Both the position numbers and the translations under genes were made by a program. The notes beneath the pieces were generated by a model. That model was not told the DNA's origin and searched no databases. It was given only the letters and a program-made list of their open reading frames with translations. 46,193 nt of DNA from a virus, in the IMG/VR virus record IMGVR_UViG_3300047551_002877, positions 1 to 46,193 of that record. One strand, 5' to 3'. Below are positions 1 through 46,193 of this stretch, in pieces. The number at the start of each line of letters is the position of its first letter. The stretch's first letter is position 1.

Positions 1-1
1 A

Positions 2-880
2 TTATGTGTTTGCCGAGAGTTTATCGATATATTCTTGAGTACCAATTAAATTCTTAATCAAATATTCTTGAGTTTGCCCAACATCTTCTAGTTTATTGAT
101 TTTATCGTAATCTTGAAGTAACTCTAATCCCTCTCTATAATAAAACCAATCCGCTTCTCTTCTTCCCCCAATCAAAGTGTTTGCGACATTCAACGAATCA
201 AAAATTGAATTTGCAACAACATGCGTAATATTAGATATGTTTCCTGTTACTGGGGATGGTGGATCACCAACATAAATCGTACCTGTTCGTATAGTATTAT
301 TTGCGGTAGCAATATGTGCGAAAATTGTATTGTTGTTTGCTTGTATGTCACTTCCGATAAACAAACTGGTCATACTACCCAAAGCTGGGGATGCATCTAA
401 TATTCCATCGGTAGCATTCAATAGCATTACTAAATCTTTACCTAATGCTATCGATTTGTCATAATCTGGATACTCTACGCTAATATAACTGTCTTCATTA
501 ATATTGGCATCAGCAGCCTGAACACCTGAAATATTATTCGTGTGAGATTTTAAAGCATCAATTTGAATAATCAAATTTGTAGCAACCGTTATTATATTTG
601 CACTCTGAACCGGTATGTCATATTGATTAATTGATGTAAATACATTTTTTAAATTATAAACATTTGCTCTAAGTTGATTTGCAACATTCAAAATAGGATT
701 TTTATAATAGTTTGTAGAAGTTGCTACATTAGAGTTTGCTAAATCTGATATTTGCCAATCTGTTAGTACAATCGGTTTTGTATTTAAAAAGTCTTTCGTT
801 TCATCACTTAAAACGATAGCATCGCCAAATTTTGTTTTGTCGAAGTTGAAATTGAGTCTAGTTGTAAAAATATCTGCCAT
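2..880 (-). CDS. Unknown virion/baseplate-associated protein
   Basis: A 292-residue ORF that ends with TAA two bases into the window and starts one base after the stop of the spike gene, so it belongs to the tail operon read from the late promoter near 5.94 kb. It is rich in Asn, Ala, Thr, Ile and Asp and has no signal peptide or membrane span. The middle region (about residues 60-240) looks like alternating helices and short strands, as in phage structural proteins. I do not recognise a family. Its position directly after the spike gene argues for a baseplate or tail accessory protein (inference). Confidence 0.6.
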   Translation of the reverse strand: MADIFTTRLNFNFDKTKFGDAIVLSDETKDFLNTKPIVLTDWQISDLANSNVATSTNYYKNPILNVANQLRANVYNLKNVFTSINQYDIPVQSANIITVATNLIIQIDALKSHTNNISGVQAADANINEDSYISVEYPDYDKSIALGKDLVMLLNATDGILDASPALGSMTSLFIGSDIQANNNTIFAHIATANNTIRTGTIYVGDPPSPVTGNISNITHVVANSIFDSLNVANTLIGGRREADWFYYREGLELLQDYDKINKLEDVGQTQEYLIKNLIGTQEYIDKLSANT

Positions 881-881
881 A

Positions 882-1712
882 CTATATCATTTTTCTCAAT
901 GGGGTTGAAGATATTCCTTTTGGAACCTTATGTATGTGACTGTTAAACTGCAATCGCATCATCATCATTGTTCCTACAGCATCTTTAACTATTCCACCAT
1001 TTATCAATGGTGAATTTACTGACACAGCAGCATCTACAGTTAGAGGTCTTGCTACTGGCGAACCAACTGCTAGTCCACCAGATTCGGAAACGAATCCCAG
1101 AGGGCCTGCTGTAACTTGAGTTCCGCCGTTGACTTTAGTAACGGCTGTCACCATATCACCAACTATTGATCCTGCAACCTGCAAATCACTATCAACATAA
1201 ACTAAGTCACCAGCGCGAAGATTAATTGTTCCATCAGGAATTAGTGACTCTGGATTTCCTGAATTTAAAGACATTTCAGATAATGAAGTTAATGTAGTTT
1301 CGCCGACGACTGTTTGGATATAGTTCCCTCGAACTTCTTTGTAATAATCACCATCAATTCGTTCGTACTTGTCACCTTTTACGTGAACAACAGAATCGCC
1401 TTCGATTGTAATATTACAGACTCCTTTTATCAATACGTTATTTCTTCCTGCGATAATTTCATAGTTATCTTTGATAACTTTTGTTACCATATCGCCATTG
1501 GAATGCATTTCGAAGAAAGTTCCTTTTCCTTCAGTTTGAGCACCTCCATGCTGAAGACGAATTCTTTCTCTTCCTTTAGTGTCATCCATTTCAAATGAAT
1601 GACCCGATAGAGTCATTTTTACATCATTGAATGGATAAACTGGCGGATTATCTACACTGGCTTCTGATTCTGGTTCAGTCCAGGAATAATCTTTTTCAGG
1701 TTTAGTTGCCAT
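882..1712 (-). CDS. Baseplate central spike, beta-helix part (gp5 C-terminal-like)
   Basis: A 276-residue protein resembling the C-terminal part of T4 gp5, the trimeric beta-helix needle at the tail tip. Residues about 85-150 carry short repeats of the pattern hydrophobic-x-G-x-hydrophobic typical of the gp5/VgrG beta-prism (IKGV, IEGD, VKGD, IDGD, VRGN, VVGE). The first 60 residues are acidic and Pro-rich. No lysozyme domain is visible. Its ATG overlaps the stop of the upstream OB-fold gene (TAATG), so the two are translationally coupled and probably make the two halves of a split gp5-type spike. The C-terminus (HIHKVPKGISSTPLRKMI) may be the tip. Confidence 0.75.
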   Translation of the reverse strand: MATKPEKDYSWTEPESEASVDNPPVYPFNDVKMTLSGHSFEMDDTKGRERIRLQHGGAQTEGKGTFFEMHSNGDMVTKVIKDNYEIIAGRNNVLIKGVCNITIEGDSVVHVKGDKYERIDGDYYKEVRGNYIQTVVGETTLTSLSEMSLNSGNPESLIPDGTINLRAGDLVYVDSDLQVAGSIVGDMVTAVTKVNGGTQVTAGPLGFVSESGGLAVGSPVARPLTVDAAVSVNSPLINGGIVKDAVGTMMMMRLQFNSHIHKVPKGISSTPLRKMI

Positions 1713-2716
1713 TAAATTCTGATTCCTTTTACAGAACTTGATGCAGAAGTAACTGCATTATAAGTTGCTGCGGCTGATGCTGCTGTCGCCGCAATATTTC
1801 CTGTCGTTTCAATTGCAGTATTAAATGTCGCTTTGACTTCCGCAACGGCTTGACTTACTGCGCTAATGTCTCCTCCACCAGGTGTAGAGGATTTAAATAA
1901 TTCAGCAAAACTTAAAGTTAGTGACCTTCTTAATTCTGCTAAACAATCCGCTAAAAGTGCTATCACTCTTTCTGGAAGAGAAAGTATCCACTGAATCATC
2001 TGATTTACTTGTCGAATATAATTATTGATTGCTGCTAAACCAAGATTTACATCATTCAAAAATTTTCTCAATTTTTTCGCCTCACGGGCAACACTCTCCG
2101 CAATCTGTTTAAGTCTTGAAGAAACCCCATCCGGTTGAAAACCGAGAGCCGTTAATATAGCTCTAATACCATTTCGAATGAAGGTCATAAATTCACTAAA
2201 CTTAACTCTAATCCATCCAGCAGCGTTTCTCATCGGTCCAGATATATCGCAAATATGGGTCACATTTTCGTTTGCAACATTAACTGCTGTGCCTGCAACT
2301 TCTCCTCGCGCTAATGGTGATGTTGTGGGTTTGCCTACTGATTTGTTATAAATGTTTGATGCTGCGACAGGCAGTTTATCTATCTGCTCTTTAGTTAATT
2401 CAGCAGAAACATCTTCTCCATTCCAAATTCCCTCTATTTTACCATAAACTACAGGAACTTGTCTATCTCTATCAGTAAAATAACCGATGACAATATCACC
2501 CAAGTTAATACGAATACCTGTGTTCCAATTCATTACCTGAGCCCAAGGCAAATGTTCAGTAGGCAATTCTGCGACATTAAAGGAATGAAATCCGAAACAT
2601 CTTACACGCAGTTTTCCTTTTTTCTCGGGATCGAAAATGTCAACCACTCTTCCGATGAACCAGGTATACCAATTAAGACCAGCAAAATTAGGATCTAAAT
2701 TATTTGCAATGTACAT
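1712..2716 (-). CDS. 5: Baseplate hub OB-fold protein (gp5 N-terminal-like)
   Basis: A 334-residue protein. Residues about 10-100 match the OB-fold of T4 gp5: an FIGRVVDIFDPEKKGKLRVR strand pair, a PWAQV segment and GDIVIGYFTDRDRQVPVVYG, the gp5/VgrG signature that links the hub to the spike. The rest is helical and Ala/Ser-rich (about 165-330), with no lysozyme catalytic motif. In T4 the OB-fold, lysozyme and beta-helix are one polypeptide; here the helix part is the next gene, joined by a one-base stop/start overlap. It lies directly downstream of the gp27-like hub gene, the expected partner. Confidence 0.82.
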   Translation of the reverse strand: MYIANNLDPNFAGLNWYTWFIGRVVDIFDPEKKGKLRVRCFGFHSFNVAELPTEHLPWAQVMNWNTGIRINLGDIVIGYFTDRDRQVPVVYGKIEGIWNGEDVSAELTKEQIDKLPVAASNIYNKSVGKPTTSPLARGEVAGTAVNVANENVTHICDISGPMRNAAGWIRVKFSEFMTFIRNGIRAILTALGFQPDGVSSRLKQIAESVAREAKKLRKFLNDVNLGLAAINNYIRQVNQMIQWILSLPERVIALLADCLAELRRSLTLSFAELFKSSTPGGGDISAVSQAVAEVKATFNTAIETTGNIAATAASAAATYNAVTSASSSVKGIRI

Positions 2717-2723
2717 TTTATTT

Positions 2724-3776
2724 TCAATACGCCTCTAAAGATTCGTTTTGTTGATTCGTGCTTGTATAAACAGTGTCACGATTGTTAGAATCTGTAGCAA
2801 CTTCAATTACAGTTTCGTGCTTTTGATAACTTATAATGTGTCTTGTTGCAATAATTAAATATTTACCGCTTAAAGATTTATCTTCAGTATCTTCCGAAAC
2901 TGCTTTTTCTCCCCGTTTAGGAACAATGAAATTTGCAGTTAATCCGGAAGTTAAATCAAAATTTCCTGGCATTACTATACGAAGTCTTTTCGACATTAAA
3001 TTTCTAAACAAGGCTTCTCTTTGAGCGAGATAATTATAGTTATCATCTGAAACATCAATTGAATATGGATCATTTTCTTTTGTCCAAGAACTAACTTGAT
3101 TCAAAATACTGGTCGGTTGAAACACTACTCTCGAATCATAAGCATTAGTAATTTTTCCAAGTTTATTCGTAATCATTCCTATATTTGGCGTTTTATTAGC
3201 ATGTTGACTCAAAGAGTATATCTTAGAAAAATCCATATCTTTTACAACTAGCGACCTATTATCCATATCGAATCCAAGATACCTAGATCCATATACACCA
3301 GATGTTATGTTTTTGTTTAAATCGAATTGTGACACGACTTCATATTGTCTAGCGCCATACAATTCGTATCTATCATCTTTTAGATTCTTAGGTTGAAAAT
3401 TAATCGTAAAAGATTCCGGAGCTGAAATCATCGTTGAGGATGTAACGAAGTTGTACCCATACTTATTTTCAAAAAACAAGTAAGTTGGTGAACTTATATG
3501 ATTAACTGCTCTTCTACTGCATAGGTTTATAGACTCGATTGGGGAAAAACTAGAAAAAACAATAACTCTATTTCCTAATGATTCTTCAATAACTCCGATC
3601 GATGAATCTTCTACTTGTAAATGTTCTTTTAGTATGTTTCTAACAGTTTTAGAATAAGTTTCTTTATATGATCTTCTTAATTTTAATAATTGTGATAATA
3701 GAAATTCTTCAGAAACAAAATAAAGCATATACGTTTCTGAAGTAGATTCGAAACGATTTTCTGAAAACTCCTTCAT
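2724..3776 (-). CDS. 27: gp27-like baseplate hub, C-terminal frame
   Basis: A 350-residue open frame that is the bulk of a gp27-type hub protein, the trimeric ring holding the spike. Homologous-looking content begins at residue about 12 (SETYMLYFVSEEFLLS), where T4-like hubs normally continue from the sequence found in the overlapping 99-residue frame. The C-terminus (DLTSGLTANFIV, then SLSGKYLIIATRHIISY, then HETVIEVATDS) resembles the last beta domain of gp27. The ATG at 3776 has no convincing ribosome site and lies inside the upstream frame, so I read this as the second part of one protein separated by a +1 frame change rather than as an independent gene. It is followed by the OB-fold gene. 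Confidence 0.72.
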   Translation of the reverse strand: MKEFSENRFESTSETYMLYFVSEEFLLSQLLKLRRSYKETYSKTVRNILKEHLQVEDSSIGVIEESLGNRVIVFSSFSPIESINLCSRRAVNHISSPTYLFFENKYGYNFVTSSTMISAPESFTINFQPKNLKDDRYELYGARQYEVVSQFDLNKNITSGVYGSRYLGFDMDNRSLVVKDMDFSKIYSLSQHANKTPNIGMITNKLGKITNAYDSRVVFQPTSILNQVSSWTKENDPYSIDVSDDNYNYLAQREALFRNLMSKRLRIVMPGNFDLTSGLTANFIVPKRGEKAVSEDTEDKSLSGKYLIIATRHIISYQKHETVIEVATDSNNRDTVYTSTNQQNESLEAY

Positions 3777-4008
3777 CAGAAGTTTTGCTCATTTCAATAA
3801 TAATGGTTTCCGAACCATCAAAAGAAAGTTTATCCGACAATCCTATCGAATCTCGAATTATTATCGTTCCGTTTATACATGGGTATAATATACTATCATA
3901 GATATTAACTTCATCAAAAATGCCAGTGATATCTATTTCACCTATTTTTGAAACGATACTTAATTTTTTTGTCGTGAACTGTGTAGACTGAACAATCCTT
4001 TTATCCAT
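3709..4008 (-). CDS. 27: gp27-like baseplate hub, N-terminal frame (frame-disrupted)
   Basis: A 99-residue frame carrying the N-terminal beta-barrel of a gp27/hub protein (DITGIFDEVNIYDSIL, then GTIIIRDSIGLSDKL, then ETIIIEMSKTSDEGVFRKSF). Hub-like sequence stops at about residue 83 (FRKSFRIY), and the last dozen residues (FRNVYALFCF) look like out-of-frame readthrough. The continuation lies in the +1 frame, overlapping by 68 nt. Its ATG overlaps the end of gene 53, as expected for the tail operon. A small deletion, a sequencing or assembly indel, or recoding could explain the split; a few residues usually present between the halves seem absent. Confidence 0.68.
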   Translation of the reverse strand: MDKRIVQSTQFTTKKLSIVSKIGEIDITGIFDEVNIYDSILYPCINGTIIIRDSIGLSDKLSFDGSETIIIEMSKTSDEGVFRKSFRIYFRNVYALFCF

Positions 4009-4642
4009 TGCTCATTATCTCTCTAAATTCAGTCTCTATTGGTGAAATATATTCAGGTCTGAGAATTTTTATGCTTCTTTTCTTTTCATTTTCATCTATT
4101 TCATACTCATAATAAGTTTTGAATTTTTTACTCACAGTTACCGTGACGGGATTAGAATCAGGAAGAATATACGTATTTGAAGAAACAGAAACGTTTGCAT
4201 ATGTATTTGCATCAATCTGTATTTCGTCAACTGTGACTTCACCGCTCCCAGTCAGAGTTCGAGTTTCAATCATATAATAAGAATGAGTATTTGCTTTAGC
4301 CCATTCGATACCTGTCTGCCCATATGATGTTGCAACATTGGAGTATTTTAAATTGATAGATTCAATTAGAGGCTCATATCCTAAAACCCAATCATTTTTA
4401 ACATCATAAACATCATTCATCTTCAAAATGATCCAATGTTTTTCGGATGAACCATAAACTTTATGCGCTACAACTTCTGGTGTTTCTCCATCTTGAACAT
4501 CATATTCGTAATAAAGAACCGCATTTTCTAAAATGTTTTTATCGAAAGAAAAATTGATAGTTAAATTTGTAATAGAATCTAAACTACCAGAATCATCTAG
4601 ATTGTAGATTGTTTTAGGAAAATAGTTGAAATATTTTGCCAT
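4001..4642 (-). CDS. 53: Baseplate wedge protein gp53
   Basis: A 213-residue homologue of T4 gp53, which joins neighbouring baseplate wedges. The start MAKYFNYFPKTIYN and the motif ETPEVVAHKVYGSSEKHWIILKMN (about residues 52-76, shown in part), a LysM-like segment, are typical of the family. Length is close to T4 gp53 (about 196). Start and stop overlap the neighbouring genes: the ATG abuts the stop of gene 48 at 4642, and the end overlaps the hub ORF start. Gene 53 next to gene 48 and hub genes supports the assignment. Confidence 0.85.
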   Translation of the reverse strand: MAKYFNYFPKTIYNLDDSGSLDSITNLTINFSFDKNILENAVLYYEYDVQDGETPEVVAHKVYGSSEKHWIILKMNDVYDVKNDWVLGYEPLIESINLKYSNVATSYGQTGIEWAKANTHSYYMIETRTLTGSGEVTVDEIQIDANTYANVSVSSNTYILPDSNPVTVTVSKKFKTYYEYEIDENEKKRSIKILRPEYISPIETEFREIMSNG

Positions 4643-5910
4643 TATATGCCTCCCACCACACCTTGCCCCCTAGCAGATCCTTCTCCTTGTTCAGTTTCCC
4701 TACTGTAGTCTGCCTTCGTAACAATTTCTGTTTCCGTGAAGGATAATGTGAGTCTTATACTTACTGGGCTTCCGGTTCGACCTGCGGTAGGAGCATTTTC
4801 TCCAGGAATTTCATATGCAGTAAATCCATTAGGCGCATAATCAACTTGTATGTTTGTTAAAACGCAAGTAGAGATTTTTGGAATATTTGGATTCTGTATA
4901 CCATTATAATAAAACTCAATATCAAATTCTGATGGCGGAACTAAAAAATAACCGGCAGTTCCTTCCGCAATTTCTGGTGCTTGATGAAAATAAAGCCTTT
5001 TTATGATTTGATGTACTTCGGAAGATTCTCTTTCGCTTCTTGGATTAAAAACGAAATCAAATCTAAACGATCTAAAATTTGGTCTTGTATAAATTAATTC
5101 CATCATTGGATTTTGAACCACACCAAAAACGCTCGCAAAAATAGCTTGAACAGAATTTCTACCAAAATTTTCTAAGGCATTCTTAGCGGCTAATCCAATA
5201 AAAGGAGATAAATTAGTGATTGTCTGTTGTCGATCTACTCTACCCTGTGCGTAGTCTGAAACGATAGAACCGAGAGCTGCTCCAGCTGCTATGGGTTCAC
5301 CTCCCATTTCCAAACCGCTATATTGCTGATCATGCGAAAACGCTAATGTATCCGGCATGTAAAGAGCGATGCTATCTTTTGTTCTTTTTACTGTTCGAAG
5401 AAAATTAGCATTGGAAAGAGGTTTTTCTGTAAAAGAACTGCCAACTCCTTGCAGCACATCTCGAACTAAGGGGGATTTGGAGATATTCGATCCTAGAGAT
5501 TCGGCTTTCGCTACTATATTTAAAAGCGTTCTTCCAGCAGCGGTCTGAGTATCAACTTTTGTTCCCCAAGTGTCTGCATCATATTCAGCATATTCCACAT
5601 TTTTTCTCAAATCCGCAACAGTTCCACCAGCAAAAGATCCGGCTGCTTGAAAAATATTCCCAAGGTTTCCGCCAACATTAACTCGACTTTTACTTTTTAA
5701 AATCGACGGAAGATTCTCCGGATCTAGATTCGCAGCATAACTAGACTTTTCTTGGGTGTTTATATGTATCAACATATAATGACCCTTATCGGTACTACCT
5801 ATGTCAATTGGATATTTTAGAACATTTGTCGAAAAATTATCAGAAACATTTCTGAATTTTCTAAATTCATCTCTTACATAACGAATATCTTTGAGGTTGA
5901 ATAGCGACAT
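4642..5910 (-). CDS. 48: Baseplate tail-tube cap/initiator gp48
   Basis: A 422-residue protein with the conserved C-terminal tube-like domain of T4 gp48: ELIYTRPNFRSFRFDFVFNP, then VHQIIKRLYFHQAPE, an F-L-V-P-P-S-E-F stretch and a final LSFTETEIVTKADY strand. The N-terminal half is Ala/Gly-rich with predicted helices. gp48 caps the hub and, with gp54, starts tube polymerisation. It is the first gene of the minus-strand tail operon: 25 nt upstream of its ATG is a perfect late octamer TATAAATA (5935-5942). Confidence is high for the family and slightly lower for gp48 versus a close tube paralogue. Confidence 0.8.
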   Translation of the reverse strand: MSLFNLKDIRYVRDEFRKFRNVSDNFSTNVLKYPIDIGSTDKGHYMLIHINTQEKSSYAANLDPENLPSILKSKSRVNVGGNLGNIFQAAGSFAGGTVADLRKNVEYAEYDADTWGTKVDTQTAAGRTLLNIVAKAESLGSNISKSPLVRDVLQGVGSSFTEKPLSNANFLRTVKRTKDSIALYMPDTLAFSHDQQYSGLEMGGEPIAAGAALGSIVSDYAQGRVDRQQTITNLSPFIGLAAKNALENFGRNSVQAIFASVFGVVQNPMMELIYTRPNFRSFRFDFVFNPRSERESSEVHQIIKRLYFHQAPEIAEGTAGYFLVPPSEFDIEFYYNGIQNPNIPKISTCVLTNIQVDYAPNGFTAYEIPGENAPTAGRTGSPVSIRLTLSFTETEIVTKADYSRETEQGEGSARGQGVVGGI

Positions 5911-5934
5911 ATCCTATCCTAGAAGTTGACTACA

Positions 5935-5942
5935 TATTTATA
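5935..5942 (-). promoter_or_regulatory. T4-type late promoter TATAAATA for the tail operon
   Basis: Exact match to the T4 late -10 octamer on the minus strand, 25 nt upstream of the gene 48 start. It should be read by host RNA polymerase with gp55/gp33 (known for T4). It sits between divergent gene 48 and gene 4. Confidence 0.7.
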
Positions 5943-6391
5943 TGTCATACGGAAAGAACACCTATAAAGGCTGGTTTAAGCCTCAAAACCCCAAAAAATA
6001 CAACGGAAACCCAGAAAATATCATTTATCGATCATCCTGGGAACTTCGTTGCATGAAGTATTTTGATGATCATCCAGAGATTATCTGGTGGTCTTCAGAA
6101 GAATTAGCTATTCCGTATATCTCACCAGTGGATGGTAAACGGCATAGATACTTTCCCGATTTCATCATCAAAGTAAAACGAAAAGACGATACTGTAATGA
6201 CTTATGTGATTGAGGTGAAACCAGAAGCCCAGACTCGAAAACCAGTACAAAGAAAGAAAACTAAGAAGTTCCTACAAGAAGCAGCAACATATGCCATTAA
6301 TCAAATGAAGTGGAAAGCTGCTGATGAATTCTGTCATGAACATGGGTGGCAGTTTAAGATACTGACTGAAAGAGATATTGGTATCATCTGA
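5942..6391 (+). CDS. 4: Head completion nuclease gp4
   Basis: A 149-residue protein matching T4 gp4 (about 150 residues), needed to complete DNA-filled heads before tail joining. The fold is a TnsA/PD-(D/E)XK-like nuclease: IYRSSWELRCMKYFDDHP (E about 32), then PDFIIKVK with the Asp at about residue 72, then VIEVKPEAQ giving the E-x-K catalytic pair at about 90-92. The ATG at 5942 is almost leaderless relative to the divergent late promoter. It heads the plus-strand tail block. Confidence 0.85.
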   Translation: MSYGKNTYKGWFKPQNPKKYNGNPENIIYRSSWELRCMKYFDDHPEIIWWSSEELAIPYISPVDGKRHRYFPDFIIKVKRKDDTVMTYVIEVKPEAQTRKPVQRKKTKKFLQEAATYAINQMKWKAADEFCHEHGWQFKILTERDIGII

Positions 6392-6449
6392 ACCCAGGAC
6401 ACCAATACTTATACAAAAACTACAGAAAAAAGTCGGTTATAATAAGGCA

Positions 6450-6457
6450 AATAAATA
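6450..6457 (+). promoter_or_regulatory. Late-promoter-like octamer AATAAATA
   Basis: One mismatch to TATAAATA, six bases upstream of the ATG at 6463. It is weaker than the perfect octamer at 5935, but orientation and position fit the plus-strand tail genes. A second possible -10 (TATAAT) lies at about 6438-6443. Confidence 0.4.
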
Positions 6458-6462
6458 GCATC

Positions 6463-7041
6463 ATGGCTTACCTAATGGATCGAATCAATCAACAGTTATC
6501 GAAAACTGGGTATCAAGCTCGCTCTCGGCAAGCTAGGGATTGGTTACGCACAAAACTTCCAGACTTGAAACCAACCCCACAAAAACTGATGCAAGATAGA
6601 GAAAGAAAGACTTCATCCCATTTTATTGGGCATATGTACTTTTTCTACTACGATCCAAAAACAAAAGAAACGCTGCCATATTACGATAGGTTCCCTTTGG
6701 TGATACCAATTCAACTATACCCAGACGGTTTTCTAGGGCTGAATTTGCATTATATTCACCCAAAGCAGCGAATCATTCTTTTAGATAAGTTAAGTGAACT
6801 TGCAACAGATAATCGTTTTGATATGCAGACAAGACTCAGAATAAACTATCAAGTTCTAAAAGCGTTTTCTAAAGCATATGAAGCAACACCCTGTGTGAAG
6901 AGATATCTTTCAAATCATGTTCAGTCTAGATTTGTTGAGATATTTGGAGATGAGTGGGATATTGCAGCATTGCTTCCTGTCGAACAATTCGAAAAAGCCT
7001 CTACAAGCAAAGTCTGGGCAGACTCAAGGAAGAAATTCTAA
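6463..7041 (+). CDS. Conserved T4-like myovirus protein, unknown function
   Basis: A 192-residue protein with a basic N-terminus (about 1-45) and a compact aromatic core (HMYFFYYDPKTKETLPYYDR, then FPLVIPIQLYPDGFLGLN, then LHYIHPKQRIILLDKL). The core motif looks like one kept in T4-like phages next to tail-tube genes, but I cannot name its function. No catalytic triad or membrane span is visible. Its TAA overlaps the ATG of gene 54 (TAATG), so the two are coupled, suggesting a virion or tail-assembly role (inference). Confidence 0.6.
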   Translation: MAYLMDRINQQLSKTGYQARSRQARDWLRTKLPDLKPTPQKLMQDRERKTSSHFIGHMYFFYYDPKTKETLPYYDRFPLVIPIQLYPDGFLGLNLHYIHPKQRIILLDKLSELATDNRFDMQTRLRINYQVLKAFSKAYEATPCVKRYLSNHVQSRFVEIFGDEWDIAALLPVEQFEKASTSKVWADSRKKF

Positions 7042-7811
7042 TGTCATTCTTACCACAATTATTTTACTCGAACATAAACGCTAAAGACGGTTTAGCAAGA
7101 CCGAATCGTTTTCAAGTCGTTTTGCCTATACCAAGATACATCAGCGAATATGTCGAGACAAGCGTAATCGAAAGATTGTTAAATTTACCAAACTCCGTAT
7201 TCTCAGATATCACTGCAAGAGTTCTCGGTGATAACGAAACAGGAAAAAGTTTTGATCCAACAATCAGTCGATATCTAGCCTTACAGTGCGAGGCTGCTGA
7301 ATTGCCTGGTAAATCATTACAGACCATAGAAACTAAGATATATGGACCAACATTTCAAGTTCCATACCTAGCAGCATATGGCGACACTTCATTTACATTT
7401 TTATGTACAAATGATTTCTACGAAAGAAAACTTTTCGATAAATGGCTAGAAGCAATCGTCCCGAATGATACAAACAATCCGAGATTCGCTCGTGGAGAAA
7501 AAACGCGATTTCTCACAGACATTAAAATAATTCAGTACAATGATTTCTTTAAACAAATCTATGCTGTAAATTTGATTGATGCTTTTCCGAAAAGTATTAC
7601 TGCACAAAATCTCAGCTGGTCTGAGGATGGTTTTCATAGACTCACTGTTCAGTTTGCTTATCAAAAATATCAAACGATTTACAAGGGAGGATATGATACG
7701 GGAGCGATTGCGGCAGCTCTAGTTGGTGCTGGAATCGCAGGAACACCAACCGGTAAAGCACTACAAGCACTAGCTAAAGGAACATTGTCTGAAGTAAAAC
7801 AAATTTTTTAA
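7041..7811 (+). CDS. 54: Baseplate tail-tube initiator gp54
   Basis: A 256-residue protein when started at the ATG at 7041, which overlaps the previous stop and has AGGAAG eight bases upstream; a start at 6954 would overlap the previous gene by 88 nt and is unlikely. Tube-family features are GPTFQVPYLAAYGDTSFTF, FLCTNDFYERKLFDKWLEAI, then FPKSITAQNLSWSEDGFHRL and an FAYQKYQTIY end. T4 gp54 completes the baseplate and nucleates gp19 tube assembly. Gene 26 follows after 15 nt. Confidence 0.8.
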   Translation: MSFLPQLFYSNINAKDGLARPNRFQVVLPIPRYISEYVETSVIERLLNLPNSVFSDITARVLGDNETGKSFDPTISRYLALQCEAAELPGKSLQTIETKIYGPTFQVPYLAAYGDTSFTFLCTNDFYERKLFDKWLEAIVPNDTNNPRFARGEKTRFLTDIKIIQYNDFFKQIYAVNLIDAFPKSITAQNLSWSEDGFHRLTVQFAYQKYQTIYKGGYDTGAIAAALVGAGIAGTPTGKALQALAKGTLSEVKQIF

Positions 7812-7826
7812 TTATTTGGAGTTTTT

Positions 7827-8567
7827 ATGTTACCAAAAATTGATGTGCCGATTTATGAATTGAAATTGCCTCTTTGCAAAAAGAAAATTAAATTCAGACC
7901 TTTCTTGGTTAAAGAGGAAAAAATATTATTGATGGCAATGGAATCGGATGATCAAGATGCAATATTATTAGCAATCAAACAGATTATCAATAATTGTATT
8001 GTTTCGAAAATCAATATAGATGATTTGCCAATATTAGATTTTGAGTATTTGTTCATGCACTTAAGGGCAAGATCAGTCGGCGAAATGATCGATCTTCAAT
8101 ATAAATGCAATAATGATGTTGGAGAAGAAAATGGGGAAAAAATTAAATGTAATAATCTTGTGAAACTAAGTTTTAATGCTCTTGAAGTCGAACCAGATTT
8201 GAAAAGCGTGAATGAAAAAATTGAACTCACTTCGAATCTTGGTGTTGTGTTGAAGTACCCAACGTTTAAGGGAATTGAAAAACTCAATAGAGAAAATGCT
8301 CCAGCTTCTGCTGCTGAAATTGTAGCGAGAACTATAATTAATTCGATTGATTACATTTATGACAAAGAGAACGTTTATTATGCAAAAGATGTTCCAGAAG
8401 AAGAGTTGATTGAATTTGTTGATAGTTTAACGAGAGAACAGTTTTTGAAGATACAAGAATTTTTCGATAATCTTCCTAAATTAAAAAAAGACCTGTCTTT
8501 CACTTGCCCAAAATGTAAGTATGAAGAACAGATTGTTGTAGAAGGAATCCAAAGTTTTTTCGGATAA
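7827..8567 (+). CDS. 26: gp26-type baseplate hub/tail assembly protein
   Basis: A 246-residue protein of the T4 gp26 family. N-terminal MLPKIDVPIYELKLP, IKFRPFLVKEEKILLMAM and a LEYLFMHLRARSVGE-like segment are characteristic. Two Cys pairs (about residues 89-107, and CPKC at about 229-232 near the end) suggest zinc binding. A clean ribosome site GGAG precedes the ATG. The last codons read through U UUU UUC at 8555-8561, one codon before the UAA: a canonical -1 slippery heptamer leading into the next frame (see 8561-8764). Its place just before the tape measure gene matches that of tail-assembly chaperones in other phages. Confidence 0.82.
   Translation: MLPKIDVPIYELKLPLCKKKIKFRPFLVKEEKILLMAMESDDQDAILLAIKQIINNCIVSKINIDDLPILDFEYLFMHLRARSVGEMIDLQYKCNNDVGEENGEKIKCNNLVKLSFNALEVEPDLKSVNEKIELTSNLGVVLKYPTFKGIEKLNRENAPASAAEIVARTIINSIDYIYDKENVYYAKDVPEEELIEFVDSLTREQFLKIQEFFDNLPKLKKDLSFTCPKCKYEEQIVVEGIQSFFG
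8555..8561 (+). promoter_or_regulatory. Putative -1 ribosomal frameshift heptamer T TTT TTC
   Basis: Zero-frame codons are TTT TTC followed by GGA TAA. Slipping one base back continues in the -1 frame, which is open for 67 codons to 8764. The heptamer fits the X XXY YYZ rule exactly. The product would be about 312 residues. Confidence 0.7.
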
Positions 8568-8764
8568 TTTTTCGTTATGATACTTTGGCAAATTATTTTC
8601 AAACAAACTTCGCGCTAATGCAACATCACAAATATAGTTTAGCAGAGTTAGAAAATATGATGCCGTGGGAAAAAACAGTTTATGTAAGTATGCTTCTCAA
8701 ATATATTGAAGAGGAAAATGAGAAGATTAAACAACAAAATTTAGCTAGAAGAAGGCAACAATAA
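8561..8764 (+). CDS. Frameshift extension of gp26 (tail-chaperone T-like part)
   Basis: A -1 frame after gene 26, open from the slippery site to TAA at 8762-8764 (67 codons). It reads RIIFRYDTLANYFQTNFAL, then MQHHKYSLAELENMMPWEKT and a charged helix ending ARRRQQ. The Y-S-L-A-E-L-E-N-M-M-P-W-E motif and helical tail look like the extension domain of tail assembly chaperones. The first in-frame ATG (8618) has no Shine-Dalgarno and would remove part of the motif, which supports translation by frameshifting. It ends TAATG with the tape measure start, the classical G/GT-then-tape-measure order. A missed independent small gene is the alternative. Confidence 0.7.
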   Translation, partial: RIIFRYDTLANYFQTNFALMQHHKYSLAELENMMPWEKTVYVSMLLKYIEEENEKIKQQNLARRRQQ

Positions 8765-10773
8765 TGGCAACTAAATTTTCTTCCATATACAAACAAGAAC
8801 TTAAATCTAGAGGCGCACTCGAATCTCTTGGCTCTACTGTAGTCAAGTCTATGGCGGAACGAGTAGATTTGAGAAATGTATTATTTGGTGGTAAAGGTTT
8901 TGTAGCGAAAACTGGAAGAAGAATATTTGGTAAAGGTTATGATCCAATTGACCGAGCAAGAAAAATAACACCAGATTCTTCAGCAGCAGTTGCCGCAGTT
9001 GCATCTCTACAAGAATCGAATAAAAGACAAGAAGATGCACTGAAAGTTATCGTCAAAAACACTATGAACATGAATATGATGGCGAGAGACATGAACATCA
9101 CTCGCCAAAATATTGCTTCATTGACAAAAGCGGTGACTGGCAAGTCTTCGAAAGGCGCCGATGCTCTTTGGATGAATGCGGCAAAAAGAGATCGAGGAGA
9201 TACTCAGCCAACAAAAGTCGGAGGTTCTTCTAGTTCGATAGTATCTGGTGTTTTAGGTGGAATGATGGGTATTGGTGGTTCTATAGGATCTGGTATTTTT
9301 AGAGCACTCGGATCAATTATTGCAATATCTCCCATATTGGGAATCGTTGGAATCGCAGCAGCAGGTTATGCAATCAAAAAAATGGGGGAAAGTATTGATT
9401 TTGCTGGAATGTTTAATTCCATCAAGAAAAACATATTAGACTTTTTAGGAGTGGATCCGGAATCGGATACCCCAATAATCAAACAATTAGCAGCAAGATT
9501 AGATGGAATTTTTGGCACAACCAAATTCACGAGCATTTATGATTGGGTAGAAAAAAACTTTGGACCTTATTTCAAACAAATAGGACAAACTATAGAACAA
9601 GGAACAAAACTTACCATAGCTTATACATCAGCCGCTTTCAAAGTTCTAGGAGATAATTTTGGTAAATTAGGAGAAATTTTCAGTTTTCATTTTAAAGATT
9701 TTATCAATCAATATAAACCTGAACTTTTGGCGACATTAGGGGCTTCTATAGGTCTTTCTGTTGGAAGTCTTTTTGGGGTTGGTCCTGGTCTCTTAGCTGG
9801 AGTAGTTACTGGAGCAGTGGGATATGTTTTGGGACGAGTTGGGCAAAACAAAACGATACCACAATTAGAAGAAGAAATAGGAAAAAAAAGAAAAGAATTG
9901 GAACAAATTAGATTGCCCATGGTAACACTTCAAGGCGAAACCTTGTCACCAGAAGAAATTTCGAATAGAGAATTGTTCGATAGAACTGCTAATGAAATAG
10001 ATGAATTAGAAAGATCCCTCGCCACAAGAAGAAAAATAGAATCTTCCATGACTTTAAGTCCGCAAAACTTTCCCAACAATTTTCGTCCATATTTGGAAGA
10101 AGAATTGAAAAAACAAGGATTATCTTCAAAAAGTCCAGAAAAAGTTTCGAGCGATGAAATATTGGATGATGATCAAAAAAGAATGGCGAAAATGATATAT
10201 GATGAATTTTACAGAGAATTTAAATCGCCAGGGATAGCCATGGCAGCAGTGGCTAATGCTTATAGGGAATCGAAATTAGATCCAAAAGCAACAAATCTCA
10301 AAAATGAAAATAGTAGAGGATTATTTCAAGTAAATCTGAACGATCCAAACAATTTTAGATATCTAAGTGAAAAAGGATTTAATGAGCAAAATTTATTGGA
10401 TCCTAAAACAAATATAAGAGCAATGATAGAGCTAATGAAATCTGCTCCTGGTAACTTAGAAAAATTGAAAATGGAATCTACTTTAGAAGGAATTACTAGA
10501 AATCTATCTACCAATTTTCTCAGACCTAAAGGTGCCGAAGAGGAAGAAAGAATAAGAATCGCTCATTTAAGTACCGCAGCTAGACTGCTGGAAGGAAGCG
10601 TTGAATTAGATAATTTAAAAAGAACATCTGGTTACGCTTCACAAACTCCAATTATTCAAAATATAAACAATAATAATGTGACTAAGACTGCGGCGCCAGC
10701 GCAGCCTATTCCGAATGCATTTAATGTAGATGTTGGTGAACTTCTTTTCGCACAATTAGTAAGAGGGATGTAA
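8764..10773 (+). CDS. 29: Tail tape measure protein with lytic transglycosylase-like C-terminus
   Basis: A 669-residue protein. Residues about 60-140 are helical and charged. Gly/Ala/Ile-rich hydrophobic stretches follow (about 160-205 and 318-355), as in tape measure proteins. A coiled segment (about 365-425) and, from about 470, a lysozyme-fold segment follow: MAAVANAYRESKLDP with putative catalytic Glu at about residue 502, then NSRGLFQVNLND. This resembles SLT domains that open a path through peptidoglycan. Position after the tail chaperone fits T4 gp29 (590 residues). The start overlaps the preceding stop by one base, and a terminator follows immediately. Confidence 0.72.
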   Translation: MATKFSSIYKQELKSRGALESLGSTVVKSMAERVDLRNVLFGGKGFVAKTGRRIFGKGYDPIDRARKITPDSSAAVAAVASLQESNKRQEDALKVIVKNTMNMNMMARDMNITRQNIASLTKAVTGKSSKGADALWMNAAKRDRGDTQPTKVGGSSSSIVSGVLGGMMGIGGSIGSGIFRALGSIIAISPILGIVGIAAAGYAIKKMGESIDFAGMFNSIKKNILDFLGVDPESDTPIIKQLAARLDGIFGTTKFTSIYDWVEKNFGPYFKQIGQTIEQGTKLTIAYTSAAFKVLGDNFGKLGEIFSFHFKDFINQYKPELLATLGASIGLSVGSLFGVGPGLLAGVVTGAVGYVLGRVGQNKTIPQLEEEIGKKRKELEQIRLPMVTLQGETLSPEEISNRELFDRTANEIDELERSLATRRKIESSMTLSPQNFPNNFRPYLEEELKKQGLSSKSPEKVSSDEILDDDQKRMAKMIYDEFYREFKSPGIAMAAVANAYRESKLDPKATNLKNENSRGLFQVNLNDPNNFRYLSEKGFNEQNLLDPKTNIRAMIELMKSAPGNLEKLKMESTLEGITRNLSTNFLRPKGAEEEERIRIAHLSTAARLLEGSVELDNLKRTSGYASQTPIIQNINNNNVTKTAAPAQPIPNAFNVDVGELLFAQLVRGM

Positions 10774-10780
10774 TAATAAA

Positions 10781-10808
10781 AACCCCGCTTTTGGCGGGGT
10801 TTCTTTTT
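10781..10808. terminator. Bidirectional intrinsic terminator
   Basis: A perfect stem AACCCCGC / GCGGGGTT with a 5-nt loop lies between the convergent tape measure and ssDNA-binding genes. T-runs follow on the plus strand (TTCTTTTTTT) and A-rich sequence gives U-runs on the minus strand, so it should stop transcripts from both sides. Confidence 0.85.
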
Positions 10809-11705
10809 TTACTCTTCTTCAGCGAGAGACTTAAAAAAATTCAAGTCTTCGTCATCATCAGCAATAGACGCTTTCGCTGGTGATGGTGCCGCTTTTGGCT
10901 TCATGCCTTGAACTGGAAGGTCTTCTGCGCGAGCTTGTGCTGCAACAGGTTCACCATCAAATCCAAGAACTTTATCCAAACGAGATTTCATCATCTCATA
11001 TGACTTGAAGTTTTTCTTATCAAGAAACTCTTTTAGTGAGTGCTCTTGTGAATAAATCTTTTCAAGTTTAGAATCGTCACCATCAAGCAAAGGTGATTTA
11101 TCTGCAAACTCTGATTTATCATAGTTGCGATATCCTTCAACATTGCGAATCTTAAGTTTGAAGTTAGCGCCTTCCCACATATCAAACGGATTCACTGGCT
11201 CTTCATCAGCGAATTCTGGATTCATTGCTTCAGTAAGTTTATCGAAAATTTTCTTACCGAATTTGAAGAGTCGAACTGTTCCTTCATTCTCAGGATTCGA
11301 AGGATCCGAAACAACATAAACGTTAGCAATATAGCTAAGTTTACGCTTTTGCTTACGAACGATTTCTTTGTTTGCTTCGATGCCTGAATTCCACAATGAG
11401 TTATTGTGTTCGCAAACTGGGCACTTCTCATTCAAAGTAGTCAAACAGTTATCGATGAACCATCCACCGGGTCCTTGAAAACCGTGACTGAATGTTCGAA
11501 CCCAAGGAAGACCATCATCACCATCAACAGAAGGTGCTGGTAGAAAGCGAATAATAGCCATGCCATTACCTGACTTATCTACACTTGGTTGCCAGAATCG
11601 GGTATCATCTTTTGAGCCAGCTTCTACAGCTTGTGTGGTAGTCTCAATTGCTTTCGTAAGTTTTTCGAGACTGTTGCGGTTGCGTTTCAAATTTGCAAAA
11701 CTCAT
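10809..11705 (-). CDS. 32: Single-stranded DNA-binding protein gp32
   Basis: A 298-residue homologue of T4 gp32, which coats ssDNA in replication and recombination. The basic N-terminus (MSFANLKRNRNSLEKLTKAI) matches the cooperativity domain. The zinc ligands are visible as H74, C87, C95 and C98 (FSHGF, DNC, EKCPVCEH). The OB core follows, and the C-terminus is acidic (DDDEDLNFFKSLAEEE), the protein-interaction tail. The ATG has AAGGAC upstream. Genes 59, 33 and dsbA lie upstream in T4 order, with an inserted HAD gene. Confidence 0.95.
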   Translation of the reverse strand: MSFANLKRNRNSLEKLTKAIETTTQAVEAGSKDDTRFWQPSVDKSGNGMAIIRFLPAPSVDGDDGLPWVRTFSHGFQGPGGWFIDNCLTTLNEKCPVCEHNNSLWNSGIEANKEIVRKQKRKLSYIANVYVVSDPSNPENEGTVRLFKFGKKIFDKLTEAMNPEFADEEPVNPFDMWEGANFKLKIRNVEGYRNYDKSEFADKSPLLDGDDSKLEKIYSQEHSLKEFLDKKNFKSYEMMKSRLDKVLGFDGEPVAAQARAEDLPVQGMKPKAAPSPAKASIADDDEDLNFFKSLAEEE

Positions 11706-11776
11706 ATTAAGTCCTTTCGTATGTCGTAGTATAAACGGAGTATGTTTTGTTATCCACAGTATGCATTATGTGAATG

Positions 11777-11784
11777 TATTTATG
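11777..11784 (-). promoter_or_regulatory. Late-promoter-like octamer CATAAATA upstream of gene 32
   Basis: One mismatch to TATAAATA on the minus strand, about 70 nt before the gene 32 start and overlapping the end of the HAD gene. It may give late expression of gene 32. Confidence 0.4.
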
Positions 11785-12286
11785 CACTCGGGCGACCAGG
11801 GCGAATAATTTCACTCACTAATGCCATCGTTTGATCAACATCAGTATGTAAAATCCCATGACCGCCTGCTGCATTGAATGCATCGATAATCTCTGGAGTA
11901 TCATCAATCAAAATTGTATCAGGCGTCGCATACTGTGCTTTGTATGTCCTACCTGGTACAATATTTGCTTTGAAGAAAACGCCATTTTCATTTAACCAAT
12001 GCAATTTCTGTTCTTTCACCTGTTCATGATATTGAAGCCCACCAGATGATGAAAGAATTTCTAAATTTTCCGACCTTTGAGTCAGAAAAACTAGGCGTGC
12101 TAAGAGAGATCGCCCACCAGAAAACCAATCAAGCGTTTTGAATTGTTCCGTAGTTACGAACTGTTCCCAATTAACAGACCATTCTTTATCGTCCCTTTCT
12201 TCACGATGAAGGGGACCAAACATAGATTCATAGCGCGATTGAAAATCACAAAGTACGCCATCCATGTCTAAGTAAACTTTTTTCAT
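11780..12286 (-). CDS. HAD-superfamily 5'-nucleotidase/phosphatase
   Basis: A 168-residue HAD hydrolase. Motif I is DMDGVLCD at residues 7-14 (nucleophile D7, acid D9). Motif II is probably VFLTQRS at about 66-72, a Lys follows in the middle, and motif IV is TILIDDTPE at about 124-132. Small phage HADs of this type act on nucleotide or polynucleotide 5'/3' phosphates (family knowledge; substrate not visible). It sits between gene 59 (4-nt overlap) and gene 32, so it is co-transcribed with replication genes. An insertion relative to the T4 59-32 order. Confidence 0.8.
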   Translation of the reverse strand: MKKVYLDMDGVLCDFQSRYESMFGPLHREERDDKEWSVNWEQFVTTEQFKTLDWFSGGRSLLARLVFLTQRSENLEILSSSGGLQYHEQVKEQKLHWLNENGVFFKANIVPGRTYKAQYATPDTILIDDTPEIIDAFNAAGGHGILHTDVDQTMALVSEIIRPGRPSA

Positions 12287-12864
12287 TGTAGTCCTTCTAG
12301 TGCAAGTTTTCTGAATTTTGTTTTATCAAACTCTATAAAGGGAGTATAGCACACCCACTTCTTAAATACAAGAGGCCAGCGAATTGTATCCGTTATTTTC
12401 CGGTTCCATACCGGTAAGAAATTCGCAAATGAATTTAGAATACATACCGTCTCATCAGATACCTCTTCCCTATTTGCGAGAGTCAAAAGTAGGGGATAAT
12501 CACCATTAGTTTTCAAAACACTATTGAAATCTGAAGTTTCTCTTATCTTCTGGCAATCATTTCGAAAGTGATAAGAAAGAGATTGTATTCTTGCCATTCG
12601 CGCCATGTGTATTTCTTTAGATGAATCTACAAGCAAATTGCCAGCCCAAATATTAGAATCTTTCAATAAGTTGGATATGACAAATTGCTTGTATTCATCT
12701 GGATCATACTTTCTCGATAATTTATAGAAGTGATACTTATCTTTTCTTTTTTCGAACGAGTCTATTGTAATATTACACTTACCATTATACTTGAAGTAAT
12801 CATAATTCGTGGTGAAGTGTAACTTTAAAACATGAAATATACTGAAGGCTTCATAACCAGTCAT
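12283..12864 (-). CDS. 59: Helicase loader gp59
   Basis: A 193-residue protein resembling T4 gp59 (217 residues), which binds forks and gp32-coated DNA and loads the gp41 helicase. Matching segments are YDYFKYNGKCNITIDSFEKR, KDKYHFYKLSRKY and FVISNLLKDSNIWAGNLL (about residues 20-80); the C-terminal half is helical. The gene overlaps its neighbours by 4 nt on both sides and has its T4 neighbours 33 and 32 nearby. Confidence 0.85.
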   Translation of the reverse strand: MTGYEAFSIFHVLKLHFTTNYDYFKYNGKCNITIDSFEKRKDKYHFYKLSRKYDPDEYKQFVISNLLKDSNIWAGNLLVDSSKEIHMARMARIQSLSYHFRNDCQKIRETSDFNSVLKTNGDYPLLLTLANREEVSDETVCILNSFANFLPVWNRKITDTIRWPLVFKKWVCYTPFIEFDKTKFRKLALEGLQ

Positions 12865-13082
12865 ATTGGAAGTCGGTGCGTTTTCGGAAGCATATTGAGT
12901 TCTTGTGCATCAATTTCGATTTTAGCTTTCAAATCTTTATTGACAAGTGTTGAAGCTACTTCGATTTCCATGCCAGTTCGATTACAATATTCAACGATTG
13001 CTTCCATGTAATTGTAATCAGTGCCGGAGACAATACTTTCTATCTCTTCTTGAAATTTGAACATCTCTTCTTTAGTAGGCAT
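12861..13082 (-). CDS. 33: Late transcription co-activator gp33-like
   Basis: A 73-residue small protein between dsbA and gene 59, exactly where T4 gene 33 lies. It has an acidic helical core (YMEAIVEYCNRTGMEIEVAS) and ends LNMLPKTHRLPI. T4 gp33 bridges RNA polymerase and the sliding clamp to activate late promoters; shorter forms occur in marine T4-like phages. Assignment rests mainly on synteny and size. TATAAATA-type promoters elsewhere in the window agree with such a protein being present. Confidence 0.72.
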   Translation of the reverse strand: MPTKEEMFKFQEEIESIVSGTDYNYMEAIVEYCNRTGMEIEVASTLVNKDLKAKIEIDAQELNMLPKTHRLPI

Positions 13083-13083
13083 T

Positions 13084-13356
13084 TTACTTTACGATAGTTT
13101 CATAGAGTTGTTCAAACTGTTCATGTGTTGCGACTTCTTCATCATAATTTTGTTTATGATAAACTTTCACCAAACGATTGACTAAGCGTTTCGGTAGTTT
13201 AAGCTCTTCGCATACATTCTTGACTGCTTCTTTGATCAAATCTTTCTCAGCAGCAATTCGAGTCATTGAGTTAGAACACTCTTTGATTGCATCATATAGT
13301 TTTTTTCGATCTGTTTCAGATGAGATTTGATTGATACTAAATTGTTGTACTGCCAT
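13084..13356 (-). CDS. dsbA: dsDNA-binding protein DsbA
   Basis: A 90-residue homologue of T4 DsbA (89 residues), a small dsDNA-binding protein linked to late transcription and replication. Shared features are a helical charged body, CEELKLPKRLVNRLVKVYHK (about 49-68) and a Glu-rich end with QLYETIV. A clean ribosome site AAGGAGAAAT precedes it. It is followed after 1 nt by gene 33. The Lys/Arg-rich centre fits DNA binding. Confidence 0.82.
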   Translation of the reverse strand: MAVQQFSINQISSETDRKKLYDAIKECSNSMTRIAAEKDLIKEAVKNVCEELKLPKRLVNRLVKVYHKQNYDEEVATHEQFEQLYETIVK

Positions 13357-13367
13357 AATATTTCTCC

Positions 13368-14510
13368 TTAAATAAATCCAATTTTAGAATTAATTTTCTT
13401 AATAGCCTTTTGATCTGTCTGCTTGTTGAATACTTCAGCAATAGACCAAGTGCTTTTATCACCTTCAAGTTTAACTTCGACTCTCTGTGCAAGTTTTTCC
13501 GCTTGTTCTTTAGTCAGTGGCTCGAAAGAAAGAATATCGAAACAACGACCAGGGCGAATCAGGGCTGGATCTACATCACGAATTGAAGGAAGATTTGTTG
13601 AGAAAATCATCTTCTTTCCTTTTGTGGTGACAAGACCATCTCCCACATTCAGAAAGCGATGCATCATTGTATTACCATCACTACGAGACTTCAAGAAATT
13701 ATCAGAGTCTTCAAGCACCATCATTCCTGTGTCATCTTCGATGAATCGAGCGAATACAAAATCTTTTTCGAGAATTGCAGCATCATATGTTACGATTGCA
13801 GACGAATTACTATGTGCAATTAGTCCTCGGATGAATGTAGTCTTTCCTGTTCCAGGAGGACCAATCAGCAAAAGAATATTCGCAGGTGACTTCATGAATC
13901 TGTCATAATAGTCAGTGAGCTTCTCGCCTTTGAGAAAAGGATACATCTCTTCAACTGGCATTCGATCTACATTCAAAGGAACACTTACTGATTCACCATT
14001 GTTAGAATAGATCCATTCGATATATGAAGTGACGAGATCGAACTCTTCAAGAAAATCTTTTTGAATATCATGAATGAAATTCATGTCGCCGTAAGGCTTT
14101 ACGATAATCGAATTTGAACTAACATCATAACGAATAAAATTGTCATTCGCTAATAGAATGATACCACTAGAATCATTGAACTCAAGCAAATGGTCTCGAA
14201 CGAAAGCCTGCTCAATGTAAGTATGCCAGTCTTTTCGATTACCGTGAAGTTTAAATTCCCGAGTATGTGTAGACTTTCCCTTTGTAGCCCGCACATCTAA
14301 AAGTTGAGAGAACACATAATCACTATAGTCAGATGCACCAACAAAAATTTTATCGTTCTTAGACATTTTTATTTCATCTGCGCCCCAGACATAATAATCG
14401 AGGACTCTCTTCGTTCTTTTTCTAGTTTGTATTCTTTTAATTTTTCTCGAATATCGAAGTCTTCGAAGCATTTCATCAATTGATCTATCAATTTTTTCAA
14501 TTTCGCTCAT
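13368..14510 (-). CDS. AAA+ ATPase
   Basis: A 380-residue AAA+ protein. Walker A GPPGTGKT at residues 217-224, Walker B MMVLEDSD at 263-270, sensor 1 STN at about 304, and an Arg-rich RPGR (319-322) as arginine finger. Residues 1-200 are unrelated to the ATPase core and begin with a very basic segment (KIKRIQTRKRTKR), possibly nucleic-acid binding. The core resembles BCS1/ClpX-like remodelling ATPases encoded by T4-like marine phages; substrate unknown. The first ATG overlaps the stop of the lysin gene (ATGA). A start at Met49 is possible but would lose that coupling. Confidence 0.75.
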   Translation of the reverse strand: MSEIEKIDRSIDEMLRRLRYSRKIKRIQTRKRTKRVLDYYVWGADEIKMSKNDKIFVGASDYSDYVFSQLLDVRATKGKSTHTREFKLHGNRKDWHTYIEQAFVRDHLLEFNDSSGIILLANDNFIRYDVSSNSIIVKPYGDMNFIHDIQKDFLEEFDLVTSYIEWIYSNNGESVSVPLNVDRMPVEEMYPFLKGEKLTDYYDRFMKSPANILLLIGPPGTGKTTFIRGLIAHSNSSAIVTYDAAILEKDFVFARFIEDDTGMMVLEDSDNFLKSRSDGNTMMHRFLNVGDGLVTTKGKKMIFSTNLPSIRDVDPALIRPGRCFDILSFEPLTKEQAEKLAQRVEVKLEGDKSTWSIAEVFNKQTDQKAIKKINSKIGFI

Positions 14511-15058
14511 TATACTCTCAATAAATGTTTTCTTTTTTCAACTCTATCCCGTTTGCTTCTGTAGAAAACGTGATTACCTATCTGATTAGTTTTCTGCAAT
14601 TTCCAACCAGGATTTACTTTAGTGTTATGAAAATATGTTGCGCCTTTTGTAATATCATCAAGTAAATGATAGTATAAAATAATTTCCATTGCAAGTGATC
14701 GAATGTCATTATACAACGGGGATCTATAAATTGTCAATTTGTTTTTGGCAATATTTGGATCGCAATACCAAGAGAACTGACAAACACCTCTAATTTTCTG
14801 ATATACAACTCCACAAATGGTATTAGGAAAATTACCAGAAACTACTCTGTTTAATGTCACAAAAGCAACTGCTGCTTTTCCAATTAAGTTTTCTGATCTG
14901 GCCTCGAAATATATGTTCTCTGCGAGACAATTCACTTGTCTCTGTGTATCTTTACTTAGTTCATTGAAGCTAAGAAATACAGGCAATCCTTGTGAGTTTG
15001 CCGCAGATGATAAGAGAACAAAAGTCGAAAGCACTACACTGAAAAGTATAGTTTTCAT
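14510..15058 (-). CDS. Exported SleB-type cell wall hydrolase (endolysin)
   Basis: A 182-residue hydrolase of the SleB/Hydrolase_2 type. Residues 1-22 are a Sec-type signal peptide (MKTILFSVVLSTFVLLSSAANS). The domain starts AENIYFEARSENLIGKAAVA with the catalytic Glu at residue 52, then FVTLNRV, a CQFSWYCD motif and KGATYFHNTKVNPGW. These enzymes cleave peptidoglycan (amidase or transglycosylase reports). Export by the host Sec system would make lysis partly holin-independent. A strong AGGAG lies before the ATG, which starts only about 17 nt after the tmRNA 3' hairpin, so the lysin is probably expressed from the processed tmRNA precursor transcript. Confidence 0.82.
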   Translation of the reverse strand: MKTILFSVVLSTFVLLSSAANSQGLPVFLSFNELSKDTQRQVNCLAENIYFEARSENLIGKAAVAFVTLNRVVSGNFPNTICGVVYQKIRGVCQFSWYCDPNIAKNKLTIYRSPLYNDIRSLAMEIILYYHLLDDITKGATYFHNTKVNPGWKLQKTNQIGNHVFYRSKRDRVEKRKHLLRV

Positions 15059-15074
15059 CTTTCTCTCCTTTTGT

Positions 15075-15420
15075 GTTGGTGGGTTATTCTGTTACGAGGA
15101 AACCCACCGAAACCCTAGGCTGAGTTTAGGCAGCCAATGCGAAACGTTCTTCGTTTGCAGTTACTTCGTTTGCTTCTTCGGCTGAGAAGTCTCAACCCTA
15201 CGGCTTTCACATTGCCGGATCGTCTGTTTCTCTACTTATTGCCCTGTCGAAACCAAGTCAGGCCCATCAGAAGCATACTACCTACACCCACTTACGATTG
15301 GCGTAACCAGCGGTAGTTAGAAATCTGCTCATGTATTTCTATAATATGCTTCTGGTGGACCTGGGCGGAATCGAACCGCCGTCCAGAACACCTTTCGATC
15401 TACTTCATACGATCATATTT
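15075..15420 (-). ncRNA. ssrA: Circularly permuted two-piece tmRNA
   Basis: Read on the minus strand, the acceptor piece comes first: T-arm GGCGG-TTCGATT-CCGCC (15364-15380), acceptor strand CAGGTCC, discriminator A and encoded CCA ending at 15353. An excised loop follows (about 15266-15352) with a perfect 10-bp stem TATGCTTCTG/CAGAAGCATA. The coding piece starts GGGCCTG at 15265, pairing over 7 bp with CAGGTCC, then GACTTGGTTTCGACAGGG, the usual tmRNA 5' domain. The tag frame 15126-15173 encodes ANEVTANEERFALAA and TAA. The 3' part has a stem GGTGGGTT/AACCCACC (15078-15108). This is the alphaproteobacterial arrangement. The 5' limit near 15420 is inferred from the end of the upstream gene. 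Confidence 0.9.
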
Positions 15421-16101
15421 TTATTTAGTTCGATAATACCTATCGATATACTCCAACAAATTTTTATAATGATCTGTAGTCTTTTCTATAAAAACTTGTC
15501 CATCTTCTTCTTCGACACCAATCAGTACAACGGATTGATGAATCGGTGTTCCAGTCAATTCATAAAACATCTCAGCATATGCGGTGCATTGCATAAAATA
15601 GTTACCAATAGATTCTTTTTTCTTTGCTTTAGTTGAAGACTTAAAATCAATTACAGATAAAACACCATTCCATTCAGCAATACAGTCTACTCTACCTGCA
15701 ATTCGTAATTGATCAGAATAAAGTGCTTGTTCTAGAGTATAAACTTTCGTGATATTTTTGTCAATATATGGCTTTATCTTTAAGAATAATTCTTTGATGT
15801 TCGGCATCATAGAATGCATCTTCATTTCTGTCATTTCGTTCAGAAGATACTTTTCACATACACTATGAAGTTTTGTTCCGCGGCGAGAAGCTCTGCCTGC
15901 TATCTTATTCGCTTCTTCATTTCCAACTCTTTCGCGCCACTCAGCAATAGCTTTAGAATTGTAATGAGAAAGCACAGTAGTAACAGAAGGATATTTTTTG
16001 CCACTCGGCGTCAGATACACTCTTCCCAAATCTGACGTTTGTGCTTGTAAGTCAAACTGTAACTCTGGCAATTTTACATGCTCAAACAACATGGTCTTCA
16101 T
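15421..16101 (-). CDS. PD-(D/E)XK exonuclease
   Basis: A 226-residue Cas4/RecB-like nuclease. RGTKLHSVCEKYL (about 74-86, His79), GRVDCIAEW with Asp139, and VIDFKSSTK with Asp152 and Lys154 form the expected H-D-D-K active site, followed by QCTAYAEMFYE (motif QxxxY). T4-like marine phages encode such nucleases near phoH; a role in DNA processing or host DNA degradation is likely. It overlaps phoH by 20 nt, and its stop codon directly abuts the tmRNA acceptor piece, so mRNA and tmRNA share a transcript. Confidence 0.82.
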   Translation of the reverse strand: MKTMLFEHVKLPELQFDLQAQTSDLGRVYLTPSGKKYPSVTTVLSHYNSKAIAEWRERVGNEEANKIAGRASRRGTKLHSVCEKYLLNEMTEMKMHSMMPNIKELFLKIKPYIDKNITKVYTLEQALYSDQLRIAGRVDCIAEWNGVLSVIDFKSSTKAKKKESIGNYFMQCTAYAEMFYELTGTPIHQSVVLIGVEEEDGQVFIEKTTDHYKNLLEYIDRYYRTK

Positions 16102-16825
16102 ATCTCAGTTTGGCTAAGATATAATCTTTCACCAACGAAGATCGAACGATATCATCAGGTGTAAACTCAATCTTAGTGAATGCTTCCATATGCAAAGCGA
16201 TATCGAAGAATTTCAAAATACCACTCATGTCATTCTTCTTTTTGTTCAGGTCTGTCTGACGATAGTCACCACACCAGATAATTTTCGAACGATAACCAAC
16301 ACGAGTCATTACAGTATCAATCTCTTCGAATGTCAAGTTTTGCATCTCATCAACGATAATAATTGCATCATCAAAACTCATACCTCGAATGAATGATGTA
16401 GAAATAAATTCTACATATCCTTGTTCTTCGAGCCTTTGATATGCATCTTTGCGACCGAATAATGTCTCGCAGATTTGTCTGTATGGTTGCTGATAAATTT
16501 CCATTTTCTCAGTAACATCGCCAGGCAAATGCCCGACTTCTCTCGATTGAACTGCTGATCGAACGAGAATTATTTTCTTAAATGGATTTGATTTGTCTAG
16601 AACTTCTTCAAGTGCTTTGTACATAGCACAGAAAGTTTTTCCTGTACCTGCTACTCCGTGAAGTGCTACAAAATAATCACCTCTCTTATATGCGTCGAAA
16701 AACTTTTTTTGATTTTCGGTGAGAGGATCGAAAGTTTTAAGATCATCTATCTTGATTCTTAAACTATGAGTATTTTTTGCTTCATCTTCGGTTAGTTTTA
16801 TTTTAGTGTTGGCTTTTCTTGACAT
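16082..16825 (-). CDS. phoH: PhoH-like P-loop ATPase
   Basis: A 247-residue PhoH-family ATPase. Walker A GVAGTGKT (57-64), an LVRSAVQSREVGHLPGDVTE motif, Walker B IIIVDEMQN at about 148-156, and the WCGDYRQTDL segment (about 181-190). PhoH is widespread in marine phages; the precise role (RNA-linked ATPase or phosphate-stress gene) is unsettled. It overlaps the downstream nuclease by 20 nt. A weak AAAGGAT ribosome site precedes the start. Confidence 0.88.
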   Translation of the reverse strand: MSRKANTKIKLTEDEAKNTHSLRIKIDDLKTFDPLTENQKKFFDAYKRGDYFVALHGVAGTGKTFCAMYKALEEVLDKSNPFKKIILVRSAVQSREVGHLPGDVTEKMEIYQQPYRQICETLFGRKDAYQRLEEQGYVEFISTSFIRGMSFDDAIIIVDEMQNLTFEEIDTVMTRVGYRSKIIWCGDYRQTDLNKKKNDMSGILKFFDIALHMEAFTKIEFTPDDIVRSSLVKDYILAKLRYEDHVV

Positions 16826-16842
16826 TAAAATCCTTTTTATAG

Positions 16843-17160
16843 TTAAATTTTCACTCCGGTCACTTTTTCAACATGCTTCTTAACAACCTGATCTGTTTTG
16901 ACTTGTTTTATGGATTTGTTGCCATGTTTTTCTCCCACGCTACTATTTGGATGAGCTTCTGAAATTTTCGATAGAACTTCTTTGAAGCCATCGGGTACAC
17001 GATTTCGAGAAGAGGAAGAAACACCAGATACAATCGCAGGTGCGGTGAGCACCGATTGGACATGAGGGTTGTCCCTCAAGAATTGGTCACGCTCCGACAT
17101 TTTCAAGAGTAACTCAAATTCTTCACCTGTCTCAGTATTAACAAAAATATACGTCGGCAT
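16843..17160 (-). CDS. Conserved small phage protein MPTYIFVNTETGEEFE
   Basis: A 105-residue protein when started at the ATG at 17160 (AGGAT upstream); an upstream start at 17211 would overlap the previous gene. The N-terminus is a short beta hairpin, MPTYIFVNTETGEEFE, like FmdB-type regulators but without their CxxC zinc pairs. A SERDQFLRDNPHVQSVLTAP segment follows, then a low-complexity basic tail. Many T4-like phages carry such a protein; function unknown. Confidence 0.65.
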   Translation of the reverse strand: MPTYIFVNTETGEEFELLLKMSERDQFLRDNPHVQSVLTAPAIVSGVSSSSRNRVPDGFKEVLSKISEAHPNSSVGEKHGNKSIKQVKTDQVVKKHVEKVTGVKI

Positions 17161-17168
17161 ATAATATC

Positions 17169-17714
17169 CTATGCTACTTGATACCACATCGGTACTGAGC
17201 GTTTTGTCCACTTTGCAAAATGATTCTTTCGCTCATTGTAGTATTTATGATACGATGACAGAGAATCATTCGGTACTTTGCAATCATCCGGCATAGCTGG
17301 TGTTGGAGGAAAAAAGCCAGGAGCGTTCGCAAAATTTTCAGGCAAAAGATAAAGAGCATCCATGTATTTTTCGCAGGCATGATTTTTACCATACCGATGA
17401 GTGTATTCTTTGAGTAGCCAGAACCACATACGATTCAGCCACAAGTAATTTTCTTTATTATGGCGAACCCAGACGTTAGAGGGATGATTTATATGGGATG
17501 CTTTCATCAAAGAAGATTCGAACCAATCTTGAGACATGCGCCAGCGTTTAATTTTGCGACCGTTTGATGTGGTGTCTATGTAAGGAACACCATCAAGAAT
17601 GCGGTGAGCAGTAGACATAAGTTGTGCATACTCAATGATCATTTTGACCACGTGCTTGTCACAATGCATTTCTGCACAGACACGAGGATTAGAATCAAGA
17701 TAAAAAATATTCAT
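17169..17714 (-). CDS. Conserved phage protein, unknown function
   Basis: A 181-residue protein starting MNIFYLDSNPRVCAEMHCDK at 17714. I chose this ATG because a longer frame would read through the intrinsic terminator at 17727-17750. It is rich in His, Trp and Tyr (CDKHVVKMIIEYAQLMSTAH, then HPSNVWVRHNKENYLWLNRM), suggesting a metal- or nucleic-acid-binding helical fold. It looks like a family shared by marine T4-like phages; no function is known to me. The stop lies 8 nt before the next ATG. Confidence 0.62.
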   Translation of the reverse strand: MNIFYLDSNPRVCAEMHCDKHVVKMIIEYAQLMSTAHRILDGVPYIDTTSNGRKIKRWRMSQDWFESSLMKASHINHPSNVWVRHNKENYLWLNRMWFWLLKEYTHRYGKNHACEKYMDALYLLPENFANAPGFFPPTPAMPDDCKVPNDSLSSYHKYYNERKNHFAKWTKRSVPMWYQVA

Positions 17715-17725
17715 AGTGTTTAATG

Positions 17726-17750
17726 TAAAAAGCCTGGCGTGATGCCAGGC
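17726..17750 (-). terminator. Intrinsic terminator
   Basis: Minus strand: GCCTGGC-ATCAC-GCCAGGC followed by TTTTTAC. A perfect 7-bp G+C-rich stem directly downstream of the gene at 17772-18125. Confidence 0.85.
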
Positions 17751-17771
17751 AGAACAACTACACAAGAAAAA

Positions 17772-18125
17772 TCAAACTTGTTCAACTTGTTCAGTAGGAA
17801 CAGAAACAGGTTCAGCTTTTAAGTCCTGAAGTTTTTGTACAGGCTGATCAAATTTGACCCCACGAACTTCAAGATATTTCCTAGCAGCATCAACATTCAC
17901 CAACTGATAGCCAGTTACTTTGCGACCATCTTTCATGACTCTAACAACACCACCGCCTTTCTTTTTGACTGCCCAGATAAAAGTAGACATGCGATACATC
18001 AAAATTTCACTGCCGAGATTTTGTTCAAAATCTTCTTTAGTGACTACGTTGCCGGACATAAGATACTGATAAACTTTTTCCCATGATTTAAGTTTGACAG
18101 TAGTGGTTTTTGCAGATTTAGCCAT
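17772..18125 (-). CDS. Small basic protein, possible winged-helix
   Basis: A 117-residue protein started at MAKSAKTTT (18125), with GGAG 11 bases upstream. Residues about 10-85 (KLKSWEKVYQYLMSGNVVTK, EDFEQNLGSEILMYRMSTFI, then GGGVVRVMKDGRKVTGYQLV) have the helix-helix-wing look of a DNA-binding winged helix; this is fold inference only. A monocistronic unit: sigma70 promoter at 18158-18186 in front and a terminator behind. That strong isolated expression suggests a regulator or host-takeover protein. Confidence 0.6.
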   Translation of the reverse strand: MAKSAKTTTVKLKSWEKVYQYLMSGNVVTKEDFEQNLGSEILMYRMSTFIWAVKKKGGGVVRVMKDGRKVTGYQLVNVDAARKYLEVRGVKFDQPVQKLQDLKAEPVSVPTEQVEQV

Positions 18126-18157
18126 AATATAAACTCCATTCAAGTTATTGAAAACAT

Positions 18158-18208
18158 ATTGTAACACAAGATAACCGAGGTGTCAAGTAGTTGTTGCATA
18201 AAAACAAC
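18158..18208 (-). promoter_or_regulatory. Sigma70 promoter with GTTG-N8-CAAC element
   Basis: Minus strand: palindrome at 18193-18208, then TTGACA (18181-18186), 17 bp, TACAAT (18158-18163). Drives the isolated gene 17772-18125. Confidence 0.75.
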
Positions 18209-18211
18209 AAA

Positions 18212-18337
18212 TTACATCTTCATAAACAACACAAGCACAAGAGCTCCAGACATTATACAAAATGTCAAAAGCCGACCCAGAAAAGCGCCTAGAAACGCGC
18301 CAGCAACGAAAATTGTAATAAGTTGAAGATCACCCAT
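18212..18337 (-). CDS. 41-residue membrane microprotein
   Basis: Started at MGDLQLI (18337), 41 residues with two hydrophobic stretches (about 6-20 and 24-38: ITIFVAGAFLGAFLG and FCIMSGALVLVLFM) around a single Arg. The start overlaps nothing upstream and lies 1-2 nt after the stop of the previous gene. The topology would suit a holin-like or membrane-targeting peptide, but nothing else supports a role. Confidence 0.5.
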   Translation of the reverse strand: MGDLQLITIFVAGAFLGAFLGRLLTFCIMSGALVLVLFMKM

Positions 18338-18338
18338 A

Positions 18339-18683
18339 TTAGCGCCGCATAGAAGCCTGATCTCGGGCTTCTTCCTCTGTGAAGATTGGTACCGCATTAC
18401 TCTTATGTAGCGTACCGATGCCTTTCATGGCAGTTCCAGTGTAAACTTTTCCATGAATCGGTTTCGTAGTAGAACCTTTGCCTGTGTCAACACTTGGGTA
18501 ACGAGGTGTCTCGCGCCCAGGCGGAACTTTAGGCAAAACAACAGATTTTGATAACATTTTGACGGGTGTCTTAGAGAAGTTGGTGCGAACAGAGTTAACA
18601 GAATTCAACCAATTCTGATACTCGACTTGCTCTTTTTTTGTAGGCGACTTTAGCTTTGATCGATCGCGGACGTAGATCATCAT
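18339..18683 (-). CDS. Conserved phage protein ending GTLHKSNAVPIF
   Basis: A 114-residue protein starting at ATGATG (18683), which overlaps the TGA of the 35-residue gene upstream. It begins MMIYVRDRSKLKSPTKKE. The middle is Pro/Lys-rich and the end, TGTAMKGIGTLHKSNAVPIF then FTEEEARDQASMRR, looks like a motif shared by T4-like phages and other tailed phages. No known function; probably cytoplasmic. Confidence 0.65.
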   Translation of the reverse strand: MMIYVRDRSKLKSPTKKEQVEYQNWLNSVNSVRTNFSKTPVKMLSKSVVLPKVPPGRETPRYPSVDTGKGSTTKPIHGKVYTGTAMKGIGTLHKSNAVPIFTEEEARDQASMRR

Positions 18684-18787
18684 TTGAGTGCCCAAGTTTT
18701 CCAATCTTTACGATAAATTTTATCAATCGAGATATGGTTTTTGTAGCAGTACAACCATGCATCCAGAAAGAAAGCAAATTCGTTCAT
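18680..18787 (-). CDS. 35-residue conserved microprotein
   Basis: Reads MNEFAFFLDAWLYCYKNHIS then IDKIYRKDWKTWALK and a TGA that overlaps the next ATG. A strong AGGAAAT ribosome site is present. Aromatic-rich and amphipathic. One-base stop/start overlaps at both ends show it belongs to the operon. Confidence 0.55.
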   Translation of the reverse strand: MNEFAFFLDAWLYCYKNHISIDKIYRKDWKTWALK

Positions 18788-18954
18788 TATTTCCTCGCAG
18801 AGTGATTTCGAACATCAGTAACATTATAATGCGAAAGCAAAGTTTTTTCAACAAATTCTAAAGAATCTGTTGTTTCCATACAACTAGACTGGCTCTTTTC
18901 TGTATCATCTTGACTGAAATAATTAATCAACATTGTAAACTGATCCATGCTCAT
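18787..18954 (-). CDS. 55-residue small protein
   Basis: Reads MSMDQFTMLINYFSQDD and ends VTDVRNHSARK. The ATG overlaps the TGA of the SWIM-like gene and the TAA overlaps the next ATG (TAATG), with AGGAAA upstream. Acidic; no recognised family. Confidence 0.5.
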   Translation of the reverse strand: MSMDQFTMLINYFSQDDTEKSQSSCMETTDSLEFVEKTLLSHYNVTDVRNHSARK

Positions 18955-19322
18955 TTTCCTTTAATTTCGGTAATATGTTTACACTTCGCGTGGTATTTAA
19001 AACCGACGCAAGTGCATGAGAACTGACTTCCGCTTTTGGTTACAATGTAATCTCCTTTGCTACCTTTGATTTTGAATTTTTCGACAGACTGTACATCACC
19101 AGATAAAATCTGAATCTTATGTACATTACCTGAGTGGATGACTTTGACTGGATAAGATTTGTCTTCAGTTTGAACTGAAAAACTATCCGCATCAATCCAT
19201 TTTGGATTTTTAACAACGGTTCCCTGATAAGTCTTTTCATCCCAAGGAGTTTTCGCATAGAGATAAATCGACTTATGTCGAACCGTCACAGAAACTTTTG
19301 AACCTATCGCAGGAATCTTCAT
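18951..19322 (-). CDS. SWIM-type zinc-finger-like protein
   Basis: A 123-residue protein. The N-terminal two thirds is beta-rich (KVSVTVRHKSIYLY, YQGTVVKNPKWIDADSFSVQ). The C-terminus has C-T-C-VGFKYHAK-C-KH (about residues 106-118), a CxCxnCxH pattern of SWIM zinc fingers. Likely nucleic-acid or protein binding (family inference). Transcription starts at the sigma70 promoter at 19332-19359, almost at the start codon. Heads a small operon of four overlapping genes. Confidence 0.68.
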   Translation of the reverse strand: MKIPAIGSKVSVTVRHKSIYLYAKTPWDEKTYQGTVVKNPKWIDADSFSVQTEDKSYPVKVIHSGNVHKIQILSGDVQSVEKFKIKGSKGDYIVTKSGSQFSCTCVGFKYHAKCKHITEIKGK

Positions 19323-19331
19323 AGTAAAGAC

Positions 19332-19383
19332 AGTATATCACAACGGGAAACTTTGTCAACCCCGTTTGTTGTTTTTTTACAAC
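19332..19383 (-). promoter_or_regulatory. Sigma70 promoter with GTTG-N8-CAAC element
   Basis: Palindrome 19368-19383, TTGACA 19354-19359, 16-bp spacer, TATACT 19332-19337, directly upstream of the SWIM-like gene. Confidence 0.75.
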
Positions 19384-19557
19384 TTAACCTTTTAGTAACT
19401 GCCTATTGTCACTTTCGCGCATATCTTCTTCAAATTCCTGCATTCGAAGCATTTGAAGAGCTTTTTTCAACTGCTCAACATCACCTTGTTCCTGGCGAAT
19501 GCGCTGTTCTATTTCATTTATTTGTTTTTGTATAGAGTTCATCATAGCCGTATTCAT
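19384..19557 (-). CDS. 57-residue coiled-coil protein
   Basis: Reads MNTAMMNSIQKQINEIEQRI then a continuous heptad-like helix with Gln/Glu/Arg, ending NRQLLKG. Strong GAGGAG ribosome site. Overlaps the preceding gene by 44 nt in another frame. Its stop abuts the promoter palindrome of the next operon. Confidence 0.55.
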   Translation of the reverse strand: MNTAMMNSIQKQINEIEQRIRQEQGDVEQLKKALQMLRMQEFEEDMRESDNRQLLKG

Positions 19558-19690
19558 GATTCTCCTCTCTCATCATTCGATATGTGGTTTTATCTTGATG
19601 TTTTTTCTTTTTACCATTAAACTGCTCTTGGTCTCTTTCTTTACGAAACTTAGTTTTTTGTACTCTTTCTACTCTAATAGCACCAATCAT
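19514..19690 (-). CDS. 58-residue basic protein
   Basis: Started at MIGAIRVERVQKTKFRKERD (19690), with GGGGGA upstream. Very basic and helical, followed by KKKKHQDKTTYRMMREENHE. Possibly binds RNA or DNA by charge alone. It lies between the ClpP-like gene and the coiled-coil gene, overlapping the latter. Confidence 0.5.
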   Translation of the reverse strand: MIGAIRVERVQKTKFRKERDQEQFNGKKKKHQDKTTYRMMREENHEYGYDELYTKTNK

Positions 19691-19707
19691 TTTGAAACAA
19701 TCCCCCT

Positions 19708-20334
19708 TTAAAGTATGTGATCGGCAACGCCTAGCTTTACTAACTCTTCTGCGGACATCCAAACGTCACTAGGCGTAAGTAGTTTGGACTTAACATGGCG
19801 CTCAGACATTCCTGTAGCGTCTTGAAGAATATTCAACATTCTTGTATTAGTCAATTCGGCTTCTTTTGCGAATGATTTTAGATCGTGGTGTTTGCCTTCA
19901 TAAACATCAGTATATTGATGACACATTATACCACAGTTTCTTGTAATGTATCGGTGACCTTTTTCACCCGATGCAAAAATTAAAAAAGCGGCTGACATAA
20001 CTGCACCAATACCAATCGTGTGAACTGGGCTATTGCTAAGTCTCATTACATCGATTAGACCGAGAGCTTGATATAGATCGCCACCAAAAGAATTTACATA
20101 CAACTTTAAAACTTTATTTTCTGTCTGTACACTATTCTCATAAATTATCCATTGTATCGCTTTGTTTATATTAGTTGACTCTATTTCACCAATAAGAAAG
20201 TGTGTATTCTCTTTGAGAAATGTATTATCGAGTCTATCTTGAACACTAAATGGAAGGTCTTTATCGTCCAACTCTTTTCTTCTCCCATTCGTAGGCGCTT
20301 TTAATGATTGTATCAATTTTGTATTGTGGTTCAT
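19708..20334 (-). CDS. ClpP-like serine protease
   Basis: A 208-residue protein with the ClpP fold signatures: NSFGGD (81-86) oxyanion strand, GAVMSAAFL with nucleophile Ser114, and CGIMCHQY with His139. The Asp of the triad should follow in the EGKHHDL or later helix region. ClpP degrades proteins with a Clp/AAA+ partner; T4-like marine phages encode similar proteins whose role (prohead protease or host protein turnover) is unsettled. The start overlaps the epimerase gene by 74 nt; no better in-frame ATG precedes the conserved THFLIGEI segment. Confidence 0.78.
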   Translation of the reverse strand: MNHNTKLIQSLKAPTNGRRKELDDKDLPFSVQDRLDNTFLKENTHFLIGEIESTNINKAIQWIIYENSVQTENKVLKLYVNSFGGDLYQALGLIDVMRLSNSPVHTIGIGAVMSAAFLIFASGEKGHRYITRNCGIMCHQYTDVYEGKHHDLKSFAKEAELTNTRMLNILQDATGMSERHVKSKLLTPSDVWMSAEELVKLGVADHIL

Positions 20335-21208
20335 AATTTATCAATTCTTTAGCCAGATTTATGTTCGCAACAAGATGTTTAGGATCTCCCTCTCTTTTAT
20401 CAACAAAAGAATATGCGACTTTTTGTCCAGTCACTTTTTCCACAACATCAATTACTTCCAAAACTGAGTAACCTCTCCCTGTTCCTAGATTTAAAATTAT
20501 ACTTTCGTTTTTATCGTCAAGATATTTAACCGCTTTCAAATGAGCTTCAACAACATCCAAAACATGCACATAATCTCGAATGCATGTTCCGTCTGGTGTA
20601 TCATAATCGTCCCCATAAATCTCAAAGTTATTTAGATTTTGAAGAATTTTAGGAATCAAATGTGTTTCAGGATCATGGTCTTCACCCAAGTCTTCATCTG
20701 CTCCAGCAAGATTGAAGTAGCGAAAGATAACAAAATCCATACCAGAATCGATGATTGCATTCTCGCATGCTAATTTAGTATCAGAATAGACTGAGTTATT
20801 GATTGTAGCTTCATCTTCAGGTATCAAAATCGAACTTGAAAAATAAACACCAGCAGTTGAAGAGAAGATGATTTTATTGACGCCGTGCCTCTTCATGGCA
20901 TTCAAAACGATTACAGTTCCGCCAACGTTTACTTCCCAAAATTCCGTTGGGTGTTTCTCCGATTCACCAACTTCAATTCTAGCTGCAAGATGAAATACTA
21001 CATCAATTTTCTCTTGAGAAAAAACTGTGTTAACCATTTCTCGATTGAGAATGTCATCAACAACCACACAATCGACATACGGATGTTTAGGTGGTTTTTT
21101 GTCATAGATGACAACGCGCCATCCAGTTTGTTTAAGATATTTACTTAAAATTGAACCGAGATACCCGGCCCCACCTGTAACGAGGGCGGTTCTGATTTTT
21201 GTTTCCAT
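20261..21208 (-). CDS. NAD-dependent sugar epimerase (GalE-like)
   Basis: A 315-residue extended SDR enzyme. Rossmann motif TGGAGYLGS (11-19), NAD-binding HLAAR (about 73-77), catalytic Ser in FSSTAG (115-120), Tyr141 and Lys145 in YSDTK, and RDYVHVLDVVEAHL (about 210-223). This set is typical of UDP-glucose/UDP-GlcNAc 4-epimerases. Adjacent to, and overlapping by 64 nt, a glycosyltransferase gene, so the pair probably makes and transfers a sugar to DNA, virion or cell surface (inference). Confidence 0.85.
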   Translation of the reverse strand: METKIRTALVTGGAGYLGSILSKYLKQTGWRVVIYDKKPPKHPYVDCVVVDDILNREMVNTVFSQEKIDVVFHLAARIEVGESEKHPTEFWEVNVGGTVIVLNAMKRHGVNKIIFSSTAGVYFSSSILIPEDEATINNSVYSDTKLACENAIIDSGMDFVIFRYFNLAGADEDLGEDHDPETHLIPKILQNLNNFEIYGDDYDTPDGTCIRDYVHVLDVVEAHLKAVKYLDDKNESIILNLGTGRGYSVLEVIDVVEKVTGQKVAYSFVDKREGDPKHLVANINLAKELINYEPQYKIDTIIKSAYEWEKKRVGR

Positions 21209-21906
21209 GGAAGTTTACCATTATATCTTTCGAAGTTAATTTCATTACCTTTATCGAAAAACTCTTTGTTTACCGAATTAGGATTCCCATCAAGTCGATA
21301 GCAGAGAGTGTGTACTAAAGAGCAATCATAGTTAGGAAAATATTTACTTAGATTATAAAAGAATTTTCGATCTGCTCCCCACTGCCCATACCATGCATGC
21401 CCGATATTCACCGCAACGGATTGTTTTATTGCAAAACTGGAAGTGTCTATGTGGTGCTGGTCTTCAGAAAAATAGATTGGCCATTTTCCCAAAGACTCAC
21501 AGTTATCTTCGCAGAGATAGTTGCCTTGCTTATCATAAATTTTTCTAAAACTAAAAGCCCAATCCAGATTTTTTTCTGTGATGGTTTTAACCAGTTTCTC
21601 TACATGGTCTTTTTCAAACCAATTGTCTTCATCGAGATAGCAAATGATATCAGCATTCACCAGAAACGAACATGCTGCATAGACGCGATGACCGTACCAT
21701 CCTTTTCCTATATTCTCTTGGAGACCAATAGACTTAATGGTTTTTTTAGTTTTGTTTATTGCTTGCGGATATACTTTTTGAAAATGCTCTTCACCATCAA
21801 GAAAAATATAATGAGTTAAATTTTCATAGGTTTGATCTTGAACGCTATCAACACACTGACTGAGATATGGAGTTCCAATAGTGGGAGTTACAACCGCAAC
21901 TTTCAT
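21145..21906 (-). CDS. Family 2-type glycosyltransferase
   Basis: A 253-residue GT-A fold enzyme. N-terminal VVTPTIGTPYLSQCVDSVQD, nucleotide-binding Asp37 in FLDG, and the metal-binding DED at residues 92-94 (CYLDEDNWF). The acceptor side includes DTSSFAIKQSVA and the AWYGQWGADR segment. Sugar and acceptor are not evident. It overlaps the upstream unknown gene by 4 nt and the epimerase by 64 nt. Confidence 0.82.
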   Translation of the reverse strand: MKVAVVTPTIGTPYLSQCVDSVQDQTYENLTHYIFLDGEEHFQKVYPQAINKTKKTIKSIGLQENIGKGWYGHRVYAACSFLVNADIICYLDEDNWFEKDHVEKLVKTITEKNLDWAFSFRKIYDKQGNYLCEDNCESLGKWPIYFSEDQHHIDTSSFAIKQSVAVNIGHAWYGQWGADRKFFYNLSKYFPNYDCSLVHTLCYRLDGNPNSVNKEFFDKGNEINFERYNGKLPWKQKSEPPSLQVGPGISVQF

Positions 21907-22346
21907 GAAGAAATACCTATCTCCAAACCAGGGAATGCATCAGTTAAAAGTTTTGGTGTTAGAAAAGGAACTTTAAGATCCTTGTTCATGCAACGAATTA
22001 GAAGTTCCGCCTCATCTTTATGAAGGGCTTCGAGTAAAGCAATCAATAAACTTTTCTGCTTTTGTGGAGTTAGACCTTCTGGGCGCCTAGGATGGTTCTT
22101 GATAAATCTATACAATCTCTGAACTTCAGAATGAAGATATAGATCATTCATACCAGCTGGCAGAATCGATGGTTTGTAAACTGGGATTTCTACATCGAAC
22201 ACGATCCTTGGATCGAATGCCATTTTGAGAAAGGAGAGAAAATTATCATCGGTGTGCTTTCTCAACACTTCAATTTTATCGGCTCTCTTTTCTGCTTTCT
22301 GAAATTGTTCGATAATTTCATGATACATTAATTTAAAACTCATCAA
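21903..22346 (-). CDS. Conserved T4-like phage protein, unknown function
   Basis: A 147-residue helical protein. NHPRRPEGLTPQKQKSLLIA then LLEALHKDEAELLIRCMNKD and LKVPFLTPKLLTDAFP are its striking features. The pattern recalls the N-terminal helical domain of ATP-dependent DNA ligases, without the ligase active-site Lys motif. It overlaps the RNase H gene by 14 nt and the glycosyltransferase by 4 nt, so a role near Okazaki fragment processing is possible (inference). Confidence 0.65.
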   Translation of the reverse strand: MMSFKLMYHEIIEQFQKAEKRADKIEVLRKHTDDNFLSFLKMAFDPRIVFDVEIPVYKPSILPAGMNDLYLHSEVQRLYRFIKNHPRRPEGLTPQKQKSLLIALLEALHKDEAELLIRCMNKDLKVPFLTPKLLTDAFPGLEIGISS

Positions 22347-23172
22347 TCACCTCAAGTAAATTTTTTAGTCGATTAGCAATCATATAGTTCATAAACTGTT
22401 GACGGCTAGCTGGCTTTGTTTCGTTATATGTACTTATAATACTTTCGGAGATACTTTCTGGTATCATTGATAAATCTATAAGCGTTTCGTTTCGTGACCA
22501 ATTACGGGTCATCGTTTCATTGAACTTGGATGTTCCGCACTGGGCGAACTCAGACAAGAATTTTTTAGTGACAGGTTTTTGTCGAATGCCATCAATGATA
22601 GAATTGTCCGGTGATAGAATATTTGGAATTCCATCACCAGTGTCGCCAGTCACAATCAATTCTTTCAACTGCTTGATAGGATCATCCGCTTTAATAAATT
22701 TCTTCAATGTGGGCGAATACTGTTTTACACCAGAATACGTCTGCAACTGAACAAAATCTTTATCGGATGATAGAATAAGTATTGGCTCTTTATCAGCATA
22801 CTTGTGAACCAAAGCACCGATAACATCGTCAGCTTCAGCTCCGTCCACATCGATCACTTTGTACGGCGAATGATCTTTCAATTCTTGTCGAATCTTAGAC
22901 ATACAATCGAAAATAGTCGCCCAGTCATGCCCAGAGGCTTCACGATTCTTTTTACGATGAGCTTTGTATGGAGGAAAAACTTCCCTGCGCCAATATCTCT
23001 TATTGTCACATGCAATAATAACTTCACCATATTCACGAAATTTTTTTATATTAGCTCGAATGGTATTCAGAACCATATGTCGAACTAGATTCTCTTCTAC
23101 AGGATTTTTAGAGTAACCAATTTGCTCCATGAGATTGGCGAGAACAACTTGGTTGAAATCAAAGATTATCAT
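22333..23172 (-). CDS. rnh: T4-type RNase H (5'-3' exonuclease, FEN family)
   Basis: A 279-residue homologue of T4 RNase H, which removes RNA primers on the lagging strand. Acidic metal ligands: Asp5 (IIFDFNQ), Asp56 (IIACDNKRYWRREVFP), Asp108/110 and Asp115/116 (DVDGAEADDVIGA), Asp137/139 (LSSDKDFVQL), and Asp177/180 (TGDTGDGIPN). The helical arch RREVFPPYKAHRKK is intact. Length is close to T4 Rnh (305). Confidence 0.9.
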   Translation of the reverse strand: MIIFDFNQVVLANLMEQIGYSKNPVEENLVRHMVLNTIRANIKKFREYGEVIIACDNKRYWRREVFPPYKAHRKKNREASGHDWATIFDCMSKIRQELKDHSPYKVIDVDGAEADDVIGALVHKYADKEPILILSSDKDFVQLQTYSGVKQYSPTLKKFIKADDPIKQLKELIVTGDTGDGIPNILSPDNSIIDGIRQKPVTKKFLSEFAQCGTSKFNETMTRNWSRNETLIDLSMIPESISESIISTYNETKPASRQQFMNYMIANRLKNLLEVIDEF

Positions 23173-23182
23173 TTTATTTCTT

Positions 23183-24226
23183 TCAAATTATACGAAGCAT
23201 GATTGTATCTTTATTAATACGACCTGTCAAGAGACTTTCCTTCGTAGATAATTTACCGAGAAGATTTCGTAAGGCAACTTTACCGGCACTCATTACTTCT
23301 GGCAAAGTTTGTTCAGGTTTACGAAGACGTTTAGATACAGACTTACTTTCGGCAAAGTTTAGAAGCGTAGATCCTTTAACTGAGAATCCAGAAGCATCTT
23401 CAGCATGATAAACGCCGAGAGAACGGGTTTTAACATTGAATACCCACAATTGCATTGCACCGATTATTTGTTTCGGAGTAATCGATTTGAGTTTGAACTC
23501 TTTACACTCAGACAAGTATTGTAGCTTCGAAACCAGTTGATCTGGAGTCTTAACTTTGCGCTTACGTGGTTTACGAGTAGCTTTGGACTCGCCAGAAATT
23601 TTCAATGCATCAGTAATAATTGTATCACAATAGGCAATCAATTTTTTGAGTTGTGTCTTTGAGAAGTTCGAATAACCTTCTTTGATATCGGAATCTTTTG
23701 TATTCAATACTTCATCAAACTCATTACGGCGCTTCTTGAATATTTCAACGATTCGATTTGCATGAATTCCCTTTGCACGATCTTGCATCATAGCGAAGGG
23801 TGATTTGGTATCTTTGTATCCGCTTGCGATATAATCGTCGATTGCACCTTCAAGATCGCCAGCGATTTCAGAAACTTTTTCTTTCAGTCGGTCCTGAATG
23901 TTAGGAACAACAACATCAACAACTGGTGCTTTGACAACTTTTTCAACTTGAAGGTAATGCTTCAATTGATCGGTGATATATTTCTTACCGTACTTACCGA
24001 GATCATTACCATTCATCTCAGCGCGACAAAGCCAAGCCATCGTAAGAAAACTTTTCGAAGTATCGAGTTTTCCTGATAGGCGATTCTTTTTACAATAATC
24101 TTGAATGTACTTTACTGCATCTTTGTTTTCTTTATTTTCATGATACCAGTTCAAGCATTTTAACAGTTGCAGTTGAGACAATGTACCTTCGTATTTTGGT
24201 TCTTCAGCTTTTTGAAAACGCACCAT
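23183..24226 (-). CDS. Conserved T4-like phage protein, unknown function
   Basis: A 347-residue Lys-rich protein. The N-terminal third is helical (LSQLQLLKCLNWYHENKENK), the middle carries a patch RKPRKRKVKTP (about 218-228) that could bind nucleic acid, and the last third has a beta region (KQIIGAMQLWVFNVKTRSLG, VYHAEDASGFSVKGSTLLNF). I recognise it only as a type found in marine T4-like phages. It overlaps the upstream gene by 23 nt and sits before rnh, pointing to DNA metabolism. Confidence 0.65.
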   Translation of the reverse strand: MVRFQKAEEPKYEGTLSQLQLLKCLNWYHENKENKDAVKYIQDYCKKNRLSGKLDTSKSFLTMAWLCRAEMNGNDLGKYGKKYITDQLKHYLQVEKVVKAPVVDVVVPNIQDRLKEKVSEIAGDLEGAIDDYIASGYKDTKSPFAMMQDRAKGIHANRIVEIFKKRRNEFDEVLNTKDSDIKEGYSNFSKTQLKKLIAYCDTIITDALKISGESKATRKPRKRKVKTPDQLVSKLQYLSECKEFKLKSITPKQIIGAMQLWVFNVKTRSLGVYHAEDASGFSVKGSTLLNFAESKSVSKRLRKPEQTLPEVMSAGKVALRNLLGKLSTKESLLTGRINKDTIMLRII

Positions 24227-24494
24227 TTATGAGTTCCTCAAATGAAAAATTACGATAATCTGTCAGTATGCGAATACCATCAGGCAATTCACGATATGCT
24301 TTAGCTATTGTTTTTGCACAATCAATAGCTTCTTTCTCAGTCATTGGGACGCAAAATCCGAATGCTTGTTGAAAATTTTCTGCATTGATATACTTTATCA
24401 TATTTGGGGCGTAACTGTCAAATATACTGTCTATTTCGAGCAACGGAGCAACACGGCAACCGTCCCTCAAAATTACAACATAAATTCCGTTCAT
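24204..24494 (-). CDS. 96-residue unknown protein
   Basis: Started at MNGIYVVILRDGCRVAPLLE (24494). A beta hairpin is followed by two helices, with TEKEAIDCAKTIAKAYRELP towards the end. No family recognised. It is 2 nt after the stop of the 44-residue gene and overlaps the next gene, so it is part of the 24-25 kb operon driven from 25.1 kb. Confidence 0.55.
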   Translation of the reverse strand: MNGIYVVILRDGCRVAPLLEIDSIFDSYAPNMIKYINAENFQQAFGFCVPMTEKEAIDCAKTIAKAYRELPDGIRILTDYRNFSFEELINGAFSKS

Positions 24495-24496
24495 TT

Positions 24497-24631
24497 TTAT
24501 CCAGCCTCTTCTTGTTCGTACCACACGGCCATTTTTTCTAACTCCCTATCTAGCTCTTCATCGGAAAGCAAAGGAAAGAAAAACTCAGCCATAACGTCAT
24601 CGAGAGTATCTAGTTCAAAATTTTCCATCAT
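24497..24631 (-). CDS. 44-residue acidic microprotein
   Basis: Reads MMENFELDTLDDVMAEFFFP then LLSDEELDRELEKMAVWYEQ. The start overlaps the TGA of the upstream gene (ATGATG over TGA). Highly acidic helix-turn-helix-sized peptide; a DNA-mimic or adaptor role is conceivable but unsupported. Confidence 0.5.
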   Translation of the reverse strand: MMENFELDTLDDVMAEFFFPLLSDEELDRELEKMAVWYEQEEAG

Positions 24632-25041
24632 TTGACCTCATAGGGTTTGTTCCACTTACCGACATTAACATCGATATAGAACGCAGTATTAAAATAATCG
24701 GTCTGAATATCAGACTCATCGTACCAGCTACCACCTTTTTTGATAGCCGCGAATATCTCAGTCAAAGCCGATTTTGCTTTACCAGAAAAATGCTCATGAA
24801 ACCAGTAAGGATTTACGTCAATATGATCCTTAGCAGGCTGAAAGGGAAGATGATCAGGACGAGGAGCCCGTTCAACCGTACTATTAAAGTTACCAATAAA
24901 ATCAATTTTACCAGACTTAATCGTCAAAACGAGAGTCGAATGATGGCGAACAGAAAAAGTACCACTCAAACCGTATTTTTTCAAAACAGGCTTAACAGCG
25001 GCAACGATTTTCGCTTTGGTTTCTTGAGATACGTAAGCCAC
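24628..25041 (-). CDS. Conserved phage protein (LPD29-like), unknown function
   Basis: A 137-residue protein with MAYVSQETKAKIVAAVKPVL, SVRHHSTLVLTIKSGKIDFI, HIDVNPYWFHEHFSGKAKSA, and GSWYDESDIQTDYFNTAFYI. This arrangement is shared with large polyvalent-protein-associated domains in phages and mobile elements; function is not established. First gene of the operon driven by two promoters in the 25.06-25.22 kb intergenic region, implying strong early expression. Confidence 0.65.
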   Translation of the reverse strand: MAYVSQETKAKIVAAVKPVLKKYGLSGTFSVRHHSTLVLTIKSGKIDFIGNFNSTVERAPRPDHLPFQPAKDHIDVNPYWFHEHFSGKAKSALTEIFAAIKKGGSWYDESDIQTDYFNTAFYIDVNVGKWNKPYEVK

Positions 25042-25073
25042 GAAAAACTCCTTTTAGTCAATCAACAAAGTCT

Positions 25074-25117
25074 ATTCTACAGAATTGGGTAGAAATGTCA
25101 AGTTGTTTTTTAGCAAC
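25074..25117 (-). promoter_or_regulatory. Sigma70 promoter with GTTG-N8-CAAC element
   Basis: Palindrome 25102-25117 abuts TTGACA (25096-25101), then 16 bp and TAGAAT (25074-25079). Reads toward the gene at 24628-25041. Confidence 0.7.
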
Positions 25118-25161
25118 ATTTTCAAACTGTTGTTTTTATGTGACAATTTCATTACAGGCAA

Positions 25162-25213
25162 ATATTAACATAAATAGTTTCAGTTGTCAATCACACTGTT
25201 GTGAAAAAACAAC
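25162..25213 (-). promoter_or_regulatory. Second upstream sigma70 promoter with GTTG-N8-CAAC element
   Basis: Palindrome 25198-25213, TTGACA 25185-25190, 17 bp, TAATAT 25162-25167. Tandem to the promoter at 25074 and overlapping a plus-strand late octamer. Confidence 0.55.
25169..25176 (+). promoter_or_regulatory. Late-promoter-like octamer CATAAATA
   Basis: One mismatch to TATAAATA, 58 nt before the start of the four-gene envelope cassette. It lies inside the spacer of the divergent minus-strand promoter, so early and late transcription could exclude each other here. Confidence 0.5.
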
Positions 25214-25233
25214 AATTATTAGGAATATAGAAA

Positions 25234-25782
25234 ATGTACAAAAAGTTAACCTTTTTGGTGCTTTTTGTTATTTCTTCGTTAAGTTTTGCACAATCTGATG
25301 TGATCGTTACAGACTCAAAAAGCACAAGCACCGTAACGACAAACAGTAACAGCATCAATGAAACGACAGTAAAGTCACCACCCGCAACAGCTATTTCACC
25401 ATCTTTCAACGTTCTAAACAATGATCTCTGTACAACTGGGGTCAGTGGTGCCGTACAAACTCAGATCCTGGGTATCTCGGGAGGCACTATGATTCGTGAT
25501 ATGAATTGCGAAAGATTGAAACTCGCCAAGAACCTCTATGATATGGGTATGAAGGTGGCTGCTGTCGCTACTCTCTGTCAAGATGATAGAGTATTTCAAG
25601 CCATGATGAATGCGGGGACTCCGTGCCCTGTAGACGGAAAGATAGGTGAGGAAGCAAAGAAAGTTTGGGATGCAAACCCCGACCGTAAACCGGTCCCATT
25701 AAAAGAGAGCAATGATGCAAGTTTCTGGCAAAAAGTTTCTGCTGGTCTTGGCTTCTTGGCTATCCTTCTCATTCTACTGTAA
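25234..25782 (+). CDS. Exported protein with C-terminal membrane anchor
   Basis: A 182-residue protein. Residues 1-19 are a clear signal peptide (MYKKLTFLVLFVISSLSFAQ). A Ser/Thr-rich linker (about 25-55) follows, then a Cys-containing domain with C66, C91, C113 and C129 (DLCTTG, MNCERLKL, TLCQDDRVFQAMMN, GTPCPVDGKIGE), and a last hydrophobic span SAGLGFLAILLILL (about 169-182). AGGAATATAG precedes the ATG. Predicted location is periplasm, tethered to the inner membrane. First gene of a late-type cassette; function unknown. A spanin-like or adsorption/exclusion role is only a guess. Confidence 0.65.
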   Translation: MYKKLTFLVLFVISSLSFAQSDVIVTDSKSTSTVTTNSNSINETTVKSPPATAISPSFNVLNNDLCTTGVSGAVQTQILGISGGTMIRDMNCERLKLAKNLYDMGMKVAAVATLCQDDRVFQAMMNAGTPCPVDGKIGEEAKKVWDANPDRKPVPLKESNDASFWQKVSAGLGFLAILLILL

Positions 25783-27376
25783 CGCACAAGATGTACTAAC
25801 CTCTCCCAATATTATTAACAATCAGTGGAGTAATAGTGTACCAGCAGTGCCTGGCGGTAACAGAGGTGGTAATGTTGCAGGGTTTGATCCGACAACCAAT
25901 ACAATACTATTTGGTTACACACAGCAAACAGTCGGGCAAAGGATAGCTCTTGAAGGCACAGGAATAAAGTTGCATGGCTATAACTATTCCTTCGAGTACA
26001 ATAACTCTGGATTTTCCAGAGGGTACCTTGCTGGGTCAATCATTCTTTTAGATAAAGACAACAGATCATTAGACACGAATGCGTTTACATTAAATGCAAC
26101 AGAAGGATGGAAACAAGTAGGCGGAAGTAGAAATTTTAACAATCAATATTCGCTTGATTACGCTCGAACATTATCTGTGAATTTTACTGGCAAGGATGAT
26201 AGGTATTGGGCGGGGTACTATGGACCTCAAGTAAGAAATGTGAATGTCAATATGAGATATACACAAGACTTGTGTGCAACAAATCCTTTATCATCACCGT
26301 CTTGCGAAGGCTACGAAAAAGCATACTTCGATCTACAATGTAATGCAAGCCCATTTTATAGTGTAGCTTGCCCTGGATATGAACAAGCAAACTTTCAGAG
26401 ACTATGCACTAATAATCCTCTTTTCAATCCCACTTGCCCAGGATATGCGGCTGCAAAGTTTACTCAACAATGCACAGAAAATTCTCTTTTCTCTAAAGAA
26501 TGCCCTGGATATCAACAAGCGTTTTTCAATCAACAATGTTCTTTGAATACTTTATACAACCAATCGTGCCCAGGTTACGCTAAAGCACTATTCGATAAAA
26601 TGTGCAATGAAAATCCATTATCAAGCGATTCATGCCCACTTTATCAAGCTGCATACTTAGATCAACAGTGTAAGGCTAACCCCCTTTTTTCATCCGCATG
26701 CCCAATGTATCAGCAAGCATTTTTCAATCAGCAATGTACGGCAAACCCACTGTACAATTCTGGTTGTTTAGGTTATGCAGAGGCTTTTAGAAAGAAGCAA
26801 ATTACAGATGCATGTAATGCAAACCCACAATCAAATCCTACATGTCCTGGCTATAAAGTTGAAAGTGTAGCTTCAACTATTAGAAGTATAGTCTCACAAA
26901 CAGTTTCTATTGGGCACGAAGATCCTGTAAAACTTTTAACTCAACCTCAACTAACTGACAATCCACATGTAAATCAAGTCATACAAAAAGATGAATTAAA
27001 AAGCGAACAACATCATTCAGTCCAAGCACAACCGCTTTCAAGGCCCATGTCCCAACCACAACAAGGACAAAGAACAGAGAAAACGCAAACATCAACACCA
27101 GAGCAAAGAAGAGCAGAGGCTGCTCGTAGAATAGCTTCGCAGATTGGTCGTACAAATCCTGAACAAGAAAAGCAAGACGCTCAGATAGCTTCAATGGGAA
27201 GTTCTCCTGGGTTTAGTGCGTATGAACAAGCAAAGTTGCCAGATTCGCCGTTTTATGAAGTCAAAGATATTTATAAACGGGCAACTATTAATGATAATGC
27301 AAGAGCATTAAGACAACTTAATCAACGTTCAGATAGAATCCATAAGGAGATGGTAGATGAGCAGTACAGAAGATAA
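25712..27376 (+). CDS. Exported Cys-repeat protein with nine 22-residue repeats
   Basis: A 554-residue protein with a signal peptide (about 1-26, FLLVLASWLSFSFYCNAQ). Residues about 27-185 form a Gly/Asn-rich beta domain (jelly-roll-like appearance). Residues about 187-390 are nine tandem units of 22 residues, C-x2-N-P-L-x4-C-P-G-Y-x2-A-x-F-x2-Q, each with two Cys (C-x9-C), suggesting stacked disulphides in the periplasm or outside the cell. The last 160 residues are Gln/Pro-rich and charged (AQPLSRPMSQPQQGQR). It overlaps the upstream gene by 71 nt. No family recognised. Confidence 0.72.
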   Translation: MMQVSGKKFLLVLASWLSFSFYCNAQDVLTSPNIINNQWSNSVPAVPGGNRGGNVAGFDPTTNTILFGYTQQTVGQRIALEGTGIKLHGYNYSFEYNNSGFSRGYLAGSIILLDKDNRSLDTNAFTLNATEGWKQVGGSRNFNNQYSLDYARTLSVNFTGKDDRYWAGYYGPQVRNVNVNMRYTQDLCATNPLSSPSCEGYEKAYFDLQCNASPFYSVACPGYEQANFQRLCTNNPLFNPTCPGYAAAKFTQQCTENSLFSKECPGYQQAFFNQQCSLNTLYNQSCPGYAKALFDKMCNENPLSSDSCPLYQAAYLDQQCKANPLFSSACPMYQQAFFNQQCTANPLYNSGCLGYAEAFRKKQITDACNANPQSNPTCPGYKVESVASTIRSIVSQTVSIGHEDPVKLLTQPQLTDNPHVNQVIQKDELKSEQHHSVQAQPLSRPMSQPQQGQRTEKTQTSTPEQRRAEAARRIASQIGRTNPEQEKQDAQIASMGSSPGFSAYEQAKLPDSPFYEVKDIYKRATINDNARALRQLNQRSDRIHKEMVDEQYRR

Positions 27377-27989
27377 AGACCTCAACAAGAAGATTGATGC
27401 TGCTGAGGCAGCAATGAAACAGTATGCAAGTAAAGATACCGTAATTAGTATTGGAGGATATAGTTTCACTCCAGCAAAACTTATGATTGCTGCGGGTATC
27501 GTTTCATCTGTTGTTGGTGGAATGTATGGTGTGTTCGAAACGTATAAAGACTATATGGGAATGAAAAAAGCTATTGCAAATTATGTTGCACCAGACTTCA
27601 GTGAGTATGAAGCAAGGATTATCAAACTAGAAGAGAATAGTGAAAAGGTTGTTGGATATACCAGAGATATAAACACAAACCTGAAAGGTGACATTCGTAG
27701 AACGGAAGGCGTATTGGAAAACGTAGAGCGAGGAACTAAAGTTGCTCAACGTGAAGTAGAAAAAGACATTGCAGACATTCGCAAACAACTTGATGGTGAA
27801 ATCAAAGAAATTCGTAGAAGTACGGATGCACAAGTGAGAGAAATGCAGAAGCAAGTTGATGCAACTGTACAAAATGTAAACGAAAGAGTTAATCGTATTG
27901 AGCGTGAGAACGCAGCAGAGTTGAGAACAATACGTCGTGAAGTGGATGATAAAATTAAGAAAGCGTTGGATAATCCATTAGCGAACTAA
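27357..27989 (+). CDS. Membrane-anchored coiled-coil protein
   Basis: A 210-residue protein. After a charged N-terminus there is one hydrophobic span at about 38-58 (AKLMIAAGIVSSVVGGMYGV), then about 130 residues of near-continuous heptads (EKDIADIRKQLDGEIKEIRR, NVNERVNRIERENAAELRTI). The topology is like an inner-membrane rod or i-spanin, but the coil is unusually long. It overlaps the Cys-repeat gene by 20 nt and precedes a second membrane protein by 1 nt. Confidence 0.65.
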   Translation: MSSTEDKDLNKKIDAAEAAMKQYASKDTVISIGGYSFTPAKLMIAAGIVSSVVGGMYGVFETYKDYMGMKKAIANYVAPDFSEYEARIIKLEENSEKVVGYTRDINTNLKGDIRRTEGVLENVERGTKVAQREVEKDIADIRKQLDGEIKEIRRSTDAQVREMQKQVDATVQNVNERVNRIERENAAELRTIRREVDDKIKKALDNPLAN

Positions 27990-27990
27990 T

Positions 27991-28509
27991 ATGGATCCAG
28001 TAACTCTGCTTGCAACTGCATCTGCGGCTTTCAATGGCATCAAAAATGCAGTTGCAATAGGTCAAGAAGTTGAAGGTGTATTTCGCCAGTTAACGAAATG
28101 GGCTGACGCCGCTGGTCAGTTACAAGAATTAATCAATGATAGAAAAGGTGATACAAATGAGCGAAAAGTTGGGATATTTGAAAAGATAGGATTCAAGCAA
28201 AGCGAAACTTCTGAAGCGTTTGATATATTTGCTGCACAAATGCGTTTACGTGAGATGGAAGAAGAAATCCGTTTAATGTTTATCTACGGAGAATTGCAGC
28301 ATCTCGGTATGGAAGGATATAGTCAGTTTAATCAGATAAGGCGTGAGGTTAGAGAGAAAAGAGAAAGAATGATTCGTGATCAGGCGAATCGGAGAAAAAA
28401 ATTTATAGAAAATGTTTTTTGGTACTCTTTACTAATTGTGACGATAAGTATAGGAATAAAAATCGCCGTATGGTTTTATGACTACGGTGTCGAATCTGGA
28501 AAATGGTAA
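27991..28509 (+). CDS. Helical protein with C-terminal membrane anchor
   Basis: A 172-residue protein. The N-terminus is Ala-rich (MDPVTLLATASAAFNGIKNA), the centre is charged and helical (MRLREMEEEIRLMFIYGELQ), and a basic stretch (REKRERMIRDQANRRKK) leads into a transmembrane span at about 143-163 (FWYSLLIVTISIGIKIAVWF). Tail-anchored topology. Last gene of the 25.2-28.5 kb cassette; ends 2 nt before the convergent tRNA cluster, with no terminator evident. Confidence 0.62.
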   Translation: MDPVTLLATASAAFNGIKNAVAIGQEVEGVFRQLTKWADAAGQLQELINDRKGDTNERKVGIFEKIGFKQSETSEAFDIFAAQMRLREMEEEIRLMFIYGELQHLGMEGYSQFNQIRREVREKRERMIRDQANRRKKFIENVFWYSLLIVTISIGIKIAVWFYDYGVESGKW

Positions 28510-28510
28510 T

Positions 28511-28585
28511 TGGCCCGACCGGAGGGAATCGAACCCCCATTCGCAGTTTAGAAGACTGCTGTCCTTTCCGTTGAACGACGGTCGG
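28511..28585 (-). tRNA. tRNA-Arg (UCU)
   Basis: Cloverleaf with acceptor CCGACCG/CGGTCGG, anticodon loop CTTCTAA, T-loop TTCGATT and encoded CCA. Reads AGA, frequent in AT-rich genes. Confidence 0.92.
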
Positions 28586-28591
28586 AATGTT

Positions 28592-28675
28592 TGGTGCGAC
28601 TGGCCGGACTCGAACCGGCACGTACTAGACGGGAGATTTTAAGTCTCCTGCGGCTACCGATTACGCCACAGTCGC
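28592..28675 (-). tRNA. tRNA-Leu (UAA)
   Basis: 84 nt, class II with a long variable arm; anticodon stem GGAGA/TCTCC with loop CTTAAAA; acceptor GCGACTG/CAGTCGC; CCA encoded. Confidence 0.92.
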
Positions 28676-28719
28676 ATTGTTCATATGATAAATTAAATTT
28701 AGTTTTCTGTCAAGTGTTT

Positions 28720-28794
28720 TGGTGCCTCCTGACAGAATCGAACTGCCGTAACCGTCTTGTAAGGGCGGAGTTTTACCATTAAACTAAGGAGGCA
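28720..28794 (-). tRNA. tRNA-Val (UAC)
   Basis: Acceptor TGCCTCC/GGAGGCA, anticodon loop CTTACAA, T-loop TTCGATT, CCA encoded. The anticodon stem has one C-A mismatch (30-40). Confidence 0.85.
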
Positions 28795-28795
28795 T

Positions 28796-28870
28796 TGGGG
28801 TGTCTAACGAGTACCGACCTCGCGCCTACTCTTTCACAGAGAGTAATGCTTCCATTACACCATAGACACC
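28796..28870 (-). tRNA. tRNA-His (GUG) with atypical T-loop
   Basis: Acceptor GTGTCTA/TAGACAC with an extra 5' G opposite discriminator C73, the histidine identity pair; anticodon loop CTGTGAA; CCA encoded. The T-loop reads GTCGGTA instead of TTCGANT. Confidence 0.82.
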
Positions 28871-28875
28871 ATTGT

Positions 28876-28953
28876 TGGAGCGGGTAGGGAGATTCGAACT
28901 CCTCACTTCGAGTTTGGAAGACTGGCGTGCTAACCGTTAAACACTATACCCGC
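28876..28953 (-). tRNA. tRNA-Gly (UCC)
   Basis: Acceptor GCGGGTA/TACCCGC, anticodon loop CTTCCAA, T-loop TTCGAAT, encoded CCA. One C-C mismatch in the anticodon stem. Confidence 0.85.
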
Positions 28954-28958
28954 ATACA

Positions 28959-29429
28959 TTACGCTGCTAAACTTTTCAATCTATCTGCTGCATATGAAGC
29001 AGCAAAAGCATTTGGCTTCACAAGAGGAATAACATTACACATTCCTTTTATGTATCCAATTGCTTCATTAATTACAATACTAGAATTGTACTCTTCATTC
29101 GGATTAATGTCAAGATGAACTTCAATTTCAAGATCGATCATTGCCGCTAATTGAAGGTACATTTCAGCGACTTTATAAACTTCATTCATCAATCTCATGC
29201 GCGGTTTATTACGTGCTTGGTCATAGTCGCGTTCCCGAGTAATTTGACCAAATATTTTGCAACCGTGCTTACCGTCCATATGTACAACAATCGCTATAAT
29301 ATAGTCGGCATGCCATTGACCATTTACTTTAACTTTCTCGGAATCGCAACCAAGATAGACTTTTGTATTTGGTCCACAACTATCAATAAATTGTTTTACT
29401 TCTTCTAAATTAATTTTCTTGTTGTACAT
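28959..29429 (-). CDS. YkuK-like RNase H-fold protein
   Basis: A 156-residue protein started at MYNKKINLEEVKQFID (29429), AGGTAACT upstream; a longer frame would run into tRNA-Trp. Features of the YkuK (DUF458) family: VYLGCDSEKVKVNGQWHADY with Asp of an RNase H-like strand, IIAIVVHMDGKHGCKIFG, HLDINPNEEYNSSIVINEAI, and PNAFAASYAADR at the end. Catalytic activity is not proven for the family; an RNA- or DNA-cleaving role is inferred. It lies among tRNA genes, which may hint at tRNA-related action. Confidence 0.78.
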   Translation of the reverse strand: MYNKKINLEEVKQFIDSCGPNTKVYLGCDSEKVKVNGQWHADYIIAIVVHMDGKHGCKIFGQITRERDYDQARNKPRMRLMNEVYKVAEMYLQLAAMIDLEIEVHLDINPNEEYNSSIVINEAIGYIKGMCNVIPLVKPNAFAASYAADRLKSLAA

Positions 29430-29443
29430 AGTTACCTCATTTG

Positions 29444-29519
29444 TGGCCTCGGTGTACGGACTCGAACCGCATCTTTTGATTTTGGAGATCAACGTGCTGC
29501 CATTAAACACTACACCGAG
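29444..29519 (-). tRNA. tRNA-Trp (CCA)
   Basis: Acceptor CTCGGTG/CACCGAG, anticodon stem TTGAT/ATCAA with loop CTCCAAA, T-loop TTCGAGT, CCA encoded. Confidence 0.92.
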
Positions 29520-29524
29520 TTTGG

Positions 29525-29599
29525 TGGTACCCCGTAATGGTAACGATCCATTCTCTACGCCTTATCAAGACGTTGCTAATCCATCTCAGCTAACGGGGC
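29525..29599 (-). tRNA. tRNA-Ile (GAU) with atypical T-loop
   Basis: Acceptor GCCCCGT/ACGGGGT, anticodon loop TTGATAA, T-stem AATGG/CCATT enclosing ATCGTTA instead of TTCGANT. The 3' end reads A-CCA-CCA, a doubled CCA. Confidence 0.8.
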
Positions 29600-29605
29600 A
29601 TTACT

Positions 29606-29681
29606 TGGCCGGTCCTGAGAGAATCGAACTCCCGTCTCCTCGTTCGTAGCAAGGGATTCTAATCCATTGAACTAAGGACCG
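29606..29681 (-). tRNA. tRNA-Arg (ACG)
   Basis: Acceptor CGGTCCT/AGGACCG, anticodon loop CTACGAA (A34 would need deamination to inosine by host TadA), T-loop TTCGATT, CCA encoded. Its first 23 nt overlap the end of the upstream CDS. Confidence 0.9.
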
Positions 29682-30408
29682 TTTTGATTTCTTTTAAATT
29701 TTTGTATTCGATAATCGCATCACTCATAGAATTTAAACTCTCTTTGATTAGGTCTTTATGTTTATTCCACACTTTCGAAAGTGGAACAACTTCTATATTT
29801 ACAAAAAACAAACTTGTGTTGTTATCTAGTAATGGTAATGTAGTTTGTTTCTCAACTCTGAAATAAAGTGTATTGAAATCTACAGTCTCATCTTTATACT
29901 CTTTCACGATATCGGGATGACAACTTAAGTTCGGTACTTTCGTAATCGTCCAAACATATCGAAGAAAACTTCCGAGAGAATGGTTTGCCATTGTAGTGCT
30001 TAACTTCGGGCTCATTCTTCGCAAAACATCACCATCAGCAACGGGAGCATGAAGTTCTGCTAAAGTCTTGCCGAGACCTTCGCGCGGAACCCAACTACTC
30101 GGAAAACAAAAGCATATTGAAGACAATACGCCTTTGTGCATGATAGCTACATCTTCTTCAAAGTTCATTGCAAACTCTACGATATCACCTGTTACTTCTT
30201 TTCCTAAAAATGAAGAAGCTCGGCGCACCAATTGATTAGATACAGAATCTACAGTCTCTCCGTAAAGATCACTGCTGAATTTTTTTAGTTGCATATACTT
30301 GCGAAGAATCCTATCATCAGAAGGATTTTGATTATAAACTTCGCCAGTATTTCGTATCATTCTTGGTTGTGTTGTGTATGGTACTTTAATAATATCTTCA
30401 ATATTCAT
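29659..30408 (-). CDS. Possible heme-dependent oxidative N-demethylase-like (DUF3445) protein
   Basis: A 249-residue protein started at MNIEDIIKVPYTTQPR (30408), with GGAGATACT upstream; longer frames enter tRNA-Met. The core, FEEDVAIMHKGVLSSICFCF, PSSWVPREGLGKTLAELHAP, VADGDVLRRMSP and GSFLRYVWTIT, has the look of DUF3445 proteins, some of which demethylate amines oxidatively using heme. Substrate in a phage is unknown. The stop codon lies inside tRNA-Arg(ACG). Family call is from memory of motif layout and should be tested. Confidence 0.6.
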   Translation of the reverse strand: MNIEDIIKVPYTTQPRMIRNTGEVYNQNPSDDRILRKYMQLKKFSSDLYGETVDSVSNQLVRRASSFLGKEVTGDIVEFAMNFEEDVAIMHKGVLSSICFCFPSSWVPREGLGKTLAELHAPVADGDVLRRMSPKLSTTMANHSLGSFLRYVWTITKVPNLSCHPDIVKEYKDETVDFNTLYFRVEKQTTLPLLDNNTSLFFVNIEVVPLSKVWNKHKDLIKESLNSMSDAIIEYKNLKEIKTVLSSMD

Positions 30409-30417
30409 AGTATCTCC

Positions 30418-30492
30418 TGGTGGTTCAAAGTGGTAACGCTCCACTCTCCTCGGCTTATGAAACCGGTACGCATCTCTCTACGTCATTGAACC
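30418..30492 (-). tRNA. tRNA-Met (CAU) with atypical D- and T-loops
   Basis: Acceptor GGTTCAA/TTGAACC, anticodon loop TTCATAA, T-stem AGTGG/CCACT enclosing AGCGTTA. The D-loop AGAGAGAT lacks the GG pair. Anticodon stem has one C-A mismatch (27-43). Encoded CCA. Probably elongator methionine. Confidence 0.75.
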
Positions 30493-30493
30493 T

Positions 30494-30569
30494 TGGCTGA
30501 CCGATCAGGGATCGAACCTGACTCACACGGATTAACAGTCCGGCCGCACACCGTTGTGCGTTTCGGTCA
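30494..30569 (-). tRNA. tRNA-Asn (GUU)
   Basis: Acceptor TGACCGA/TCGGTCA, anticodon loop CTGTTAA, T-loop TTCGATC, CCA encoded. Confidence 0.9.
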
Positions 30570-30576
30570 ATATTTT

Positions 30577-30653
30577 TGGTCCGAGTAGAGAGATTCGAAC
30601 TCCCGACCCACTGGTCCCAAACCAGTTGCGCTACCGGACTGCGCTATACTCGG
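30577..30653 (-). tRNA. tRNA-Pro (UGG)
   Basis: Acceptor CCGAGTA/TACTCGG, anticodon stem ACTGG/CCAGT with loop TTTGGGA, T-loop TTCGAAT, CCA encoded. Confidence 0.92.
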
Positions 30654-30661
30654 ATAAAACT

Positions 30662-30735
30662 TGGTGCCCCCACCTGGAATCGAACTAGGAATTGATGATT
30701 ACAAGTCAACTGTTATGCCATTTAACTATAGGGGC
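30662..30735 (-). tRNA. tRNA-Thr (UGU)
   Basis: Acceptor GCCCCTA/TGGGGGC, anticodon loop CTTGTAA (one T-T mismatch in the stem), T-loop TTCGATT, CCA encoded. Confidence 0.87.
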
Positions 30736-30743
30736 GAAAAATA

Positions 30744-31349
30744 TTAAGACTCTAAAAAATACTTTGGTGGAGCATCAGGGATTCGAACCCTGCTGATATC
30801 TTCCTTGCAAAAGAAGTGACCACTCCAAGCAGTCCCATGCCCCTCTATAAACTTCTTTACAGTTTCATCATTGTTCCTATGCAACCTAAAATGGTCGTTC
30901 GGACATAGAAAAATTAAATTACTAGGGTGTATATTTTCTCTATTTTCATCGATATGGTGTACATCTAAGATGTCAGTAACACCACATACAACACAAACAG
31001 GTTTGTAAAATTTTTCTGCAATTGTCCTATAATGTGTATATCCATACTTTTCTGCCTTTGCTTTCCCCCCAATGCTATTAGCACACACACGGGAGCAAAA
31101 GTATTGAGATTTTTCAGGAAATTTCTTTTCTCTTTCTGTCACCTCAAACACAGACTCACAAGTAAAACATTTAACTGAAAATTTTTTGTAACACCCTATG
31201 TCTCTATCTAATCTTTTATGTAGTGCCTTTATTCCGTTTTGATATGATTCCCTTTTCTTAGGGTTTTTATCACAATGCCTAGAATGATTAGCTTTCTCTG
31301 AAGCACTTTCGAAATCAAAATATTCTTTACAGTGTTTGCAGTTCCACAT
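30744..31349 (-). CDS. HNH homing-type endonuclease running through tRNA-Ala
   Basis: A 201-residue protein started at MWNCKHCKEYFDF (31349), AAGGAGATTT upstream. The N-terminal zinc finger is C4-C7...H22-C26, a second Cys cluster lies at 61-64 and 85-89, and the HNH core has C119/C122, His131-His132, Asn144 and His153 (CVVCG, DVHHIDENRENIHPSNLIFL, CPNDHFRLH). Residues from about 170 to the stop are encoded by tRNA-Ala and its 3' flank, so the protein tail (GHGTAWSGHFF...) is a translated tRNA. A perfect TATAAATA octamer lies 21 nt upstream. Likely a mobile nuclease inserted beside a tRNA gene. Confidence 0.85.
   Translation of the reverse strand: MWNCKHCKEYFDFESASEKANHSRHCDKNPKKRESYQNGIKALHKRLDRDIGCYKKFSVKCFTCESVFEVTEREKKFPEKSQYFCSRVCANSIGGKAKAEKYGYTHYRTIAEKFYKPVCVVCGVTDILDVHHIDENRENIHPSNLIFLCPNDHFRLHRNNDETVKKFIEGHGTAWSGHFFCKEDISRVRIPDAPPKYFLES
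30765..30843 (-). tRNA. tRNA-Ala (UGC) inside the HNH reading frame
   Basis: Acceptor GGGGCAT/ATGCTCC, D-stem GACT/GGTC, anticodon stem CTTCT/GGAAG with loop TTTGCAA, T-arm CAGGG-TTCGAAT-CCCTG, CCA encoded. Two departures: G at position 8, and a 7-nt variable loop. Confidence 0.82.
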
Positions 31350-31369
31350 ATAAATCTCCTTGTGCGGAG

Positions 31370-31377
31370 TATTTATA
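31370..31377 (-). promoter_or_regulatory. T4-type late promoter TATAAATA before the HNH gene
   Basis: Exact octamer on the minus strand, 21 nt before the HNH start, giving a leader of only about 14 nt. Confidence 0.6.
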
Positions 31378-31441
31378 CATCGCAATCTTTCTACAAACGC
31401 AGCATGCTCCCATTATCACTAGCAGCCCGAAATATTATATA

Positions 31442-31520
<79 letters not shown>

Positions 31521-31528
31521 GAAAAGTT

Positions 31529-31660
31529 ATGGTTACCATCATCTGTTTAAGAGCCAAAGAGCGGCTCCCCGAGCTTTCTAATGTCCCTTGGCTAAAGGGC
31601 GAACGGGTCAGTAGTACCTTAATGGTTAGGCTGCTTGGCCTCGCATTTTAACAGAACCAT
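31529..31660 (-). ncRNA. Unexplained structured segment in the tRNA cluster
   Basis: A 132-nt stretch between tRNA-Ile2 and the inverted-repeat spacer. It closes with ATGGTT/AACCAT and CTGTT/AACAG and contains small hairpins AGGC-CAAGCA-GCCT, ACC-ATTA-AGGT, CCCTT-TAGCC-AAGGG and GAGCC-GCTCTTT-GGCTC. No tRNA T-loop or CCA end and no ORF. Strand is inferred from its tRNA neighbours. It could be a decayed tRNA pair or a new small RNA. Confidence 0.4.
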
Positions 31661-31779
31661 ATTGAAACGCACTGAGATAACCGTGACAAGCGGGGTCTTT
31701 TTACATCTCTCTACAAGTATACGCACCAGGCAGTCACTCCTGTTCTGAGTATACTATCGATTATGCGCTTCAATATGGT
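31656..31779. repeat. Inverted-repeat spacer A between tRNAs
   Basis: Arms ACCATATTGAA(A)CGCA at 31656-31671 and TGCG(C)TTCAATATGGT at 31764-31779 pair over 16 positions with one mismatch. An inner repeat AGTATAC/GTATACT surrounds CAGG/CCTG. The right arm overlaps the CCA end of the tRNA at 31776. Confidence 0.75.
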
Positions 31780-31852
31780 GCCCTCTCTCAGATTCGAACT
31801 GAGACTTTACGGCTTCTAAGACCGTCCTCTCTACCAATTGGAGTAAGAGGGC
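31776..31852 (-). tRNA. tRNA with anticodon UAG (Leu?) but class I shape
   Basis: Acceptor GCCCTCT/AGAGGGC, anticodon stem ACGGT/GCCGT with loop CTTAGAA (anticodon UAG, reads CUA leucine codons), T-arm CTCAG-TTCGAAT-CTGAG, CCA encoded. The variable loop is only 5 nt, whereas leucine tRNAs normally have a long arm, so amino-acid identity is uncertain. Confidence 0.75.
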
Positions 31853-31854
31853 AT

Positions 31855-31929
31855 TGGCGGTTCCAACGGGAATCGAACCCGTCCCTGCGCCGTGACAGGG
31901 CGCTATACTCGCCGATATACTATGGAACC
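31855..31929 (-). tRNA. tRNA-Asp (GUC)
   Basis: Acceptor GGTTCCA/TGGAACC, G73, anticodon stem GCGCC/GGCGC with loop CTGTCAC, T-loop TTCGATT, CCA encoded. Confidence 0.92.
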
Positions 31930-32007
31930 ATATTGAAGCACACTGGCTATAGCATATCAGGTCCGCAAACCCCTATCGCTGGTTCTTACAATGTGCTTCA
32001 ATATGGT
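31927..32007. repeat. Inverted-repeat spacer B between tRNAs
   Basis: Perfect 16-bp arms ACCATATTGAAGCACA (31927-31942) and TGTGCTTCAATATGGT (31992-32007) enclose 49 nt between tRNA-Tyr and tRNA-Asp. The outer 11 bp are identical to spacer A. Confidence 0.85.
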
Positions 32008-32090
32008 GGATGCGGATGGATTCGAACCACCAGCGTTTCTTATGTCACAGATTTACAGTCTGCTGCCTTCAACCGTTTGGCTACGCATCC
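32004..32090 (-). tRNA. tRNA-Tyr (GUA)
   Basis: 87 nt, class II variable arm, acceptor GGATGCG/CGCATCC, anticodon loop CTGTAAA, T-loop TTCGAAT, CCA encoded. Confidence 0.92.
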
Positions 32091-32094
32091 ATAT

Positions 32095-32168
32095 TGGTAC
32101 GGGCACCGAGAATCGAACTCGGATTTGCTGGTTAAAAGCCAGCTACTTTACCACTAAGTTATACCCGC
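32095..32168 (-). tRNA. tRNA-Lys (UUU)
   Basis: Acceptor GCGGGTA/TGCCCGT, anticodon stem GCTGG/CCAGC with loop CTTTTAA, T-loop TTCGATT, CCA encoded. Confidence 0.92.
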
Positions 32169-32173
32169 ATATT

Positions 32174-32248
32174 TGGTACATCGTACCAGAATCGAACTGG
32201 TCTTTCCAGCGTGAAAGGCTAGCGTCCTAACCGATAGACGAACGATGC
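32174..32248 (-). tRNA. tRNA-Glu (UUC)
   Basis: Acceptor GCATCGT/ACGATGT, anticodon stem CTAGC/GCTGG with loop CTTTCAC, T-loop TTCGATT, CCA encoded. First tRNA after the internal promoter and boxA-like leader. Confidence 0.92.
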
Positions 32249-32274
32249 ACAGAAAACTAAATTTTTAAAGATCG
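32249..32274 (-). promoter_or_regulatory. boxA-like leader in front of tRNA-Glu
   Basis: Minus strand CTTTAAAAATTTAG resembles rRNA boxA (GCTCTTTAAAAATTT). A 23-nt sequence here is identical to one at 32805-32827. It lies just downstream of the promoter at 32296. Confidence 0.5.
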
Positions 32275-32295
32275 TTACTGCTCACTACAGAAACG

Positions 32296-32351
32296 ATTAT
32301 ACTCTTTTCCATCACTTTGTCAACAACTTTTTGTTGTTGTATTTTTACAAC
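32296..32351 (-). promoter_or_regulatory. Internal tRNA promoter with GTTG-N8-CAAC element
   Basis: Palindrome 32336-32351 (abutting the tRNA-Cys CCA end), TTGACA 32318-32323, 16 bp, TATAAT 32296-32301. Perfect consensus hexamers. Confidence 0.8.
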
Positions 32352-32429
32352 TGGAGCACAGAGTCAGATTCGAACTGACGGTTTTAGAGTTTTGCAGACT
32401 CTTGCATTGGGCCACTCTGCCATCTGTGC
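32352..32429 (-). tRNA. tRNA-Cys (GCA)
   Basis: Acceptor GCACAGA/TCTGTGC, anticodon stem AGAGT/ACTCT with loop CTGCAAA, T-loop TTCGAAT, CCA encoded. Confidence 0.92.
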
Positions 32430-32435
32430 AAATTT

Positions 32436-32530
32436 TGGTAGTAGGTAAGAGATTCGAACTCTCCCGTTTCAGCCCATCTGACCGATCTCCCGCGCTTATA
32501 AGACGCAGCCGCACACCAGTGCTACCTACT
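32436..32530 (-). tRNA. Atypical class II tRNA, anticodon UAU
   Basis: 95 nt. Acceptor AGTAGGT/ACCTACT, anticodon stem TGCGT/GCGCG with loop CTTATAA (UAU, isoleucine AUA), T-arm GAGAG-TTCGAAT-CTCTT, CCA encoded. The variable arm is about 27 nt and the D-arm is abnormal (GCAC-TGGT-GTGC), so the shape is Ser/Leu-like while the anticodon is Ile. Could be degenerate. Confidence 0.55.
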
Positions 32531-32532
32531 AT

Positions 32533-32624
32533 TGGCGGTGATGACAGGATTCGAACCTGTGGACCTGATTTCTCAAGCCGACGGTTTAGCAAACCGCTGA
32601 TTTAAGCCACTCATCCACATCACC
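32533..32624 (-). tRNA. tRNA-Ser (GCU)
   Basis: 92 nt, class II, acceptor GGTGATG/CATCACC, anticodon stem GCGGT/ACCGT with loop TTGCTAA, T-loop TTCGAAT, CCA encoded. Confidence 0.92.
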
Positions 32625-32630
32625 AACTTT

Positions 32631-32723
32631 TGGCGGAAGAGGTGAGACTCGAACTCACACACCCATTACTGGGCCTTCTGCTTTCAAGGCAGCTGCCGCT
32701 ATGCCGATTCGGCTAACTCTTCC
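32631..32723 (-). tRNA. tRNA-Ser (UGA)
   Basis: 93 nt, class II, acceptor GGAAGAG/CTCTTCC, anticodon loop CTTGAAA, T-loop TTCGAGT, CCA encoded. Confidence 0.92.
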
Positions 32724-32730
32724 TAAATAT

Positions 32731-32803
32731 TGGCAGGGGTGCTTGGAATCGAACCAAGGCTAACGGAATCAAAATCCGATGTGATACCATTTCACCACAC
32801 CCC
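32731..32803 (-). tRNA. tRNA-Gln (UUG)
   Basis: Acceptor GGGGTGT/GCACCCC, anticodon stem TCGGA/TCCGT with loop TTTTGAT, T-loop TTCGATT, CCA encoded. First tRNA of the cluster. Confidence 0.92.
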
Positions 32804-32804
32804 A

Positions 32805-32830
32805 ACAGAAAACTAAATTTTTAAAGAACA
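32805..32830 (-). promoter_or_regulatory. boxA-like leader before the tRNA cluster
   Basis: Minus strand TGTTCTTTAAAAATTTAG, close to rRNA boxA, between the terminator hairpin at 32841 and tRNA-Gln. Shares 23 nt with 32249-32271. Confidence 0.55.
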
Positions 32831-32870
32831 GAAAATAAAAAACCCCAGAGACCTTTTGGTGTCTGGGGTT
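32831..32870 (-). terminator. Intrinsic terminator upstream of the tRNA cluster
   Basis: Minus strand: 13-bp stem with one mismatch (AACCCCAGA.ACC / GGT.TCTGGGGTT), tetraloop, then TTTTTTATTTT. It should end the short transcript from the promoter at 33016. Confidence 0.8.
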
Positions 32871-33009
32871 TGTGGATTTATTCCCTCTATAACTACATCT
32901 CACAAACCCCCGATACAATACTTCTGGCTTTATCACAATTCGGATAAAACTCTTGCTGCCACGATGTTGATCGTGCTTGTATATGTGAGGATATTAACAT
33001 TTTATTCAT
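32871..33009 (-). ncRNA. Short transcript or leader between promoter and terminator
   Basis: About 140-170 nt from the predicted start (near 33009) to the terminator at 32841. It contains a possible 38-codon frame (MNKMLISSHIQARSTSWQQE..., 32893-33009) whose ATG is at the predicted start site, so it would be leaderless. A small RNA, an attenuated leader for the tRNA cluster, or a leaderless peptide are all possible. Confidence 0.4.
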
Positions 33010-33015
33010 AGTAGT

Positions 33016-33044
33016 ATTATATATGCTTTTTTCCGTCTTGTCAA
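33016..33044 (-). promoter_or_regulatory. Consensus sigma70 promoter
   Basis: TTGACA 33039-33044, 17 bp, TATAAT 33016-33021. Perfect hexamers, but no GTTG-N8-CAAC element, unlike the others. Confidence 0.8.
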
Positions 33045-33331
33045 GTAGAAACCTTACGTTTAGTACCATCTTTTTCCTGATAGTAAGCAATTCCATCTTC
33101 AACTACGACGGTGCCATTCCACCAATACTTTTTGTTCGCATATTTCTGATTCATAATTTCATCGCTGTATTCAGTGATATCATGAACTTTACTGCCGAGC
33201 CACTCATCATAGTTTGCGTCGGTGTTATCTGCAATCCACTTCATCGTTTGTGTATCGCCTTCTTCAACTTCAACGACATGAACATTTCGGAATAGTGAAA
33301 TCGTTTCAACAAAATATTTTTTCTTCATCAT
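33041..33331 (-). CDS. 96-residue unknown protein
   Basis: Begins MMKKKYFVETISLFRNVHVV and has a beta-rich start, a WIADNTDANYDEWLGSK helix and an end YWWNGTVVVEDGIAYYQEKD. No family recognised. The ATG overlaps the previous stop (ATGA). Its 3' end overlaps the -35 of the downstream promoter. Confidence 0.55.
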   Translation of the reverse strand: MMKKKYFVETISLFRNVHVVEVEEGDTQTMKWIADNTDANYDEWLGSKVHDITEYSDEIMNQKYANKKYWWNGTVVVEDGIAYYQEKDGTKRKVST

Positions 33332-33714
33332 GCTTTCTCCACAGTTACATCACATTCAATATACATCTCAGAGTAACTTACTTCCCATCCTTCTTCTGCT
33401 AGATCGTAAATAGAGTTGCCTTCATCTAAAAATTCTTGTACTTGTTGTTCAGTCTCTTCATCACATTCATACGTAAGGTCTTCAGAAGTCGCATCATCTG
33501 TTGACCAATCTTCTAGAACATAATCACCACTCATAAGATCATCGCCAGCTTCAATCACTGGAGGCTGATCAGTTTCAGTGGAGACAAAAAATTCGCCCCA
33601 TCGCCACCAAACATCTTGAATAATTTCTTGATCACCTTTTACCCAAACATTACGTTCAAGAATAGACTTCTTATAAGTTGGAGTAACTTTCCAAGAATAA
33701 GTTTGTGTAGTCAT
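33328..33714 (-). CDS. 128-residue acidic protein
   Basis: Started at MTTQTYSWKVTPTYKKS (33714). An SPxx-like beta domain (residues 1-60, VWVKGDQEIIQDVWWRWGEF) precedes a very acidic tail (EECDEETEQQVQEFLDEGNS-like). Overlaps the next gene by 4 nt. Function unknown; an acidic early protein could target a host factor. Confidence 0.55.
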   Translation of the reverse strand: MTTQTYSWKVTPTYKKSILERNVWVKGDQEIIQDVWWRWGEFFVSTETDQPPVIEAGDDLMSGDYVLEDWSTDDATSEDLTYECDEETEQQVQEFLDEGNSIYDLAEEGWEVSYSEMYIECDVTVEKA

Positions 33715-33715
33715 T

Positions 33716-33976
33716 TTACGCACCCGCAGTTTTGAAGCTAATCACAGAATCCCAGCGAAAAGAACGCCATTCACGTATCTGAACATCGAATACTGCTAGA
33801 GACTCAGAAGGTTTTGAACGCTCAGAACCTTTTGGTTGCTTGTCTTTAGGGATCCAATTGTCCGCTGTAGTGCATTGCATGAGTCGCTCAGTTCCATCTT
33901 TTTTTGTAAAGACTACTTCAGCGACGCCATTGCGAAGAGTTTCAATCAAAAGTTGTTTATCACTGTCATTCATCAT
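33716..33976 (-). CDS. SH3-fold protein (DUF2693-like)
   Basis: An 86-residue protein from the ATGATG at 33976 (AAAGGATAT upstream). LRNGVAEVVFTKKDGTERLM, QCTTADNWIP and the end VFDVQIREWRSFRWDSVISF match small SH3-like beta-barrel proteins encoded by many T4-like phages. Their role is unknown. Adjacent genes are small and early-type. Confidence 0.7.
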   Translation of the reverse strand: MMNDSDKQLLIETLRNGVAEVVFTKKDGTERLMQCTTADNWIPKDKQPKGSERSKPSESLAVFDVQIREWRSFRWDSVISFKTAGA

Positions 33977-33991
33977 ATATCCTTTCAAGAT

Positions 33992-34327
33992 TTAAGCTAT
34001 AGTAACATTACTTCTAACTTCTTTCAAGTAACTTTCAACCCATTTACCGGAATACTTTCTTTTCTTTATAAAAGTTGCTGCTACATTCGTACCGCAGAGA
34101 TTTTTTGCATAGAGAATAGGATCACCAAATACTGCATCAACTGTACCATCAAACTGAAACTTACCTTCTTCATCTTGTTTGAAATATACAACATGGTACA
34201 TATTGTTGCCTTCAAGCTCACCGAAATCTTCGGTGAGAGTTATGAATCGATATTCTTGTGTATTCTCTTCTTCTCCTGGGATGAACATGAATCCATCGCA
34301 ATCATTTAAATCCGAAATCTGTGGCAT
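33992..34327 (-). CDS. 111-residue unknown protein
   Basis: Reads MPQISDLNDCDGFMFIPGEE, then YRFITLTEDFGELEGNNMYH and VYFKQDEEGKFQFDGTVDAV. Beta-rich, acidic N-terminus and basic C-terminus (KKRKYSGKWVESYLKEVRSN). AAAGGAAC upstream. Overlaps the small basic gene before it. Confidence 0.55.
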   Translation of the reverse strand: MPQISDLNDCDGFMFIPGEEENTQEYRFITLTEDFGELEGNNMYHVVYFKQDEEGKFQFDGTVDAVFGDPILYAKNLCGTNVAATFIKKRKYSGKWVESYLKEVRSNVTIA

Positions 34328-34457
34328 ACTTCAGTTCCTTTCTTAGAGAACTCTTATCTTTTTTTCGATTGTAAATCTTTGCGACAGGAACCACTCGCAT
34401 ACCATACTTAGGTGTGCGTAAATCTTTAGCGATTAAATTGCGCGGCTTAAAATCCAC
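34302..34457 (-). CDS. 51-residue basic protein with LRTPKYGMRVV motif (GTG start)
   Basis: Starts at GTG 34457 with GGAG eight bases upstream. Reads VDFKPRNLIAKDLRTPKYGM, RVVPVAKIYNRKKDKSSLRK, and ends TDFGFK. The short motif AK-x-LRTP-x-Y-x-MRVV and the basic tail resemble tiny proteins common in T4-like phages. Function unknown; charge suggests RNA or ribosome binding. Confidence 0.6.
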   Translation of the reverse strand: MDFKPRNLIAKDLRTPKYGMRVVPVAKIYNRKKDKSSLRKELKYATDFGFK

Positions 34458-34522
34458 GATGAGACTCCAAGTAAGATTAATTGTTCAATCAAAAGAGGGT
34501 GGATTGTATAAAAGTATTTCAT
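34433..34522 (-). CDS. 29-residue membrane microprotein
   Basis: Reads MKYFYTIHPLLIEQLILLGV SSWILSRAI. Its ATG overlaps the TGA of the 28-residue gene upstream (ATGA) and its end overlaps the next GTG start. Confidence 0.4.
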   Translation of the reverse strand: MKYFYTIHPLLIEQLILLGVSSWILSRAI

Positions 34523-34605
34523 CGTTTCTCAAAAAATATAATGTAAATCAACATGACTATCCAAAACAAAGTTACAACAACAGGAACAAGAATCAGGTAC
34601 TTCAC
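34519..34605 (-). CDS. 28-residue membrane microprotein (GTG start)
   Basis: VKYLILVPVVVTLFWIVMLI then YIIFFEKR. One full membrane span with positive ends. GTG overlaps the TGA of the previous gene (GTGA), consistent with coupled translation. Confidence 0.4.
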   Translation of the reverse strand: MKYLILVPVVVTLFWIVMLIYIIFFEKR

Positions 34606-34784
34606 CACGAATAATCGAATTGACGAATCAAATAATCCTTGACAGTTTCCTTTTCGCCTGATTCCCATAGTTCATTCGGCGTCTTCATATCAAATGCTTT
34701 ATTTGGGCTATCCCACCAACGACTCACCAACTCTTGTGAACCGAGAAGAGCAAGAAGCATTTTGTTTAGTTTTATTTTTTCCAT
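34602..34784 (-). CDS. DUF2384/MbcA-ParS-Xre-like small protein
   Basis: A 60-residue protein. WWDSPNKAFDMKTPNELWES followed by GEKETVKDYLIRQF matches the motif of the toxin-binding domain of Xre/MbcA/ParS antitoxins (PN-x-AF-x-TP-x-EL-x-x-G). T4-like phages often carry such a stand-alone module. It might neutralise a host RES-type toxin (inference). Confidence 0.6.
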   Translation of the reverse strand: MEKIKLNKMLLALLGSQELVSRWWDSPNKAFDMKTPNELWESGEKETVKDYLIRQFDYSW

Positions 34785-34790
34785 AACTCA

Positions 34791-34922
34791 TTATATAGGG
34801 TACATAAACAAATAAAACAAAAATGCAGCGACCGTAACACCCACAACACCAGGGATCCCAGAGTGTTTATGCGCTAGGCTAACAAGGATCCAATTCAAAA
34901 CAATATAAGAAATCAGATTCAT
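34791..34922 (-). CDS. 43-residue membrane microprotein
   Basis: Reads MNLISYIVLNWILVSLAHKH then SGIPGVVGVTVAAFLFYLFM. Two hydrophobic segments split by a His/Gly/Pro turn. ATG overlaps the upstream TGA. Confidence 0.45.
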   Translation of the reverse strand: MNLISYIVLNWILVSLAHKHSGIPGVVGVTVAAFLFYLFMYPI

Positions 34923-35110
34923 AATTTTCCGAGTATGAGAGATACAATGAAAGCACAAAAAGCAATTTCGAGTATAAAAAACAATCCGATAACAAAGTAA
35001 TCCGAAGAACTTAAATCCCGAAACGGAAAGATCAAGTCATCCAAAAAATCTTTCATTTTATGCTGCATTGCAATATAAATATCACTGAGGCACAACCTCA
35101 ACTTCTTCAT
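34919..35110 (-). CDS. 63-residue membrane protein
   Basis: N-terminal amphipathic region (MKKLRLCLSDIYIAMQHKMK) and one membrane span near the C-terminus (YFVIGLFFILEIAFCAFIVS). No strong ribosome site at the first ATG; an internal start at the MQHKMK pair is possible. Its start region lies opposite the late octamer of the plus-strand island. Confidence 0.45.
   Translation of the reverse strand: MKKLRLCLSDIYIAMQHKMKDFLDDLIFPFRDLSSSDYFVIGLFFILEIAFCAFIVSLILGKL
35074..35081 (+). promoter_or_regulatory. T4-type late promoter TATAAATA
   Basis: Exact octamer on the plus strand, 53 nt before the two-gene plus-strand island at 35134. Confidence 0.6.
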
Positions 35111-35133
35111 ACAAACAACTCAAAAGGTTACTC

Positions 35134-35289
35134 ATGTTTAAAAAAATTATAACATACCTCAATGAAAAAAGCAAGCAGAAAAGAGAAAAAGATTTAAACT
35201 CGCAGTTCCGTGATGCAAAAGATCATGCCGATGTTGAGAGAATTCTTCGTAAGATTGACAGAATCCGTTCATCGGGAGGTCTACTATGA
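35134..35289 (+). CDS. 51-residue DUF3563-like protein
   Basis: Reads MFKKIITYLNEKSKQKREKD, LNSQFRDAKDHADVERILRK and IDRIRSSGGLL. The pattern of helix, A-x-DxAD-x-E-x-x-L-R-x-I-D-R resembles DUF3563-type small proteins. AAGG ribosome site. Plus strand, against the surrounding genes. Confidence 0.55.
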   Translation: MFKKIITYLNEKSKQKREKDLNSQFRDAKDHADVERILRKIDRIRSSGGLL

Positions 35290-35384
35290 AAATTCTTAAG
35301 TTCATTAAAATTGTTTTTGATTCCGTTGTTGAATCGAGAGTCAAAGTAGCAGAAGCAAGACTCAAGTATCGTAATATAGCCTAA
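35286..35384 (+). CDS. 32-residue basic microprotein
   Basis: Reads MKILKFIKIVFDSVVESRVK then VAEARLKYRNIA. ATG overlaps the TGA of the previous gene (ATGA) and has a perfect GGGAGG ribosome site, supporting a real gene. Ends 4 nt from the convergent gene. Confidence 0.55.
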   Translation: MKILKFIKIVFDSVVESRVKVAEARLKYRNIA

Positions 35385-35387
35385 GAG

Positions 35388-35714
35388 TTACTTCCAATCA
35401 TCAGGGCCCTCTCCCTTTTCTACCCAGTCGACCCAATCGAAGAGTGCATTGTGAATCGTAAGATAGCCAGAGCATTGTGCTTGAACATATGATTCAGGAC
35501 CAAAGCCAAAGATATCATATAGCACTCCTCGGTAGGATCGGCGCTCTTCGATATCGCCTTTATGAATACGGCGAACAACAGCACAAAACGCTTTTAGTTG
35601 TTCATCATGACTGAGAGAGTTCCAGTAAGCCTCTTGTTCGCTTTCAAGCTCTTTCAAAGCAACATCAAAAGAGTTTTGAATCGCTTCTAAATCATCAGTA
35701 TTTTTATCATCCAT
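35388..35714 (-). CDS. Conserved phage protein (FGFGPESY motif)
   Basis: A 108-residue protein with EAYWNSLSHDEQLKAFCAVV, RRIHKGDIEERRSYRGVLYD, IFGFGPESYVQAQCSGYLTI. The block looks like one kept across T4-like and other marine phages; function unknown. Helical, no membrane span. Three nt from the next gene upstream. Confidence 0.68.
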   Translation of the reverse strand: MDDKNTDDLEAIQNSFDVALKELESEQEAYWNSLSHDEQLKAFCAVVRRIHKGDIEERRSYRGVLYDIFGFGPESYVQAQCSGYLTIHNALFDWVDWVEKGEGPDDWK

Positions 35715-35717
35715 ACT

Positions 35718-36167
35718 TCACCAACTTGAAGAATATTCTAAGTACCAGTTATCAGGTAGTTCCAATGCTCTATCTATAATCTGAATTGTGTGTTCGAGAT
35801 CAGTAAAGTACCAATCATTGTAATCGGTCGAACCGAAAAAGAAACCTTCTTTTGTACTTAGAATCTCTGGCGCACGATCTCGATGAAGCAATACATCACG
35901 ACACAAGTCACGAAGTTTTCTCAACTGTTCTCGACTTACATCATAAGTTTTACAATCATCAACTCCGTTCTGGACATTATCTACAAACCATTTATGGATT
36001 GCATTCGCTTTGCGCCAGTAGCCGACTTCAACTTTTACTTCTTTCGGTAGATCCTTAACACCAAGATTATACTCAAGACTCGAACTGATATCTTGTTGAA
36101 TCTTTTTACTGTTTGCATCATAGTCTGAAAGGTACAGCGAACCTCTCAAGTTCATATCAAGACCCAT
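35718..36167 (-). CDS. Conserved phage protein (MGLDM...GYWRKANAIHKWF)
   Basis: A 149-residue protein. MGLDMNLRGSLYLSD, then VEVGYWRKANAIHKWFVDNV, QNGVDDCKTYDVSREQLRKL and EGFFFGSTDYNDWYFTDLEH. This motif set is widespread in phages and some bacteria without assigned function. Probably cytoplasmic. Confidence 0.7.
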   Translation of the reverse strand: MGLDMNLRGSLYLSDYDANSKKIQQDISSSLEYNLGVKDLPKEVKVEVGYWRKANAIHKWFVDNVQNGVDDCKTYDVSREQLRKLRDLCRDVLLHRDRAPEILSTKEGFFFGSTDYNDWYFTDLEHTIQIIDRALELPDNWYLEYSSSW

Positions 36168-36170
36168 GAT

Positions 36171-36305
36171 TTACTCCCAGTCATCGAACGGTGGATAATA
36201 TGCTTGAAGCATACACTCAATCCATTCATCATACAAGTCTTGAATCTGACTTTCGCGCATTTCTTCCGTAACTATTTGTAGTTCAGCATTCACCAAATCA
36301 AGCAT
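36171..36305 (-). CDS. 44-residue acidic microprotein
   Basis: Reads MLDLVNAELQIVTEEMRESQ, then IQDLYDEWIECMLQAYYPPF and DDWE. Overlaps the end of the upstream gene by 8 nt and ends 3 nt before the next start. Confidence 0.5.
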   Translation of the reverse strand: MLDLVNAELQIVTEEMRESQIQDLYDEWIECMLQAYYPPFDDWE

Positions 36306-36480
36306 TTTGCATTACCTCTTGAAAAGCCTCAAGTAAACCCTGGCATTCGAGAGCCATCTCAACACTTTCAAAGACGCCATGATATTCACGGGCCAGAGTA
36401 TAGTGCTCACGAAACCAGTTAGGATCACCAAGTTTATCGACCAGTTTTTCAGCAACAATCAAAGCATTCAGTGGGCTCAT
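36298..36480 (-). CDS. 60-residue helical protein
   Basis: Reads MSPLNALIVAEKLVDKLGDP, NWFREHYTLAREYHGVFESV, EMALECQGLLEAFQEVMQNA. Fully helical by appearance. Unknown family. Confidence 0.55.
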   Translation of the reverse strand: MSPLNALIVAEKLVDKLGDPNWFREHYTLAREYHGVFESVEMALECQGLLEAFQEVMQNA

Positions 36481-36507
36481 ATTAAGCTCCCATTAATTAC
36501 AAAAAAA

Positions 36508-36717
36508 TTACCTATAAAAGTTGTTTCGAAACCGCCTAGTGTTCGCTTCAGCTTTGGTGATAAGGTCGCTCCAGTCACCAGTTTCGGCTACTCGCTTTAA
36601 ATCCGCGTTTGCCCAAGTCGTAAAACTTTTAGCAACTGTCGCATGCATAGCAATACTAGAATTTTTCGTAGACATTCTATTACCGAATTCAGCCGAAATT
36701 GGTTTGCGAAATGCCAT
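36508..36717 (-). CDS. 69-residue basic protein
   Basis: Started at MAFRKPISAEFGNRMSTKNS (36717). Ends AEANTRRFRNNFYR. Basic with SFTTWANADLKRVAETGDWS in the middle. Unknown function; one nt after the upstream gene. Confidence 0.5.
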   Translation of the reverse strand: MAFRKPISAEFGNRMSTKNSSIAMHATVAKSFTTWANADLKRVAETGDWSDLITKAEANTRRFRNNFYR

Positions 36718-36718
36718 A

Positions 36719-37039
36719 TTAAGCACCCATCCAGCGAACAGAACCGAAATCGCGGGCCATCAAGTTACCGCGAGCAAAGTTTTTCGCAGGAGCAGCCCAT
36801 GAAGCAGCTTTTAGAATATCGCCCTTTGTAAACTTACCCATATCGCGCAAGCAGATAAAGGAGTGAGCGGAGCCTTTCGAAACCACTTTGATAAATTTGC
36901 TACCGACTTCTACGCGAAGATTATCATTGAAGTCTGCAATGAATTCATCACGGTACGGAGATTGTGTGCTCCATTTAGCATAATCAGCTTTGATATAATC
37001 AAGGTACTCAACGAGACCGGGAAAATCATTCACATTCAT
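36719..37039 (-). CDS. 106-residue unknown protein
   Basis: Started at MNVNDFPGLVEYLDYIKADY (37039), GGAGATAA upstream. Beta core VEVGSKFIKVVSKGSAHSFI then KFTKGDILKAASWAAPAKNF and a final ARDFGSVRWMGA, an ending seen in small phage proteins. First gene after the promoter at 37068. Confidence 0.58.
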   Translation of the reverse strand: MNVNDFPGLVEYLDYIKADYAKWSTQSPYRDEFIADFNDNLRVEVGSKFIKVVSKGSAHSFICLRDMGKFTKGDILKAASWAAPAKNFARGNLMARDFGSVRWMGA

Positions 37040-37067
37040 CTTTATCTCCAATCAATCAATACAAGCA

Positions 37068-37140
37068 ATTATACAGAGAATCCTGCCCGTGTCAAGCATT
37101 ATTCCTAGAGAGCGTCTAAAGTTTGTTGTAAATTTGCAAC
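37068..37140 (-). promoter_or_regulatory. Sigma70 promoter with distant GTTG-N8-CAAC element
   Basis: TTGACA 37090-37095, 16 bp, TATAAT 37068-37073; palindrome 37125-37140, 29 nt upstream of the -35, farther than in the other copies and inside the end of the upstream gene. Confidence 0.7.
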
Positions 37141-37365
37141 ATCTCGAAATACCTGAGATCCGTGAAGACTGGTACGTAAAACCATGAATTTTCGATTGTA
37201 TATTTCGACTGTCGCATCCAATGTACGAGCATACCCAAACGTTACAGTAAGATACCGTGTTCCTTTAGAGTTAGTATGCTCACCCATGAGAACTCCATAC
37301 GGAGCAGTAAACCCATGATTCAGTGCCCAGTTATAGATAGACTCTTGGATCTCTAGGCTATTCAT
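37105..37365 (-). CDS. 86-residue unknown protein
   Basis: Started at MNSLEIQESIYNWALNHGFT (37365), overlapping the upstream TGA. Beta-rich C-terminus (RYLTVTFGYARTLDATVEIY, NRKFMVLRTSLHGSQVF). No family recognised. Confidence 0.55.
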   Translation of the reverse strand: MNSLEIQESIYNWALNHGFTAPYGVLMGEHTNSKGTRYLTVTFGYARTLDATVEIYNRKFMVLRTSLHGSQVFRDVANLQQTLDAL

Positions 37366-37535
37366 TGAGGGTGCCGTTCGCTGAAAGTTTGCATCCACTC
37401 AAGAACCAAAGCACGAGCATCCCGATGGTCGCATCCAAAAGTATCTTCGACATAGGGTCCAGCACCAAACATATTGGTTATACCAGATTGTCGAAGAGCA
37501 TCCAAAAACTCAAAAACTTCAGTCTTATCGAGCAT
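37362..37535 (-). CDS. 57-residue conserved small protein
   Basis: Reads MLDKTEVFEFLDALRQSGIT, NMFGAGPYVEDTFGCDHRDA, RALVLEWMQTFSERHPQ. The FLDALRxSGxTNMFGAGPY block resembles a small protein seen in many tailed phages. AAGGA ribosome site. Function unknown. Confidence 0.62.
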   Translation of the reverse strand: MLDKTEVFEFLDALRQSGITNMFGAGPYVEDTFGCDHRDARALVLEWMQTFSERHPQ

Positions 37536-37573
37536 TTTTTTCCTTGAATTATATTACCAAAAACCAATTTGTG

Positions 37574-37843
37574 TCAATTAATGGAGAAGATAGCTCCGCG
37601 TTTTTCCCACCATGTAAAGGTTTGACTAGCTTTTCGTTTTTCGTATCCAGGCTTGCCTCCTTGGCTTCCGTAATCAGGACGAGTCCGGATATATTCTTCG
37701 ACTTTAAGTTGAAATAATTCTCTAGTGAAGATTCGGCCACCAAACTCTTTCTGGATATATTTGTCAAGAGAGTTAATTCCGGTTCCGCCTACATTAGCTT
37801 TTTCCAGAAGCATTTTATTATTAATCATAGTATATACTAACAT
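37574..37843 (-). CDS. 89-residue unknown protein
   Basis: Reads MLVYTMINNKMLLEKANVGG, then SLDKYIQKEFGGRIFTRELF and EKRKASQTFTWWEKRGAIFS. An internal start at MINNK is possible. Overlaps the upstream gene by 7 nt. Confidence 0.5.
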   Translation of the reverse strand: MLVYTMINNKMLLEKANVGGTGINSLDKYIQKEFGGRIFTRELFQLKVEEYIRTRPDYGSQGGKPGYEKRKASQTFTWWEKRGAIFSIN

Positions 37844-38058
37844 CTTTTTTCTCCAGTAATATCGTTTTGAATATGATTGATATAGCTTTGGATATCTTCA
37901 CCCACTCTAGGATACTTTCGAATTAGAGTCGAAAGAGCACCAATCAAGTAGCCAAGAGCATAAGAGTTTACCTCATTATGATCCCAGCCACCACGGTTAA
38001 TTTCACGTTCCCGAATAACCTCAAGAAAGTCATTCGCAAGAGTATCATTCATGCTCAT
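37837..38058 (-). CDS. 73-residue helical protein
   Basis: Started at MSMNDTLANDFLEVIREREI (38058). Then GWDHNEVNSYALGYLIGALS and a helical end. Overlaps the upstream gene by 4 nt. Unknown. Confidence 0.5.
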   Translation of the reverse strand: MSMNDTLANDFLEVIREREINRGGWDHNEVNSYALGYLIGALSTLIRKYPRVGEDIQSYINHIQNDITGEKRC

Positions 38059-38261
38059 ACTGCACTCCAATTAATTTTGTTGAAGAACCAACCAGGAACA
38101 GTCACCTTAACACGATAGTCAGGACCGATAAATTTCACAGTCGAAACACTCGCAGGGATCCAAGCCTGGCGGTTTGTAGCAGGATCGAAGAAAAGAACCG
38201 CTTTATCAGTCTTCGCTTTCGAGAATCCATTCAAGTAGTAGAGAACTGTCGTTTGAGCCAT
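38055..38261 (-). CDS. 68-residue beta-rich protein
   Basis: Started at MAQTTVLYYLNGFSKAKTDK (38261). Then AVLFFDPATNRQAWIPASVS and FIGPDYRVKVTVPGWFFNKI. Small beta-barrel appearance. First gene behind the promoter at 38297. Confidence 0.55.
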   Translation of the reverse strand: MAQTTVLYYLNGFSKAKTDKAVLFFDPATNRQAWIPASVSTVKFIGPDYRVKVTVPGWFFNKINWSAV

Positions 38262-38296
38262 CACAAAATCTCCGTATCAATCAATCAACAGTACCC

Positions 38297-38349
38297 ATTA
38301 TACAGACTTGGGCGAGAATGTCAACCCTTGAGTGTTGTTTTAATGCAAC
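38297..38349 (-). promoter_or_regulatory. Sigma70 promoter with GTTG-N8-CAAC element
   Basis: Palindrome 38334-38349, TTGACA 38319-38324, 16 bp, TATAAT 38297-38302, then GGGTACTGTTGATTGATTG downstream. Confidence 0.8.
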
Positions 38350-38525
38350 AGCGTACTAAACTCTCGACCGCCAGAGAATTGTAGATCCAGTTCCATCTCA
38401 TACTCTGAGAGTAGTTCCTGAGCATAAATCAAGTCATCTTCATTCGCAAGAGAGTACCACTCACGAAGGACCTCATCAGAAGAGGTCATTAGAAAGTTCA
38501 GATTATCACGATCACGTTGGTTCAT
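38340..38525 (-). CDS. 61-residue acidic helical protein
   Basis: Reads MNQRDRDNLNFLMTSSDEVL, REWYSLANEDDLIYAQELLS, ending SGGREFSTLLH. Its last codons lie in the downstream promoter element. Overlaps the upstream gene by 4 nt. Confidence 0.5.
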   Translation of the reverse strand: MNQRDRDNLNFLMTSSDEVLREWYSLANEDDLIYAQELLSEYEMELDLQFSGGREFSTLLH

Positions 38526-38770
38526 TCCGCATCTCCATAGTAGCCATAGTCTTCTTCAGTACCCCAGCCAGCAGAGGCTAGTGCTGAAGCATGGTCTCCG
38601 TCTTGATCAGGGTGAGCAGGGTCATGCATAATATATTCATTCTCACGACAAAACTCTCGGACTCCAGCTTCACCGAGCCACTTACAAAAGCTAAGGATCA
38701 GAAAGTCTTTATCGACAATTCCGTCTTCGACCATATCCATGAGAGCATCAGTATAGGGAAGTGATTTCAT
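38522..38770 (-). CDS. 82-residue acidic protein
   Basis: Started at MKSLPYTDALMDMVEDGIVD (38770). LILSFCKWLGEAGVREFCRE and an Asp/Glu-rich C-terminus (PDQDGDHASALASAGWGTEE). Unknown. Confidence 0.52.
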   Translation of the reverse strand: MKSLPYTDALMDMVEDGIVDKDFLILSFCKWLGEAGVREFCRENEYIMHDPAHPDQDGDHASALASAGWGTEEDYGYYGDAE

Positions 38771-38774
38771 TCGA

Positions 38775-38978
38775 TTAACCCCGAACAGAAGAAACATACC
38801 CATGTTCGAGAATTACACGATCTCGAACAGCACCATAAACAGTGATAGGAGACTCTAGAACAATATGATGAGAAATTCCACCGCCGTATTTGACACGCGA
38901 AGTCTCAACACGACCAGTCACGGGAAACTGACCCATATACATCCCAGTAACAGTAAGACCTTCAAGATTCCAGTTCAT
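38775..38978 (-). CDS. 67-residue conserved beta protein
   Basis: Started at MNWNLEGLTVTGMYMGQFPV (38978). TGRVETSRVKYGGGISHHIV then LESPITVYGAVRDRVILEHG. The RVKYGGGxSHH block is distinctive and looks conserved among phages. Behind the promoter at 39011. Confidence 0.58.
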   Translation of the reverse strand: MNWNLEGLTVTGMYMGQFPVTGRVETSRVKYGGGISHHIVLESPITVYGAVRDRVILEHGYVSSVRG

Positions 38979-39010
38979 TTCGATCTCCAATCAATCACTC
39001 AACAGACTCT

Positions 39011-39069
39011 ATTATACATGGGCTGGTAGCAATGTCAAGTAGTATTCCACACTGTTGTTTTCTTGCAAC
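39011..39069 (-). promoter_or_regulatory. Sigma70 promoter with GTTG-N8-CAAC element
   Basis: Palindrome 39054-39069, TTGACA 39033-39038, 16 bp, TATAAT 39011-39016. Confidence 0.8.
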
Positions 39070-39080
39070 AATAAGTTTTT

Positions 39081-39133
39081 GTTACATTAATGAGTCATGA
39101 AGCACATTCTTGTAACATTAATGAATCTTGAAG
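39081..39133. repeat. Imperfect 22-bp direct repeat pair
   Basis: GTTACATTAATGAGTCATGAAG-type units at 39081-39102 and 39112-39133 agree at 19 of 22 positions, 31 bp apart. Between a membrane gene and the promoter at 39011. Confidence 0.6.
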
Positions 39134-39135
39134 TA

Positions 39136-39318
39136 TTAGTTCCCATTATTCGATTCCCAAGCATCTAAGAGAATAATTATACCAAGCATAAACTGAAAAG
39201 CACCCATGATAAGGTTACCATAAACCATATCAAGGATGCCATTAAAAATACATGAAATTCCTGCCGCGAAACCTATAGCTATGCGATTACGTTTAATCCA
39301 ATCATAAACTTTAGTCAT
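39136..39318 (-). CDS. 60-residue membrane protein
   Basis: Started at MTKVYDWIKRNRIAIGFAAG (39318). Two spans (AIGFAAGISCIFNGILDMVY and LIMGAFQFMLGIIILLDAWE). Basic start suggests N-terminus inside. Confidence 0.5.
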   Translation of the reverse strand: MTKVYDWIKRNRIAIGFAAGISCIFNGILDMVYGNLIMGAFQFMLGIIILLDAWESNNGN

Positions 39319-39335
39319 AATAAATCCCAGTTCGA

Positions 39336-39431
39336 TCAGGGGCGCCATACAAACAAGTCAAGGAAACTCACTACAGAAGCAATAGCGAGAACTACAGCAA
39401 AAGCAATACTAAACAATTTTTCTTCAGTCAT
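39336..39431 (-). CDS. 31-residue membrane microprotein
   Basis: MTEEKLFSIAFAVVLAIASV then VSFLDLFVWRP. One membrane span, overlaps the upstream stop by one base. Confidence 0.42.
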   Translation of the reverse strand: MTEEKLFSIAFAVVLAIASVVSFLDLFVWRP

Positions 39432-39730
39432 TATACTAAATCCACTTGAACGTCAATCTGAATCTTTTTCAGAGTAGGACCATACGGAACTTCGACTCGC
39501 CAAGCAAGACCATTTGGAAGAGTCTTACCGAGGCGTTTTGCTTCCGCACGACCCTGAGCAAGTTTTTCGAGTGTCAATCGAAGTGCAGTCTGATGAGTGG
39601 TAGTAGCAATATCTGAGATCCCAGCAACAGTAGTGTACATTCCAAACTGATACTCGGAGCCTTCGTTACTGATAATAAACCGAATTCGTTGACCGTTATT
39701 CAGACCAGGAAACATTTGAGCGGTACGCAT
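39431..39730 (-). CDS. 99-residue unknown protein
   Basis: Started at MRTAQMFPGLNNGQRIRFII (39730). Beta-sheet appearance (GSEYQFGMYTTVAGISDIAT) and an Ala/Arg helix (LTLEKLAQGRAEAKRLGKTL), ending with two strands. Unknown. Confidence 0.55.
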   Translation of the reverse strand: MRTAQMFPGLNNGQRIRFIISNEGSEYQFGMYTTVAGISDIATTTHQTALRLTLEKLAQGRAEAKRLGKTLPNGLAWRVEVPYGPTLKKIQIDVQVDLV

Positions 39731-39740
39731 TTTTTTGACC

Positions 39741-39803
39741 TCAAACAGCAAGAAGAAGAATCGAAACAAACATCAGAAAAGTCAGAATTCCTGGGACAAT
39801 CAT
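39741..39803 (-). CDS. 20-residue membrane peptide
   Basis: MIVPGILTFLMFVSILLLAV with GGAG upstream, directly behind the promoter at 39839. Very short; supported only by ribosome site and position. Confidence 0.3.
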   Translation of the reverse strand: MIVPGILTFLMFVSILLLAV

Positions 39804-39838
39804 TTTTGCTACTCCTTATCAATCACTCAACAGTACCC

Positions 39839-39897
39839 ATTATACAGGGATCGGTAAGGATGTCAAGCACTATTCCACAGTGTTGTTTTCGTACAAC
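39839..39897 (-). promoter_or_regulatory. Sigma70 promoter with GTTG-N8-CAAC element
   Basis: Palindrome 39882-39897, TTGACA 39861-39866, 16 bp, TATAAT 39839-39844. Confidence 0.8.
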
Positions 39898-40160
39898 ACC
39901 CGAGTGGGATACAGAATTTTACCATCAAATTCCAGCTGGAGTCTTTCATCCCGAGTCATGAAATCGTCATCCACCAGGCAATAATCAATGATGTATTCCT
40001 GTGCAATTGGATTGAAGTATTCCACCTGATCCCGAACAGACTCCACGACCCGTTCCTCAGTGCCAGGTTCCACATCCATTACAAAGTAGGTATCACCACC
40101 CTTGGCTTTCCAAACGGTACCAGAGAAAGCCATACACTGAGTTTCGATTAGCAGTTTCAT
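39870..40160 (-). CDS. 96-residue unknown protein
   Basis: Started at MKLLIETQCMAFSGTVWKAK (40160), overlapping the upstream TAA by one base. Then GGDTYFVMDVEPGTEERVVE and IIDYCLVDDDFMTRDERLQL. Alpha/beta appearance. Its end carries the next promoter palindrome. Confidence 0.52.
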   Translation of the reverse strand: MKLLIETQCMAFSGTVWKAKGGDTYFVMDVEPGTEERVVESVRDQVEYFNPIAQEYIIDYCLVDDDFMTRDERLQLEFDGKILYPTRVLYENNTVE

Positions 40161-40435
40161 TATTTCCGCTCCATTGCGTAATGAGAAAGTATCCACTTAG
40201 CACGGTTCAGAGCTTGGCGAACATCCTCAGCAACCATCATATCGAACTGACCGCCATTGTCTGAAGCAAGCATCTCTTGACAATCGCTCATCAGTGACAT
40301 AGCGTACATGACAGGACCATTGAAACGAAAGGTCAGACTTTCTTCCACAGCCTCACGCATCTGCTCAACAGTACAGCCATAGCATCGAATTTCACGGCGC
40401 TGCTCAACAGTCATCTCATTAAATCGCACAGTCAT
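40160..40435 (-). CDS. 91-residue helical protein
   Basis: Started at MTVRFNEMTVEQRREIRCYG (40435). Then CTVEQMREAVEESLTFRFNG and VAEDVRQALNRAKWILSHYA. Unknown; overlaps the next gene by one base. Confidence 0.52.
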   Translation of the reverse strand: MTVRFNEMTVEQRREIRCYGCTVEQMREAVEESLTFRFNGPVMYAMSLMSDCQEMLASDNGGQFDMMVAEDVRQALNRAKWILSHYAMERK

Positions 40436-40449
40436 TTTTTCTCTCTCAA

Positions 40450-40671
40450 TCAGACCCAAAAATCTTCACCGCGACTATAAGCACCGATAGCATCGTAAAC
40501 CGCTTCACGCACTTCGGTATCAGTGGCTTCCTCACACCCTTTAATCGTCGAGATGGTACGTAACATTTCGTGAACTTCAGCCCAGCGAAGATTTTTGTGC
40601 TTTGCACCTTTCACAATCTCACCAACCATGCAGTTACCGAAGTCACTGTACATCGCAAAATTTTCAGTCAT
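40450..40671 (-). CDS. 73-residue unknown protein
   Basis: MTENFAMYSDFGNCMVGEIV, KGAKHKNLRWAEVHEMLRTI, then EVREAVYDAIGAYSRGEDFW. Helical; behind the promoter at 40704. Confidence 0.52.
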   Translation of the reverse strand: MTENFAMYSDFGNCMVGEIVKGAKHKNLRWAEVHEMLRTISTIKGCEEATDTEVREAVYDAIGAYSRGEDFWV

Positions 40672-40703
40672 TTCTTTTTCCGTTCAATCACTCAACAGTA
40701 CCC

Positions 40704-40761
40704 ATTATACAGATCCTGGTAGGAATGTCAAGAACTTTTTGGAGTGTTGTTTTTAAGCAAC
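40704..40761 (-). promoter_or_regulatory. Sigma70 promoter with GTTG-N8-CAAC element
   Basis: Palindrome 40746-40761, TTGACA 40726-40731, 16 bp, TATAAT 40704-40709. Confidence 0.8.
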
Positions 40762-40917
40762 AAGAGCAGAGTGGTAGATGTTATCCACAGCAAAGTGGGG
40801 ATAGAGGTCATCCATGATATCATAAGCCTCAACGATATCATAAGCCTCGACTTCCATGATCAAGACCTGATTTCCAGTTACTTCTTCGTTTGTGTATTCA
40901 ACAATGTACGTATTCAT
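40753..40917 (-). CDS. 54-residue acidic protein with internal duplication
   Basis: Reads MNTYIVEYTNEEVTGNQVLI, MEVEAYDIVEAYDIMDDLYP, HFAVDNIYHSALVA. A 15-nt direct duplication encodes EAYDI twice. Its stop lies in the downstream promoter palindrome. Confidence 0.5.
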   Translation of the reverse strand: MNTYIVEYTNEEVTGNQVLIMEVEAYDIVEAYDIMDDLYPHFAVDNIYHSALVA

Positions 40918-40920
40918 TTT

Positions 40921-41070
40921 TCACTCAGCAAAATCGACTTCAATCTCAGCGAGAACCGCAGTAATGCCCAAAGCATGAAGAGCTTTCCCAGCCGCGAGTC
41001 GTGCAGCATAACGAGTAGGACCCATTACAACAATTTTCTGACCGCGGTAGTAAGCAACATAGTTTCGCAT
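40921..41070 (-). CDS. 49-residue small protein
   Basis: Reads MRNYVAYYRGQKIVVMGPTR, YAARLAAGKALHALGITAVL, AEIEVDFAE. Strand-helix-strand; behind the promoter at 41101. Confidence 0.52.
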   Translation of the reverse strand: MRNYVAYYRGQKIVVMGPTRYAARLAAGKALHALGITAVLAEIEVDFAE

Positions 41071-41100
41071 TCGTTTTCTCTCAATCACTCAACAGTACCC

Positions 41101-41158
41101 ATTATACAGTTCCTGGCAACAATGTCAAGAACTTTTTGGACTGTTGTTTTTATGCAAC
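41101..41158 (-). promoter_or_regulatory. Sigma70 promoter with GTTG-N8-CAAC element
   Basis: Palindrome 41143-41158, TTGACA 41123-41128, 16 bp, TATAAT 41101-41106. Confidence 0.82.
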
Positions 41159-41449
41159 ATTCCATCGCATTTCACTGCGAAAACGAAGGCACTCGGAGCC
41201 ATCATACTCATGGATCATAAACTCAGTCCCCTCTGGGATCCAGGCAATCGCTAAGTCATCGCAAGAGAAGTATTGATCGGTGCCGTATCGTTGTTCGCAA
41301 TACTTTTCGATTTCATAGGGATCTGCACCATCTTCGATCATCCCCACTACATTCGGATCGAACATGAGTTCTTCAATCCCATGCCAACTATACCACCCAG
41401 CCCCAAAGCCAGGCGAGTATATCACTGCAATCAGGCCATCACGATTCAC
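41150..41449 (-). CDS. Conserved phage protein (SPGFGAGWYSW motif), GTG start
   Basis: A 99-residue protein if started at GTG 41449, 1 nt after the upstream stop. Reads VNRDGLIAVIYSPGFGAGWY, SWHGIEELMFDPNVVGMIED, then EKYCEQRYGTDQYFSCDDLA and IAWIPEGTEFMIHEYDGSE. The first block resembles a small-protein family in T4-like phages. A longer frame to 41542 would overlap the previous gene by 92 nt. Confidence 0.62.
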   Translation of the reverse strand: MNRDGLIAVIYSPGFGAGWYSWHGIEELMFDPNVVGMIEDGADPYEIEKYCEQRYGTDQYFSCDDLAIAWIPEGTEFMIHEYDGSECLRFRSEMRWNVA

Positions 41450-41450
41450 T

Positions 41451-41603
41451 TTATCCAAGCCAAACCTCCAGAATCTCGAACCCAGGATGGGTCTTATGAA
41501 ATTGCCACTTTGCTCTGTACTCTGACAATGCAGGAATGTCAATCACACCACAAGAGCGTGGACCCTTATAGAAAATACGATATACTGTTAGCATATAGGA
41601 CAT
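41451..41603 (-). CDS. 50-residue small protein
   Basis: Reads MSYMLTVYRIFYKGPRSCGV, IDIPALSEYRAKWQFHKTHP, GFEILEVWLG. GAGGAG ribosome site. Encoded in a different frame from the overlapping upstream extension of the next gene. Confidence 0.55.
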   Translation of the reverse strand: MSYMLTVYRIFYKGPRSCGVIDIPALSEYRAKWQFHKTHPGFEILEVWLG

Positions 41604-41681
41604 TTTAACTCCTCGGGAAAGGTTTGTCTAATTGTTTTTGGCTATAATCTATACCCATCTCATAGTGTACAGGGCACCAGC

Positions 41682-41710
41682 ATTATAACTCAGGTGTCAA
41701 GATTTTACAA
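41682..41710 (-). promoter_or_regulatory. Possible sigma70 promoter
   Basis: TTGTAA 41705-41710, 17 bp, TATAAT 41682-41687. A TTGACA at 41695-41700 is too close to be its -35. No upstream palindrome. Confidence 0.45.
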
Positions 41711-42107
41711 GGTTTTTCTTACTCACTTTTACCGATAACCACTCATTATAATAATCATCCCTGAGTAGTGCTTGATTTTCGATAATATAGTGTGTTTCCC
41801 AGTATGAGCATTCAGAACGGTTTTTACAAAATCGGAGTACCTCTCTGGAGAAGCGCATGGCCCCTAGGTCCCCAATGTCTTTTTTCAGGGATCCGTTAGA
41901 ACCCCAATAATCCACCCAATCCGATGGTTTACGTATCTTTCTACGTTTACCTTTAATTATCTTGTATCCTGCTTTGGTAAAATACTTTCGCCCGATATAC
42001 TTTCGACCTGTCACATTATTCGTAATCTGATATACAAAGCCGTAGTGGTTTAAAGTATCCTCTTCTGTCACTGGTTCATTCTGATAAGTCCACGCTGTCA
42101 TCTTCAT
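41697..42107 (-). CDS. GIY-YIG-type endonuclease (Seg-like)
   Basis: A 136-residue protein started at MKMTAWTYQNEPVTEED (42107), AGAGGAC upstream. GFVYQITNNVTGRKYIGRKY (about 23-43) carries the GIY-YIG core in variant form (FVYQ...KYIG). Then KGKRRKIRKPSDWVDYWGSN, a SREVLRFCKNRSECSYWETH segment with a likely catalytic Glu, and DDYYNEWLS. Typical of stand-alone nucleases in T4-like phages, mobile or DNA-degrading. Confidence 0.72.
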   Translation of the reverse strand: MKMTAWTYQNEPVTEEDTLNHYGFVYQITNNVTGRKYIGRKYFTKAGYKIIKGKRRKIRKPSDWVDYWGSNGSLKKDIGDLGAMRFSREVLRFCKNRSECSYWETHYIIENQALLRDDYYNEWLSVKVSKKNLVKS

Positions 42108-42234
42108 TGTCCTCTGATATAATGTAATTTGCACAGAATGGACAATAGATCGGATCGTCAGTCGTTACCTCTGGGTCATACGTTATTTTAAATGGGTTTT
42201 CGCAATTGTCGCAAGTATGTCGTAGTGTGGCCAT
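42076..42234 (-). CDS. 52-residue zinc-ribbon protein
   Basis: Reads MATLRHTCDNCENPFKITYD, then PIYCPFCANYII and an acidic tail. Two CxxC pairs (C8/C11, C31/C34) form a zinc ribbon common in small phage proteins. Overlaps the nuclease gene by 32 nt in another frame. Confidence 0.62.
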   Translation of the reverse strand: MATLRHTCDNCENPFKITYDPEVTTDDPIYCPFCANYIISEDNEDDSVDLSE

Positions 42235-42240
42235 TCTCGA

Positions 42241-42585
42241 TCATCTCCATATGTCCGAATCATCGTCGTATATATCATCGAGATTCTCTGTGGTCAATGG
42301 AATGTCCAATAGCCAGTCCTCATCGGTCAATACGGGTAATCCCATCCTTTCTGCATTTTCCCTTCGATGGCGCGCCTTTGCATTATCGGAATGCATTCTT
42401 CGGAACGCATCGCCCTCTAGAGTGGTATAGTATTCCTTTAGAGCTTCCGATCGTTCTTTTCTTGTCTTTTCCGTGGGGCTACGGCTATTGGCGCATTTCA
42501 GAGAGCAAAACTTTCCCCTTTTTCGGTGTATAATACCGCACCACTGGCAATTCTTTGCTTTATAACGATCTCTACTGATGGGCAT
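42241..42585 (-). CDS. 114-residue zinc-binding protein
   Basis: N-terminal CQWCGIIHRKRGKFCSLKCA (about 13-32) gives two Cys pairs, then a basic helix (SRSPTEKTRKERSEALKEYY) and an acidic C-terminus (TTENLDDIYDDDSDIWR). Resembles DNA-binding modules attached to homing nucleases but with no nuclease motif. Confidence 0.6.
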   Translation of the reverse strand: MPISRDRYKAKNCQWCGIIHRKRGKFCSLKCANSRSPTEKTRKERSEALKEYYTTLEGDAFRRMHSDNAKARHRRENAERMGLPVLTDEDWLLDIPLTTENLDDIYDDDSDIWR

Positions 42586-42591
42586 GCTACG

Positions 42592-42657
42592 CTATATGTA
42601 GTGTGTCTGGACACTATATGTAGTGTGTTGGTACACTAGGTATAGTGTGTGGTGACT
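42592..42657. repeat. Three 22-bp tandem repeats
   Basis: Units at 42592-42613, 42614-42635 and 42636-42657. The first two share CTATATGTAGTGTGT and end ACA; the third is diverged (CTAGGTATAGTGTGT). They lie between two zinc-protein genes, the last unit inside the upstream gene's end. Possible operator array. Confidence 0.75.
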
Positions 42658-42845
42658 GTGATCCTGGTTGGGCAATCAGTGCGCGGGCAGACATAACCCA
42701 CAACACCTCCATCTTTCCCTATATCACATACACGACAACCTTTATAGTAATCGGTGGGCAAAGTGTCCCAAGGGTTTTGTTGCATACGCTCTAGGTATTT
42801 TACCTTTTCTTCAAGTGCTTTAATTCTTTCTTCTAGGCTATTCAT
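42636..42845 (-). CDS. 69-residue coiled-coil zinc-finger protein
   Basis: MNSLEERIKALEEKVKYLER is a coiled coil; CRVCDIGKDGGVVGYVCPRT and DCPTR provide four Cys ligands. Helix plus zinc ribbon, a layout seen in small phage proteins. Overlaps the upstream membrane peptide by 4 nt. Confidence 0.58.
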   Translation of the reverse strand: MNSLEERIKALEEKVKYLERMQQNPWDTLPTDYYKGCRVCDIGKDGGVVGYVCPRTDCPTRITVTTHYT

Positions 42846-42934
42846 TTATAGCCCCTCGATAGCACTAGGATCATCAAGAAAAACAGAATGGTGGTGAAAA
42901 CAGCTACTATGGTAGTAAAGAAAGCCCAGCTCAT
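42842..42934 (-). CDS. 30-residue membrane microprotein
   Basis: MSWAFFTTIVAVFTTILFFL then MILVLSRGYK. Strong GGGAGGT ribosome site. ATGA overlaps on both sides. Confidence 0.5.
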   Translation of the reverse strand: MSWAFFTTIVAVFTTILFFLMILVLSRGYK

Positions 42935-43050
42935 TCTTTTACCTCCCACGCCCAGTGTACTACTTGCCAGTCATCATTAAAGTTATTATTCTCGTCAACC
43001 CAACCAGCGGCACGGAATTCTCGCCATGCATGACTATCATAATTACTCAT
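42931..43050 (-). CDS. 39-residue conserved microprotein
   Basis: Reads MSNYDSHAWREFRAAGWVDE then NNNFNDDWQVVHWAWEVKE. The AxREFRAAGWxDxxxxFND block resembles a recurrent small-phage-protein motif. ATG overlaps the TGA upstream. Confidence 0.58.
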   Translation of the reverse strand: MSNYDSHAWREFRAAGWVDENNNFNDDWQVVHWAWEVKE

Positions 43051-43163
43051 TTGAATAAACTCCCTATCACGCCAAAAATTATTCCAAACATAGGTATCAG
43101 AAACAATGCAAATGAAAATATAAGTAACATCGTCATTAGTGTACCAATAATTTTACTTATCAT
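43047..43163 (-). CDS. 38-residue membrane microprotein
   Basis: MISKIIGTLMTMLLIFSFAL then FLIPMFGIIFGVIGSLFK. Entirely hydrophobic; weak ribosome site, but nested between overlapping genes. Confidence 0.42.
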   Translation of the reverse strand: MISKIIGTLMTMLLIFSFALFLIPMFGIIFGVIGSLFK

Positions 43164-43164
43164 A

Positions 43165-43287
43165 TTAACAGTGTTTACAAATGATTGAAGCAAATAATAA
43201 AAGTAAAGTGACAAAAATATAAACTGCTGCTAATAATGCAAAGAGATATTTAAAAATATGAAATAAAGATTTTAAATAATCAATCAT
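43165..43287 (-). CDS. 40-residue membrane microprotein
   Basis: MIDYLKSLFHIFKYLFALLA then AVYIFVTLLLLFASIICKHC. ATG overlaps the TAA of the upstream gene (TAATG). C-terminal Cys pair. Confidence 0.45.
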   Translation of the reverse strand: MIDYLKSLFHIFKYLFALLAAVYIFVTLLLLFASIICKHC

Positions 43288-43463
43288 TATTTGACTAACT
43301 CTTTACACATTTTCGTAAGATCATTGTACACCATACTTGAATTGGTTGTCAAGCACTTCTCATAGATTCGACTATTTTCTATTTTTACCCCAACCGTAAC
43401 TAAAATTACCATAAAAATACAACCGACAAGTGTAACGGGAAGAACCCAAAAGTCATTATTCAT
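43287..43463 (-). CDS. 58-residue membrane protein
   Basis: Started at MNNDFWVLPVTLVGCIFMVI (43463). One N-terminal span (LPVTLVGCIFMVILVTVGV), then a Cys-containing tail (IYEKCLTTNSSMVYNDLTKM, CKELVK), possibly in the periplasm with a disulphide. Confidence 0.5.
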   Translation of the reverse strand: MNNDFWVLPVTLVGCIFMVILVTVGVKIENSRIYEKCLTTNSSMVYNDLTKMCKELVK

Positions 43464-43689
43464 CTTCAATCTCATAGGTGACTTCATACCCACCCTTGCG
43501 ATCCGTTACCCAATCATCATATCGTTCATAATCTGATTGATTGATAAAGTCAATTACATCCCAGTCATCTTCATCAAGTAGTGCTTTGAAGTTTTCTACC
43601 GATTCAAACTGTTCGATAATCTCATCATCATCAAGTTCATATGTAAACTCACTGACAACAGTATGATATTCTTTCTTAATAATTTTCAT
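43456..43689 (-). CDS. 77-residue acidic protein
   Basis: MKIIKKEYHTVVSEFTYELD, DDEIIEQFESVENFKALLDE, then DYERYDDWVTDRKGGYEVTY. Strands flank an acidic helical middle. Unknown. Confidence 0.52.
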   Translation of the reverse strand: MKIIKKEYHTVVSEFTYELDDDEIIEQFESVENFKALLDEDDWDVIDFINQSDYERYDDWVTDRKGGYEVTYEIEDE

Positions 43690-43691
43690 TT

Positions 43692-43871
43692 TTACCTCAA
43701 TTCACAAATCTTTTTAATGTCATCTGCACTTCTTTCCATTTGCATGGCGAGTTCTACGCATTGATTCGTTTTATGTTTAGAATATACAATAGCACATACT
43801 ATCGATAAAATACCAATTATAGCCAATGCTGTCATTGCTAATGATTCTACATTAACAGAATCATGTTTCAT
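43692..43871 (-). CDS. 59-residue membrane protein
   Basis: MKHDSVNVESLAMTALAIIG then ILSIVCAIVYSKHKTNQCVE and a charged helix. One span (about 12-30). ATG overlaps the upstream stop (ATGA). Confidence 0.5.
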   Translation of the reverse strand: MKHDSVNVESLAMTALAIIGILSIVCAIVYSKHKTNQCVELAMQMERSADDIKKICELR

Positions 43872-44065
43872 TTTTTCACCGGTTTAGGAGGGAAATCAGG
43901 GAAAGATCCCCATGGTTGTCGCAATTCATCTGAAACGTCATCGGGACCACCTTGCTCAAGCCACATTATAGTAATTACTGTAACAGGATTGCCATTACGC
44001 ATAACATATCGGGTCTTATAGTCTTGATAATCATATGTACCATCTGGTACCCAACCGAACATCAT
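43868..44065 (-). CDS. 65-residue unknown protein
   Basis: MMFGWVPDGTYDYQDYKTRY, VMRNGNPVTVITIMWLEQGG, then Pro-rich end SFPDFPPKPVKK, a possible SH3 ligand by composition. Unknown. Confidence 0.48.
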   Translation of the reverse strand: MMFGWVPDGTYDYQDYKTRYVMRNGNPVTVITIMWLEQGGPDDVSDELRQPWGSFPDFPPKPVKK

Positions 44066-44295
44066 TCTTCAACTCCGAAATGTTCTTTGATCTTCGATTG
44101 TAGTAAATATACAGAATCTTCACAACAAGGTTGTTCAAGGTAATGTAAACTAATTCGTTCATCGCCAAACAAATTCATAACATCCTGAAGAACCAGTTCG
44201 GCGAACTTTTCTAAATCTTGCTCAATACCAAATCGTACCATTGATACAGAATCGAAACCAGCCTGTTCAGCAAGTTCTTGAATTCGTTCGTTCAT
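44062..44295 (-). CDS. MNERIQELAEQAGF family protein, copy 1
   Basis: A 77-residue protein sharing its first 14 residues and its end (IKEHFGVEE) with the gene at 44670-44909. Middle KFAELVLQDVMNLFGDERIS; C58/C59. A family common in tailed phages, function unknown. Overlaps upstream by 1 nt. Confidence 0.6.
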   Translation of the reverse strand: MNERIQELAEQAGFDSVSMVRFGIEQDLEKFAELVLQDVMNLFGDERISLHYLEQPCCEDSVYLLQSKIKEHFGVEE

Positions 44296-44504
44296 TACCA
44301 GTGTTCTTCATCTGTAATCACTACAGTGAATTCACCATCCACTTCTTTGTGTTCAATAATAAACTTAGCAGTCAAAACAGAACCGATACCACTATCGCTT
44401 TCTTGCATTAATTCCACATAACCATAATCGCCTGTATCATTGAATAGATTAAGAAGTTCTAAAATACGATTCAATTCACGGCGATTAAGTCTGATTGTGT
44501 TCAT
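44295..44504 (-). CDS. 69-residue unknown protein
   Basis: Started at MNTIRLNRRELNRILELLNL (44504). Then DYGYVELMQESDSGIGSVLT and beta strands FIIEHKEVDGEFTVVITDEE. Unknown. Confidence 0.52.
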   Translation of the reverse strand: MNTIRLNRRELNRILELLNLFNDTGDYGYVELMQESDSGIGSVLTAKFIIEHKEVDGEFTVVITDEEHW

Positions 44505-44673
44505 CATTATTTTTCACACTTTTCATTTGTTCTTCGATTATAACTCTTTTTGCTTCGTTATATCCTGCTTGATATACTAGACGAAGAAGTTTTTCAGTTG
44601 CGGGAGTCATTGATGAAAAAACATCATTAAATCCATCTTTTGCTGCTTTAATCACTTGGTCTTCATAGTTCAT
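44485..44673 (-). CDS. 62-residue helical protein
   Basis: MNYEDQVIKAAKDGFNDVFS then SMTPATEKLLRLVYQAGYNE. Helical; overlaps the next gene by 20 nt and the previous by 4 nt. Confidence 0.5.
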   Translation of the reverse strand: MNYEDQVIKAAKDGFNDVFSSMTPATEKLLRLVYQAGYNEAKRVIIEEQMKSVKNNDEHNQT

Positions 44674-44909
44674 TCTTCAACTCCGAAATGTTGTTTAATC
44701 TTATCTACAATACCATATGCCACTTTGCGGCAATTAAAACATTCGGGATCACTTCCTAATATGTCCTGATAGTTATCACCAATATCTGCACATTCCCGAA
44801 TAATCAACTCGGCAAACTTTTCTATTGCTTCATTGTCCTTATTTCCTGGATCAAACATGGCAACATAAAACCCAGCCTGTTCAGCAAGTTCTTGAATTCG
44901 TTCGTTCAT
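44670..44909 (-). CDS. MNERIQELAEQAGF family protein, copy 2
   Basis: A 79-residue paralogue of 44062-44295: identical start MNERIQELAEQAGF and end KQHFGVEE-type, with KFAELIIRECADIGDNYQDI, then C57/C60. The pair flanks two unrelated small genes, suggesting a local duplication. Confidence 0.6.
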   Translation of the reverse strand: MNERIQELAEQAGFYVAMFDPGNKDNEAIEKFAELIIRECADIGDNYQDILGSDPECFNCRKVAYGIVDKIKQHFGVEE

Positions 44910-45085
44910 TCTTTCACCTCATCAAAATCAAACCATTCATAGATTTCATTCATAATAGCTTTATGAATTTCGTGTTGAAATTCTTCCTTTGATGGGCTAT
45001 CATTATGCTTGAACGCACGGTTATAGCCTAATGCTATACCGTCTTCGATGCATCGTTCAAAAAGGGGGAGTAATTTCGGCTTCAT
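44906..45085 (-). CDS. 59-residue conserved small protein
   Basis: Started at MKPKLLPLFERCIEDGIALG (45085). Then YNRAFKHNDSPSKEEFQHEI and HKAIMNEIYEWFDFDEVKE. The LFERCIEDGIALGYNRAFKH block resembles a known small phage family; function unknown. A longer start would lie inside the previous gene. Confidence 0.6.
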   Translation of the reverse strand: MKPKLLPLFERCIEDGIALGYNRAFKHNDSPSKEEFQHEIHKAIMNEIYEWFDFDEVKE

Positions 45086-45491
45086 CACGATGTTCCTCAT
45101 CTGCATGTTCATTACATGAAGTATAGTACCAAGTATACCCACGAAGTTTACCTGGGCTACCACAGGTTTCACAAGTCTTGGCTGACATAGCCTCAGCCAT
45201 GGTAATTAAACCATCTGTGTAGTCATCACCACCCATAGCATAGAATCGTAAAGTCCCATACTTTTCTTTTACTTGTTCAGCGACAACCTGGGGTACTAAT
45301 GCAGTATCTTGACCAAAATTCCTTTGATTAATATAGTGTTGAATTTGATAACAGAGTGTATCAATAATATTATACCATCCGTCATCACACTCAAAACCCC
45401 AGCACATAGCGGTTTGATTCATCGGTGCATGGCGATCACGAAAAATCTCGGGATAGTTTTCACATAGCATTTGATCAAGTTCGGGTGTCAT
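45057..45491 (-). CDS. Conserved phage zinc-binding protein
   Basis: A 144-residue protein. CWGFECDDGWYNIIDTLCYQ, EQVKEKYGTLRFYAMGGDDY, then AMSAKTCETCGSPGKLRGYT with C-x-x-C plus a later C/H pair (YTSCNEHADEEH). The layout DGWxxIIDxLC...VKEKxGxLRFY...TCExCGxPG looks shared by many phages; function unknown. Transcribed from the promoter at 45527-45555. Confidence 0.68.
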   Translation of the reverse strand: MTPELDQMLCENYPEIFRDRHAPMNQTAMCWGFECDDGWYNIIDTLCYQIQHYINQRNFGQDTALVPQVVAEQVKEKYGTLRFYAMGGDDYTDGLITMAEAMSAKTCETCGSPGKLRGYTWYYTSCNEHADEEHRDEAEITPPF

Positions 45492-45633
45492 TACGAATTT
45501 CTTTCCAGGTGTTGTACAATACTTTAATTATAGGCACAAACAACAGATAAGTCAAGTACAAAATAACAAACTGTAGTACATTTGCAACAGTAATCGGTTG
45601 ATTAAGGAATTCAATCACTTTGTTTTTCTCCAT
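45475..45633 (-). CDS. 52-residue membrane protein
   Basis: MEKNKVIEFLNQPITVANVL, QFVILYLTYLLFVPIIKVLY, NTWKEIRNDTRT. One span, basic C-terminus. A consensus promoter lies inside this gene. Confidence 0.52.
   Translation of the reverse strand: MEKNKVIEFLNQPITVANVLQFVILYLTYLLFVPIIKVLYNTWKEIRNDTRT
45527..45555 (-). promoter_or_regulatory. Sigma70 promoter inside a gene
   Basis: TTGACT 45550-45555, 17 bp, TATAAT 45527-45532, in front of the zinc protein at 45057-45491. No upstream palindrome. Confidence 0.7.
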
Positions 45634-46193
45634 AGATTAACATCATGATATCGAATACACAGTCATCAATCGGATTATGTTTTGTTATATGAAGTTGGGG
45701 ATCAAAGCCTGGGTAATTTACTTTCGTATACCCAGAAGTTGTTCCATATAAAAAATCGATTGCAGTTCGAACATCACGCCAACGCGAGAATGGGAAGACA
45801 GGCTGAATTTCTAGTTGCTCTTCAATCGAATCCATAACAAGTTGATCTAGATTGCCGCGAGCAAAGACCCAACATTTACTATCATTCTTTGATTGTGCCC
45901 ACTTTCGCATACGTTCATAGCCATCTTCAAACTTTTCATCGATATCTGGATTTGTGAGGAATGATTTTTTTCGTACATTCTCACATTGTTTACTCCACCA
46001 GATGGTTGTAGTTTTTCCGACTGCGCGATTCAAACGATTAATTTGATCGCCAGCATCAAACTTACAAAAGAATGCTGAGTCTCTTAGTTGTTGTGGTGTG
46101 GGCTTTTCATCTGGATTAAAATAGATGCAAGCCATTGAGAGTATGACAGAGTTAGACTCTTTTCCTAATGTTTCTACGTCAAAGCAAAAAATT
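45611..46193 (-). CDS. DEDDh 3'-5' exonuclease (start outside window)
   Basis: The frame is open to the window edge, so the N-terminus is missing; an internal ATG at 46135 would cut off the active site. The first visible residues contain FDVETLG, the D-x-E of exonuclease motif I. WVFARGNLDQLVMD gives motif II Asp, and HNPIDDCVFDI gives the HxxxxD motif III. Resembles the Rv2179c/RNase T-like exonucleases of T4-like marine phages. Substrate not evident. It overlaps the membrane gene downstream by 23 nt. Confidence 0.75.
   Translation of the reverse strand, partial: IFCFDVETLGKESNSVILSMACIYFNPDEKPTPQQLRDSAFFCKFDAGDQINRLNRAVGKTTTIWWSKQCENVRKKSFLTNPDIDEKFEDGYERMRKWAQSKNDSKCWVFARGNLDQLVMDSIEEQLEIQPVFPFSRWRDVRTAIDFLYGTTSGYTKVNYPGFDPQLHITKHNPIDDCVFDIMMLIYGEKQSD

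Follow-up and report, generated by a model that had tools for sequence, protein, structure and literature searches.

A circularly permuted tmRNA gene of betaproteobacterial type in a T4-like phage, and protein-coding IVSs in its relatives

Results

The window (the whole stretch of DNA that was analysed, 46,193 nt, IMG/VR record IMGVR_UViG_3300047551_002877) represents part of the genome of a T4-like phage, with genes for a single-strand binding protein, a tail tube cap, a gp59 helicase loader, a late-promoter regulator and a baseplate hub. Its minus strand carries a complete circularly permuted tmRNA gene, in which the acceptor half comes first, followed by the IVS and then by the coding half. 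ARAGORN calls the gene as permuted at 15414-15078 with the tag ANEERFALAA, and the Rfam model of permuted tmRNAs (RF04321, tmRNA_permuted) matches it from model position 1 to 213 of 213, at 126.6 bits (E 1.6e-24) against a gathering score of 47. A preliminary description, made from the sequence alone, had proposed a phage-borne permuted tmRNA at this site and a covariance-model search as the way to check it; the search returned RF04321 and also RF01850 (119.1 bits), which confirms the identification.

The acceptor piece (15353-15414, minus; ARAGORN, RF04321 and exact matching) comprises one strand of the helix between the two pieces, the T arm, the 3' acceptor strand and an encoded CCA (15355-15353), the portion that holds the T arm and the CCA being placed at 15391-15353 by exact matching. 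Next comes the IVS (15266-15352, minus), 87 nt that are predicted to be excised; its hairpin is collinear with the acceptor stem and it ends in UGAU, as judged from covariation, the fold and the coordinates. The coding piece (15078-15265, minus; ARAGORN and RF04321) starts with the 5' acceptor strand GGGCCTG, its 5' end occupying 15265-15239, and runs through a D-loop-like region, the resume element and the tag to a final 8-bp hairpin (15108-15078). CAGGTCC and GGGCCTG make up an acceptor stem of 7 bp with G-U as its third pair, and a 6-bp helix, GATCGT/ACGATC, is able to join the two pieces of the tmRNA. The complementary acceptor stem and encoded CCA that had been described were both located at exact coordinates, and the 10-bp stem reported in the excised loop, CAGAAGCATA/TATGCTTCTG, lengthens to 14 bp. 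The predicted fold of the precursor has an energy of -114.4 kcal/mol, compared with -93.2 (sd 5.4) for shuffled sequences (z -3.97), and none of 100 shuffles did as well.

The tag reading frame (15126-15158, minus), placed by ARAGORN and by the conserved resume element, runs from GCA to TAA and encodes ANEERFALAA, the end of which resembles a ClpX-type degron. The second GCA, 3' of a conserved AGUAAC element in the context AGUAACU-GCA, serves as resume codon; among relatives the element preceding this codon is most often AGUAAAC, AGUAACU or CGUAAAC, and of 116 unique coding pieces from phages, 25 have an in-frame stop at most five codons upstream of it. The tag frame expected from the preliminary description is therefore present, but with 10 residues and not 15: the longer version, which starts at an upstream in-frame copy of GCAAACGAA, is ruled out by the conservation of the resume element. 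In most phage tags, the C-terminus is ALAA or closely resembles it. In five relatives (L030, L043, L051, L028 and L025) the tag ends not in ALAA but in RIAA, LMAA or RLAA, which may reflect a changed protease preference.

Just upstream of the tmRNA lies a gene for an exonuclease of the PD-(D/E)XK type (15421-16101, minus; phrog_298), and beyond it one for a PhoH-like ATPase (16082-16825, minus), both of them conserved neighbours. Since the exonuclease stop codon lies 6 nt ahead of the tmRNA, this RNA is probably excised from a longer transcript; the space between the two genes leaves no room for a promoter, and nearby sigma-70-like matches are not clearly above chance. On the downstream side, a lysin of 182 aa (14510-15058, minus; PHROG endolysin) matches the SleB-type cell wall hydrolase family PF07486 at 82.1 bits (cut-off 27) and has a hydrophobic, signal-like N-terminus, in agreement with the exported lysin named in the preliminary description. 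Its ATG, at 15058, is separated from the last hairpin of the tmRNA by 19 nt (earlier given as about 17) that hold a ribosome-binding site, and no terminator-like site was found between the two genes on the minus strand of the window.

The same strand encodes a ClpP homologue (19708-20334, minus; PF00574, alignment and synteny), which matches PF00574 at 116.8 bits (cut-off 20.2) and whose Ser, His and Asp align to the catalytic triad of bacterial ClpP. The protein is divergent, scoring 80 bits against the best solved bacterial ClpP. Homologues occur in 19 of 30 related or tmRNA-bearing records, and in the window's own group they usually lie 5-9 kb upstream of the tmRNA. We rejected a role in head maturation alone, since a distinct S77 prohead protease is also encoded in five of the related records.

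ARAGORN also reports 23 tRNA genes on the minus strand between 28511 and 32804, which cover every amino acid except Phe and are interspersed with ORFs, one of them (30744-31385) possibly an HNH endonuclease. Two of these tRNAs, tRNA-Ile(tat) at 32436-32530 and tRNA-Ala at 30765-30843, are called by ARAGORN only and have no Rfam match at cut-off.

Conservation among relatives

For comparison, we collected 80 viral loci by way of the neighbouring exonuclease, and more from pattern scans. The closest relative (L003) has the same tag as the window, and its neighbouring proteins are mostly 95-100% identical; between these two genes the first IVS pair has undergone a compensatory change from G-C to A-U. 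In 126 unique sets from phages, an average of 9.27 of the 10 positions of the IVS stem are paired; with shuffled partners the mean is 6.80 and the highest value 7.10. To our knowledge, this stem is not part of ARAGORN's test. The acceptor stem pairs at 7 of 7 positions in all 126 sets, a figure to be read in light of the fact that ARAGORN itself demands such pairing, and UGAU closes the IVS opposite the ACCA end in 113 of them.

The order of exonuclease (often with PhoH), tmRNA and lysin is kept even where lysin and exonuclease identities drop to 36-65%. In six exonuclease relatives (L008, L009, L011, L013, L017 and L050) ARAGORN found no tmRNA near the gene, and the covariance model recovered one in four of the six, indicating that ARAGORN undercounts and that the tmRNA is common in this phage group. 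Identical or nearly identical IVSs occur on tmRNAs with different acceptor stems or tags (L016 and L053; L246, L282 and L285; the window, L003 and L176), as if acceptor, IVS and body recombined like modules.

Among the lineage models, RF01850 (beta_tmRNA) matches the window gene over its full length at 119.1 bits, above its cut-off of 84, whereas RF01849 (alpha_tmRNA) reaches 51 bits, barely over its cut-off of 50. By these scores, the gene is of betaproteobacterial and not of alphaproteobacterial type, and beta is the better lineage model for 12 of 14 related phages. A betaproteobacterial gene from Rhodocyclaceae (L111) scores 288 bits with the beta model, so the phage genes have diverged well away from it. 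Marzo, a phage of Stenotrophomonas, also has a permuted tmRNA (119 bits with RF04321, 95 with the beta model), as does the Xanthomonas phage X1 (77 bits with RF04321).

The proposal that the gene marks the likely host range, with Alphaproteobacteria as the lineage named first, does not hold, given both the difference between the beta and alpha scores and the presence of the permuted form in phages of Stenotrophomonas and Xanthomonas, which deprives the form of its value as a host marker. Nor does the lineage type identify a host, since Marzo carries a beta-like gene and phage Melnitz is reported to have an alpha-like one, in a host that belongs to another class (PMC9004378). Bacterial genomes did not suffice to name a host: a pattern scan gave a single Rhodocyclaceae MAG, and a clear permuted gene occurs in about 11 of 250 genomes of that MAG's order. 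Thus, neither the form nor the lineage type of a phage tmRNA is fit for this purpose. Three bacterial genomes (G155, G176 and G250; loci L121-L123) have a strong permuted tmRNA match together with a second, weaker tmRNA match, and their permuted copies may be phage-borne.

Protein-coding IVSs

In many relatives the IVS holds an ORF: AAGGA directly follows the CCA, and the ORF fills the loop. These ORFs encode 22-60 aa and often end at a UGA supplied by the conserved UGAU, whose pairing partner is the CCA. In scans that were not aimed at ORFs, 14 of 99 unique IVSs qualified, compared with 0.89 expected from dinucleotide shuffles; under the criterion that the ORF fill the loop, 14 of 98 did so, including 7 of the 11 IVSs of at least 130 nt. 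Further scans were directed at longer IVSs in which AAGG follows the CCA, and not at ORFs; all 27 unique IVSs from them had an ORF that was 28 codons or longer and began no more than 26 nt from the CCA. Having been selected for AAGG, such loci inflate the totals and were left out of the frequency counts. Coding IVSs were found at loci L028, L048, L054, L175, L189, L214, L246, L262, L291-L327 and L330.

The encoded proteins fall into 23 sequence families, nine of which have a membrane-like segment, in several proteins a single span. One IVS (L330) holds two small genes in tandem, and the IVS protein of another locus (L048) has standalone relatives elsewhere. Differences between independent pairs number 23, 19 and 43 at codon positions 1, 2 and 3. 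For L246 and L165 of the MFENW family, 6.5 of 12.7 synonymous sites and 3.5 of 74.3 non-synonymous sites differ; the contrast is weaker in the MKYTA family. These substitution patterns point to purifying selection where it was examined, and the case that the ORFs are real genes in the relatives is well supported.

The IVS of the window has no ORF of this kind. One reading frame within it, MSRFLTTAGYANRKWV, we attribute to chance, as it lacks a Shine-Dalgarno sequence and is shortened in the closest relative. The IVS in this phage group is probably a slot for small protein genes, of which the 87-nt IVS of the window would be an empty, non-coding version.

Discussion

Very probably, the permuted tmRNA gene of this T4-like phage is functional, and it would act by ribosome rescue; it is most likely co-transcribed with the exonuclease and endolysin genes on either side of it. 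Transcripts of permuted tmRNA genes are cut into two pieces by tRNA-processing enzymes (PMC11915505). In the phage, the transcript would fold so that the acceptor stem and the IVS form one long hairpin; RNase P would cut before GGGCCTG, and 3' processing would expose the encoded CCA, the 87-nt IVS being discarded and the two pieces staying joined by helices. Host alanyl-tRNA synthetase, SmpB and EF-Tu would then load the tmRNA onto ribosomes stalled at broken mRNAs, ANEERFALAA would be added, and proteases of the ClpXP type would degrade the tagged product, with the phage ClpP homologue perhaps providing part of the protease. The benefit to the phage would lie in the recycling of ribosomes and the removal of truncated proteins during the destruction of host transcripts, and it is in the takeover of the host that we would place such rescue. 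No SmpB gene was found among ten records of related phages, of which several are fragments, so that the phage tmRNA would depend on the SmpB of its host.

This absence could also be taken to mean that a recently captured or decaying host tmRNA is carried passively and goes unused by the phage, and phages can indeed acquire ssrA fragments, for example through imprecise prophage excision (PMC9004378). However, the gene is complete, its stems covary strongly and include a compensatory change between near relatives, and its position is conserved in many diverged phages; passive carriage is very unlikely. That the tmRNA is above all a processing signal, freeing the lysin mRNA from a long transcript, is very unlikely as well. 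The arrangement in the window would allow it, with its 19-nt gap containing a ribosome-binding site and no terminator-like site on the minus strand between the genes, and the preliminary description had suggested such a release. But although 93 loci have the lysin downstream of the tmRNA and on its strand, the two are within about 50 nt of each other in only about 17 of them; the gap is 291 nt in the closest relative and 0.3-3.7 kb in most others, and the L330 tmRNA is followed by a terminator-like hairpin with a T run. Liberation of the lysin mRNA is therefore possible in the window genome, and the spacing in relatives rules it out as a conserved design.

Somewhat less improbable, although still unlikely, is that the RNA works mainly against the host tmRNA or in its place, whether as a decoy or as a sensor that times lysis, and not as an ordinary rescue RNA. 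A review statement ties tmRNA to lysis decisions (PMC7162821), and a lysin that is syntenic downstream in 93 loci would fit such a link; against this stand the intact tag frame with its degron-like end and the usual non-adjacency of the lysin. Under the ribosome-rescue reading, the ClpP homologue is a possible functional partner of the tmRNA, the link being one of position only, and a phage that supplied both the tag and the peptidase would be an attractive idea. By tying a well-supported tmRNA lineage to a conserved neighbourhood and to a phage ClpP homologue, our analysis makes this joint supply of the tag and part of the protease testable.

The relatives further suggest that what tmRNA maturation discards can itself be a gene, which would be a novel means of fitting protein genes into one for a non-coding RNA. 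Coding IVSs may have a built-in conflict between translation and RNA processing. Since their ribosome-binding site is buried in the stem of the precursor, translation of the small gene would compete with maturation of the tmRNA, although we offer such competition as speculation. In the MFENW and MKYTA families no stop codon precedes the RNase P site, and the excised piece would thus itself be a non-stop message. We found no description of coding IVSs in the mostly open-access literature searched, and the only inclusions that a 2025 tmRNA survey names for permuted IVSs are a tRNA gene and a repetitive element.

Phage permuted tmRNAs as such have been published, and the window gene belongs to this kind: phage records have yielded 53 two-piece tmRNAs, 50 being of marine or aquatic origin (PMC9004378). 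Like the window, the OM43 phage Melnitz is a T4-like myophage with a permuted tmRNA, but the Melnitz gene is reported to be closest to those of Alphaproteobacteria, lies upstream of a transcription coactivator and carries a predicted glutamine riboswitch (PMC9004378), whereas that of the window is beta-like, sits beside exonuclease/PhoH and lysin genes, and shares its genome with a ClpP gene. The betaproteobacterial permuted tmRNA (RF01850) provides the best lineage model for the window, yet the Rhodocyclaceae gene fits that model far better. The IVS also differs in length: in most of the sampled bacterial copies it measures 25-43 nt, compared with 87 nt for the window and a range of 25-215 nt among phage copies. 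Marzo and X1 resemble the window in their permuted form, with an IVS that ends in UGAUGGG; they differ in their tags, called as VAANDDSYTVRIAA and VAANDADYSVARYA, and in having gammaproteobacterial hosts. The coding IVSs have their nearest parallel in the group I introns of tmRNA genes (PMC11915505), where a protein gene likewise resides within a removed segment. Those introns are self-splicing, are located in the T-loop and carry homing endonucleases in 36 of 883 cases, whereas in the phages the removed segment is the IVS of the permutation itself and its proteins are of 22-60 aa.
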